A stretch of 39,246 nucleotides of DNA from a virus. A program made the position numbers and the translations under genes. The stretch covers positions 1 to 39,246 of IMG/VR virus record IMGVR_UViG_3300030105_000091; one strand, given 5' to 3'. Of the stretch, positions 1 through 39,246 are shown piece by piece; within the stretch, counting starts at the first letter, position 1; each line of letters begins with the position of its first letter. The notes beneath the pieces were generated by a model. It was not told the DNA's origin and made no database searches. It saw only the letters and a list, made by a program, of their open reading frames with translations.

Positions 1-515
1 CCGTCTAGCTTAATTGTGCCGCCGTCTACGTCAAGATTACCATTAAAGTCTACAGCACCCGCAACTGTAAGTGTAGATGCCATATCAACAGCACCGTCAA
101 TATCTACTACATCTAAGTTAGTAGTACCGTCTATGTCTATGTTGCCTGAGATGTCTAAGCTTGATGCAACAACAGTACCACCCACAGTTACATTGTTACT
201 TGCGTCTTCAATTACGGCCTTGTCAGCAGGGTACGTAAGGAAGATATTTTTTGTTCCAACACCCCAGTTAACGGCATTATTAGAGTTAGACGATGCGAAC
301 ACCGACGTGCGGGTAATAGTCCCCCCACTAGAAGCATAGGTTCCAAGGCCAACCTCGAAGTTCACATTATCTGTGATCGAGTAATAGACAGTGTCCGCAT
401 TGGATGTAACGGAAGCAAACGTTCTAAAACCTGCAACCACGCCTCCCAGAGTATAAGCCCCGGTCCCCGTAGAGTTAGTAGTTTCCTGTATACGATCAGC
501 GACAATTAGAGCCAT
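1..515 (-). CDS. Tail-fibre-like virion protein, 3' end cut by window edge
   Basis: The reading frame starts at an ATG (complement of 513-515) and stays open to base 1, so only about 171 N-terminal residues are visible. It begins MALIVADRIQETT and is rich in Gly, Thr, Ser and Asn. From about residue 110 it becomes short repeats built around IDG, VDG and DISGNID, the beta-rich pattern of trimeric phage fibres and tail-associated proteins. Similar openings are common in marine phage structural proteins. It is the last gene visible in the leftward late operon. A fibre or receptor-contact role is inferred from composition and position; no enzymatic motif is seen. Confidence 0.7.
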   Translation of the reverse strand, partial: MALIVADRIQETTNSTGTGAYTLGGVVAGFRTFASVTSNADTVYYSITDNVNFEVGLGTYASSGGTITRTSVFASSNSNNAVNWGVGTKNIFLTYPADKAVIEDASNNVTVGGTVVASSLDISGNIDIDGTTNLDVVDIDGAVDMASTLTVAGAVDFNGNLDVDGGTIKLD

Positions 516-533
516 TGGGTAACCCCTTTATTT

Positions 534-971
534 TTAAGCTATGCGGATGATAGCGTTTGAAGCATCCGCTGTTGGAAACTGAATAGTAAACGTACCAGAA
601 GTCGAAGTTTTATCCGAACCAAAGTCCAGCACCGCAACTGTTGGGTTACCTGAAACGCTGTCGTTATAAATTAATGCTCCGCGAGCTGTAATTGATGCGC
701 TGGTAAAGTTAAGGTTAGCGAAGTCTGTCAATGCTGTAGTGCCTGAAGATGTCGGTGTTACCTTTGAGAGCGTACCGCCGCCAGCACTGTACGTACCGGA
801 GTTCGACACTTCATTGCCAGTAGTATACGCAGTTGTCGCCGCATTAAACGATGCACTGTTTGTATACAGGGCAAGTTTGAATGTATTGCCTGAAGAGGCA
901 GTGAAGTTGTGCGTGCCTTGAAGCAGTTCTTTCTTGAACGATGTGCACATGAAGTTACCATTAAAGGCCAT
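534..971 (-). CDS. Small beta-rich virion protein (tail-associated, putative)
   Basis: This 145-residue protein is dominated by Thr, Ser, Ala, Gly and Asn with few charged residues, typical of a beta-sandwich virion protein. It starts MAFNGNFMC and contains FKLALYTNSASFN, a pattern seen in tail or decoration proteins of marine phages. It lies 18 bp upstream of the fibre-like gene and directly after a small helical gene, all leftward. No catalytic motif, signal peptide or membrane segment is visible. A structural role is inferred from composition and operon position. Confidence 0.6.
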   Translation of the reverse strand: MAFNGNFMCTSFKKELLQGTHNFTASSGNTFKLALYTNSASFNAATTAYTTGNEVSNSGTYSAGGGTLSKVTPTSSGTTALTDFANLNFTSASITARGALIYNDSVSGNPTVAVLDFGSDKTSTSGTFTIQFPTADASNAIIRIA

Positions 972-1262
972 TTAAAGTCTCCTAAGTTGGGTTGCGAGGT
1001 CCGGAAACCCAGCCTCTTGTATTTTTACATACGTTGTTGTGCGGTCTTCTTTAACCGCTACTTTAATATAATGCGCGATGATTTGCAACATCTGTGCTTT
1101 GTACGCTTCCGCTTGCATTCGTATCTCGGGCGGGGCAGAAGTAGACACGCTCATTAGCTTGTCTACACACATTTCCGCTACAGCATCAGGGCTGTGCCCT
1201 CCTTTGTCAGCGGTATGTATTTTTATGGCGTCAAAGCCAAAATCCATTTCAACTTGCATCAA
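972..1262 (-). CDS. Small helical protein of the tail module, unknown function
   Basis: The protein has 96 residues and is mostly helical by composition, with AEMCVDKLM and AYKAQMLQIIAHYIKVAVKED giving amphipathic heptads. Its ATG overlaps the stop codon of the upstream adaptor gene (ATGA type), so the two are probably translationally coupled. I do not recognise a family. Its place between a tail adaptor and a beta-rich tail protein suggests a minor virion or assembly protein. Confidence 0.6.
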   Translation of the reverse strand: MMQVEMDFGFDAIKIHTADKGGHSPDAVAEMCVDKLMSVSTSAPPEIRMQAEAYKAQMLQIIAHYIKVAVKEDRTTTYVKIQEAGFPDLATQLRRL

Positions 1263-1897
1263 AGTCTCCCATCTCTGTACTCATCTTGCGAACTCCGTAT
1301 TTGGACCCCGGTAAGCTGCCCAAGAGCTTCGCTATAGCGAGTAGTATATAATTGAATAAGGTCTGTCTCACCCTTCATGTATGTGTACGCCTCAATCAGA
1401 GAACCATAAAGCAAAGCGGATTCGGCATTATCGCCGTACCAAGATGTGCTTGTGGTAACGATTGATGGTGGATCGTAGTAATAATGCAGTTCAACGGTAT
1501 AGACTGCATCGGGGGTTGGGCCAAGAATAAAGTTACCATCCTCGCCGCCAAAATCCCCATCAAACTGAGCATAATACTTCGGTAGGCCCGGTGTCGTGCT
1601 CGGTGAAGGATAAGCCTCACGTATGAAATTTACATCCTTATCAAGAAGGAACGAATAGTTTCCAGCCGGGTCTACGACAGCCAAAGAAAACACAGAGAGA
1701 AAATCCTCTGGTCTGGCTAGGTACACATTATCTTTGGTGGTGGAGCCAGTCACATTCCTGCGCAACTCAGGCACCATTATAGAGCGGTTGAGCCGCTCTT
1801 CCGACTGTTTGACAAAGTTAGGAATGTTGGAGACGAAGCTTGTCTCCTCATTCTGTGTATAGTCTTTTATTGCTGCAACCAGCTCTGCGTAGTTCAT
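1259..1897 (-). CDS. Head-tail adaptor / tail accessory protein (putative)
   Basis: The 212-residue product opens with a helical segment containing NFVKQSEERLNRSI, followed by a beta region and LHYYYDPP, then a helical C-terminus. Proteins of this shape are common in marine podoviruses, where they sit beside a P22 gp4-like protein and act as adaptor or tail-completion subunits. It follows the 1904-2386 gene by 6 bp and overlaps the next gene by 4 bp. The assignment rests on architecture and neighbours, so the exact ring it occupies is unknown. Confidence 0.6.
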   Translation of the reverse strand: MNYAELVAAIKDYTQNEETSFVSNIPNFVKQSEERLNRSIMVPELRRNVTGSTTKDNVYLARPEDFLSVFSLAVVDPAGNYSFLLDKDVNFIREAYPSPSTTPGLPKYYAQFDGDFGGEDGNFILGPTPDAVYTVELHYYYDPPSIVTTSTSWYGDNAESALLYGSLIEAYTYMKGETDLIQLYTTRYSEALGQLTGVQIRSSQDEYRDGRL

Positions 1898-1903
1898 CAG
1901 AAC

Positions 1904-2386
1904 TTACCCCATCTTAAATTTGCCACCACTAGTAGCCGCCCCCATACCACGGCACATACCGCCGCCATCTGTCTTGCCGCCCGGCGACATCTTCTTGAGT
2001 TCGCCACCGTAACCCATCTTCTTGACCTTAGCTTTGCCACCGTAGTTCATTTTCTTTACTTTAGCTTTGCCGCCGTAGGACATTTTACCAACGCCATCAG
2101 TAGCATAATCAGGAACCATTTTCCCGTTTGGACCTGTAACCATGTTCAGCTTACCACCGCTTTTCAAGCCAACAGCTTTTTTAAGCTTCTGCAGTCCTCT
2201 TTTTATTCCACGCTCTACTGCTGTTGGTGGGTTACGTTCATTTCGCTCTTCTCTAAGTTTTTCTTTGCGCGCTGCCTCAGATTCACGGAATAAACGTTCT
2301 TCTTGCGCCCTAGTCAGGTTAGTGTCGGCACGTTGTCTTTTGCTATCGCCCGGCATTTGGGTCAAAGATTTCTTATTTTTTTGCAT
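1904..2386 (-). CDS. Basic protein with tandem YGGKAKVKKM repeats
   Basis: I choose the ATG at 2386 because a GGAG motif lies 6 nt upstream; an in-frame ATG at 2398 is less well placed. The product is about 160 residues. Its N-terminal half is charged and helical (Arg, Glu, Lys). Its C-terminal half carries two 11-residue repeats with core YGGKAKVKKM plus degenerate copies (YGGELKKM, SPGG), encoded by near-identical 33-bp units around 1995-2090. It is strongly basic overall. It lies among tail adaptor genes and may be a DNA-contacting virion protein, but no family function is known to me. Confidence 0.6.
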   Translation of the reverse strand: MQKNKKSLTQMPGDSKRQRADTNLTRAQEERLFRESEAARKEKLREERNERNPPTAVERGIKRGLQKLKKAVGLKSGGKLNMVTGPNGKMVPDYATDGVGKMSYGGKAKVKKMNYGGKAKVKKMGYGGELKKMSPGGKTDGGGMCRGMGAATSGGKFKMG

Positions 2387-2387
2387 A

Positions 2388-2708
2388 CTAATCTCCATCA
2401 GTTGTTGTTACAGTGACTCTTCCTACAGAGCCTACCATATATTGCGCTGGGTTCCAAATAGGGTTCCAGCCAAACAAACCTCTACCCGGATTTACATCTG
2501 GACGGGGGTTACGTAAAGATTGGGGGTCTGCTGTGTTAACATCCCCAGTAAAGTTTTGTGGTTGGTCGGGATCAAATACGTCTTTGCCTACACGTAGACC
2601 TGTACGTACTCCATGCTGAACCTCGTATATAAGGTCTTCTAGCTTGTAGCGAAACCCAGTCCGGTCACATATACCGTATGCGTGTTTACCACTAGCGTAA
2701 CCCGGCAT
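2388..2708 (-). CDS. Conserved small virion protein, unknown function
   Basis: This 106-residue protein begins MPGYASGKHAYGICDRTGF and contains YEVQHGVRTGLRVGKDV and a Pro/Asn-rich stretch (NPRPDVNPGRG). This layout is familiar from marine podovirus genomes next to the gp4-like adaptor, where it is annotated as hypothetical. Its start overlaps the stop of the upstream adaptor gene by one base (TAATG), implying coupled translation. A minor head-tail structural role is an inference from position. Confidence 0.6.
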   Translation of the reverse strand: MPGYASGKHAYGICDRTGFRYKLEDLIYEVQHGVRTGLRVGKDVFDPDQPQNFTGDVNTADPQSLRNPRPDVNPGRGLFGWNPIWNPAQYMVGSVGRVTVTTTDGD

Positions 2709-3385
2709 TATACATTCCCCCTAAACGGTACAATACGAAGTGTAGACCTATCTTGATCTTGATCTGCAGCCCTACGGAATTGTTCCTCATATTCTTGTTT
2801 TAAAGGACCAACTCTATCGGCTACTTCAGGTTTTTTCATTGCAACGTAGTACGCTAAACCAGACACAAGAGCGGGTATAAAACGAGGCGGTATAGAAGTA
2901 GTAGCTCCTCCAACACCGCTCGCCAGACCATCTATACCTTTTAGACGGTAATAAGATAGCTTATACGTAGTAGCATCGTTTGGCACAGGCCAAAGGGTAA
3001 CTTGTACATTTGTAGCATTGCGCTGTACGTAGATTTGCGATGGACGCCCTTGAGTATTTTTGTTTCCCTGCTGAGAATACGTAGAAACACTCATGCGTTG
3101 TATGTACGAGTCCAGCTGCTGCGGTGTGCCTTCGTCAGTGCGGAGTTGATGTTCTATTAGGTCGATAGTATCAGAAGGTAACGTATAGGTCGCTGTACCC
3201 GCAACTAACGGCAGGGTCCCCGCCTCTATAGTAAATAGGTTCAAGCCGCGATTCTGCCACTCTAGCGTCATAATATTAAGACTGCGGCGGGCGGTTTTTA
3301 AATCATACCCCGAACGCATTTCAAGGCCTGCACGTTCGTATGCCTCCTCAAATAATTCATTTAGTTCTGGCACAACAACCGCCAT
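2708..3385 (-). CDS. P22 gp4-like tail accessory / head-tail adaptor protein
   Basis: The 225-residue product has the helical N-terminus typical of this group: LFEEAYERAGLEMRSGYDL, then TARRSLNIMTLEWQNRG. A beta-rich middle (YTLPSDTIDL, QVTLWPVPND) and a helical end (YYVAMKKPEVADRV) follow. In P22, gp4 binds below the portal and plugs the channel after packaging. The gene follows the basic-protein cluster and is coupled to the next gene through a TAATG overlap. I am fairly confident of the adaptor class, less so of strict gp4 homology. Confidence 0.65.
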   Translation of the reverse strand: MAVVVPELNELFEEAYERAGLEMRSGYDLKTARRSLNIMTLEWQNRGLNLFTIEAGTLPLVAGTATYTLPSDTIDLIEHQLRTDEGTPQQLDSYIQRMSVSTYSQQGNKNTQGRPSQIYVQRNATNVQVTLWPVPNDATTYKLSYYRLKGIDGLASGVGGATTSIPPRFIPALVSGLAYYVAMKKPEVADRVGPLKQEYEEQFRRAADQDQDRSTLRIVPFRGNV

Positions 3386-3388
3386 GAT

Positions 3389-3646
3389 CTAGGCCTTCCT
3401 ATACTTTGCCGTCTTCTTGGCTATCTTTTTAGGTTGTTTGGCAACCTGTTTACCTTTTTTAGTAGCCGCTCGTTTAGCCTTGGTAGTAGCAGCGTATTCT
3501 TTAGATGACAAAGCTTTTATAGCTTTAGCGGGTAGGTACCGCTCACCTGTAGCCTTTTTCCCTTGCGTCGACGGCTTACCAGACTTTGTACGCCATTTCT
3601 GCTTAGTCCATTTGCTAAGACTTTTTTGACTTTTTGCTTTTGCCAT
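3389..3646 (-). CDS. Small lysine-rich protein, DUF5872-like
   Basis: The protein has 85 residues and is extremely basic. Conserved-looking features are SLSKWTKQKWRTKSGKPS, GERYLPAKAIKALS and EYAATTKAKR, which resemble the DUF5872 family found in cyanophages and other large marine viruses. It overlaps the upstream gene by 32 bp in another frame. The charge suggests nucleic acid contact, perhaps packaged with the genome. The family match is from memory of the motif pattern. Confidence 0.6.
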   Translation of the reverse strand: MAKAKSQKSLSKWTKQKWRTKSGKPSTQGKKATGERYLPAKAIKALSSKEYAATTKAKRAATKKGKQVAKQPKKIAKKTAKYRKA

Positions 3647-3806
3647 CGGCTTTAGCCTTCGCTTTCTTACTCAAATCTTTATAGTGGGATAACTTAACAC
3701 TCATTTTACCATGAACTTTCCCCGTATGCATAGTACCATCCTTCATTTTGTGCTTTTCGCCCGCATGAACTGTACCGTCTTTTTTATAATGTTTTACACC
3801 CTTCAC
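3615..3806 (-). CDS. Tiny His/Lys-rich repeat protein
   Basis: The frame starts at a GTG (complement of 3804-3806) preceded by a strong GGAGGA eight bases upstream, and its GTGA overlaps the stop of the upstream gene. The 63-residue product has two units of the form KDGTxHxGxxH followed by a Lys/Ser/Ala tail. It is strongly basic with no hydrophobic core. It belongs to a run of small basic genes in the capsid-tail interval. The repeated His/Lys units could bind nucleic acid or metal; this is not testable from sequence alone. Confidence 0.55.
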   Translation of the reverse strand: MKGVKHYKKDGTVHAGEKHKMKDGTMHTGKVHGKMSVKLSHYKDLSKKAKAKADGKSKKSKKS

Positions 3807-4075
3807 GACTTATATCCTCCACCTTTAGCTTTATATTGTTTAGCCAACATTTGCGCTTTACGAGCAGACCATTGACCCGGTTTACCACCTTTACCCCCAC
3901 TTTTAATCTTGTTGAACAATGCCTTACGCATTGTGGGCTTAGTGTAATTACCAGCTTCATTCACACGACTCTTAGTTTTGCCGCCCTTGCCCATAGCCGC
4001 TACAGGTTTACGAGGCACTGCTTTTTTAACTCGGTTGCCTGTAAGTTGTCTTCCCATAGAACTACGTCCCATCAT
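3803..4075 (-). CDS. Small basic protein, conserved in marine phages
   Basis: This 90-residue protein has a basic N-terminus and the motif SRVNEAGNYTKPTMRK, followed by GGKGGKPGQWSARKAQMLAK and a Gly/Lys tail. The second half closely resembles small proteins that recur in cyanophage and other marine phage genomes. The domain may be DUF6321-like, which I recall only weakly. It precedes the GTG-start repeat gene by overlap and follows another basic gene by 1 bp, so all are probably translated together. DNA binding is likely from charge but unproven. Confidence 0.6.
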   Translation of the reverse strand: MMGRSSMGRQLTGNRVKKAVPRKPVAAMGKGGKTKSRVNEAGNYTKPTMRKALFNKIKSGGKGGKPGQWSARKAQMLAKQYKAKGGGYKS

Positions 4076-4076
4076 G

Positions 4077-4370
4077 TCAGCATTTCCACCTTTTTCTAGC
4101 TTGCCGTAATCGGCTGTTAGGGTCTTTAGCTGCTTTAGGAAATTGCTTCATTTGTCCCGCAGAACGTGCGCAGTAAGACTTGCGACGCTTAGCTGCAGCG
4201 CTTCCCTTTTTAACCTTACCTGTAACGGCTGTCTTTAGTTTAGAGCCGGGGTTATCCCGACGATACTTGGCCACACCTTTTTTAGTCATCCCCGCGCCAG
4301 ACTTAGTTGGGCGTTTTTGACCACCTTTTATGGTGTGACCTTTCATTGTACCTTTTTTCTTAACTGCCAT
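4077..4370 (-). CDS. Small basic Lys/Arg-rich protein with conserved C-terminus
   Basis: The 97-residue product opens MAVKKKGTMKGHTIKGG and ends with KRRKSYCARSAGQMK, then FPKAAKDPNSRLRQARKRW and a terminal Cys. Two cysteines (in SYCAR and at the C-terminus) stand out in an otherwise Cys-poor module. The C-terminal half looks like a compact conserved domain of marine phages, while the N-terminal half is probably disordered. It sits 1 bp from the next gene. A DNA-condensing or internal virion role is inferred from charge and from the four similar neighbours. Confidence 0.6.
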   Translation of the reverse strand: MAVKKKGTMKGHTIKGGQKRPTKSGAGMTKKGVAKYRRDNPGSKLKTAVTGKVKKGSAAAKRRKSYCARSAGQMKQFPKAAKDPNSRLRQARKRWKC

Positions 4371-4371
4371 A

Positions 4372-4656
4372 TTACTCTATAAGTAGTGTCATTACGTTTC
4401 CTGTGCCTGTAAAGGCAGAAACAAAGCAACCGTTATCAGCTAAAATACCATCATTTGGAATGTATACGTCGTTCCAACCAACAGGTAAAGTTAACTGCAA
4501 TATAATAGGGCCAGTAGCTGACCCACTACGAATAGTGAAAGCGGCGGCTGCAGCGGCGTTTATTAAAACACCCTGCAATCTACCTCGTGATGGGCCTACA
4601 AGTGCAGCGGTAGCGCTTGCTGCAAAGTTATAAGCTCGTACTTCTTGACCAGCCAT
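4372..4656 (-). CDS. Small beta-rich virion protein, unknown function
   Basis: This 94-residue protein starts MAGQEVRAYNFAASA and is rich in Ala, Gly, Ile and Leu, with alternating hydrophobic stretches (GVLINAAAAAAFTIRSGS, GPIILQLTLPVGW). A clear AAGGAG lies upstream of the ATG. It looks like a small jelly-roll or spike-like capsid accessory protein. The neutral composition contrasts with the very basic genes downstream. No enzymatic motif is present. Confidence 0.55.
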   Translation of the reverse strand: MAGQEVRAYNFAASATAALVGPSRGRLQGVLINAAAAAAFTIRSGSATGPIILQLTLPVGWNDVYIPNDGILADNGCFVSAFTGTGNVMTLLIE

Positions 4657-4679
4657 TTGCTAGCTCCTTACGCTAAATT

Positions 4680-5144
4680 TTAAAGGTCGATAGCCTGTTG
4701 ATACAGAACAGTGAAACGAATTGTTCCTGCATTAGTAGCACCAGTAGTGGTTACTGTAAGACGTTTTTCAGTACCAACGTCTGCCCAAGCCAATGCTCCA
4801 CCTGCTTCAGTAGTAGGGTATTTACGACCTGCACCGGAAGCGGCAGTAATTGAAAATTGGTTTAGAAAAGTAGCGTTGCCGCCAACAGTATCGCCAATGC
4901 TCAGTACGCAAGTTGCGTTTGCAACAGCAACAGATACCTCAATAACGATGTCAATAATTTGTGATGCAGCTGGGATTACGATATCAGTAACAGTGGCTGC
5001 TTGTGCGCCACCTGCGGTACTAAAAGCAGCGGTCTGAGCCATAACGACTTGACCAGTGTTTTTAACATTTACACCTAACGTAGTTCCAGTTGTTTCTTTA
5101 ATTGTTCCGGCCTTGATAGGTCCAGAGAATGTAGTAATACCCAT
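4680..5144 (-). CDS. Beta-rich capsid accessory or decoration protein (putative)
   Basis: The product has 154 residues, almost entirely Ala, Thr, Gly, Val and Ile, with the pattern of a beta-sandwich (DIVIPAASQIIDIVIEVSVA, GTIRFTVLYQQA). An AGGAG lies 6 nt before the ATG. It is the first gene after the terminator that follows the capsid gene, so it is probably expressed by read-through or from an unseen promoter. Its place next to the major capsid gene favours a decoration or capsid-stabilising role. Confidence 0.55.
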   Translation of the reverse strand: MGITTFSGPIKAGTIKETTGTTLGVNVKNTGQVVMAQTAAFSTAGGAQAATVTDIVIPAASQIIDIVIEVSVAVANATCVLSIGDTVGGNATFLNQFSITAASGAGRKYPTTEAGGALAWADVGTEKRLTVTTTGATNAGTIRFTVLYQQAIDL

Positions 5145-5220
5145 GATTATCTCCTGTCAGGGTTAAGTCAGTCGCACCATGCAACTGTCAGGGATACAGG
5201 TACCCTACAACACCTTTACG

Positions 5221-5251
5221 CAAAAAGAAAGCCCCACCGAAGCGGAGCCTT
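5221..5251 (-). terminator. Rho-independent terminator after the major capsid gene
   Basis: On the minus strand, arms at 5242-5251 and 5228-5237 form a 10-bp stem with three G-T pairs, closed by a TTCG tetraloop. The tail reads CTTTTTG. It lies 28 bp past the capsid stop codon, so it should enrich transcripts ending after the coat gene. Confidence 0.8.
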
Positions 5252-5278
5252 CCAAATTTAAATTTAAGTCCTAAGAGC

Positions 5279-6184
5279 TTACGCTCCCGGAGAACCGTAG
5301 ATGCCCAATGGGTCGGAAACACCGAAGCTGTAACGCTCACGTGCTTTGTAGCGCACGTTGCCAGTATCGAAGTCACCATCCATGCCTGTAGCCATCGCAG
5401 AACGTACAAAATGTTTCATGCCGTTAGGGATGTCTGTAGTCAAGAACCAAGCGTCAGCGTCTGTAAGGTAGTGGTTTACACCGTACCCTTCAGGAACTGC
5501 ACCGTTAGAGCTGAGAGCATTGATGTCGTTATCAGCTGTACCTACACGTAGAGTTGTTTCCAACAAACGAGTTGCTACGAACTGTAACGCAGACGGGATA
5601 ATAAGCTTTCTACCGCGAGCTGCGATAAGTAGGCCACGTTCGTCTGTGTATCCCCCAATGTCGATAATCGCCTGTTCGAGCGAAGTCTCGTTAAGGTCAG
5701 CACTAACCGCTGGACGGTTAGCGTTTGTACCGCCACCAACTGTTGGGTGTGCAGTGCTGAACAATGTTACACCATCACCAGACTGGAAAGTGTCAAAGCC
5801 CGTGTTGAGCAATGAGGCAGCTTTAACCTGCTTGGTGTATGCCATAGCGCGAGCTAAAGCTTTTGTGTAACGCGAGGACAAAGAATCGTACAAGTTATCT
5901 TCCATCGCTTCTTCAGTGATGGCGAAACCCATAGCGATAGTTTCGTGTGTGTAGCGAGCTGTGAACGCCTCTTGCGCATTATCGTACGCAATAGATGAAC
6001 CTTCAGCCTTTGTTGGTGCTGCACCAAAACCAGATAATTTAACTTCTTCTTCAAAGCTACGCTCTGAATTTTCTGTCTCATAAATGTCCGCGTGCTCGTT
6101 TTCGTATTTGCCATACTCAAGACCAAAAAGGGCGTTGAGTCCGGGTAAAAGCTCTTTAAGCGCCTGCGCGCGTGAAATAGCCAT
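5279..6184 (-). CDS. Major capsid protein, HK97 fold, Mu gpT-like
   Basis: The 301-residue protein has the hallmarks of the Mu gpT-like coat family: an N-terminal helical arm, the segment YTHETIAMGFAITEEAMED, then DGVTLFSTAHPTVGG, a motif typical of this class, followed by RKLIIPSALQFVATRLLE and GMKHFVRSAMATG in the A-domain region. An AAGGAGGG precedes the ATG. A strong terminator follows and a probable head protein precedes it, as expected of the most highly expressed late gene. No separate head protease is seen, so the scaffold probably guides assembly without it. Confidence 0.88.
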   Translation of the reverse strand: MAISRAQALKELLPGLNALFGLEYGKYENEHADIYETENSERSFEEEVKLSGFGAAPTKAEGSSIAYDNAQEAFTARYTHETIAMGFAITEEAMEDNLYDSLSSRYTKALARAMAYTKQVKAASLLNTGFDTFQSGDGVTLFSTAHPTVGGGTNANRPAVSADLNETSLEQAIIDIGGYTDERGLLIAARGRKLIIPSALQFVATRLLETTLRVGTADNDINALSSNGAVPEGYGVNHYLTDADAWFLTTDIPNGMKHFVRSAMATGMDGDFDTGNVRYKARERYSFGVSDPLGIYGSPGA

Positions 6185-6197
6185 GTGTTAGCCCTCC

Positions 6198-6812
6198 TTA
6201 CAAGCCAACAGCGTTAGTCATGCTGCTGTAGCCGGGGTTAAGTTTAACCAAAAGATCAGGGAATGCATCACCAATAGGAGAGGCAGAAGCCACGATACGG
6301 AAGGCAGCGGTAGTAGTCTTAGTTGTCGCGTCGACAGCACTTGTAGAGTTACCTGTAGCAGTTCTGCCAGTACTTGTAGACTGAGCAGCCGCGAAGAAAG
6401 TGTTCGCACCTATATCAGACTGGTCCATAGCGCCATCTGCTTGTACTTGGAATAGTACGTTTGGATCATCTACAACATACGCTTTGATATCGCCGCCATT
6501 GGCGGTACCAGAAGGGTAGTATTGCGAGAACGTAGTTTGGCCTTGAGCGTTGGTAAATTCACAACCCACAAACACACCAAGAGAACCTGTTAGGTTTGTT
6601 CCTGTTGGGAATGCGTTTGTACCACCGTCAGAGCCGGTTGCAGTTGATAGTGCGATGTAACCATCGGCACCGATTTGAACGACTTGACCGTTAAAGAGGT
6701 TTGTTGCCTCTCCAGCAGGGTCGATCAGGTACTGGGACGTTGCCCCAGCGTAGGCCATACCGTCGGCACGTTTTACCGGCTTTAGGCCGTAGGGAGCAGC
6801 TATAGTAGCCAT
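6198..6812 (-). CDS. Capsid-module protein, probable head decoration protein
   Basis: This 204-residue protein starts MATIAAPYGLKPVKRADG and is rich in Gly, Ala, Thr and Ser with a beta character (SLGVFVGCEFTNAQG, IKAYVVDDPNVLFQVQADG). The opening is typical of proteins encoded just upstream of the coat gene in marine phages. A GGAGG lies 8-12 nt before the ATG. A short upstream reading frame with its own ribosome site overlaps this start, suggesting coupled translation. The decoration role is inferred from position and composition. Confidence 0.6.
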   Translation of the reverse strand: MATIAAPYGLKPVKRADGMAYAGATSQYLIDPAGEATNLFNGQVVQIGADGYIALSTATGSDGGTNAFPTGTNLTGSLGVFVGCEFTNAQGQTTFSQYYPSGTANGGDIKAYVVDDPNVLFQVQADGAMDQSDIGANTFFAAAQSTSTGRTATGNSTSAVDATTKTTTAAFRIVASASPIGDAFPDLLVKLNPGYSSMTNAVGL

Positions 6813-6856
6813 GATGCTCTTCCTCCAGATTTATTTACTGTTGTAGTAAAGAGCAT
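6800..6856 (-). CDS. 18-codon leader ORF overlapping the decoration-like gene start
   Basis: An ATG at the complement of 6854-6856 has an AAGGAG five bases upstream and encodes MLFTTTVNKSGGRASWLL before a TAG. It ends 12 bases inside the next gene in another frame. The ribosome site of the main gene lies inside this ORF. It may be a translational coupling leader. It could also be chance, and coding statistics cannot help at this length. Confidence 0.3.
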   Translation of the reverse strand: MLFTTTVNKSGGRASWLL

Positions 6857-6876
6857 TATTACTCCTTACCATATAG

Positions 6877-7305
6877 TTACCGCGAACTACGCTTAGTTTT
6901 AGTCATAGGCATCCGCGGGTCAGACTCACGCATATAGTTTCTATCAACAGCCTCGGCCTGATTTTGTGCAGACTCAAGCTGACCATAGATGCGGTCATCT
7001 CTTAGTTCGGTCGGGATAGCGCAAAGCAATAACCCACCAACTTCGATATTGTCTTTAAAACGAGAATCAATATCTGACATGATGTGTAGCTCAGGATAAT
7101 CCTCTGCCTTTACAGGCACATAGCCATCACGAAACCGTCCAGAGACGTTTGTCATATCTGCATTACCCAATGTAGCTGTGCGAATCCAGCGGAACGAAAG
7201 TCCGTCACGTGGTTCGGGGGTAGGTAGCATAGACGAGCGTTTCCAAGGTTTACGACGTTCTCCCGCTTCGCGGGTTTCGGTTGTACGAGGTTTTCTATCA
7301 GCCAT
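6877..7305 (-). CDS. Hypothetical capsid-module protein
   Basis: The 142-residue product has a basic N-terminus (RKPRTTETREAGERRKPWKR) then DGLSFRWIRTATLGNADMT, RDGYVPVKAEDYPELH and a hydrophobic strand GGLLLCAIPTEL. The C-terminus is again basic. It overlaps the scaffold-like gene by 8 bp and lies upstream of the decoration-like protein, a place where several marine podoviruses carry a conserved protein of unknown function. I cannot assign a role beyond head morphogenesis. Confidence 0.6.
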   Translation of the reverse strand: MADRKPRTTETREAGERRKPWKRSSMLPTPEPRDGLSFRWIRTATLGNADMTNVSGRFRDGYVPVKAEDYPELHIMSDIDSRFKDNIEVGGLLLCAIPTELRDDRIYGQLESAQNQAEAVDRNYMRESDPRMPMTKTKRSSR

Positions 7306-8248
7306 TTTGCATATCCTTTAGCTTTTGCGCCGCATATTCTTTATTAGATAATCCGAGGCGCTTGGCGATTGCGGCCTCCGATGAGGAAATGACAACTTTA
7401 TTGCGTGATGAGGCAGTATTTCTACCACCCGGGGCCACCACGGAGCCAGCCTTACGTTGTGGTTGTCGAACCTCGGGTTCCACGTCCGCAAAGCGATCTG
7501 GGTATCGAGACCGCATGGCCTCGTTTATCTTACTATAGTACACATCCGTTGTAGAATCAACGCCTGTCTCTAATAGTTCTTCATGTACGAGCATAGCGTA
7601 TCGTGTCATGCTTGTATCTTTCTGGAACCAGTCGTTCTCGGCTACCCAATCCTGCGCTTTGCGGTCTGGTTTAGGAACCCGAGGTGCTGCTTTTGGAGCT
7701 TCAGACTGGTCTTGCACAGCCCGTTGCGCCGGTTTCCAGTTCTCTACACGATCAGCTTCCATCTGTAGCTTAGATAGCGACATCTGTGCTTCGAGCACGG
7801 CATCTGTATCTCCAGCCTCATACGCCTCTTTGTAAGCTCGTTTCGCGCTGTTAAGTTCCGATGCTACACGTGCCTTGGCTTCGTTAACCAGCACGCCTTC
7901 ACCTTCAGAAAGGTTTTTGCGGAGACGCGTAGCTTCGTTCTTCTGCGATTCAGCGTAATGAACTGCGACTTCACGTTCTCGTTCAGCTTCTTCTTTACGG
8001 CGACGTTCTTCATGGAACTCGAATTTTAGCTTCTTGATACGCTTCTGTACCGATTCACTGTGCTTTTCAAGTTCTTCGTCTTCTGGAATATCCGCCTCTG
8101 CGTCAGCTGCCCGGCGTGGACGGCCTTTATCTGCGTCTGGAGTATCATCTTCGATCTCCACTTCAAAGTCACCGTCGTCGGACATATCTACTTCAACGGT
8201 GTCTGTTTCGAGTTCTTCGTTCTCGACTATTGTATTCTTGTCAATCAT
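7298..8248 (-). CDS. Scaffold-like coiled-coil protein
   Basis: The protein has 316 residues. Residues 1-65 are very acidic (Asp/Glu-rich). A long charged coiled coil follows at about 65-165 (KRIKKLKFEFHEERRRKEEAE), with a Pro-containing linker after it. The C-terminal region around 190-316 includes RKAQDWVAENDWFQKD and ends KRLGLSNKEYAAQKLKDM. An acidic start, a long coiled coil and a position between portal and coat gene fit a scaffolding protein that shapes the procapsid. It overlaps the co-chaperonin gene by 4 bp. Confidence 0.65.
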   Translation of the reverse strand: MIDKNTIVENEELETDTVEVDMSDDGDFEVEIEDDTPDADKGRPRRAADAEADIPEDEELEKHSESVQKRIKKLKFEFHEERRRKEEAEREREVAVHYAESQKNEATRLRKNLSEGEGVLVNEAKARVASELNSAKRAYKEAYEAGDTDAVLEAQMSLSKLQMEADRVENWKPAQRAVQDQSEAPKAAPRVPKPDRKAQDWVAENDWFQKDTSMTRYAMLVHEELLETGVDSTTDVYYSKINEAMRSRYPDRFADVEPEVRQPQRKAGSVVAPGGRNTASSRNKVVISSSEAAIAKRLGLSNKEYAAQKLKDMQNG

Positions 8249-8613
8249 GCTCTGCTATACCCCCGTGGGTCTTCAACCACCGCTTCAACAGTATCATCGT
8301 TGATAATGCGGAACTCTCTGTTGTGTAATTTAAAACGTGTACCTGAATACGAACGGAAGATAATAAAATCACCTTTTTCGCACCATGGACCGTCAGGGAA
8401 ACGTTTTTTGTCTGTATAGGCTCCAGTACCTATACTTATAACATACCCAATAATGGTAGCAGTTTCTTCCATCTTGGTTAAAGCATCGGGCATATAAACG
8501 CCCCCATCTGTTTTACCCTCAAGTTCTGGGATTGCGATAAGCAGCTTATAACCTTTCGGTTCGGGTAATTTTGCCAGTAGCTGCTCGTCATCTATTTTGT
8601 CGGTAGCGTACAT
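8245..8613 (-). CDS. GroES-like co-chaperonin (Cpn10 fold)
   Basis: The 122-residue protein follows the Cpn10 pattern: PEPKGYKLLIAIPE as the first strand, DGGVYMPDAL at the mobile-loop/roof region near residues 37-46, then IIGYVISIGTGAY, CEKGDFIIFRSYSGTRF and a final FRIINDDTVEAVV. It should cap host GroEL to help fold a virion protein, as T4 gp31 does for gp23; this is family knowledge. No GroEL gene is in the window. Its overlap with the scaffold gene in the head module supports a capsid-folding role. A GGAG lies upstream of the ATG. Confidence 0.8.
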   Translation of the reverse strand: MYATDKIDDEQLLAKLPEPKGYKLLIAIPELEGKTDGGVYMPDALTKMEETATIIGYVISIGTGAYTDKKRFPDGPWCEKGDFIIFRSYSGTRFKLHNREFRIINDDTVEAVVEDPRGYSRA

Positions 8614-8698
8614 CTTAGTCTCCTGCAGTGATTAAAGGCTCACAGCGCCTTTTGCATGGATTATTCCACGTTATGTCGTATAACTACACGTATGATGC

Positions 8699-8887
8699 CT
8701 AATCTTCAATATACTTCTTCTCAATATCTTTAACATCGTTACGTATAGTAGTTAAGGCTTCGTATTTACCTACTAGCCTCCAGTAAGTCTCTTGATTTTG
8801 TGCGCCGCCTTCCGCTAGGTGTTCGGCGATAGAGGTGCGGCTTTCTTCGAGCCGTGTAAGCATGGTATGAAATATACTATCAGCCAT
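8699..8887 (-). CDS. Small helical protein downstream of portal
   Basis: The 62-residue protein is fully helical by composition (FHTMLTRLEESRTSIAEHL, KYEALTTIRNDVKDIEKKY). Its ATG overlaps the end of the portal gene by 8 bp, so it is almost certainly co-translated. An 85-bp gap with a small AAAGGC/GCCTTT hairpin follows before the co-chaperonin gene. The family is unknown. Small helical proteins at this position may assist portal or capsid assembly, which is inference only. Confidence 0.6.
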   Translation of the reverse strand: MADSIFHTMLTRLEESRTSIAEHLAEGGAQNQETYWRLVGKYEALTTIRNDVKDIEKKYIED

Positions 8888-11309
8888 CGAGGTTCACTTT
8901 CTCTGCAATGTCCATAGCTAGACGCGCCGCGGACTCCTTCTGATCTGTTTCAAGCTCTGCAACCTTAACGCCAATACGTGCCGCTTCTTTCTCCTCTTCG
9001 GAGTCGATACGTGCCTGTTGTAGTCGGGCGTTCTCTTGCTTGGACATAGCGTCGATATTAATCTTCAGCTTATCCATCTCGATCTTGTGCTTCAACTCAG
9101 TCTCTTTAATCATCAACTCGCGTTGCTGAATCTGAGTAAGTGGATCAGCCTGCTGTGCAGCGGCTTGTTCTGCAGCTGCTTCGGCTTGGCCTTTTTGGAA
9201 CAGCTTCTCTGCAGCTTTCGCGGACAGTCGTGAGACCTGAAGCTCTATATCTTCTGGTAACGGTGCCTCTGGGTCTGGAAGTTCTACGCCTAGCTGTTTC
9301 TGTATCTCTACACGATATTGTAGCGCTACGTGCTCCGTAATGTGAGACATCATAGCGGACTGAATTGCGCTCGCGAACGGTGATTGCCCCACAATCTGCA
9401 TGATCTTAGGGTCTTGCATCGCCATCATATGAGTCTGGATATGCGCCTCATGGTCTTGATAAGCAAAGGCTTTGACCGGCTCTTGTTTTAAGATAGCCAT
9501 ATTCTCAGTTACTGGGTCAGCGGGTTTAATATCTTCGGCTAACGTAATGATATCGTCAGCGTCTTTAATACCCAGAACTTCGAGCATCTGACGGTGCAGC
9601 TTGCCCATATTGTACATTTGTGGTGCTTGCTGGGCCAGTTGAAGTGCAGCTTGATACTGCATTATGCGTTGCGCCATTGTAGCCGCGTTAGGATCAGACA
9701 CTGGGATGACATCTACCCGGCCATCAAAGTCTGCTATACGATCTGCGGGTTCGTCCATCTCATACGCGTACTCAGAAGGCATGTAATCATGTACGATCCT
9801 AGCTAAGATACGAAGCTCTTGTTTCATCGCTGCGTGCAAGCGAGCCTGAATACCCGACATTACCTGCATAGAACGCTCCATAAGCGCCAAAGTCGTTCCT
9901 ACAGGAGCCTGAGCGTTGATATCACCCATTTGGATGTCACCTACCGCCGCAATACGTCTTCCTTCATCTACGACGTTCCCAAGTAGTGAGTAGAGTACGC
10001 TTGATGGTTCTTTGTAAGGAAGGGGTACAATGGACTCTTTAATCGTACCAGCTGGCACGTCCACGTCACGAAACTCACCCGGCATGATTGGGGTGTTGTC
10101 CCCGGTGATACGCATGCCTCGGGCTTTAAAGCCTGCTGGGAGGTTAGATAACGTACCTGCATCAATAAGCTGACGCATTATAGAGGTAGCAGATTTGGTC
10201 AAGCCCCCTAGCGTGTGTATAAGCCCTGTACCGTAGAAACCCATACCGGGCAAATACGGATAATGTACGACGTGCATACGCTTCTCGCGCTTGCTGTCTT
10301 CTTCATACCAATTTCGACGGATAGCTAGAATTACGCTAGACGATTTATCAATCGTTACTACATACGGCAGTGAAACACCGTCTACATCATCGAAAGGCTC
10401 AGGTAGGTCTAAATCTACATGCATTTCTAGAACAGTATGTCGTGGGTCGTCAGAGTAAGTAGCTTCAGAACCTTCTAGTTCGTTGTACTTCTCTTCAATG
10501 TCAGTGACATCTTTAGTTGCTTCAGGCAGTTCGACGTCACGGTAGAAGCCGTTTACCTGTAGTTTAAGTACTTCTTCAGGTGTTTGCTTCATAACATGCG
10601 TAAATCGTGGCGCGGTTCGTAAATTAGACGCGCCGTAGGATACTACAAGGTCTTCTGCAGGAACAAACTGGGACACAGGACGTTCTGTTATAGGATCGAA
10701 GTAGATTTTCTTAAATGCGGAGCCAGCCATCGGGAGTTTGAACAACATCTGTTCCATCTCGTCACGGTAATCCGGCATCTTTTCAGTAATAAGGTAGTTA
10801 AGTTCGGTCTCGACACGTTGTGCCTGCTCAAACTTCTCAGATGTCATCTTGCCTACAATCTTGCTGCGTACGGGTCCTGCTGCTGGGAGAAGTTCTCCCA
10901 TCGCCTGCGCTTGGAATTTAATCACCGCTTCGGTCATCATAGGGTGGTACACCCCAGAAGCTCCGTTCCACGGTTCGGTACGCTCCTCTACCTTCATACC
11001 GAGAAGGTCCATACCCTTAATATAGGCACTGGCCCATTCACTGCGAGATTCACGATCAGAGGAAAAGTGTTCTATTAGCTCGCTTGCTATTTCCTCGAGT
11101 TCGTCGTCGTCAATAAATTCAGCTAGGTTGGAATCGTGAGAAATATCTTCGTCCATCTCAGGTGTATCACCAAACTCAACCACAATAGACCCGTCATCCA
11201 TAACAACTTCTATAGCTTCTGGGTCTTCCACTTCGATAGTTAAATCAGGGGTTAGCTCGTTCTCCTCAAAGAGAATATCACTAGGTTCCATAGGTTTTTC
11301 GACTGCCAT
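8880..11309 (-). CDS. Portal protein, P22-like, long form
   Basis: The 809-residue product has an acidic N-terminal extension (1-70), a portal core with EPWNGASGVYHPMMTEAV, PAEDLVVSYGASNL and MHVVHYPYLPGMGFYGTGLI, and the segment TKSATSIMRQLIDAGTLSNL typical of P22-type portals. The region from about 690 to 800 is a Gln/Ala/Glu-rich coiled coil, comparable to the long barrel helix of P22 gp1. It forms the dodecameric DNA channel at one capsid vertex. It lies downstream of terL across a 179-bp structured spacer. Confidence 0.85.
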   Translation of the reverse strand: MAVEKPMEPSDILFEENELTPDLTIEVEDPEAIEVVMDDGSIVVEFGDTPEMDEDISHDSNLAEFIDDDELEEIASELIEHFSSDRESRSEWASAYIKGMDLLGMKVEERTEPWNGASGVYHPMMTEAVIKFQAQAMGELLPAAGPVRSKIVGKMTSEKFEQAQRVETELNYLITEKMPDYRDEMEQMLFKLPMAGSAFKKIYFDPITERPVSQFVPAEDLVVSYGASNLRTAPRFTHVMKQTPEEVLKLQVNGFYRDVELPEATKDVTDIEEKYNELEGSEATYSDDPRHTVLEMHVDLDLPEPFDDVDGVSLPYVVTIDKSSSVILAIRRNWYEEDSKREKRMHVVHYPYLPGMGFYGTGLIHTLGGLTKSATSIMRQLIDAGTLSNLPAGFKARGMRITGDNTPIMPGEFRDVDVPAGTIKESIVPLPYKEPSSVLYSLLGNVVDEGRRIAAVGDIQMGDINAQAPVGTTLALMERSMQVMSGIQARLHAAMKQELRILARIVHDYMPSEYAYEMDEPADRIADFDGRVDVIPVSDPNAATMAQRIMQYQAALQLAQQAPQMYNMGKLHRQMLEVLGIKDADDIITLAEDIKPADPVTENMAILKQEPVKAFAYQDHEAHIQTHMMAMQDPKIMQIVGQSPFASAIQSAMMSHITEHVALQYRVEIQKQLGVELPDPEAPLPEDIELQVSRLSAKAAEKLFQKGQAEAAAEQAAAQQADPLTQIQQRELMIKETELKHKIEMDKLKINIDAMSKQENARLQQARIDSEEEKEAARIGVKVAELETDQKESAARLAMDIAEKVNLDG

Positions 11310-11336
11310 GTTCTTGCCTCACTCGGTTCGTTTGAG

Positions 11337-11446
11337 GGCACTATAGCAGATATAGTGCCTAAATAGAAAGCTATCTTCGTAGGGTGAGGACACAACTAAC
11401 GAGGGAGGTTCGGTACGAAGTGTCCTCACGGACGCTACCAACGTCC
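11337..11446. other. Structured spacer between terL and portal with three hairpins
   Basis: This spacer holds a perfect 9-bp inverted repeat (GGCACTATA at 11337-11345 with TATAGTGCC at 11351-11359), a perfect 10-bp one (GTGAGGACAC at 11384-11393 with GTGTCCTCAC at 11420-11429) and GGACG/CGTCC at 11430-11446. CTTCGTA at 11376-11382 can also pair with TACGAAG at 11414-11420, interleaved with the 10-bp stem, which allows a pseudoknot. No T-tract follows on the leftward strand. It may be a structured untranslated region controlling portal expression or RNA stability. Confidence 0.55.
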
Positions 11447-11488
11447 TGTGGATAGCCATACTACACATATACACGTATGTCATCCCCA

Positions 11489-13054
11489 TCAGTAATACGC
11501 CGCCTTACGATGTAAATATGAGTCATCGTCCTCCATGTCCGTAGGTAAACGGATAAATCCACCCTGACGGAATCTTAGGAGAGCCATAACCGTACTGTCG
11601 ACTAAGTCATCGTTTGACATGAATGGAAACCCAGCCACTTCTTCTACGAGCTCGTCTGCCCAACGAGTGGCGGGTACCCAGACCATGCCTGAAGAAATAA
11701 TATCTGACACAGAGTTAAGCCGTGCTAACTTATCACCAGTCCCTCGGTGGGGTGTGTACTCGGTGACAGGCAGGCCCATGCGTCGCATCTCTTGGTAGAG
11801 TGCTACACCAGAACTTTTCTTCTCCACAATGAACGCGTCAGGGTCCCAGTGGTTGTACTGTTCCATCGCCAGCTCCTTGAGCTCAGGAAACTCCAGCCGT
11901 TCTTTTATACTGTCAAGTAGAATAATGTTGTGTGAACTTGTTTCCTCGTGAAAGAACACGCCCCAAGTGGTAAGTGCGGTGTAATCGGCCCGGTTATGCT
12001 TCTCTGCCGCGGCATCTAGGGACATAATTACGTACTCAACCGACGGGAGCTTGTCGTTCTCCCAAATGTTCCACCATTCACGCTTCACAATAGAAGCTTC
12101 TTCGGATGTGGGCTGCTGCTGGTACTGCGAGTTCCACTGGAACGCAGGCATTGAGGCCTTGGTTCGCTTTAACGCCGCAAGATCAAAGAACTCCGGCCAT
12201 AGGGGCTTCTCTATTGGTTTACCCTCTTTGTCTTCAGAGTCTAAAATTGCAGGGAACTCAACGATTTCGTACTGGTCAGCCTCCTCATTCTTAACCATAT
12301 CGTTGGTCACACGACCTGTTAGGTCGTCCATATGCCACCTAGTCTGCACGATAGCTACACGCCCCCCGGGCATTAGTCGTGTTCGGGCACCGAAGGTAAA
12401 CCATTCGTAAGCTTTTTTAAAGACGGAAAAGTTGCCGTTGATAACATCTTGTTCAGAATGAGGGTCGTCGACCAACAATAGGTCAGCGCCACGCCCAGCC
12501 AAAGCAGAACCAATACCACACGCAAAATACTCTCCTCCAAAATTTGTGTTCCATCTACCAGCTGATTTACTGTCTACCGCAAGAGAAACCTCTGGAAATA
12601 TAGATTTGTACTCCTCTACGGCAATAAGGTTACGAACCTTACGCCCAAAATCCACCGCTAAGTCTGTGGTGTGTGACACCATCATCACTTTTTTGTTTGG
12701 GTTCCTACCTAAGAACCATGCAGGGAAGAAAATAGACACAAGCTGTGACTTACCATGTCGTGGTGGAATGTTGACACATATACGGTCTTCATCTCCAGAT
12801 TCAATCGACATAAGCATGTCTGCGAGGATTCTATGGTGCTTCCCTACTATGAACCCCGGCATCATCGCCTTGCAAAACTCTATGAGATCGTCATGCGCCG
12901 CCTTATTTGCCTTCCGCGTGGAGAGTTCTCCCACGATTGTGTCGATCTCGACAAGCTCTTCGGGGCTAAACGAGTCTAGATTGTCCAGTATGCGCTGGAT
13001 ATCCTCCGGTGAGAAGTCCATATCCTTAGCTAAGTTAGCTAAATTGCTAGACAT
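11489..13054 (-). CDS. terL: Terminase large subunit
   Basis: The 521-residue protein has a Walker A motif PPRHGKS at about 97-103 and Walker B LLLVDD at about 192-197, followed by the coupling region. A C-terminal RNase H-like nuclease has an acidic residue in SLDAAAEKHNRADYTAL, a second in DAFIVEKKSSG and a third in DDLVDSTVMALL. It translocates DNA into the procapsid and cuts concatemers. The start overlaps the upstream small-subunit gene by 8 bp. Length and motif order are normal for the family. Confidence 0.93.
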   Translation of the reverse strand: MSSNLANLAKDMDFSPEDIQRILDNLDSFSPEELVEIDTIVGELSTRKANKAAHDDLIEFCKAMMPGFIVGKHHRILADMLMSIESGDEDRICVNIPPRHGKSQLVSIFFPAWFLGRNPNKKVMMVSHTTDLAVDFGRKVRNLIAVEEYKSIFPEVSLAVDSKSAGRWNTNFGGEYFACGIGSALAGRGADLLLVDDPHSEQDVINGNFSVFKKAYEWFTFGARTRLMPGGRVAIVQTRWHMDDLTGRVTNDMVKNEEADQYEIVEFPAILDSEDKEGKPIEKPLWPEFFDLAALKRTKASMPAFQWNSQYQQQPTSEEASIVKREWWNIWENDKLPSVEYVIMSLDAAAEKHNRADYTALTTWGVFFHEETSSHNIILLDSIKERLEFPELKELAMEQYNHWDPDAFIVEKKSSGVALYQEMRRMGLPVTEYTPHRGTGDKLARLNSVSDIISSGMVWVPATRWADELVEEVAGFPFMSNDDLVDSTVMALLRFRQGGFIRLPTDMEDDDSYLHRKAAYY

Positions 13055-13634
13055 TGAGGCCCAACTCCTTATCTACGTCGATAATAGCGCCGTCAATCGT
13101 GATCGCATCCTCAATTTCACTGGGGTTTACCAACCTAGACAGCTTTTCGCGTAGTTTATCCTTCAGATCGTCCGATGTTTGGTGCGTTACGGTCACTTCA
13201 GACTTCTCAGCAAACAACCCAACGTCTGATATCTTACCTAGCAGCTCCAACGCACGTATCCGTATGCGTGGGTCAGGGTTTTCGGTCTCCTCGATCAGCT
13301 TATTTGTCACTAAGTGGCGTACTTGCGTTGCACTTTTCACTACAGAGTGTCCGAAATCCTTCAGGATTCTGTCTGTCAACAGTAAAGTCGCGGGTGTCAA
13401 CTGGGCCACTCGCTTAGGCGTTGCAACTTTGGATGTTTTGTGAGGGTTCTCAGCGTAAGATACGGCTAACGCCGCTGCTGTATCCTTGTCTGCACTGGTT
13501 GCTTCAACCTTTAGCCCGTTGGCATGCAGGTATTCTACCGTCTTCGCAGCTGCGGACGTTTTGATTGCAAGGTCCTGCATGTCCGGAGCTTTGCGGGTCG
13601 GTACTCCGCGCTCAGGTTCAATATGTATAGTCAT
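13047..13634 (-). CDS. Terminase small subunit (probable)
   Basis: The 195-residue protein precedes terL with an 8-bp overlap, the standard place for the small subunit. It is mainly helical, and the segment IRALELLGKISDVGLFAEKSEV is a pattern I associate with small terminases. A helix-turn-helix in the middle is not obvious. It would recognise the packaging site and regulate the large subunit. It is the first gene of the leftward operon, about 14 nt downstream of the predicted transcription start, with GAGGG as ribosome site. Confidence 0.65.
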   Translation of the reverse strand: MTIHIEPERGVPTRKAPDMQDLAIKTSAAAKTVEYLHANGLKVEATSADKDTAAALAVSYAENPHKTSKVATPKRVAQLTPATLLLTDRILKDFGHSVVKSATQVRHLVTNKLIEETENPDPRIRIRALELLGKISDVGLFAEKSEVTVTHQTSDDLKDKLREKLSRLVNPSEIEDAITIDGAIIDVDKELGLNV

Positions 13635-13654
13635 TTTTAGCCCTCGTTTGTGGG

Positions 13655-13683
13655 ACTATACAAAATTTTTTACAGCATTTCAA
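13655..13683 (-). promoter_or_regulatory. Leftward late promoter, sigma70-like
   Basis: On the minus strand, TTGAAA (complement of 13678-13683) and TATAGT (complement of 13655-13660) are separated by exactly 17 nt. Each differs from consensus by one base. The predicted start is near 13648, about 14 nt before the terS ATG. It would drive the whole structural operon with host RNA polymerase. Confidence 0.7.
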
Positions 13684-13864
13684 TCCAGTTTGATAATAGG
13701 CGTTTCTATATACGAGGGGGTGGGGTAGTCACGGGCATCAAAAAGTTAGGTAGGGGGGCCCCAATTTCGTGGAAACGTAAAATATTTGCGCAGAATAGTA
13801 TTATAGAGTTGAGGGTATAGTGCGGGTGTGCAGGGGGGATAGGGGTAGGTGGGGTGTCATATGT

Positions 13865-13879
13865 GTAGTGATCTACTAC
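13865..13879. promoter_or_regulatory. Operator-like palindrome, copy 1
   Basis: The site reads GTAGTG-ATC-TACTAC, a degenerate copy of the GGTAGTGNNNCACTACC family. It lies about 19 bp upstream of the -35 element of the rightward promoter at 13898-13926. Confidence 0.5.
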
Positions 13880-13897
13880 CATTTACCCTCTAATACT

Positions 13898-13926
13898 GTG
13901 ACACATCACACACAAACACGTATACT
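13898..13926 (+). promoter_or_regulatory. Rightward promoter, sigma70-like
   Basis: GTGACA at 13898-13903 and TATACT at 13921-13926 are separated by 17 nt, each one base from consensus. The predicted start is near 13933, some 55 nt before the ATG at 13988. It serves the short two-gene unit that ends at the terminator at 14831-14854. Confidence 0.65.
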
Positions 13927-13987
13927 GATGTTATCAAAAGCGAAACATACTGTGACGCTAAGATATATATTCTCGAAAGGATATACC

Positions 13988-14563
13988 ATGACACGAATGA
14001 TAGACATACTACCACATCAAACTAACCACCCAATGCTAGGCGCCGAGCTAGGTGCTGAGATTGCCAAGTTTAGTAAAGGCGTAGTCGGCCAAGATAAGAA
14101 GCTTACAAAGGTTCTTGATATGTTTAAAGCAGGCGGGTTCAAAAGCACTGACCTAATCAGCAACACTTCAAAAGGTTCAACAGCAACCGAGGAGATGTTC
14201 ACATGGTGTAAGCAAATGATAGCGAGTGGATTTCCAGCCGGAGTTAAAGAGCTTTGTGAGCTATCGCCAAAAGCGGCCGGTGATAAAGTGGTCGATGGTC
14301 GAAATAGATCATACTGGGCAAGACAACCGAACTCTATAATCGGTGGATTGCAAACGCAACTAAAGAATAGAGAGCAGATCGACGCTGAGATAGCAAGCGG
14401 TAAGCAAGGTGCTGATGCTAGGACAAGATCGTCTGAAGCGATTGCCAAAGGTGAACTAGGCAAAGTAATAACCCGCTTACAAAAAGCAGAGGTATTCGAA
14501 ACAACTATGGATTTGGATGTTATGATATCGCAACTACGAGCGATGGTTAAATCAATCCGCTAA
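13988..14563 (+). CDS. Early protein of unknown function
   Basis: I place the start at 13988, where GAAAGGAT lies 6 nt upstream; the frame extends further but without a ribosome site. The 191-residue product starts MTRMIDILPHQTNHPMLGAEL and is mostly charged helices (QDKKLTKVLDMFKAGGFKS, IAKGELGKVITRLQKAEVF), with a basic middle part (RNRSYWARQPNS). No recognised DNA-binding or catalytic motif is seen. As first gene of the early unit, controlled by a promoter with an operator-like site, it is a candidate regulator or host-takeover protein; that is inference. Confidence 0.65.
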   Translation: MTRMIDILPHQTNHPMLGAELGAEIAKFSKGVVGQDKKLTKVLDMFKAGGFKSTDLISNTSKGSTATEEMFTWCKQMIASGFPAGVKELCELSPKAAGDKVVDGRNRSYWARQPNSIIGGLQTQLKNREQIDAEIASGKQGADARTRSSEAIAKGELGKVITRLQKAEVFETTMDLDVMISQLRAMVKSIR

Positions 14564-14571
14564 ACTAAACT

Positions 14572-14591
14572 GGGGCGGTCTAGGCCGCCCC
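14572..14591 (+). terminator. GC-rich hairpin after the first early gene
   Basis: GGGGCGG at 14572-14578 pairs with CCGCCCC at 14585-14591 around a 6-nt loop. No T-tract follows, so it may be a partial terminator or an RNA-stabilising hairpin between the two early genes. Confidence 0.4.
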
Positions 14592-14622
14592 ACACTATCA
14601 ATCAATTACAGGAAACAAAACA

Positions 14623-14817
14623 ATGCAAAGAATACACCGAGCCGCTTTAGACATTATCGCTAAATGGGACGACGAGAAATTCGAACGTAATATGAATTAC
14701 TTGGAGACACGTTTTCACAAAGCAGACTTTACTTATCTATTGAAGACACGTCGCATAATGAAAGAACATGGCGAGACGTTCCCACGTCAAATGGCTTTTA
14801 CTTTAATACACCGATAA
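14623..14817 (+). CDS. Small early protein, unknown function
   Basis: The 64-residue product is helical and charged: MQRIHRAALDIIAKWDDEKF, then RNMNYLETRFHKADFTYLL and a basic end. AGGA lies about 11 nt before the ATG. It sits between a GC hairpin and a strong terminator, so it is the second and last gene of the unit starting at 13898. No family is recognised. It resembles small host-interaction proteins in size only. Confidence 0.55.
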   Translation: MQRIHRAALDIIAKWDDEKFERNMNYLETRFHKADFTYLLKTRRIMKEHGETFPRQMAFTLIHR

Positions 14818-14830
14818 CTACACGCGTCGA

Positions 14831-14854
14831 GCCGAAAGGTTCGGCGCTTTTTTT
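14831..14854 (+). terminator. Rho-independent terminator of the short early unit
   Basis: GCCGAA at 14831-14836 pairs with TTCGGC at 14840-14845 around AGG, followed by GC and seven T residues (14848-14854). It lies 14 bp past the stop codon of the 64-residue gene. Confidence 0.85.
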
Positions 14855-14944
14855 GTGTCTAGATTTTGGGTACTAATTATACCAGTTCTCCGAGCAGCTT
14901 TGCGACACATCGGAATCGGCTTGTTACGACACCCGCCAGTATGT

Positions 14945-14959
14945 GTAGTGACCCACTAC
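14945..14959. promoter_or_regulatory. Operator-like palindrome, copy 2
   Basis: GTAGTG-ACC-CACTAC with perfect 6-bp arms. It ends 10 bp before the second 31-bp direct repeat. Confidence 0.7.
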
Positions 14960-15062
14960 CTTAATTATGCCAGTTCTCCGAGCAGCTTTGCGACACATCG
15001 TACTTCGTGTGTACATCTTCTCGTATGTTTATGTACGTCGTGTGACAAGACTCTCTAATAAG

Positions 15063-15077
15063 GTAGTGAACCACTAC
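15063..15077. promoter_or_regulatory. Operator-like palindrome, copy 3
   Basis: GTAGTG-AAC-CACTAC with perfect 6-bp arms. It ends 10 bp before the third direct repeat, the same spacing as copy 2. Confidence 0.7.
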
Positions 15078-15142
15078 TATATCTATACCAGTTCTCCGAG
15101 CAGCTTTGCGACACGACATGTATGCAGAGGCCTTATTTTTAT

Positions 15143-15244
15143 AATGTTCCACTATAATGTTCCTAATGTTCCACAAGAAGTTCCACAGTAGGCAAAAATA
15201 AGTCATTGATTTTACTATAATGTTCCTAATGTTCCTAATGTTCC
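15143..15244 (+). repeat. Cluster of six AATGTTCC elements (left arm)
   Basis: Exact copies lie at 15143-15150, 15156-15163, 15165-15172, 15219-15226, 15228-15235 and 15237-15244. Several are spaced by 9 bp in tandem (AATGTTCCT). All point the same way, and the mirror-image cluster follows about 90 bp later. They look like iterons of a replication origin or repeated sites for one DNA-binding protein. Confidence 0.85.
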
Positions 15245-15335
15245 ATATAAAAAAATATAACACTTCCTACGCGACCCCCCATCTATAATGCGATGTAAGC
15301 CCCCAGCACAAATCCCAGAACACCCAAAAAATGAC

Positions 15336-15455
15336 GGAACATTAGGAACATTGGAACATTCGTTTATTATCAAGCACTTACAGATACACCATGTGGAACA
15401 TTACAAAACCCCATCGGAACATTGTAATCATATCAATAACTTAGCACGGAACATT
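15336..15455 (-). repeat. Cluster of six GGAACATT elements (right arm)
   Basis: Exact copies, inverted relative to the left arm, lie at 15336-15343, 15345-15352, 15353-15360, 15395-15402, 15416-15423 and 15448-15455. The first three are nearly contiguous. Between the arms lies an AT-rich core near 15246-15263 that could melt easily. The sequence is not an alphaproteobacterial LexA box, which needs GTTC-N7-GTTC. Confidence 0.85.
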
Positions 15456-15468
15456 ACCCAGCAACACA

Positions 15469-15483
15469 GTAGTGTCTCACTAC
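15469..15483. promoter_or_regulatory. Operator-like palindrome, copy 4
   Basis: GTAGTG-TCT-CACTAC with perfect 6-bp arms, 58 bp upstream of the -35 element of the main early promoter. Confidence 0.7.
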
Positions 15484-15541
15484 GCTACACAATCATGTAC
15501 CACCTGACACCACGTCTCACCACAGGACACACTCAGAAAGC

Positions 15542-15570
15542 TTGACATTCCTTATATGCTATGGTATAGT
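15542..15570 (+). promoter_or_regulatory. Main rightward early promoter, near-consensus sigma70
   Basis: TTGACA at 15542-15547 is a perfect -35. TATAGT at 15565-15570 follows after 17 nt. Transcription should start near 15577 and read into the 18-kb rightward operon. Operator-like palindromes lie on both sides, at 15469 and 15633. Confidence 0.8.
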
Positions 15571-15632
15571 AGTATATGTTCTGGTGTGATGTCCAACGTG
15601 TGTGGTCTCATCATCAGGCTTCGCTACCTAGT

Positions 15633-15647
15633 GTAGTGTTTCACTAC
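15633..15647. promoter_or_regulatory. Operator-like palindrome, copy 5
   Basis: GTAGTG-TTT-CACTAC with perfect 6-bp arms, in the untranslated leader about 56 nt after the predicted transcription start and 33 bp before the first ATG at 15681. Confidence 0.7.
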
Positions 15648-15680
15648 CAATATAAACCAACCAATCAAATGGAGATTATC

Positions 15681-15893
15681 ATGCCTATCAAAGCTCACTG
15701 CATATCATGCGACCAGCCTTACGACCTTCGCCGAAAACAACTTGGGTACAACTTCTGTTTAGACTGTGGCGAATACCAAGCGACTAAGCAACGCGCAGGT
15801 TGGTGTATCGCACCCATCGCGCACAAGCAAGGCGCAACACTTGTCACCAATCTCAACGACCTCAAGGGTCTCAACAAATACACAGGAGAGTAA
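15681..15893 (+). CDS. Zinc-ribbon protein, first gene of main early operon
   Basis: GGAG at 15671-15674 favours the ATG at 15681 over an earlier in-frame ATG at 15669, which overlaps the ribosome site. The 70-residue product has two CxxC pairs (C7/C10 and C26/C29) in the order expected of a zinc ribbon (HCISC, FCLDCGE). The C-terminal half is polar. Small zinc-ribbon proteins in early phage operons often bind nucleic acid or host polymerase; nothing here identifies the target. The next gene follows after 2 bp. Confidence 0.7.
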   Translation: MPIKAHCISCDQPYDLRRKQLGYNFCLDCGEYQATKQRAGWCIAPIAHKQGATLVTNLNDLKGLNKYTGE

Positions 15894-15895
15894 CA

Positions 15896-16813
15896 ATGAA
15901 CAACGTACACCAACTAACCACCGCGAGTAGTGACACACTACTAACTGATGCACCAACACTTGCCTCATCTGCGATGCTTGTAGAAGTCAACATATCCTCA
16001 TGGGCAGGTCGCAAGAAAGACAAGCGGGCTTCCACTAAAGTCACAGAAGATGCTCAAGCAAAGAAGGGTGTCGCAAACGTCTACAAACAATTACTCGGTG
16101 ATTGTGATGAACTTAGCGCGCTACGCGGTTGCGTCACATCGGCTCGCAACATGCACTCGAACATGACGATGCCTTGGTCTAACTCTGGTTTGCGTCTGTT
16201 ACCTACAGCGCAGTACTTCAAATATACCGAAGCTATGTCCCAAATGCAGAATGAGTTTGAGAGCTTGAGGAACAAATTCTTGACCGCGTACAACGACACA
16301 GTGGTAGATGTACAGCTAGAGCTTGGCACTTTGTTCTTACGTGAGGACTACCCCACAGTAGAAAGTCTGAACAGCAAGTTTGCGTTCCGTATAAACTACA
16401 TGCCGTTGCCAGATGTCGGCGACTTCCGTGTCGATGTAAGTAACGATGCACTACGAGAAATGCGTAAGGAGTACAGCGACTTCTACTCTAAACAATACAA
16501 CGTAGCTATGAACGACGTGTGGACACGTTTACACAAGGCACTGACAAATATGTCTGAGCGCCTAGACTACAGCGGTAAAGAGGACAAGAAAGTATTTCGT
16601 GATACGCTCGTTCCTAACGTCACCGCCATGATAGAACTACTACGTGTGTGTAATGTTACGCAGTCTACCCAGATGTCTGACATGGCAAGCAAACTAGAAG
16701 ACGCAATGTATGGTGTATCCGTCGTGGTATTGCGTGACGACAATACGTTCCGCGCCAAAACCAAAGTGAAGGTCGACGCCATTATCAAAACACTACCGTC
16801 ATTAGATATATAA
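15896..16813 (+). CDS. Partner protein of MoxR/VWA cassette (DUF3150-like, tentative)
   Basis: The ATG at 15896 follows GGAGAG by 5 nt. The 305-residue protein has a low-complexity N-terminus (1-45), a conserved-looking VEVNISSWAGRKKDKRAS, a helical middle (QMQNEFESLRNKFLTAYND) and a long C-terminal helical part. It resembles the DUF3150 proteins that accompany CobS-like AAA+ ATPases in phages and plasmids; this match is from memory. It lies 18 bp upstream of the ATPase gene, so it is probably a partner or substrate adaptor. An operator-like palindrome lies inside it, 31 nt after the start. Confidence 0.6.
   Translation: MNNVHQLTTASSDTLLTDAPTLASSAMLVEVNISSWAGRKKDKRASTKVTEDAQAKKGVANVYKQLLGDCDELSALRGCVTSARNMHSNMTMPWSNSGLRLLPTAQYFKYTEAMSQMQNEFESLRNKFLTAYNDTVVDVQLELGTLFLREDYPTVESLNSKFAFRINYMPLPDVGDFRVDVSNDALREMRKEYSDFYSKQYNVAMNDVWTRLHKALTNMSERLDYSGKEDKKVFRDTLVPNVTAMIELLRVCNVTQSTQMSDMASKLEDAMYGVSVVVLRDDNTFRAKTKVKVDAIIKTLPSLDI
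15927..15941. promoter_or_regulatory. Operator-like palindrome, copy 6, inside coding sequence
   Basis: GTAGTG-ACA-CACTAC with perfect 6-bp arms, beginning 31 nt after the ATG at 15896. It encodes SSDTLL, so the gene tolerates the palindrome in its variable N-terminus. Confidence 0.65.
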
Positions 16814-16831
16814 ACAAGAAGGAAGAACAAC

Positions 16832-17926
16832 ATGACTAATCAAGCACACTCAATGTACCAAATAAACTTACCACAATGCGTCGATCTAATCGTAGCGGTG
16901 GGTCACAGACGAACCGTCCTTGCTCAAGGTGATATGGGCAACGGTAAATCATCTATGATACACATGATAGGAGATAAACTTCCAAAGCATCGCAAAGTAT
17001 ATTTCGATGCAACCACAAAAGACCTTGGCGATATTATGATACCGTCCATGCAGTCTATCGAACGTGATGGTTGCGTCCGTATGATTCCTAACGAAGAACT
17101 AGGCATACACTTAGATGGGCCGATTATTCTTATGCTCGACGAGATTGGCAAGGCGAACCAAGCAGTGAAGAACGCTATGCTACGTCTCATTCAAGAGAGA
17201 CAAATTGGTAGTTACACACTACACCCTGACAGTGTTGTCTTTGCTACAACAAACAAAGGTAGCGAAGGAGTTGGTGACATACTACCACCACACGTACGTA
17301 ACCGTATGATTGTGGTGCAGATCAAGAAAACAGATCACATGGACTGGATCGAATGGGGTATCAACAACGGCATAGATCACAGCCTACTTGGTTGGGTCAA
17401 AGATAATCCACACTTGATGGCCTCGTTCGAAGATATCAAAGACCCGTCTGAGAACCCGTACATATTTGATCCGCGAGCGCAACGCGCCGCCTTTGTTACA
17501 CCTCGCTCACTACATTCCGCATCTGACATATTGAAGTCGCGCGAAGGTATCGACGATATTACTTTGACCGCCGCCTTGATGGGTACGATTGGTGATCGTG
17601 GTGCGATGGACTTGATGGCGTTTGTGTCACTATCCGATCAGCTACCTACCTTGCAGTCTATCAAAGACAGCCCGCTTACCGCCAAAGTGCCCGACAGCGC
17701 CGCCGCTATATGTATGGTTGTGTATAGAACTATGTCCGCGTTGGACAAAGATTGGATCAACAGTTGGATGGATTACTTACCGCGCCTCGATACAGAAGCA
17801 CAGGCTATGTTTGCCAATGGGGTACGCGCAAAGAACTATTCCAAGCAGTCAATGGTTATGACGAACAAGAAGTTCACTGATTGGGCTATGGAGAACAACC
17901 ACCTATACACAGCAGATAAGGTATAA
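16832..17926 (+). CDS. MoxR/CobS-type AAA+ ATPase
   Basis: The 364-residue protein has Walker A GDMGNGKS at 33-40, Walker B IILMLDEIGKA at 98-107, then a sensor-1-like stretch VVFATTNKGSEG and an arginine-finger region HVRNRMIVV. This is the MoxR branch of AAA+ proteins, which form hexamers and work with VWA-domain partners. The VWA protein is encoded 700 bp downstream in the same operon. In cobalt chelatase the CobS/CobT pair has this arrangement, but no chelatase subunit is present here, so a chaperone or remodelling role is more likely. Confidence 0.82.
   Translation: MTNQAHSMYQINLPQCVDLIVAVGHRRTVLAQGDMGNGKSSMIHMIGDKLPKHRKVYFDATTKDLGDIMIPSMQSIERDGCVRMIPNEELGIHLDGPIILMLDEIGKANQAVKNAMLRLIQERQIGSYTLHPDSVVFATTNKGSEGVGDILPPHVRNRMIVVQIKKTDHMDWIEWGINNGIDHSLLGWVKDNPHLMASFEDIKDPSENPYIFDPRAQRAAFVTPRSLHSASDILKSREGIDDITLTAALMGTIGDRGAMDLMAFVSLSDQLPTLQSIKDSPLTAKVPDSAAAICMVVYRTMSALDKDWINSWMDYLPRLDTEAQAMFANGVRAKNYSKQSMVMTNKKFTDWAMENNHLYTADKV
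17208..17222. promoter_or_regulatory. Operator-like palindrome, degenerate copy 7
   Basis: GTAGTT-ACA-CACTAC, one arm mismatch, inside the AAA+ ATPase gene. It may be chance, but the 3-bp spacer is preserved. Confidence 0.4.
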
Positions 17927-17928
17927 TC

Positions 17929-18093
17929 ATGGAAAAAAGCTACAACGTAACCGTGGAAGGGTTGGTGTCACGAGTTGTCTGTGTACTCGCCGCCACAGAA
18001 GCCGAAGCAGAAGCCGAGGCCAAACAAGAATTTACTTCGGCAGTGGGCGCATTAATCGCTGTCGTGGTGTCAACCGAAAGGAGAGAGAAATGA
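17929..18093 (+). CDS. Very small protein between ATPase and VWA genes
   Basis: The ATG is 2 bp past the ATPase stop, and the TGA at 18091-18093 overlaps the next ATG. The 54-residue product reads as a beta-alpha-beta unit: YNVTVEGLVSRVVCVLAA, then an Ala/Glu helix TEAEAEAEAKQEF, then a strand GALIAVVV. Proteins of this pattern (strand, AEAEA helix, strand) are frequent tiny phage ORFs of unknown role. The tight overlaps on both sides support it as a real gene. Confidence 0.6.
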   Translation: MEKSYNVTVEGLVSRVVCVLAATEAEAEAEAKQEFTSAVGALIAVVVSTERREK

Positions 18094-18278
18094 CGCGTGA
18101 GGAGTATGAAGACACGTACCGCATTAGGTGGGAAGAACAACTCAAGTTGGATAAGAAAGCAAACACTATGCTTATCGAACGTCAAAAACCGTCTAAGCAT
18201 GCAGGCCATAGTAAGATAAGCGGCGCACGCGGTGGCAAAGCAATAAAACATAACCATAAGGAAAAAACAAATGGGTAA
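18090..18278 (+). CDS. Small basic protein, unknown function
   Basis: The 62-residue product is charged: TREEYEDTYRIRWEEQLKL forms an amphipathic helix, and the second half is Lys/His/Gly-rich (KHAGHSKISGARGGKAIKH). GGAGAG lies 6 nt before the ATG, which overlaps the upstream stop. Its own stop overlaps the next gene. No family is recognised. The basic tail suggests nucleic acid contact. Confidence 0.55.
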   Translation: MTREEYEDTYRIRWEEQLKLDKKANTMLIERQKPSKHAGHSKISGARGGKAIKHNHKEKTNG

Positions 18279-18624
18279 AAGATGGACAGACAAAGAGGAT
18301 GATATCCTCACGACACTTCGTGAAAATGGTATACCTAACAGTGAGGTTGCTTCAATCATGGGTCGATCAACACAGGCAATTTACCAACGTGCGTTTGCGT
18401 TGAGACGTAACGAGCCTACGTTTAGTGAAGTTATAGATATAGCTTTTGCCAAGCACGGCATCGAGTTCGGTGAGCATGGCGATTGGTACGAAGGTATGGA
18501 TACTAAACAGGTGTACAACACGCTCGAGCAAACTTTGGAAATGCGCGAAGAACGTGCGCGTGTGTACCTCGCAACAGAACCCAAGCGCAGTTGGTTTAAC
18601 CGCCTGTTTGGATGGGGGAAATAA
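18271..18624 (+). CDS. SANT/Myb-like helix-turn-helix protein
   Basis: The 117-residue protein starts GKRWTDKEDDILTTLRENG, followed by PNSEVASIMGRSTQAIYQRA. This matches the three-helix SANT/Myb-like or GcrA-like fold (W-T-x-x-E/D-D... then A-x-x-x-G-R-S/T). The C-terminal half (50-117) is helical and charged with a Trp-rich end (WFNRLFGWGK). It is a plausible DNA-binding regulator and one of three candidates in the window to bind the dispersed palindrome. AAGGA precedes the ATG. Confidence 0.6.
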   Translation: MGKRWTDKEDDILTTLRENGIPNSEVASIMGRSTQAIYQRAFALRRNEPTFSEVIDIAFAKHGIEFGEHGDWYEGMDTKQVYNTLEQTLEMREERARVYLATEPKRSWFNRLFGWGK

Positions 18625-18625
18625 A

Positions 18626-19888
18626 ATGTTAATGGTAAACCAACTAACTGAGGAGCAACGGCTGACAAAAGCCGTTGTGTCCATCATGGGCAGTCCGAAG
18701 TATGTCTATCTTGCAGGGGTGCTGATGATCGGGGATCGTTGTATTGTAGACGATCTTGCAGACGGCATATTTACAACAGCGTATACCAACGGACGTGACG
18801 AGTGCTATGGACGTGTGTTTGTAAGCAGACTCAACGATGCCGAGCTTAGGTTCTTGGTGTTGCATGAAGTGTATCACAAGTTGTTCCGCCACTTGACCAC
18901 ATGGAAACATCTATACTTGCAAGACCCAGAACTCGCAAACATGGCGTGTGACTACGTTATCAATCTAAAGATTGTAGATGATAACTACCAAGATGGTTTC
19001 GCTACTATGACAGGCGAGCTTGTGAACGGTTGCTATGATCGTAAGTATGCAGGTCTGGATACCGCACAGGTGTACAACTTGTTGCGTAAAGACCAACCGC
19101 AAGATAATGAAACTACTGGTTCACATAACACAGCTGTAGGTACGCTAGAAGATGGTAGTGAGACACTACCGAACGGACACAAACCATTCGACACACACGA
19201 TTGGGAAGGCGCACAAGAAATGTCCGACGATGAACAGCGCGAACTCGCAAGAGAGATCGACGAGGCAGTACGTCAAGGTGCATTGGTTGCAGGTAAGATG
19301 GGCAGTGGTGGTGATCGTGACCTAGAAGATTTGCTAGAACCACAAGTCGATTGGCGTGAAGTGTTGCGTGAGTTTGTGCAGACTACTTGTACAGGCAGTG
19401 ACTACTCTACATACCGCCGACCTAACCGCAGGTATCTGAGTAGTGGTATCTACATGCCGAGTGGTGTCAGTGAAAAGGTCGGGGAACTGGTGGTCGCAAT
19501 CGACACGTCTGGATCAATCGGACAGACCGAAGTCACCGCGTTTCTTTCCGAAGTCAAAGCAATATGTGACACAGTACGTCCAGATAAAGTACGTCTGTTG
19601 TATTGGGACACAGAGATATGTCGTGACGAAACGTATGACACGCACGAACTCGATACACTTGTACAATCTACTAAGCCGAAAGGCGGTGGTGGTACAGATG
19701 TAGAATGTGTGACTGAGTACATCCGTGAAGAAAGCATCAACGCGCAAGCGTGTATCGTGATTACTGATGGCGACCTATACAGGGGTTGGGGTCAGTGGAC
19801 TATGCCTGTGTTGTGGTGCGTTATCGACAACAAGCACAAAGTGCCAGACGTAGGCAAATGTGTACATATTAAATCAAGGGAGATGTAA
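18626..19888 (+). CDS. VWA protein with HExxH domain (DUF2201/CobT-like)
   Basis: I use the ATG at 18626, just after the upstream stop, with a G-rich ribosome site 7 nt before it. The 420-residue product has a DUF2201-type N-terminus: HEVYH at 80-84 and a downstream ANMACDYVINLKIVDD. An acidic linker covers about 160-250. A C-terminal von Willebrand A domain carries the MIDAS motif DTSGS near residue 290, GGGGTD near 350 and ITDGD near 380. Such proteins partner MoxR ATPases, here encoded upstream. Whether the HExxH is a working protease or a relic is unknown. Confidence 0.8.
   Translation: MLMVNQLTEEQRLTKAVVSIMGSPKYVYLAGVLMIGDRCIVDDLADGIFTTAYTNGRDECYGRVFVSRLNDAELRFLVLHEVYHKLFRHLTTWKHLYLQDPELANMACDYVINLKIVDDNYQDGFATMTGELVNGCYDRKYAGLDTAQVYNLLRKDQPQDNETTGSHNTAVGTLEDGSETLPNGHKPFDTHDWEGAQEMSDDEQRELAREIDEAVRQGALVAGKMGSGGDRDLEDLLEPQVDWREVLREFVQTTCTGSDYSTYRRPNRRYLSSGIYMPSGVSEKVGELVVAIDTSGSIGQTEVTAFLSEVKAICDTVRPDKVRLLYWDTEICRDETYDTHELDTLVQSTKPKGGGGTDVECVTEYIREESINAQACIVITDGDLYRGWGQWTMPVLWCVIDNKHKVPDVGKCVHIKSREM
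19154..19170. promoter_or_regulatory. Operator-like palindrome, copy 8 (perfect 7-bp arms)
   Basis: GGTAGTG-AGA-CACTACC, inside the linker-coding part of the VWA gene. It is one of two copies with perfect 7-bp arms. Confidence 0.6.
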
Positions 19889-20074
19889 ATGAGTAACGAA
19901 GCAATAGAAGACGCTCTTTGCGATATGTATGACATACGCGAAAGGTCTAAGGTACATAAGTTTGGTGTACTGGCAAAAGATGGTGATGGTACAGACACTA
20001 CTATCGGGGATTGCATCGCAAACGTAATTGATGTTTTGGAAAATTATATATTAATGGGAGATGTAAATGAGTAA
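19889..20074 (+). CDS. Small acidic protein, unknown function
   Basis: The 61-residue product (MSNEAIEDALCDMYDIRERS...) is acidic and mostly helical. Its ATG follows the VWA stop immediately, with GGGAGAT as ribosome site, and its end overlaps the next gene by 8 bp. No family is recognised. Coupling suggests co-expression with the MoxR/VWA cassette. Confidence 0.55.
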   Translation: MSNEAIEDALCDMYDIRERSKVHKFGVLAKDGDGTDTTIGDCIANVIDVLENYILMGDVNE

Positions 20075-20300
20075 AATTGGAAACTATGTAGTCGGGTTGC
20101 AGGAGCAGCAGCATTTCATCGAATGTCCTGAGTGTAAGGACACATATCACCAAGGCAAAGTTACAGGCGAGGAGTTCAAGTGGACTGGCGATACGTATGA
20201 GCCATTCGAGACATGGGTCGATTGCGACAACTGTAGTGGTCTAGGTGAGATAGAACGTGACGACGACGATGAAGACGAGGGAGCTTCGTGTGGGCAATAA
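20067..20300 (+). CDS. Small zinc-finger protein, DnaJ-like CxxC pairs
   Basis: The 77-residue protein has CPEC at 20-23 and CDNCSGLGEI beginning at 53, resembling half of a DnaJ-type zinc repeat (CxxCxGxG). The C-terminus is a run of Asp/Glu. A GGGAGATG ribosome site inside the preceding gene sits about 8 nt before the ATG. It could hold metal and bind unfolded protein or nucleic acid. Its position next to the ATPase cassette makes a chaperone-adaptor role conceivable, without direct evidence. Confidence 0.6.
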   Translation: MSKIGNYVVGLQEQQHFIECPECKDTYHQGKVTGEEFKWTGDTYEPFETWVDCDNCSGLGEIERDDDDEDEGASCGQ

Positions 20301-20357
20301 CTGCCCACACAGATAATTTAAACTAACCAACAATATTAAACAACAGGATAAAAACAA

Positions 20358-21431
20358 ATGGCACTAACATATTCATCATTCAATAGCTTCGACGAGGTAG
20401 TGTATCACTACGAAAGCATAAAACCAATGGGCGGTAGCACTAACAAGGGTAAAGACATCAGACCCATGGGTGATCGCAAACGTAAGTACGAACGTATCGT
20501 GAAGATCAGCAACAACTGCTATGCACTATCAGATGGCTTTCACTTTGGTGACGAACACTTTAACTGGGGTTGGGGCTATTATGCTTCACAGACTGAGTTT
20601 GTACCTACACTAAAGGACATGGAGAAGTATGCACCTATTATATGGCGCAAGAAACGTGATGGCACAGAACAAGTCACAATACGCAACGGATATGGAGACC
20701 ATGCACACAACTCACGTTATGCTTTCATAGACAGACACACACCGAAAGGTTTGGGGTTTCGTATCGACAATGGTAAACAGTATGTGACTAAGACAATGGT
20801 AAGCGGTAATGGACGGCACTACCTAGCCAAGACCCATACCACGCCGCGTAGTGTCTATGAAGGTATAAAGCTTAGCGCAAACGATAATCATTATGCGGCG
20901 AAAGCTAAAAAATGGGCCATGGTACACGACGACAACTCTGCCTTAGTGTTCAACAAAGTCGAGAGTAAAGATAGGTTCTCTGGTACTGACTGGGTACATG
21001 TTGAGGGGACAGGACGTCCAATACCAAAAGGCCCGCGTGTGAACAAGAAAGCCAAGGCTAAGTTCAAAGATGCAATCAGTTCGTTCTTTGAATGGGGCAT
21101 GGCTATGTCACCCCTACTAGCATTGGACGACCACGAGTACACATCTAAGCAGGGAGAGATACTAGCCGAAGTCTATAGAAATGAGCATGGCGTGTACTGG
21201 CGACAGGTAGATGCAAAGATAGGACGTGAGATTGTGCGGGACGATCAGCACACCGCACGACTAGCGTTTTGGGTATACTTTGCTGGCAACTGCTACACTG
21301 CAGGTGAAGGGAGTTGGAGCTTCAACAACACGCCTCTACTCAAAAAGCTAGAGACTAAAGAAGATGTGTCTACTGTACGGTCACGCTTCAATACATTCAT
21401 CAACACAGAACTCGGGTTCGTAAAAAAGTAA
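20358..21431 (+). CDS. Hypothetical early protein, 357 aa
   Basis: The protein starts MALTYSSFNSFDEVVYHYES and is rich in Tyr, His, Trp and Asn (FHFGDEHFNWGWGYYASQTEF, GDHAHNSRYAFIDRH). A Lys-rich middle (KKAKAKFKDA) and a helical C-terminus follow. I recognise no domain or catalytic signature. It follows a 57-bp gap, with AGGA upstream, and precedes another unknown gene by 11 bp. The His-rich N-terminal half would be worth a structure search. Confidence 0.6.
   Translation: MALTYSSFNSFDEVVYHYESIKPMGGSTNKGKDIRPMGDRKRKYERIVKISNNCYALSDGFHFGDEHFNWGWGYYASQTEFVPTLKDMEKYAPIIWRKKRDGTEQVTIRNGYGDHAHNSRYAFIDRHTPKGLGFRIDNGKQYVTKTMVSGNGRHYLAKTHTTPRSVYEGIKLSANDNHYAAKAKKWAMVHDDNSALVFNKVESKDRFSGTDWVHVEGTGRPIPKGPRVNKKAKAKFKDAISSFFEWGMAMSPLLALDDHEYTSKQGEILAEVYRNEHGVYWRQVDAKIGREIVRDDQHTARLAFWVYFAGNCYTAGEGSWSFNNTPLLKKLETKEDVSTVRSRFNTFINTELGFVKK
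20397..20411. promoter_or_regulatory. Operator-like palindrome, copy 9, near gene start
   Basis: GTAGTG-TAT-CACTAC with perfect 6-bp arms, 39 nt after the ATG at 20358, where it encodes VVYHYE. Confidence 0.65.
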
Positions 21432-21442
21432 GGAGAACAACT

Positions 21443-22369
21443 ATGGAAAATCTAGGATTAAAATTAGTATCAGATATCGTTGGCGATATTGGTAAAGGCT
21501 CTATAGATCGGCTCACTAACGGTTTAAATGCACAACAACTAGAAGTAAATGTTATGGGTAGTAGCCTCAAAGAGAAGGTACTCGGTTACAAAACTTCGCC
21601 GAGGTCCGATACGTCCTTGTGGGTTTATCGCCCACAGGATACCTACGCTATGGGTTATATTACGTACGATTATATGAACGATACAGGCGAACAAGACAGG
21701 CGTTACGCCGTGTTCTCGCCCAACATACTCAACAGGAAGTACTCGTATGGTATGAAACGCTACATGTCTAGCGCAATGCGTGGAGAAAAGGGTGTCTCCA
21801 ACGCGGCAAAATACCTACGTCCGTTGACCCCCAAGCAGGTTCTAAAGCAAGCCCAACGTGAGTTTACTTCTGCACTACATCGCGTGAAGGATACAGCAAG
21901 TACTAAGGCGAACAAGGTCACAGCTAAAATCGACACCGATGTTTTCAGAGCTAAGAGGCTTGGTTCGCGTATCCCTAACCCACTGCAGGGAGAACTCAAG
22001 CGTATACTGCAATCAGATTACGTGTTTCTTGACAAGGAACTCGAAGTACTGCTAACCGAAGCGTTTGTCGCGATTGATGAACATAAAGAAAGCAGTGCGC
22101 TTCACGAGGCAAAACATATTTTTATCGAGGTAGTACAATCCCAAGGGGCAAATGTATTCCGTGGGTTTTCTGACGTGGGCGACAACTCTAGGTTGTTTCG
22201 TTTCGACGACAGCAATGAGAACAAGTTAGTGTACACACAGGAAGAACTACCAGAGAGTTTGATGGGTGCAATATCTGTGCTGTCAATGGTGGAGGCAGGC
22301 CAGTACGTTTCGGGCGTTGGGTATCGTGCCGCTGAGAATATGTTTTACATTAAAGGTGAGAGCGAGTGA
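21443..22369 (+). CDS. Hypothetical early protein, 308 aa
   Basis: AAGGAG lies upstream of the ATG. The 308-residue product has an N-terminal part with MGSSLKEKVLGYKT and DTYAMGYITYDYMND, a basic central helical segment (LKQAQREFTSALHRVKD) and a more acidic C-terminus (DVGDNSRLFRFDDSNENK). No motif identifies a function. It is followed by a GTG-start gene that overlaps its stop, so the two are coupled. Confidence 0.6.
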   Translation: MENLGLKLVSDIVGDIGKGSIDRLTNGLNAQQLEVNVMGSSLKEKVLGYKTSPRSDTSLWVYRPQDTYAMGYITYDYMNDTGEQDRRYAVFSPNILNRKYSYGMKRYMSSAMRGEKGVSNAAKYLRPLTPKQVLKQAQREFTSALHRVKDTASTKANKVTAKIDTDVFRAKRLGSRIPNPLQGELKRILQSDYVFLDKELEVLLTEAFVAIDEHKESSALHEAKHIFIEVVQSQGANVFRGFSDVGDNSRLFRFDDSNENKLVYTQEELPESLMGAISVLSMVEAGQYVSGVGYRAAENMFYIKGESE

Positions 22370-22629
22370 GCGTAGGCGCAAGTGACGCTACTACGTACCG
22401 CGTGACAATACATCCCACCACAAATAAGGTTATTGTAATGTCCTTTGATCTAGGGCCTATTGACTCGACAGGTTTAGGGGTATATGACAGTATAAACGAC
22501 ACTCCAGAATGGGTTCAAGAACGTATTGCTACCCTTATGCTTGTTGACCCTACACCACCGACCAAACCTATAGAGGGTGTAGGTCATAGGATCGACAAGA
22601 CTACCTATTGGATTTACGCTGATAGGTAG
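22366..22629 (+). CDS. Small hypothetical protein, GTG start
   Basis: The frame starts at GTG 22366, overlapping the upstream TGA (GTGA). The 87-residue product looks beta-rich: TYRVTIHPTTNKVIVMSFD at the N-terminus and GHRIDKTTYWIYADR at the end. No family is recognised. A perfect operator-like palindrome overlaps its stop codon, and a GC-rich hairpin follows. Confidence 0.5.
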   Translation: MSVGASDATTYRVTIHPTTNKVIVMSFDLGPIDSTGLGVYDSINDTPEWVQERIATLMLVDPTPPTKPIEGVGHRIDKTTYWIYADR

Positions 22630-22641
22630 TGACACACTACC
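22625..22641. promoter_or_regulatory. Operator-like palindrome, copy 10 (perfect 7-bp arms)
   Basis: GGTAGTG-ACA-CACTACC spans the stop codon of the 22366 gene and lies 83 bp upstream of the nuclease gene start. Confidence 0.7.
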
Positions 22642-22652
22642 AATTTAACTTT

Positions 22653-22674
22653 GGGGGGCGTACAACCGCCTCCC
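22653..22674 (+). terminator. GC-rich intergenic hairpin
   Basis: GGGGGGCG at 22653-22660 pairs with CGCCTCCC at 22667-22674 (one G-T pair) around TACAAC. Only a short ATTTAT follows, so it may attenuate rather than end transcription. Confidence 0.4.
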
Positions 22675-22707
22675 ATTTATGCCAGTTACCACACACGGAG
22701 ATCAACA

Positions 22708-23016
22708 ATGGCAACCACACCAGAAGCTAAAGTAAAGAAGGTAGTGACCAACTACCTAAAGAAGATGGGCGCATACTACTTCTACCCCGTTACGGGTGGA
22801 TTTGGACGGAGCGGCGTGCCTGACATAGTCGCGTGTTACAAAGGGTTGTTCCTTGGTATTGAATGTAAAGCAGGGAAGGGGAAGACTACTGCACTGCAAC
22901 AAAAGAACCTAGACGATATTAAAATGGCAGGGGGTTTTGATTGGGTCGTAAACGAAACAAACATGCACCAAACAGAAACACAAATTAAGTATTGGGCAAC
23001 AACACAACAGGAATAA
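22708..23016 (+). CDS. VRR-NUC domain nuclease
   Basis: CGGAG lies upstream of the ATG at 22708. The 102-residue product is a stand-alone VRR-NUC fold of the PD-(D/E)XK class: helix KKVVTNYLKKMGAYYFY, then GGFGRSGVPDIVACYKG with the catalytic Asp, GIECKAGKGK with the E-x-K pair, and ALQQKNLDDIKMAGG. Phage stand-alone VRR-NUC proteins cut branched DNA such as Holliday junctions. Here it would resolve replication or recombination intermediates before packaging. A one-mismatch operator-like palindrome lies 32 nt after the start. Confidence 0.85.
   Translation: MATTPEAKVKKVVTNYLKKMGAYYFYPVTGGFGRSGVPDIVACYKGLFLGIECKAGKGKTTALQQKNLDDIKMAGGFDWVVNETNMHQTETQIKYWATTQQE
22740..22756. promoter_or_regulatory. 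Operator-like palindrome, copy 11 (one mismatch)
   Basis: GGTAGTG-ACC-AACTACC, one mismatch, 32 nt after the VRR-NUC start codon. Confidence 0.5.
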
Positions 23017-23021
23017 ACAAC

Positions 23022-23300
23022 ATGAGCATTATTAATAGTATGGAAGCACAAGAAGTTTTTATTACCCACCAAATGCCTACAGGCACTGCCTTTGGGGTAC
23101 GGGTAGATAACGGTGAGAAAGTTTTTATAAACTCTAAACTATCTAAGAAGCACACTATCGCTGAGGAAGAAGTACGGATGCTTATAATAATCCCAAACAC
23201 TAAGATCGAAACGCCTTGGCAAGCTATTGGTGTATCTGGTGACCCTACATCGTTGAATAAATTTGTGAGCAATAGACGTAAAGAAGGATACAAGATATGA
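23022..23300 (+). CDS. Small hypothetical protein, probable beta-barrel
   Basis: The ATG at 23022 follows the nuclease stop by 5 bp, with CAGGA as a weak ribosome site. The 92-residue product has alternating hydrophobic strands: AQEVFITHQMPTGTAFGVRV, GEKVFINSKL and VRMLIIIPNT. This would fit a small OB- or CSD-like barrel, but I cannot confirm it. Its end overlaps the next gene by 4 bp (ATGA). Confidence 0.5.
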   Translation: MSIINSMEAQEVFITHQMPTGTAFGVRVDNGEKVFINSKLSKKHTIAEEEVRMLIIIPNTKIETPWQAIGVSGDPTSLNKFVSNRRKEGYKI

Positions 23301-23764
23301 TTGATATAGATACCCATTCAGTTGAAGAACGTGTGTGGGCGTATCTACTTACTAACCGTGGGGCAAGTTCTAGCCAAGTAGCTGAGGCAACGAATACGGA
23401 CGTGGAGTATGTCGATAAGATGATAGAAACGATATCGTCACCCAACTGGAGAGAAGAAGCACCCATCAAGTTTGTAAAGGACGACAACGCTAAGACTAGG
23501 TACGATTTATTGCCACCAGAATTGCTAGAAGAAACAGCGAAAGTACTTACGTTCGGCGCACAGAAATACAGCGCGCACAACTGGGCGCAAGGTGCATCAT
23601 GGAGCCGTTACTTTAGTGCTATGATGCGTCACATGTGGGCTTGGTGGAGAGGTGAAGATAACGACCCCGAAACAGGGTTTTCACATTTAGCTCACGCCGC
23701 ATGCTGTCTTAGCTTTCTTATAGCTTATCAACGGCGCGGCTTAGGTGAGGATGATAGGGTATGA
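23297..23764 (+). CDS. HTH-fused dATP/dGTP diphosphohydrolase-like protein (DUF5664)
   Basis: The 155-residue protein has two parts. Residues 8-50 look like a winged helix-turn-helix (VEERVWAYLLTNRGASSSQ, VAEATNTDVEYVDKMIE). Residues 65-150 match the DUF5664 family, an all-alpha MazG-like nucleotide pyrophosphohydrolase: RYDLLPPELLEETAKVLTFG, AQKYSAHNWAQG, MMRHMWAWWRGEDNDPETG and HLAHAACCLSFL. Such enzymes cleave dNTPs and adjust the pool during phage replication. Its place directly before the DNA polymerase fits. The N-terminal HTH is unusual for this family as I know it. Confidence 0.75.
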   Translation: MIDIDTHSVEERVWAYLLTNRGASSSQVAEATNTDVEYVDKMIETISSPNWREEAPIKFVKDDNAKTRYDLLPPELLEETAKVLTFGAQKYSAHNWAQGASWSRYFSAMMRHMWAWWRGEDNDPETGFSHLAHAACCLSFLIAYQRRGLGEDDRV

Positions 23765-23982
23765 TTGACACTAAGGTTAAAAATCTAGCCGCTTTACAAC
23801 GTTCGTACGGTATAAAAGTCGGAGCGTTTGCCCCCGTACTGGAGAGGACAACTACACACGAAGTATGGAAGTTCGCCATTATACAGGCCGTTGAGGGGGG
23901 CTATGATTCTGTCTCCGAGTATTTAGTCGATCTCCTGACTGATGCGTACTATGACTCTAAGGCGTCGGAGGGGGAAAGCTGA
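23761..23982 (+). CDS. Small hypothetical protein before DNA polymerase
   Basis: The 73-residue product (MIDTKVKNLAALQRSYGIKV...) is helical with an acidic end. It overlaps the upstream gene by 4 bp and the polymerase start by one base, so it is translated in series. No domain is recognised. A polymerase accessory role is possible only by position. Confidence 0.5.
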   Translation: MIDTKVKNLAALQRSYGIKVGAFAPVLERTTTHEVWKFAIIQAVEGGYDSVSEYLVDLLTDAYYDSKASEGES

Positions 23983-25808
23983 TGGACGTATACACACTCG
24001 ACTTTGAGACCTACTACGACCAAGAGTATTCGCTATCCAAGATAACGACAGAGAGTTATGTGCGCGATCCACGCTTCGAAGTGATCGGCCTTGCTATCAA
24101 AAAGAACGACAAGGTTACGAAGTACTTTAACGATGCCCAGACCATCGAACGTCTACTAACGCACATAGACTTCTCTGACAGTGCTATCCTAGCGCAGAAC
24201 ACTATGTTCGATGGGTCTATTCTAAGTTGGCGGTATGGTGTGAAGCCGAAGGTGTGGTTTGACACTATGTGCATGGGTAGAGGTTTACACGGAATAGAGG
24301 CAGGTGCATCACTGCGGGCTTTATCTGAACGCTATGGTATCGGCGAAAAAGGTTTCGAGGTAAACAATGCCAAGGGTAAACGCCCCGCCGATTTCACTGC
24401 AGAAGAAGCTAAGAAGTACGGCGAGTACTGCATACAGGATGTCGAGCTAACGTATAAACTATTTAAGATTATGGGAGCTAACTTTCCGCGCACTGAGCTA
24501 AAGCTGATCGACGTTACACTACGTATGTTTATTGATCCGATACTTGACCTAGACCTTGGGTTGTTGGAACAGCACTTGGAAGACACGCAAGATCGTAAGG
24601 ACAAACTACTGCGCGATGCAGGGGTGACAGACAAGAAAGACTTGATGTCAAATCTCAAGTTTGCTGACATGCTACGTGGTCTCAACGTTGAGCCACCTAT
24701 GAAGATCAGTCTGACAACAGGCAAGGAGACGTACGCCTTTGCTAAGAGTGATGAAGACTTCAAGATATTGCAGGAACATGAGGATGATCGTGTGCAATCC
24801 CTAGTAGCGGCGCGCCTTGGAAATAAATCTACTCTTGAGGAAACACGCACACAGAGGTTTATAGGTATCTCTAAACGTGGACGTTTACCCGTACCGATTA
24901 GGTACTACGCGGCGCACACTGGTAGATGGGGTGGAGCGGATAAGATTAACTTACAAAACCTACCGAGCCGTGGGCCAAATGGTAAGAAGTTAAAGAGGGC
25001 TATCATTGCACCAGAAGGACACACAGTTGTCGAAGCCGACTCTTCCCAAATCGAGGCACGGGTACTCGCGTGGTTCGCGGGACAGAATGATTTAGTAGAC
25101 CAGTTCTCCAAGGGTGAGGACGTGTATAAGTACATGGCGTCTAGCATCTACAACGTGGCTGTAGAGAACGTAACTAAAGATCAAAGGTTTGTGGGTAAGA
25201 CTACAATTCTAGGTGCGGGCTACGGCATGGGAGCAGAGAAGTTCCAAGCGCAACTAAAACAATACGGGTTCGACATCGAGTTGGACGAGGCGCGGCGCGT
25301 TATCAATATATACCGAGAGGCTAACTTCAAGATTAGTAAGGTGTGGAAAGACGCTAACTATATGGTCAAGCAGTTGGCTAACAACCGCGCTGTGCAGTTC
25401 GGAAAGAAGGGTATCATTGGAGTAGACCCTGAGAACCAAGCCCTTATAATACCTAACGGATTAAAGATATTTTATCCTGATTTACATGGGGAGCAATCTG
25501 AGAAAGGGTTCGAGTATACATACAAAATACGTCGAGGCCGAACACGGATATATGGTGGTAAGGTTATCGAGAACGTGTGTCAGGCTATAGCACGTTGCAT
25601 AATAGGCGAGCAGATGCTACTAATTAATAAGAAACACAATGTAGTACTAACGGTACACGATTCGATTGCATGTTGTGTACCCGACGAAGAAGTCGCTGAA
25701 GCACAAGCGTACGTGGAGACATGTATGAGATGGACACCAGACTGGGCAGAGGGCCTTCCTGTCGATTGCGAAAGTGGTACTGGCAAGTCGTACGGAGATT
25801 GTGAATGA
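23982..25808 (+). CDS. Family A DNA polymerase with 3'-5' exonuclease, Leu762 type
   Basis: The 608-residue protein has an N-terminal DEDD exonuclease (D7/E9 in TLDFETY; later YGEYCIQDVELTYKL) and a C-terminal polymerase. Visible motifs are HTGRWGGADKINLQNLPS, motif A EADSSQIEAR near 350, motif B with R402, K406, L410 and Y414-G415, and motif C VHDS near 560. L410 aligns with E. coli Pol I F762. The usual motif C is VHDE, so the third residue is Ser here. There is no 5'-3' exonuclease domain. It is the replicative enzyme of this phage and sits amid nuclease and helicase genes. Confidence 0.93.
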   Translation: MDVYTLDFETYYDQEYSLSKITTESYVRDPRFEVIGLAIKKNDKVTKYFNDAQTIERLLTHIDFSDSAILAQNTMFDGSILSWRYGVKPKVWFDTMCMGRGLHGIEAGASLRALSERYGIGEKGFEVNNAKGKRPADFTAEEAKKYGEYCIQDVELTYKLFKIMGANFPRTELKLIDVTLRMFIDPILDLDLGLLEQHLEDTQDRKDKLLRDAGVTDKKDLMSNLKFADMLRGLNVEPPMKISLTTGKETYAFAKSDEDFKILQEHEDDRVQSLVAARLGNKSTLEETRTQRFIGISKRGRLPVPIRYYAAHTGRWGGADKINLQNLPSRGPNGKKLKRAIIAPEGHTVVEADSSQIEARVLAWFAGQNDLVDQFSKGEDVYKYMASSIYNVAVENVTKDQRFVGKTTILGAGYGMGAEKFQAQLKQYGFDIELDEARRVINIYREANFKISKVWKDANYMVKQLANNRAVQFGKKGIIGVDPENQALIIPNGLKIFYPDLHGEQSEKGFEYTYKIRRGRTRIYGGKVIENVCQAIARCIIGEQMLLINKKHNVVLTVHDSIACCVPDEEVAEAQAYVETCMRWTPDWAEGLPVDCESGTGKSYGDCE

Positions 25809-25840
25809 AAACAAATGTACATTTAAATAGGAGACTGGAA

Positions 25841-26071
25841 ATGACGGAAGAACAATTTGACGCGCTGTGCATGGAGCAATTTATGCTCGCTTTGGACGCG
25901 ATACAGGAAAATGCGCCGGAGGATTATGCTACGATAGGGCGCGACGAGTTCGCAAAGGTTGCGTATTCGGTGTTCTCGCAGGGTATTTATATGGGTTATA
26001 ATCTAGGCGCGAAGATGGTAGCCGATAGGCTAAAAGAAAAGGGTGTAGCAGGGGTACATATTGTCCAATGA
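25841..26071 (+). CDS. Small acidic protein, unknown function
   Basis: GGAG at 25830-25833 favours the ATG at 25841; an in-frame ATG at 25805 overlaps the polymerase stop. The 76-residue product is acidic at the N-terminus (MTEEQFDALCMEQFMLALDA) with an aromatic, helical C-terminus (FSQGIYMGYNLGAKMVADRL). It overlaps the next gene by 4 bp. No family is recognised. Confidence 0.55.
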   Translation: MTEEQFDALCMEQFMLALDAIQENAPEDYATIGRDEFAKVAYSVFSQGIYMGYNLGAKMVADRLKEKGVAGVHIVQ

Positions 26072-26742
26072 GTAAAGCCGCGCCGTGGTCGTTTAGTCGG
26101 ATCAAAGCATTTGAGCAATGCCCCAAACAGTTCTACCATGAGAAAGTACTCAAGCAGTACCCGTTCAGAGAAACTGAGGCTATGCGCTACGGCACTGAGT
26201 TCCACAAGGCATGTGAGGATTACATAGGTAAAGGTACTCCTGTACCCGCCAAGTTCGACTTTATAAAACCTACGTTGGATTCCCTTAACGACAAAAAAGG
26301 CAATAAGATAGTAGAGCAGAAGTTAGGCTTGACTGCTGACCTAGAACCCTGCAGTTTCTTTGCAAAAGATGTATGGTTTCGAGGCATTGTTGATCTTGCG
26401 ATCATAGACAAACAAACTGGGGTGGGTTGGATCATTGACTACAAGACAGGCAAATCGGCGAAGTATGCCGACAAAGGTCAGTTGGAGTTGATGGCGTTAA
26501 CAATCTTTAAACATTACCCAGAAGTTATCAAGCTAAAGGCAGGGCTGTTATTCGTTATCGCCAAGAACCTTGTAAAAGCTGAGTACGAAATAGACTTACA
26601 GCAACTTCTATGGGGGAAATGGTTAGCAAACTATGCTAGGATGGAGAAAGCGTTCGAGGTGGATGTTTGGAATCCAAAGCCATCTGGTCTGTGTAAACGA
26701 CACTGTCAAGTAGTTGAGTGTCCCCATAATGGAGCAAACTAA
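26068..26742 (+). CDS. RecB/Cas4-like PD-(D/E)XK nuclease with four cysteines
   Basis: The 224-residue protein fits the Cas4/RecB nuclease family: WSFSRIKAFEQCPKQFYHEK at the start, RYGTEFHKACEDY, GIVDLAII with the metal-binding Asp, WIIDYKTGKS with the D-x-K pair, and GQLELMAL as the QxxxY-like motif. One N-terminal Cys and a C-terminal CKRHCQVVECP cluster give the four ligands of a likely iron-sulfur centre. It probably resects DNA ends for recombination. It is encoded between the polymerase and SNF2 helicase genes. Confidence 0.8.
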   Translation: MSKAAPWSFSRIKAFEQCPKQFYHEKVLKQYPFRETEAMRYGTEFHKACEDYIGKGTPVPAKFDFIKPTLDSLNDKKGNKIVEQKLGLTADLEPCSFFAKDVWFRGIVDLAIIDKQTGVGWIIDYKTGKSAKYADKGQLELMALTIFKHYPEVIKLKAGLLFVIAKNLVKAEYEIDLQQLLWGKWLANYARMEKAFEVDVWNPKPSGLCKRHCQVVECPHNGAN

Positions 26743-27029
26743 TGCCATACGTGAATAAACCCCGCCCATATAAAAAAGAATATCAACAGCAGAAAGCAAG
26801 AGGAGAACACGAAGCTCGTATGGAGCGACAACGCGCCAGACGTACGATGGATAAGAACGGCAAAGATGCCAATAAGAACGGCAAAGCCGACAAGCGAGAA
26901 GGTAAAGATATCGCTCACAAGAAGGCACTAAGTAAAGGCGGCACTAACAAGGACGGGTACAAAGTCCAGAGCCGTAAGAAAAATCGAGCTGCGGGTGGTG
27001 CTATGAGCAGCCCCAAGAAAAAAAGGTAG
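26742..27029 (+). CDS. Small basic protein with degenerate HNH-like segment
   Basis: The 95-residue protein is very basic with a helical N-terminus (YKKEYQQQKARGEHEARME). Its C-terminal half has KDIAHKKALSKGG, TNKDGYKVQSRKKNRAAGG, which tracks the HNH core (DHxxPLSKGG ... NR.KG) but lacks the zinc cysteines. It may have lost catalysis and kept DNA binding. Its ATG overlaps the stop of the nuclease gene. An operator-like palindrome spans its stop codon. Confidence 0.6.
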   Translation: MPYVNKPRPYKKEYQQQKARGEHEARMERQRARRTMDKNGKDANKNGKADKREGKDIAHKKALSKGGTNKDGYKVQSRKKNRAAGGAMSSPKKKR

Positions 27030-27041
27030 TTACTCACTACC
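27025..27041. promoter_or_regulatory. Operator-like palindrome, copy 12 (one mismatch)
   Basis: GGTAGTT-ACT-CACTACC overlaps the stop codon of the HNH-like gene and ends 12 bp before the SNF2 helicase ATG. Confidence 0.6.
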
Positions 27042-27053
27042 ACGGAGAACAAC

Positions 27054-28589
27054 ATGGAAATTTTGAGGGACAAAGCAATAATGCTACGGGTACGTAACCC
27101 AAAGCAAATAACAACAGTTATCCCCAACAGCAAGGAGCTACCTATGAACAAGGTTGTCGTAAAGTGGGGGTTAGATGAAGTTCTATCCCTGCGTTCGTTA
27201 AACATATTCGCACCATCACCGATTACAAAACGGTACAGTTGGCCGGGGCAATACACGCCATTCGACCACCAAAAAGACACTGCGTCTTTTATGACGCTGA
27301 ACAAGAAATCCTTTTGCTTTAACGAGCAGGGTACAGGTAAAACTGCATCAGCCATATGGGCGGCGGACTATCTTATGACCCAAGGCAAAGTTAAACGTGT
27401 GCTTGTTGTATGTCCTTTGTCGATTATGGACAGCGCATGGCGCAACGATTTATTCTCTTTTGCTATGCATCGCACAGTAGATGTAGCGCACGGGGGCAAA
27501 GAGAAACGTAAGAAGATCATAAACAGTGGTGCTGAGTTTGTTATCATTAACTACGATGGCGTTGAAGTTGTTAGGGACGAGATTGCGGCGGGCGGATTTG
27601 ATCTGTTTATCGTTGATGAAGCTACACACTACAAGAACGCGCAGACAAAGCGGTGGAAGACGTTAAATAAACTAATCAAGGAAGACGATTGGTTATGGAT
27701 GATGACAGGTACACCCGCCGCGCAAAGCCCCGTCGATGCTTACGGCCTAGCCAAATTGGTCAACCCACTTTCCGTACCGAGGTTCTTCGGCGCATGGAGA
27801 GATATGGTGATGCACAAAGTCACGCAGTTCACTTACAAACCGAAAGAGACTGCTAAAGATTCGGTACACCACGTACTGCAACCTGCAATCAGGTTTACCA
27901 AAGACGAGTGCCTTGACCTGCCAGACATAATATATACCAAACGCTTTGTAGAAATGACCCCACAGCAGAAGAAGTATTACGAAACACTACGCAAACAAAT
28001 GCTAATGCAGGTAGCAGGTGAGTCTGTGACTTCGGCCAACGCCGCGATCAACATGAACAAGCTCTTACAGATCAGCGCGGGTGCAGTTTATACTGACGAT
28101 GGAGATTCGATAGAGTTTGACATCAAGAGCCGATACCAAGCGTTGAGGGAAACCATCGACGAGAGCAGTCAGAAAGTGTTGGTGTTCGTGCCGTTCCGTC
28201 ATACGATTGACATGCTCACGAACAAACTACGCAAAGACGGTATTACGACAGAAGTTATACGAGGAGACGTCCCTGCGGCTAAACGCACAGAGATATTTGC
28301 ACGGTTCCAGAACGAAGCCGATCCCAGAGTGCTAGTAATACAGCCTCAGTCTGCCGCGCATGGTGTGACCCTGACCGCGGCGAACACAATCGTGTGGTGG
28401 GGACCGACTTCTTCGCTAGAAACTTACCTACAAGCTAACGCACGTATTCACCGTGCAGGTCAGACGCACAAGTGTACTGTAATTCAGTTGGCGGGGTCTG
28501 CCGCAGAAAAACGTATTTACCGCATGCTAGACGAGCGCATAAACATACACACGGCTATGATAGATTTGTACAAAGAAGTGCTTGACTAA
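27054..28589 (+). CDS. SNF2-family DEAD-like helicase
   Basis: CGGAG precedes the ATG. The 511-residue protein has YTPFDHQKD as a Q-like motif, Walker A EQGTGKT near 91-97, motif Ia VLVVCPLSIM, motif II DEAT near 188, motif III MMTGTPAAQ, then the second lobe with KVLVFVPFRHTIDML, QSAAHGVTLTAANTIVWWG and motif VI QANARIHRAGQ. This is the SNF2/UvsW-like group of SF2 translocases that remodel replication forks or branched DNA. It lies in the replication block beside nuclease genes. Confidence 0.9.
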   Translation: MEILRDKAIMLRVRNPKQITTVIPNSKELPMNKVVVKWGLDEVLSLRSLNIFAPSPITKRYSWPGQYTPFDHQKDTASFMTLNKKSFCFNEQGTGKTASAIWAADYLMTQGKVKRVLVVCPLSIMDSAWRNDLFSFAMHRTVDVAHGGKEKRKKIINSGAEFVIINYDGVEVVRDEIAAGGFDLFIVDEATHYKNAQTKRWKTLNKLIKEDDWLWMMTGTPAAQSPVDAYGLAKLVNPLSVPRFFGAWRDMVMHKVTQFTYKPKETAKDSVHHVLQPAIRFTKDECLDLPDIIYTKRFVEMTPQQKKYYETLRKQMLMQVAGESVTSANAAINMNKLLQISAGAVYTDDGDSIEFDIKSRYQALRETIDESSQKVLVFVPFRHTIDMLTNKLRKDGITTEVIRGDVPAAKRTEIFARFQNEADPRVLVIQPQSAAHGVTLTAANTIVWWGPTSSLETYLQANARIHRAGQTHKCTVIQLAGSAAEKRIYRMLDERINIHTAMIDLYKEVLD

Positions 28590-28609
28590 CTACCATACGA
28601 TCGTATATG
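28582..28609 (+). promoter_or_regulatory. Possible internal promoter containing a 12-bp palindrome
   Basis: TTGACT at 28582-28587 and TATATG at 28604-28609 are 16 nt apart. The perfect palindrome ATACGATCGTAT (28595-28606) lies between and overlaps the -10. It would serve the 28641 gene and its followers, with the palindrome as operator. The -10 is only a moderate match. Confidence 0.4.
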
Positions 28610-28640
28610 ACGGTAAGACAAGTATAAAACGGAGAACAAT

Positions 28641-29030
28641 ATGGCTGTGTCGGTAGACAAGTTAGTTAAGGCGTACACTAAGATACGCGACAAACGTTCG
28701 GAGCTATCTTCCAAATACAAAGAGGAAGAGGGTAAGCTCCGTGAACAACAAGACAAGGTAAAACTTGCTTTGTTGGAATATTGCAAAGAACACGAAGTCG
28801 ACAGTGTACGCACTGCTTCGGGTTTGTTCTATCGCACTGTGAAGCAACGATATTGGACGAGCGACTGGGAGTCCATGCACAAGTTTATCATGGATAATGA
28901 ACTCCCTGAGTTTTTCGAGAAGCGTTTAAACCAAACCCATGTACGCCAGTTCATTGAGGAAAACCCTGACCTAGTTCCGGCAGGCCTTAATGTAGATTCT
29001 GAGTACGCAATCTCTGTGAGGAAAAAATGA
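28641..29030 (+). CDS. Coiled-coil replication-module protein, unknown function
   Basis: CGGAG lies before the ATG. The 129-residue protein begins with a long charged coiled coil (KAYTKIRDKRSELSSKYKEE), followed by TASGLFYRTVKQRYWTSDW and a C-terminal domain (FFEKRLNQTHVRQFIEENP) ending in a strand YAISVRKK. The layout recalls the siphovirus Gp157 group, but sequence similarity is not clear. It overlaps the following HTH gene by 4 bp. Confidence 0.6.
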   Translation: MAVSVDKLVKAYTKIRDKRSELSSKYKEEEGKLREQQDKVKLALLEYCKEHEVDSVRTASGLFYRTVKQRYWTSDWESMHKFIMDNELPEFFEKRLNQTHVRQFIEENPDLVPAGLNVDSEYAISVRKK

Positions 29031-29251
29031 GTGACATCGAATCACCATACGTAAATATAAACAAGGTAGTGGATTACTTTCAAGTGTCCCTATCTACAGT
29101 TCGCAAGTGGATATACACAGGTAAAATCCCTGCTAGTACCTACATACGAGTCAACGATGTTTATCGGTTTCGGCTCGACGAAGTAGAAGCGGCACTAGCT
29201 TCTGAAACCAATAAGGCTCATAAAGAAGCCTCAAAAACAAAAGGAGAGTAG
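29027..29251 (+). CDS. Excisionase/MerR-like helix-turn-helix protein
   Basis: The 74-residue product has the HTH_17 pattern: NINKVVDYFQVSLSTVRKWI, then YTGKIPASTYIRVNDVYRF with the winged strand, and DEVEAALASE. This fold binds DNA in excisionases, RDFs and small phage regulators. No integrase is in the window, so a regulatory or replication role is more likely. It is a second candidate to bind the dispersed palindrome. Confidence 0.75.
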   Translation: MSDIESPYVNINKVVDYFQVSLSTVRKWIYTGKIPASTYIRVNDVYRFRLDEVEAALASETNKAHKEASKTKGE

Positions 29252-29254
29252 TTG

Positions 29255-29968
29255 ATGGTAGACCTATTAACTTTCGGGAGTGGTGGTAGTCCTAATCGGA
29301 TTAGCCTCCGTGGTGGACGTTTCCACTACTCCATTGGCGGCGAGCACGTCAGCGCAAGTGATGGTCCTTTAAATTTAGTTATAGTGAACGCCGCAAAGCT
29401 GGCTCGTACTTACTATGAAGATGCGTACAATCCAGCAAGCCCCTCTGCCCCGACATGTTGGTCGCCAGATACGCAAAGACCATCTAAGGATGTTCCGATA
29501 GGCCGAAAGCAAGCTAACCGCTGTATGGACTGTCGACAAAACATCAAAGGTTCAAGCATCGGCGGAGGTCGAGCTTGTAGGTACTCGCAACGTCTAGCTG
29601 TCGTATTGGAAGGACAGATGAATACAGTTTATCAGATGCGTATCCCTGCTACGTCTATTTTTGGTAAAGACCAGAAAGGTGATAGGTCTATGCAGGGATA
29701 CGCTAAGTACTTACACAGACACAAAACTTCATCAATATCGGTGGTTACACAGGTACATTTTGATGAAAAGTCTGTGACACCTAAACTGTTTTTTAAGGCT
29801 GTTCGTGCGCTTAACGAACAAGAACTCAAGAAGGCGCTTGAACAGAAAAGTAGCTGTGCGGCAAGCATAGCTACCTTACAGACCGTGTCGGTTCAATTAG
29901 AAACCGCAAGGGACAACTCTCCGTTTACAGAAGTAAACGGTTTTGAATATAACAAAGGAGAATACTAA
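29255..29968 (+). CDS. Four-cysteine zinc protein paired with SSB gene
   Basis: GGAGAG lies 6 nt before the ATG at 29255; a TTG three bases earlier is too close. The 237-residue protein has cysteines at 68, 90, 93 and 108 in a loop (CMDC flanked by single cysteines), probably a zinc site. The N-terminus is beta-rich (RISLRGGRFHYSIGGEHVS). The C-terminal half has QVHFDEKSVTPKLFFKA and a helical end. The stop overlaps the next gene's ATG by one base. A DNA-binding or recombination-mediator role is inferred from the neighbour. Confidence 0.6.
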   Translation: MVDLLTFGSGGSPNRISLRGGRFHYSIGGEHVSASDGPLNLVIVNAAKLARTYYEDAYNPASPSAPTCWSPDTQRPSKDVPIGRKQANRCMDCRQNIKGSSIGGGRACRYSQRLAVVLEGQMNTVYQMRIPATSIFGKDQKGDRSMQGYAKYLHRHKTSSISVVTQVHFDEKSVTPKLFFKAVRALNEQELKKALEQKSSCAASIATLQTVSVQLETARDNSPFTEVNGFEYNKGEY

Positions 29969-30675
29969 TGGCATCAGCCAAACAACTACAACTAATCAAG
30001 GGTGTCGAAGCCCACTACCCACGTCTTAATCAAACATACAGATTTGATAGGAGTGTTCCCCCTAAAGGGAAGACAGTGCCTTGTGGCCCTACCGAAGAAA
30101 ATGCAAAGTATGAGACAAAGTTTCGTATGAACACTGCACAAGCTAAAGAATTGTATGATGCTATGGCATCTGCATACAAAGAAGCGGCGGAACCAAATTG
30201 GCCTGATATGCCGAAGCCTGCGGAAGTGTTTGAGAAAGACACAGACGGTAAGTATATCGGCGCGGCCCAACTAAAGGGTCAGTATTCCGGTGTTATTACC
30301 GAAAAACCTCTACAAGTGGACGCAAAGAATAGAAAATTACCTTCTGACTTTGAACTCACACACGGCAGTATTGTAAACATGGGGTTAACTCTTGTACCGT
30401 ACAGCATGTCTACTCATGGCGTATCTTTACGGCTAAAGGCTGTGCAGGTTATAACATTAGCGGATAAGAAACAACATTCTCCGTTTGATACACAAGATGG
30501 TTTTTCTCTCGATGAAGATGATCCATCTGTCATATTCGGGGATGTGGCTGACTCTGCTCCTGCTGAAGTAGATGAAATGCCCGAACCAGTAAAGGTCGCC
30601 AAGAAGAAAGAGGTATCTGCTCCCTCTGCTAGCGAGGTTGATCTTGCGTCTATCGTAGACAACTGGGACGACTGA
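29968..30675 (+). CDS. Single-stranded DNA-binding protein (gp2.5/DUF2815-like)
   Basis: The 235-residue protein has an OB-fold-like body (residues 15-170: YPRLNQTYRFD, GVITEKPLQVD, NMGLTLVPYSMSTHGVSLRL) and an acidic tail with DEDDPSVIFGDV and a final DLASIVDNWDD. An acidic tail ending in aromatic and acidic residues is the polymerase/helicase docking signal of phage SSBs such as T7 gp2.5. Its place before the primase-helicase fits. Family membership is judged from architecture. Confidence 0.7.
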   Translation: MASAKQLQLIKGVEAHYPRLNQTYRFDRSVPPKGKTVPCGPTEENAKYETKFRMNTAQAKELYDAMASAYKEAAEPNWPDMPKPAEVFEKDTDGKYIGAAQLKGQYSGVITEKPLQVDAKNRKLPSDFELTHGSIVNMGLTLVPYSMSTHGVSLRLKAVQVITLADKKQHSPFDTQDGFSLDEDDPSVIFGDVADSAPAEVDEMPEPVKVAKKKEVSAPSASEVDLASIVDNWDD

Positions 30676-30708
30676 GGGGTCAGTAACCTAGTTTAACGAT
30701 AGGCAGTT

Positions 30709-30743
30709 GCGGCGGGTTTGTTACCCTTTCGAGAGCCCGCCGC
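30709..30743 (+). terminator. Perfect 8-bp GC hairpin before the primase-helicase gene
   Basis: GCGGCGGG at 30709-30716 pairs with CCCGCCGC at 30736-30743 around a 19-nt loop, followed by GACATATTTTT. It lies 24 bp before the ATG and could be a partial terminator or attenuator that sets the level of the large downstream gene. Confidence 0.5.
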
Positions 30744-30766
30744 GACATATTTTTGGAGCAGTAACA

Positions 30767-33586
30767 ATGAACAACTTAGATTTTTTAAAAGGATTACTCA
30801 GCGAGTCAGGGCACTATTGCGTGTTCGCCGTTAAAGGTAATGTACGCATACAAAAGTTTTACGATACTATTGAAGACACAGAAAGAGCTACACGTAAGTT
30901 TATAGCAGACGGGATGAACACATACTTCGCTTTGAGTACATTTAAAGAAACGACCAAAGATGCGGGACGCAAAGGCGCGAACGCACACGAGTTGAAGTCT
31001 TTCTTCCTCGACTTGGATTGTGGACCAACATACGAATACCCTACCAAAGAAGCCGCGGTATCTGCAGTACGTGATTTCTGTAAGAAGCTGTCGCTACCTA
31101 AACCCCTAATGATTAACAGTGGTCGAGGCGTACATGTATATTGGCCTCTTACCGAAGCAGTTTCGGCGGAGCAGTGGCTTGTAGAAGCCGGCAGACTAAA
31201 GCGATGTTGTTCTGAGAACGGCTTGCTTGCTGACCCTGCGGTTACTGCTGACGTTGTGCGTGTACTACGTATGCCGGGTTCAAAGAACTACAAAGAAGAG
31301 CCACCGCTACCAGTAGATTTCCTTGGTGTGTCTATGCCAGAACCTATTGCGCTAGAAGACTTTACATCCAAGCTAGGGGTTCTAGCGAAGCCAGTTATTA
31401 AGGCCGACTTGGGTACTGATGCTCTTTACGAAGCCTACGCCGAGAATACTGAAAATGTTTTCAAGACAATCATTAAGAAGACTGTCGAAGGTCGAGGATG
31501 CGAGCAGTTAAAGCACATTGCTATGAACCAAGCAGAAGTGAGCGAGCCTCTATGGAGAGCAGGTCTATCTATTGCAAAGTTCTGCAGTGACGGGGATATG
31601 GCCGCGGTAAAGATATCAGAGAAACATCCCGCATACAACGAAGCAGATATGCGCAAGAAGACGGACGAGATCAAAGGCCCATACACCTGTGCAAGTTTTA
31701 ACGACCTTAACGAAGGCACATGCCAAAACTGTACTTTATGGGGCGAGATCAAATCCCCGATTGTACTGGGCAAGCGTATTCGGGAGTCCGAAGGCGAAGT
31801 GGTAGTATCAGCACCGATTCTAAAGGCCGGTATAAGGCAGTCGGAAGAGTTTGAGATACCAGAATACCCTAAGCCCTACTTCCGTGGAGCGGCGGGTGGC
31901 GTATTTTTACGAAGTAGCAACTCTGACGGGGACGTCGAAGAGGAGGTTATATACCACCACGACATTTATATTACTCGGCGTCTACATGACATCGAACTGG
32001 GCGAAACGTTAGTGTTCCGCTTACATTTACCAAAAGACGGTGTACGACAATTTAACGTGCCGCTTACCCATATAACTTCTCGTGAGGAGTTCCGTAAGTG
32101 CATGGCTAAAGAAGGCGTCACTTCATGGGGAAAGGCTCTAGATAAACTAATGGCATACACAACAAAATGGGTAGACGAACTGCAACGGACGACTGTGGCT
32201 GACGAGGCGCATCGCCAATTCGGTTGGGTCGGTGACGATATGGAATCCTTTGTACTGGGAGGCAAGCTAGTCACTGCAACAGACGTCGACTTAAACCCTC
32301 CATCGGCAAAGACAGCAGGTTTGATTGACTCGTTCGAGCCCAAAGGCACACGTAAAAGGTGTGTTGAGCTAATGAATTTCTATAACAAACCGGGATATGA
32401 ACTGCACCAGTACGTGTTGGGTATAGGTTTCGGCTCACCACTCATGGCTGTTACAGGTCTAAACAGTATGGCTGTACATCTTTATGGTGGTTCTGGAGTA
32501 GGTAAGACCACTGCTCAAATGGCGGCACTGGGTATATGGGGCAGTCCTGACGACCTGATGAACAAACCCGAGGACACCCACAATTCGCGGATGAACCGTG
32601 GAGAGGTTATGCATAACATACCTCTAGTGTCTGATGAGATGACTAACGTCACAGGTGAGCAGATGTCTGAGTATGTTTATCAGGTGTCTGGAGGGCGTCA
32701 GAAAAACCGCCTGTCTTCTAACGGCAACATCGAACGCGTGCGGGGGAAACCTTGGCAACTACTGGCACTAAGCTCAGGTAACACAAGTGCATGGGAAGTA
32801 TTGGGGCGGCACAAGGCTACACCAAAAGCAGAAATGTATAGGATGTTCGAAATTCATGTGCAGAAGAAGCACTTTATTAAGGGGCACAACACCGAGACTA
32901 CCCACCTGTTTAGTGACTTCAAGAATAACTACGGGCATATAGGGGTGGAGTATATACAGTGGGTTATCAACAACAAAGAAGAAGTGCGTCGCACAGTAGA
33001 TGCTGTGCGTGAACGTATAGACAAAGCCGCGGGTCTCGGCCCCGAACATAGGTATTGGTCTAACGGTAACTCTGTTATTATCGCAGGGCTTATTATCGCT
33101 AAGAAGTTAGGCTTTGTGGATTACGATGTAGGTGCCGTATACAAATGGGTTGTAGGAGAGCTTATTTCCCGCAACAGCTATGTCAATGATGTAGGGTCAT
33201 CTGTCACCCAGACACTCAACAACTACTTGTCAGAAAACTACAACAACATGCTCAAGATTGAGAGCACCGAAGACCTTCGTGGGAAGCACGAAAATGGTTT
33301 AGACCAACTTGTACCTATCGGCGCATCGCCCCGCGGGCATTTGGTTGCACGGTACGAGCCAGATACCAAGTTATTATTCCTGCGCCTCAAGCCATTCCGA
33401 GAGTGGTGTGTCGATCAGCAGATTAATTATCAAGGCGTAGTGGATGAATTGAAGAGTAAGCTAGGTGCAAAGCGAACAAAGAAACGCCTTACTAAAGGCA
33501 CTGACTTCAACCTGCCACCGGATTGGGTGTTAGAGATGGAGTTTGCAGCGATGGAGCAAGATAGTGACGGATCAGAAGGTACTTAA
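30767..33586 (+). CDS. AEP primase fused to DUF927/SF3-like helicase
   Basis: GGAG at 30755-30758 supports the ATG at 30767. The 939-residue protein opens with an archaeo-eukaryotic primase: FFLDLDCG (D82, D84), SGRGVHVYW (H123) and RVLRMPGSKNYK (R165-K176). A linker with a Cys pair (TCQNC) follows near 325-330. The C-terminal DUF927-type helicase has YGGSGVGKTT near 573-581, a Walker B-like PLVSDEM near 620 and LALSSGNTSAWEVLGRHKA near 665. It should prime and unwind at the replication fork. Confidence 0.85.
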   Translation: MNNLDFLKGLLSESGHYCVFAVKGNVRIQKFYDTIEDTERATRKFIADGMNTYFALSTFKETTKDAGRKGANAHELKSFFLDLDCGPTYEYPTKEAAVSAVRDFCKKLSLPKPLMINSGRGVHVYWPLTEAVSAEQWLVEAGRLKRCCSENGLLADPAVTADVVRVLRMPGSKNYKEEPPLPVDFLGVSMPEPIALEDFTSKLGVLAKPVIKADLGTDALYEAYAENTENVFKTIIKKTVEGRGCEQLKHIAMNQAEVSEPLWRAGLSIAKFCSDGDMAAVKISEKHPAYNEADMRKKTDEIKGPYTCASFNDLNEGTCQNCTLWGEIKSPIVLGKRIRESEGEVVVSAPILKAGIRQSEEFEIPEYPKPYFRGAAGGVFLRSSNSDGDVEEEVIYHHDIYITRRLHDIELGETLVFRLHLPKDGVRQFNVPLTHITSREEFRKCMAKEGVTSWGKALDKLMAYTTKWVDELQRTTVADEAHRQFGWVGDDMESFVLGGKLVTATDVDLNPPSAKTAGLIDSFEPKGTRKRCVELMNFYNKPGYELHQYVLGIGFGSPLMAVTGLNSMAVHLYGGSGVGKTTAQMAALGIWGSPDDLMNKPEDTHNSRMNRGEVMHNIPLVSDEMTNVTGEQMSEYVYQVSGGRQKNRLSSNGNIERVRGKPWQLLALSSGNTSAWEVLGRHKATPKAEMYRMFEIHVQKKHFIKGHNTETTHLFSDFKNNYGHIGVEYIQWVINNKEEVRRTVDAVRERIDKAAGLGPEHRYWSNGNSVIIAGLIIAKKLGFVDYDVGAVYKWVVGELISRNSYVNDVGSSVTQTLNNYLSENYNNMLKIESTEDLRGKHENGLDQLVPIGASPRGHLVARYEPDTKLLFLRLKPFREWCVDQQINYQGVVDELKSKLGAKRTKKRLTKGTDFNLPPDWVLEMEFAAMEQDSDGSEGT

Positions 33587-33794
33587 AGTTGATGACCTAA
33601 ACCCTGACGGGCTACGGGTCACTGTTAACTGGGAGAATATGGGCGAGGGGTCGTCTATATTCATCCCTTGCGTCAACACCGAGAAGGGCAAAGAACAACT
33701 AAACAAGGTCGCAAAGCTCAAAGAATGGGAGTTTGATACTCAAACCTGCATCGAAAACGGCAAATTAGGTTTACGGGCGTGGCGTACTGTGTAA
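33564..33794 (+). CDS. Small hypothetical protein, last gene of early operon
   Basis: The frame starts at GTG 33564, with GGAG 7 nt upstream, inside the end of the primase-helicase gene. The 76-residue product has strands DGLRVTVNWENMGEGSSIF and FIPCVNTEKGKEQL, and a C-terminal YxT-like end (LGLRAWRTV). No family is recognised. A terminator follows 50 bp later. Confidence 0.5.
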   Translation: MTDQKVLKVDDLNPDGLRVTVNWENMGEGSSIFIPCVNTEKGKEQLNKVAKLKEWEFDTQTCIENGKLGLRAWRTV

Positions 33795-33844
33795 CAATAC
33801 CCGTACGACATTCTCCTATAAATGTTGTTCTCAACCTACTACTT

Positions 33845-33870
33845 GCCCTCACTTCGGTGGGGGCTTTTTT
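33845..33870 (+). terminator. Rho-independent terminator of the early operon (TTCG loop)
   Basis: GCCCTCAC at 33845-33852 pairs with GTGGGGGC at 33857-33864 around TTCG, then six T residues. It stands between convergent transcription units and ends the rightward operon. Confidence 0.9.
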
Positions 33871-33872
33871 CG

Positions 33873-36800
33873 TTAAAAGCCTTGGAAACCTTTGTCGTAA
33901 TCCTCAACAACCGACTGCATGAATGGAGTATATGTCATACCGCCTGTCATTTTCGAAGTCGTACGTTCGAAACTACGCTTAGATCGTTCTTTAGTCTCCG
34001 TCCCGATGCGGGATTTCTCTGCGCCTCTCGGAAGACCTTCGTTGTACTTGCTAATCAGGCGATCTGCCTCCTGCACCCCTTCACGATCCCCATTGCGTAG
34101 CGCCATGTTGCGGCGGCGTAGGAGTTTCGTACGTACACTACTTACAGCTTCTTCACGACGCCGAGCGTTCTTGTTGAACTCAAGCTGTTGGATGTAAGCC
34201 TGTGGTGCAAACCCAAGCGCCTGCATTGCAGCATTATACGCGTTTATGTCCTCAGTGATTGGGTCTCCACGACGCGTCGTTGCACCTTCATTGTAGAACC
34301 GTATGCCTTTAAGAAAGTTGCGGATAGCCGCAGGGACTACTGTTTCCACACCGCGCCTAACCGCCTGCATGTCCCCATCAACAAATCCTTGCCGCGCTTC
34401 ACCACCGCCACGCAGGCCGCTAAGAGTAATACCTAGAACTGGGCCACCAATTTGCTCTGCGAACGTCCAGAGAGGGCTTTGATCTTTTTCGACAAGTGGT
34501 GGGCGGTATAATAAACTGTTAAGCGAGATACGGTTTGCTACGTCTATACCGAGTAGCTCGTTGGCTAAACCGCCATAGATACCTTCACCAGTGAATTTTC
34601 TTAATGCTGATTCGAAATCATCTTCATCATCATCTCTTAACATATTGTAAATAACGCCGAATGTACCCATCATTGGCATACCACCTGCACCTGCCATAAC
34701 ACCTGTAGAGATTAGGAAGTTACGTAGGCCCACTCGTGCGAGCTTGCGGTCTTTCCTGATCTGTTGTGCTTCGGCTTCGGTGACGCCCATATCTTGCATA
34801 ATCTTAGCGACGTTTGTTGGTCCGATGGAGTCATGCCCCAACTTATACATCATGTAGTATTTGGCGATAGCGAAGCGTTTGAATAAGAACAATACGTTAC
34901 CAACGCCGGTTTGCGCCCATACTGGGCGACCCGCTGCCGCTGTTGAACCAAGAGTAAACTCGGTTGTCTCAATAGCTTTTTGTGCAGCGTCTCTGTAGTC
35001 CTGATCGGTAAGCTGTTTACCTTCGGCTTGTAGCTTCCTAACCTCTAGTGCGTACGATGCAGTGAGCGTTGTTTCTCTGTTAACGCGTTCCGAGTGATGG
35101 AACATGCCGCTAGTCCATCTATTTATGCCCTCTAGGGGCGCGTCACGACCGATCTCAAGACTTTCTTGGACCATAGACTGGTTGGACTGACCTTGGTCAG
35201 CGGCCATTCCGAACAGTATGTCGGCCCGAATCTTCTGCATTGCTGGCGGTAGCTGCTCGAATGTATAGTTGAAGGAAGACTTGCCAATAATACCCATCTT
35301 AACTTCTTGTTCTATAGGCTTGTTATCAGGGCCAGACACCATGATACCCCGTGTTTTAGGGGCGTTCATAATTAGGCGAGTAGCCTCGCCGTACGCGGCA
35401 GCAGTCTTACCTACTCCGTACTCTGCGGAGATAAACGGCATAGCACTCATCGCAACGTCGAAGAAGGTGATCGCTGCTGACGAGAAGTTCATACCCATAG
35501 TCATGTTAAAGCCGACACCGTTAGCTACTTGTGACCATCGAGGTACGTTAGGTTTTTGAGCGAACGCAGCGATCTGATCTAGCTTACGTGCTATATCCGC
35601 AGTCTCAGGGTTAGTAAGGAAGTTATCTTCTTTGAGCTTATTGCGGAACTTCTCAATCTCTGCCGCTGCTTGAATCTGCACGATCTGACGGTTTAGGTCA
35701 CGACCTTTTTCTTTCATCATAGTGACAGCGTCAAACTCAGTATCACCTATTTTAGTAGGCGTTTTGTCACCTATATAACCACGTACATCTTTACGTCTGC
35801 GGAATCCCTGCATAAATGAACGCTCTGGCATTGCATCTAAAGCTAGGTCTACAACACTCTGTACCGCATCATTGTAGCTTTTAGGGTCTTTAAAATTGTT
35901 TCTGGACAGCTCCATAGTCTGTAATATCTCGTAAACGAACGAAGAACTTGGGACAGCTTTAAAATCCATATTCTGATCTGCACGAGTATACACAGGTTTA
36001 ACACTAGCCTCGAGCTTGCCTGCTGCAACATCGACCGCTATATTTTGTTCTGCAAGTTTAAACGCCTTGTCTAACTGTCGCCGATTCTGATAATACTCGA
36101 CCGCCATTTCGCGTTGCCCGTTTTCATCAATGAAATCGTACTGTAAGCGATGCTTACCTTTACGCATAAGAGGGAAGTACGGTTTAATAATACCGCTCTC
36201 TTTCATAAGAATATCTGATAGCTTCTCAAAGGCAGTGGCGCGTGTCTTAGGATCAGCAATAGACGCCTCTAGACGAGCGCGTAGGGCTGGAAGAATTTCG
36301 TCGTACGTATCTTGAAAGAAGTTACGCATCTGCCTATAGAACGCTTGGCCTTCTTTACCCATAGCTTTGTACTGCTTGCGCAGTGCATCGTAAGCCACCA
36401 AATCTTTTTGGTCAGGGTCTTTCATATTCTTAGCTTTAGTAGTCTTAGCTTCTTCGTGATTTTTGTTAAAGTTCTCTACCCAAGCAGTGCGGGCTTGCTC
36501 CGACTTAAATTCTTTTACAACAGATTTCTTAGCAATAATATCGCTATACGCTGCTCTGTAAGAACTGTAGTATGACCGCGGCTTCGATGGGTCTACACGC
36601 AGTGCAGTAGACTTAGGGATTAGGTTGTTCATAATCTTAGTAGCGGCTTTGTTTTTTCGAGTCCAACTTACATAGTTGTTGGTCATAGCGTCGAGCGCGT
36701 CATTTCGTGCTCGCATAGCCCCACTCATCTTACGGATAAGAATGTTTAACTCAGGTGCGTACGGTATTTTCTTTTTAGCAATATCCGCAAGAATACGAGA

Positions 36801-39246
36801 GTCTAGCGACCCAAGTATAATATTCTTTATGCCTCTGGAAGCTGGTTCAGTTCTGTTATACATCATGTCACTTGCCATATCCACATACTCGGCACGTTTG
36901 CTTGGTGATACAGCCTCAACTGAACTCTTAGCAACATCCATACTGCCCTCTGGAGTTGACGTAGCCAACAATATCGCTGGAGCGGCCCGTGTGTCTGGGG
37001 ATGGGGTGAGCATGCCGTTAATGATACGATCTACTTCATCAAGTGCAGACTCTGGAGATTTTGGTTTTAAACCTACCAGCTTACGAACGATACGTCTAAC
37101 CGCACCTGTGAACTTCTCCCAGCCTGACATCTTACCGCCGTCTACCCGGGTAAGCGACAAGGCGCTTTGGAACTCAGGGTTACTAAAGGCTTCAGCAACA
37201 AACTCATCAAGGTTAGCTGTACCGTACACTTCTCCAAACTGTTCCCGAACTGCGTTAAACAATGTATTCAACTGCTTAATTTCAGGTAGTTTCGGGTTTG
37301 CCAAGGATGCTGAAGTAGCCGCGTGAGTCATCTCATGCAGAATAGTATGTACGTTCATACCATTAGTAGCGTCTATAGATATTGTGTTAGTCTCAGGCTC
37401 AAACAACCCAGCAGCTTTGCGTCCCATCATTGTAGATAGATCGTCAACCACCTGCACCTGTGTAGTGCCAGCGACTTCGGCTAACTTACCCGCGATCTGA
37501 CGGACACGAGGTACTGAGCTTGTAGTGGCTATAGCATTTAGAACAAATGGTAAGTCGTTCCGTTGTAAAGCGTTACGAATACTTGGGAGCAACGATTGAT
37601 CTAGCCCATGCACGGGGTCAACAAGTAAGAAACCCAAACCTCTTGAGTACACGTACCCGTCATACAGACCCATAATTTCTTCGCCTGATATAACTGATTT
37701 AGCTTCAGGGTCGTAAACTATAGTTGTAGTTTGTGGTAGGACGGTTGATACTTTATTGTTCTGCCGTAGTTTAAGACCCGTACCGATAAGATACGATTCA
37801 AACGCAGTGCGACCTCTAATTGGTGTAGTTACGCGGAACAGTTCTGTACCCGACTTTAACTTCGTTGTTTTAACGTCTTTAGCCATAGAACTGTCCGGTG
37901 CAAGACGTTCGTTTAGTAGTTCGTTTGCGGCTTTTAAACGTTCTGCTTCTGCGTATTCTTTTGCAGCTTTGGCTTGTTGTTTTTTCTGGTAGTTATTATC
38001 CTTACGGATTATTTCGTTTATGTCTCTAGTCCTAGCACTCATTATAGCATCAACTGCCATAGCTGGTGCAGTATCACGGCTAGCTATACGACGAGCGTTT
38101 ATCATCTCTAGTATAGCGCCTCTAGACATGTTTTCATGTACCCAACGACGTGCGTCCATAGCTTTAGACTGTGTCATACCGTTGTAAAAAGCAAACTGAG
38201 CAGGGGTAAAGTTCTTTTTAATGTTCTGAGTAGGTCCAACCACTACAGCTGCACCGATTTCGGCGAGCGCGTCAACAGGTCTGCGGAATCGTTTAAAGAA
38301 ATTCTTGGCCGCTAGAGCTGATACATCGTTTTTAAGATCAGCATCCGATATGTTAAGTAACTCGACAATACCTTCTTTGTCTACCGCAGTAGTAACTTCA
38401 GGTGCGGACTCCAAATCAATTTGTGTATCATGGTACTCTTGAGCTTGAGCTGAACGGCGTCCATCTTCGAATAAAGCGTTAAGTTTTACTTCAGCTTCTT
38501 GATTACGGGTATCTTCAGCGGCTTGTAGTTGTGCTTGTGGTACTGATCCGCCTTGGACTACGCTAGGTGGCACTTTAGATGGCGCGTATAGAGGGTCGTC
38601 TTGAAGGACTGGTTTGCCAATAGGTGCAAGAGTTGTCGGGTCGGTAGGCACTTTAGTACCCGGTATAATTTGAACTCCGCTTCTTTGCCCCGGTATGGCG
38701 TTGTTTTGTTGAGCATCGCGTTCACGACGTGCGTTTATTAGTTCGTTTGCGGTTTTTAAGCGTTCTGCTGCTGCTTCTTCGTCAGCTCGTTCATCCGCTA
38801 TAAGTCTGCTGCGTTCTTTCGCGGCGTCAAGTAGCTTGGTAGTTTCAAGACCTTGCTCGTCAAGACCTTGTTCTTCATAGATGGGGGGTCGCGTATTGTT
38901 AACAACAGGAGCTTGCACCTGTGCAAGTTTTGCTTCTGCTAGAATATCGTTAACCCCTTCTGGGCCCATGTCTAGAAGTCTAGAAACACTTGCGTTTGCT
39001 GTTATAGGGTTTAAGGAATCCCCCTCTGTTATAAGCCCTGCGTCAACAAGGGCTTTTATTCCTGACGGTGTCACTAACCCCGCCCCGCCAGCGTCACGTA
39101 ATTTCTGCGCTTTAATTAAAACTTCTTGGACACGAGCAATATCTAGTGGAGCTGATTCTGCTATCTTTGGTTCTGCTCCAACAGCTTGTTCTGCTCCAAC
39201 AGCTTGTTCTGCTCCAACAGCTTGTTCTGCTCCAACAGCTTGTTCT
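33873..39246 (-). CDS. Giant internal virion protein with HExxH metallopeptidase domain, 5' end cut
   Basis: The frame is open to the right edge. The first clear start codon, a GTG at 39074, is internal because coding continues upstream through EQAVGA repeats. At least 1790 residues are visible. The N-terminal third is Ala/Glu/Lys-rich helix. A zinc metallopeptidase motif HEMTH lies at the complement of 37323-37337, with a downstream Glu in DEFVAEAFSN. The rest is long helical, with hydrophobic segments near 35450-35540 and 34660-34720. Size, helicity and late position suggest an ejected inner-core protein that crosses the host envelope. Confidence 0.75.
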   Translation of the reverse strand, partial: EQAVGAEQAVGAEQAVGAEQAVGAEPKIAESAPLDIARVQEVLIKAQKLRDAGGAGLVTPSGIKALVDAGLITEGDSLNPITANASVSRLLDMGPEGVNDILAEAKLAQVQAPVVNNTRPPIYEEQGLDEQGLETTKLLDAAKERSRLIADERADEEAAAERLKTANELINARRERDAQQNNAIPGQRSGVQIIPGTKVPTDPTTLAPIGKPVLQDDPLYAPSKVPPSVVQGGSVPQAQLQAAEDTRNQEAEVKLNALFEDGRRSAQAQEYHDTQIDLESAPEVTTAVDKEGIVELLNISDADLKNDVSALAAKNFFKRFRRPVDALAEIGAAVVVGPTQNIKKNFTPAQFAFYNGMTQSKAMDARRWVHENMSRGAILEMINARRIASRDTAPAMAVDAIMSARTRDINEIIRKDNNYQKKQQAKAAKEYAEAERLKAANELLNERLAPDSSMAKDVKTTKLKSGTELFRVTTPIRGRTAFESYLIGTGLKLRQNNKVSTVLPQTTTIVYDPEAKSVISGEEIMGLYDGYVYSRGLGFLLVDPVHGLDQSLLPSIRNALQRNDLPFVLNAIATTSSVPRVRQIAGKLAEVAGTTQVQVVDDLSTMMGRKAAGLFEPETNTISIDATNGMNVHTILHEMTHAATSASLANPKLPEIKQLNTLFNAVREQFGEVYGTANLDEFVAEAFSNPEFQSALSLTRVDGGKMSGWEKFTGAVRRIVRKLVGLKPKSPESALDEVDRIINGMLTPSPDTRAAPAILLATSTPEGSMDVAKSSVEAVSPSKRAEYVDMASDMMYNRTEPASRGIKNIILGSLDSRILADIAKKKIPYAPELNILIRKMSGAMRARNDALDAMTNNYVSWTRKNKAATKIMNNLIPKSTALRVDPSKPRSYYSSYRAAYSDIIAKKSVVKEFKSEQARTAWVENFNKNHEEAKTTKAKNMKDPDQKDLVAYDALRKQYKAMGKEGQAFYRQMRNFFQDTYDEILPALRARLEASIADPKTRATAFEKLSDILMKESGIIKPYFPLMRKGKHRLQYDFIDENGQREMAVEYYQNRRQLDKAFKLAEQNIAVDVAAGKLEASVKPVYTRADQNMDFKAVPSSSFVYEILQTMELSRNNFKDPKSYNDAVQSVVDLALDAMPERSFMQGFRRRKDVRGYIGDKTPTKIGDTEFDAVTMMKEKGRDLNRQIVQIQAAAEIEKFRNKLKEDNFLTNPETADIARKLDQIAAFAQKPNVPRWSQVANGVGFNMTMGMNFSSAAITFFDVAMSAMPFISAEYGVGKTAAAYGEATRLIMNAPKTRGIMVSGPDNKPIEQEVKMGIIGKSSFNYTFEQLPPAMQKIRADILFGMAADQGQSNQSMVQESLEIGRDAPLEGINRWTSGMFHHSERVNRETTLTASYALEVRKLQAEGKQLTDQDYRDAAQKAIETTEFTLGSTAAAGRPVWAQTGVGNVLFLFKRFAIAKYYMMYKLGHDSIGPTNVAKIMQDMGVTEAEAQQIRKDRKLARVGLRNFLISTGVMAGAGGMPMMGTFGVIYNMLRDDDEDDFESALRKFTGEGIYGGLANELLGIDVANRISLNSLLYRPPLVEKDQSPLWTFAEQIGGPVLGITLSGLRGGGEARQGFVDGDMQAVRRGVETVVPAAIRNFLKGIRFYNEGATTRRGDPITEDINAYNAAMQALGFAPQAYIQQLEFNKNARRREEAVSSVRTKLLRRRNMALRNGDREGVQEADRLISKYNEGLPRGAEKSRIGTETKERSKRSFERTTSKMTGGMTYTPFMQSVVEDYDKGFQGF
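39171..39246 (-). repeat. 18-bp tandem repeat, cut by window edge
   Basis: Four full identical units of TTCTGCTCCAACAGCTTG occupy 39171-39242, and a fifth begins at 39243. On the coding (minus) strand they encode the hexapeptide EQAVGA in frame with the giant virion protein. The true copy number cannot be known from this window. Confidence 0.9.

Follow-up and report, generated by a model that had tools for sequence, protein, structure and literature searches.

In the origins of iteron plasmids such as pSC101 and R6K, iterons are combined with an IHF bend and an AT-rich melting tract; the plasmid iterons are direct repeats of about 17-22 bp, often accompanied by DnaA boxes. Replication of phage P4 needs two separate cis sites. 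In P4 a single protein, alpha, serves as primase and helicase and binds the origin repeats with its C-terminal winged helix (PMC4234260, together with general background). The C-terminal domain of the SaPI Rep protein recognises an iteron origin, according to the passages of PMC7581432 that cite Ubeda 2007, and in the related Cch2 of SCCmec the C-terminal domain binds direct repeats (PMC7581432). Primases fused to a DUF927 domain and a C-terminal winged helix have been predicted to read origins (PMC5862659). A different mode of binding is that of BldC, which forms cooperative multimers on 9-bp direct repeats of AATTNNNNC (PMC5859096, PMC11963761).

The element described here lies in the 39,246 bases of virus DNA of IMG/VR record IMGVR_UViG_3300030105_000091 (the window, i.e., the whole stretch that was analysed), which represent a partial phage genome; the genomes of relatives measure about 60-65 kb. 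The late genes portal, terL and terS read leftwards and the early and replication genes rightwards, and positions 15143-15455 sit between them. The sequence-only reading had noted six copies of AATGTTCC followed by six of GGAACATT, and this proved exact: AATGTTCC starts at 15143, 15156, 15165, 15219, 15228 and 15237 on the plus strand, and at 15336, 15345, 15353, 15395, 15416 and 15448 on the minus strand. With a stray copy at 12065, the only one elsewhere in the window, the total is 13, as against 1.1 ± 1.0 expected, a number reached in 0 of 100 shuffles. Some copies stand in 9-bp tandem, as had been noted (15156/15165, 15219/15228/15237 and 15336/15345), together with one 8-bp step (15345/15353). 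The element and the promoter that follows it are composed as follows.

15143-15172, plus strand: left outer group of three AATGTTCC iterons (15143, 15156, 15165)
15199-15211, minus strand: IHF-consensus site TAAGTCATTGATT, 7 bp before the left inner iteron group
15219-15244, plus strand: left inner group of three iterons in 9-bp tandem
15245-15266: AT-rich tract of 22 bp, 14% G+C, candidate unwinding element
15267-15335: central stretch with C tracts, ACGCGACCCCCC...TGCGAT, 51% G+C, kept in close relatives
15336-15360, minus strand: right inner group of three GGAACATT iterons with 9- and 8-bp steps
15368-15380, plus strand: IHF-consensus site TATCAAGCACTTA
15395-15423, minus strand: right outer iterons (15395, 15416)
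15431-15443, plus strand: IHF-consensus site TATCAATAACTTA
15448-15455, minus strand: right outermost iteron
15542-15570, plus strand: early promoter, sigma-70-like and near-perfect, TTGACA-17-TATAGT, 87 bp past the last iteron

The core between the two arrays had been described as AT-rich, which holds for the tract at 15245-15266 but not for the central stretch; that the core has only 22 AT-rich bases in the window counts against reading the element as an origin. Within the central stretch, GACCCC is found in 28 of 64 elements. The iterons of the phage differ from those of the plasmids in being 8 bp long and mirrored, and the element lacks a DnaA box, the sole match to TTWTNCACA in the window being at 10214. 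An initiator encoded by the phage is therefore expected. The region is non-coding, as had been thought, since the ORFs that cross it (14961-15263, minus strand, and 15288-15545, plus strand) are present in only 11 and 5 of 75 loci, respectively, all of them close relatives.

The array is kept in relatives. When IMG/VR was searched for exact copies of AATGTTCCTAATGTTCC, at least 119 stretches were found, about 35 of which have 8-12 sites in 500 bp, mostly mirrored. The loci with the array have terL, terS, portal, DUF3150 and MoxR in a common order. Many further loci came from profile scans with terS and DUF3150, and in these the common word is AATGTTC plus a next base that depends on the lineage. 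At least five copies of ATGTTC within 450 bp were found in 56 of 67 non-redundant terS-DUF3150 intervals, whereas mononucleotide shuffles never gave more than three. The other 11 intervals mostly have a variant array (AATGTTAC, GTAACA or AATGTT) or fewer copies; in one of the relatives (L218) the interval scan found no clustered 6-mer, yet degenerate copies are present. Thus, array and gene order are kept while the word drifts, and relatives with the same gene order nearly always retain the repeats. In 64 non-redundant elements, 556 of 582 AATGTTC sites face inwards. The inverted layout had been thought unusual; within the clade it is the rule (60 of the 64 relatives). The commonest step between neighbours of the same direction is 9 bp, and among the longer steps there are peaks at 42, 32, 21 and 53 bp. 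The longer gaps thus lie near whole helical turns (R=0.62 near 10.5-10.7 bp, 167 gaps), a value given as a description and with no p-value because the elements share ancestry. Each of the genomes examined has only one array, which lies upstream of its DUF3150 gene.

Three of the four strict IHF-consensus sites of the window fall within the 313-bp element, a feature overlooked by the sequence-only reading. In relatives, many iteron groups are preceded by YAAGTNNTTGAW, which fits the published IHF consensus, WATCAANNNNTTR, on the opposite strand. The 64 elements hold 46 strict sites, as compared with 3.0 ± 1.7 in dinucleotide shuffles, and 36 of the 46 stand exactly 7 bp before an iteron; the density of the consensus is 1.82/kb in the elements and 0.057/kb in the flanks, a 32-fold difference. 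From this consensus, the element is presumably bound by IHF. It also seems possible that the extra GT in the spacer reflects another bending protein instead of IHF. Furthermore, in 58 of the 64 cases the 60-bp stretch of lowest stability in the 5 kb around the element falls inside it, with a chance level of about 9%; in the window, this minimum begins near 15199.

The element is directly upstream of the early promoter, as had been noted, and the operon after it codes for a DksA-like zinc finger, DUF3150, a MoxR-like ATPase and a DUF2201 VWA protein. Around this region there are eight dispersed copies of the palindrome GTAGTGNNNCACTAC in the window (14945, 15063, 15469, 15633, 15927, 19155, 20397 and 22626), as against 0.02 expected. 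In the same region, relatives carry other palindromes that are specific to their lineage (GTAGTTTAAAACTAC in L056, TTAGGTAATTACCTAA in L305). As the word differs between lineages, the palindromes look like a set of operators or stoperators whose specificity changes. To the left of the array, CCAGTTCTCCGAGCAGCTTTGCGACA occurs as three direct copies (14882, 14970 and 15088), and many relatives have a CCAGTT-like element at that position. With a near-perfect promoter 87 bp away and separate operator-like palindromes around it, the array may also, or only, regulate early transcription. That it is an operator or enhancer of the early promoter and no origin at all seems improbable to us, as facing arrays over 300 bp, the IHF phasing and a melting minimum are more than operators usually need, and the dedicated palindrome set already resembles repressor sites.

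The pac site of P1 has short repeats on either side of the cut and is aided by IHF. The array is always 1-2 kb from terS, its center has C tracts, and there is a mild excess of contig ends near it (12 of 71 within 250 bp), all of which would suit a cos or pac site read by TerS. However, the ends are scattered, with no single base preferred, and most contigs pass through the array; two circular genomes (G010 and G011, with overlaps of 126 and 127 bp) contain it internally. Since contigs, including the two circular ones, run through the element, we regard a packaging role as very improbable. Moreover, a separate conserved C-rich element, with contig ends of its own, adjoins terS. This C-rich stretch, similar to GACCCCCACCCCCCTCTATATAGGAACACCCCCCGGTAGGAGTCCCAAC, lies within about 150 bp upstream of terS in L186, L189, L194, L218, L231 and others, contigs frequently end at most 500 bp from it, and it is a candidate packaging site or late promoter. 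Partition (centromere) and recombination sites likewise have repeat arrays and IHF sites, but the window has no tyrosine integrase and no partition ATPase was seen among the genes scanned, so that we give a function of either kind hardly any credence. The gene at 13985-14563, in the gap between terS and the array, has a constant place, filled according to lineage by proteins of 190-240 residues from at least four families with no apparent relationship. It was considered as a binder of the array and rejected for that reason.

The sequence-only reading recognised no dedicated initiator and suggested that the primase-helicase or a small HTH protein could bind the repeats. The replication genes of this part of the window are the following.

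29027-29251, plus strand: HTH_17 (BldC/Xis-like) protein of 74 residues, rival or accessory iteron binder
29252-29968: conserved protein with no function assigned, core replication gene of the clade
29968-30675, plus strand: Gp2.5-like single-stranded-DNA-binding protein, of the same operon
30767-33586, plus strand: candidate initiator, AEP primase, DUF927 AAA+ helicase and C-terminal winged helix (about residues 810-932)

Together with PolA, an exonuclease and an SNF2 helicase, these four proteins make up the core replication genes of the clade, and the primase-helicase is present in every near-complete genome searched. Its N-terminal part matches AEP PrimPols (6zp9, RepB'). When a profile of 37 relatives of the protein was compared with the PDB, the only matches were SaPIbov1 Rep (8tch, 2.5e-16) and SCCmec Cch (5dgk, 2.2e-11), and the same two came first when an AlphaFold model was searched with Foldseek (3.5e-16). 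A separate model of the C-terminal part shows a winged helix, with a pLDDT mostly above 80 over the core. Its best structural matches were the C-terminal domain of Rep (Z 8.5, 93 residues, 3.0 Å) and that of Cch (Z 8.1), followed by the pCW3 relaxosome accessory protein, the structure of which includes oriT DNA (Z 7.4); a Z near 8 may be fortuitous on the scale of the tool itself, but the two top matches are also the sequence homologues. A SaPI-Rep-like candidate thus exists after all, with a C-terminal winged helix that matches the origin-recognising domain of SaPI Rep. Of the binders suggested earlier, the primase-helicase is now the best candidate, as judged by homology and predicted fold.

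The locus resembles a SaPIbov1-type origin in having several short iterons and a DUF927-family initiator helicase with a C-terminal winged helix. It differs in that the phage protein has a primase fused on, the element has built-in IHF-consensus sites and the setting is that of a phage with probable proteobacterial hosts. In addition, the SaPI origin adjoins rep on its downstream side, whereas the array is 15 kb upstream of the primase gene, a distance that counts against the origin reading; no copy of AATGTTCC lies downstream of that gene within the window. The putative origin of SCCmec comes with a related DUF927 helicase, Cch, but has three 5-nt iterons in an integrated element, as against 12 octamers in two facing arrays. 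The domain plan of P4 alpha is similar, although the primase is of the bacterial TOPRIM type in P4 and of the AEP type here, and the phage element has one array in place of the two cis sites of P4.

A natural comparison bears on which protein reads the repeats. The array word is AATGTTCC in G034 and AATGTTAC in its close sisters G055 and G056 and in the more distant G057. Compared with the primase of G034, those of G055 and G056 are about 90% identical and that of G057 is 79% identical. In the C-terminal domain, the wing of G034 is QLPPANVI, as against VLPLTHVL, VLPLTHAL or ILGLTHVL in G055-G057. Where the latter have the L before TH, the 21 other wings in the scan (G034 included) have P, A or S in every case; all but one of the 21 belong to genomes in which a TGTTC array is clear. 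V stands there in G010 and G011, the phages with mixed arrays. The density of change in the wing is not exceptional or significant alone, and it concerns one lineage. In contrast, the recognition helix of the HTH_17 protein does not sort AATGTTCC from AATGTTAC phages. As the wing differs with the repeat word and the helix does not, the comparison favours the primase as the putative reader of the repeats. The idea that the eighth iteron base varies strictly with the proteins was also considered, and dropped because this base is too mixed within genomes.

The HTH_17 protein could nevertheless act at the same origin, lined up head to tail on the 9-bp direct repeats and recruiting or regulating the helicase. 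Its gene is a core member of the replication operon, its PDB matches, although weak, are to Xis Gp37 and BldC, and 9 bp is the commonest iteron step, as in BldC sites, with the word AATGTTCC in place of AATTNNNNC; the tandem sites would suit head-to-tail binding as in the winged-helix filaments of BldC and Xis. However, the helix fails to separate the phages as the wing does, and a distant relative (G012) keeps the array, yet only a fragment of the HTH_17 protein is recognisable there. On balance we think this arrangement unlikely, and an AEP primase-DUF927 helicase acting through its C-terminal winged helix most likely reads the iterons.

The layout of the array, its phasing, single position and conservation, the IHF sites, the melting minimum and the SaPI-Rep-like helicase in the same genomes together fit a replication origin, as had been proposed, and we consider it highly probable that 15143-15455 is the origin of this phage. 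An iteron origin is of a known kind; the IHF-phased facing arrays are a new variation on it. Replication would start at the element with the binding of the primase-helicase to both facing AATGTTCC arrays. An IHF bend between the iteron groups would gather the phased sites, the AT-rich tract would then melt, and two facing initiator assemblies would load as ring helicases and prime, with a handover to the PolA of the phage after priming. More tentatively, and with rather less than even confidence, we suggest a clade-wide class of origin in which IHF-registered facing arrays set two fused primase-helicase assemblies head to head, for a bidirectional start with a double hexamer like that of T-antigen or E1, and in which the initiator wing evolves together with the repeat word from lineage to lineage.

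A turning point of the GC skew at the element had been suggested as a check. In six genomes the cumulative minimum is 0.4-2.4 kb away from the element, to one side or the other. It falls at 17.7 kb in the window, and in the two circular genomes it follows the element by 0.9 and 1.6 kb. However, the skew tracks coding direction, also for plus-strand genes to the left of the array, so it decides nothing, and it was set aside as an origin test.

The origins of environmental phages are rarely known. Because the element follows a fixed rule (facing octamers, an IHF consensus at a fixed 7 bp and one array upstream of DUF3150), its sequence is enough to locate it in a large clade of uncultured phages. 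Its pairing with a SaPI-Rep-like initiator links satellite and phage replication, and initiator specificity could readily be tested on the natural changes of the repeat word.

BLASTN of the region against the INPHARED phages gave no match, with chance pieces alone at a lax limit. No such array was seen in the stretches read in the cultured relatives by terminase, HTVC027P, HTVC023P, 023Pt_psg01, DSL-LC04 and MinM2, nor in those read in a cultured relative by replication genes, RHph_TM3_14A. Contigs of bacterial and archaeal genomes include a few relatives of the primase, the best of them in alphaproteobacterial bins, and none of these contigs has the array region. Pseudomonas phage Rollin, with a primase that is 30% identical, has a palindromic repeat cluster, AAAAGGTAG...CTACCTTTT, with one IHF-like TAAGTGGTTGATTTT in bases 1-500 (L129). 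Possibly, this cluster is the origin of that phage; as a parallel to the mirrored iteron element it is suggestive only. Elsewhere in the window, positions 5142-5193 on the minus strand match the Mu-gpT-DE RNA of Rfam at 61 bits (gathering threshold, 49).
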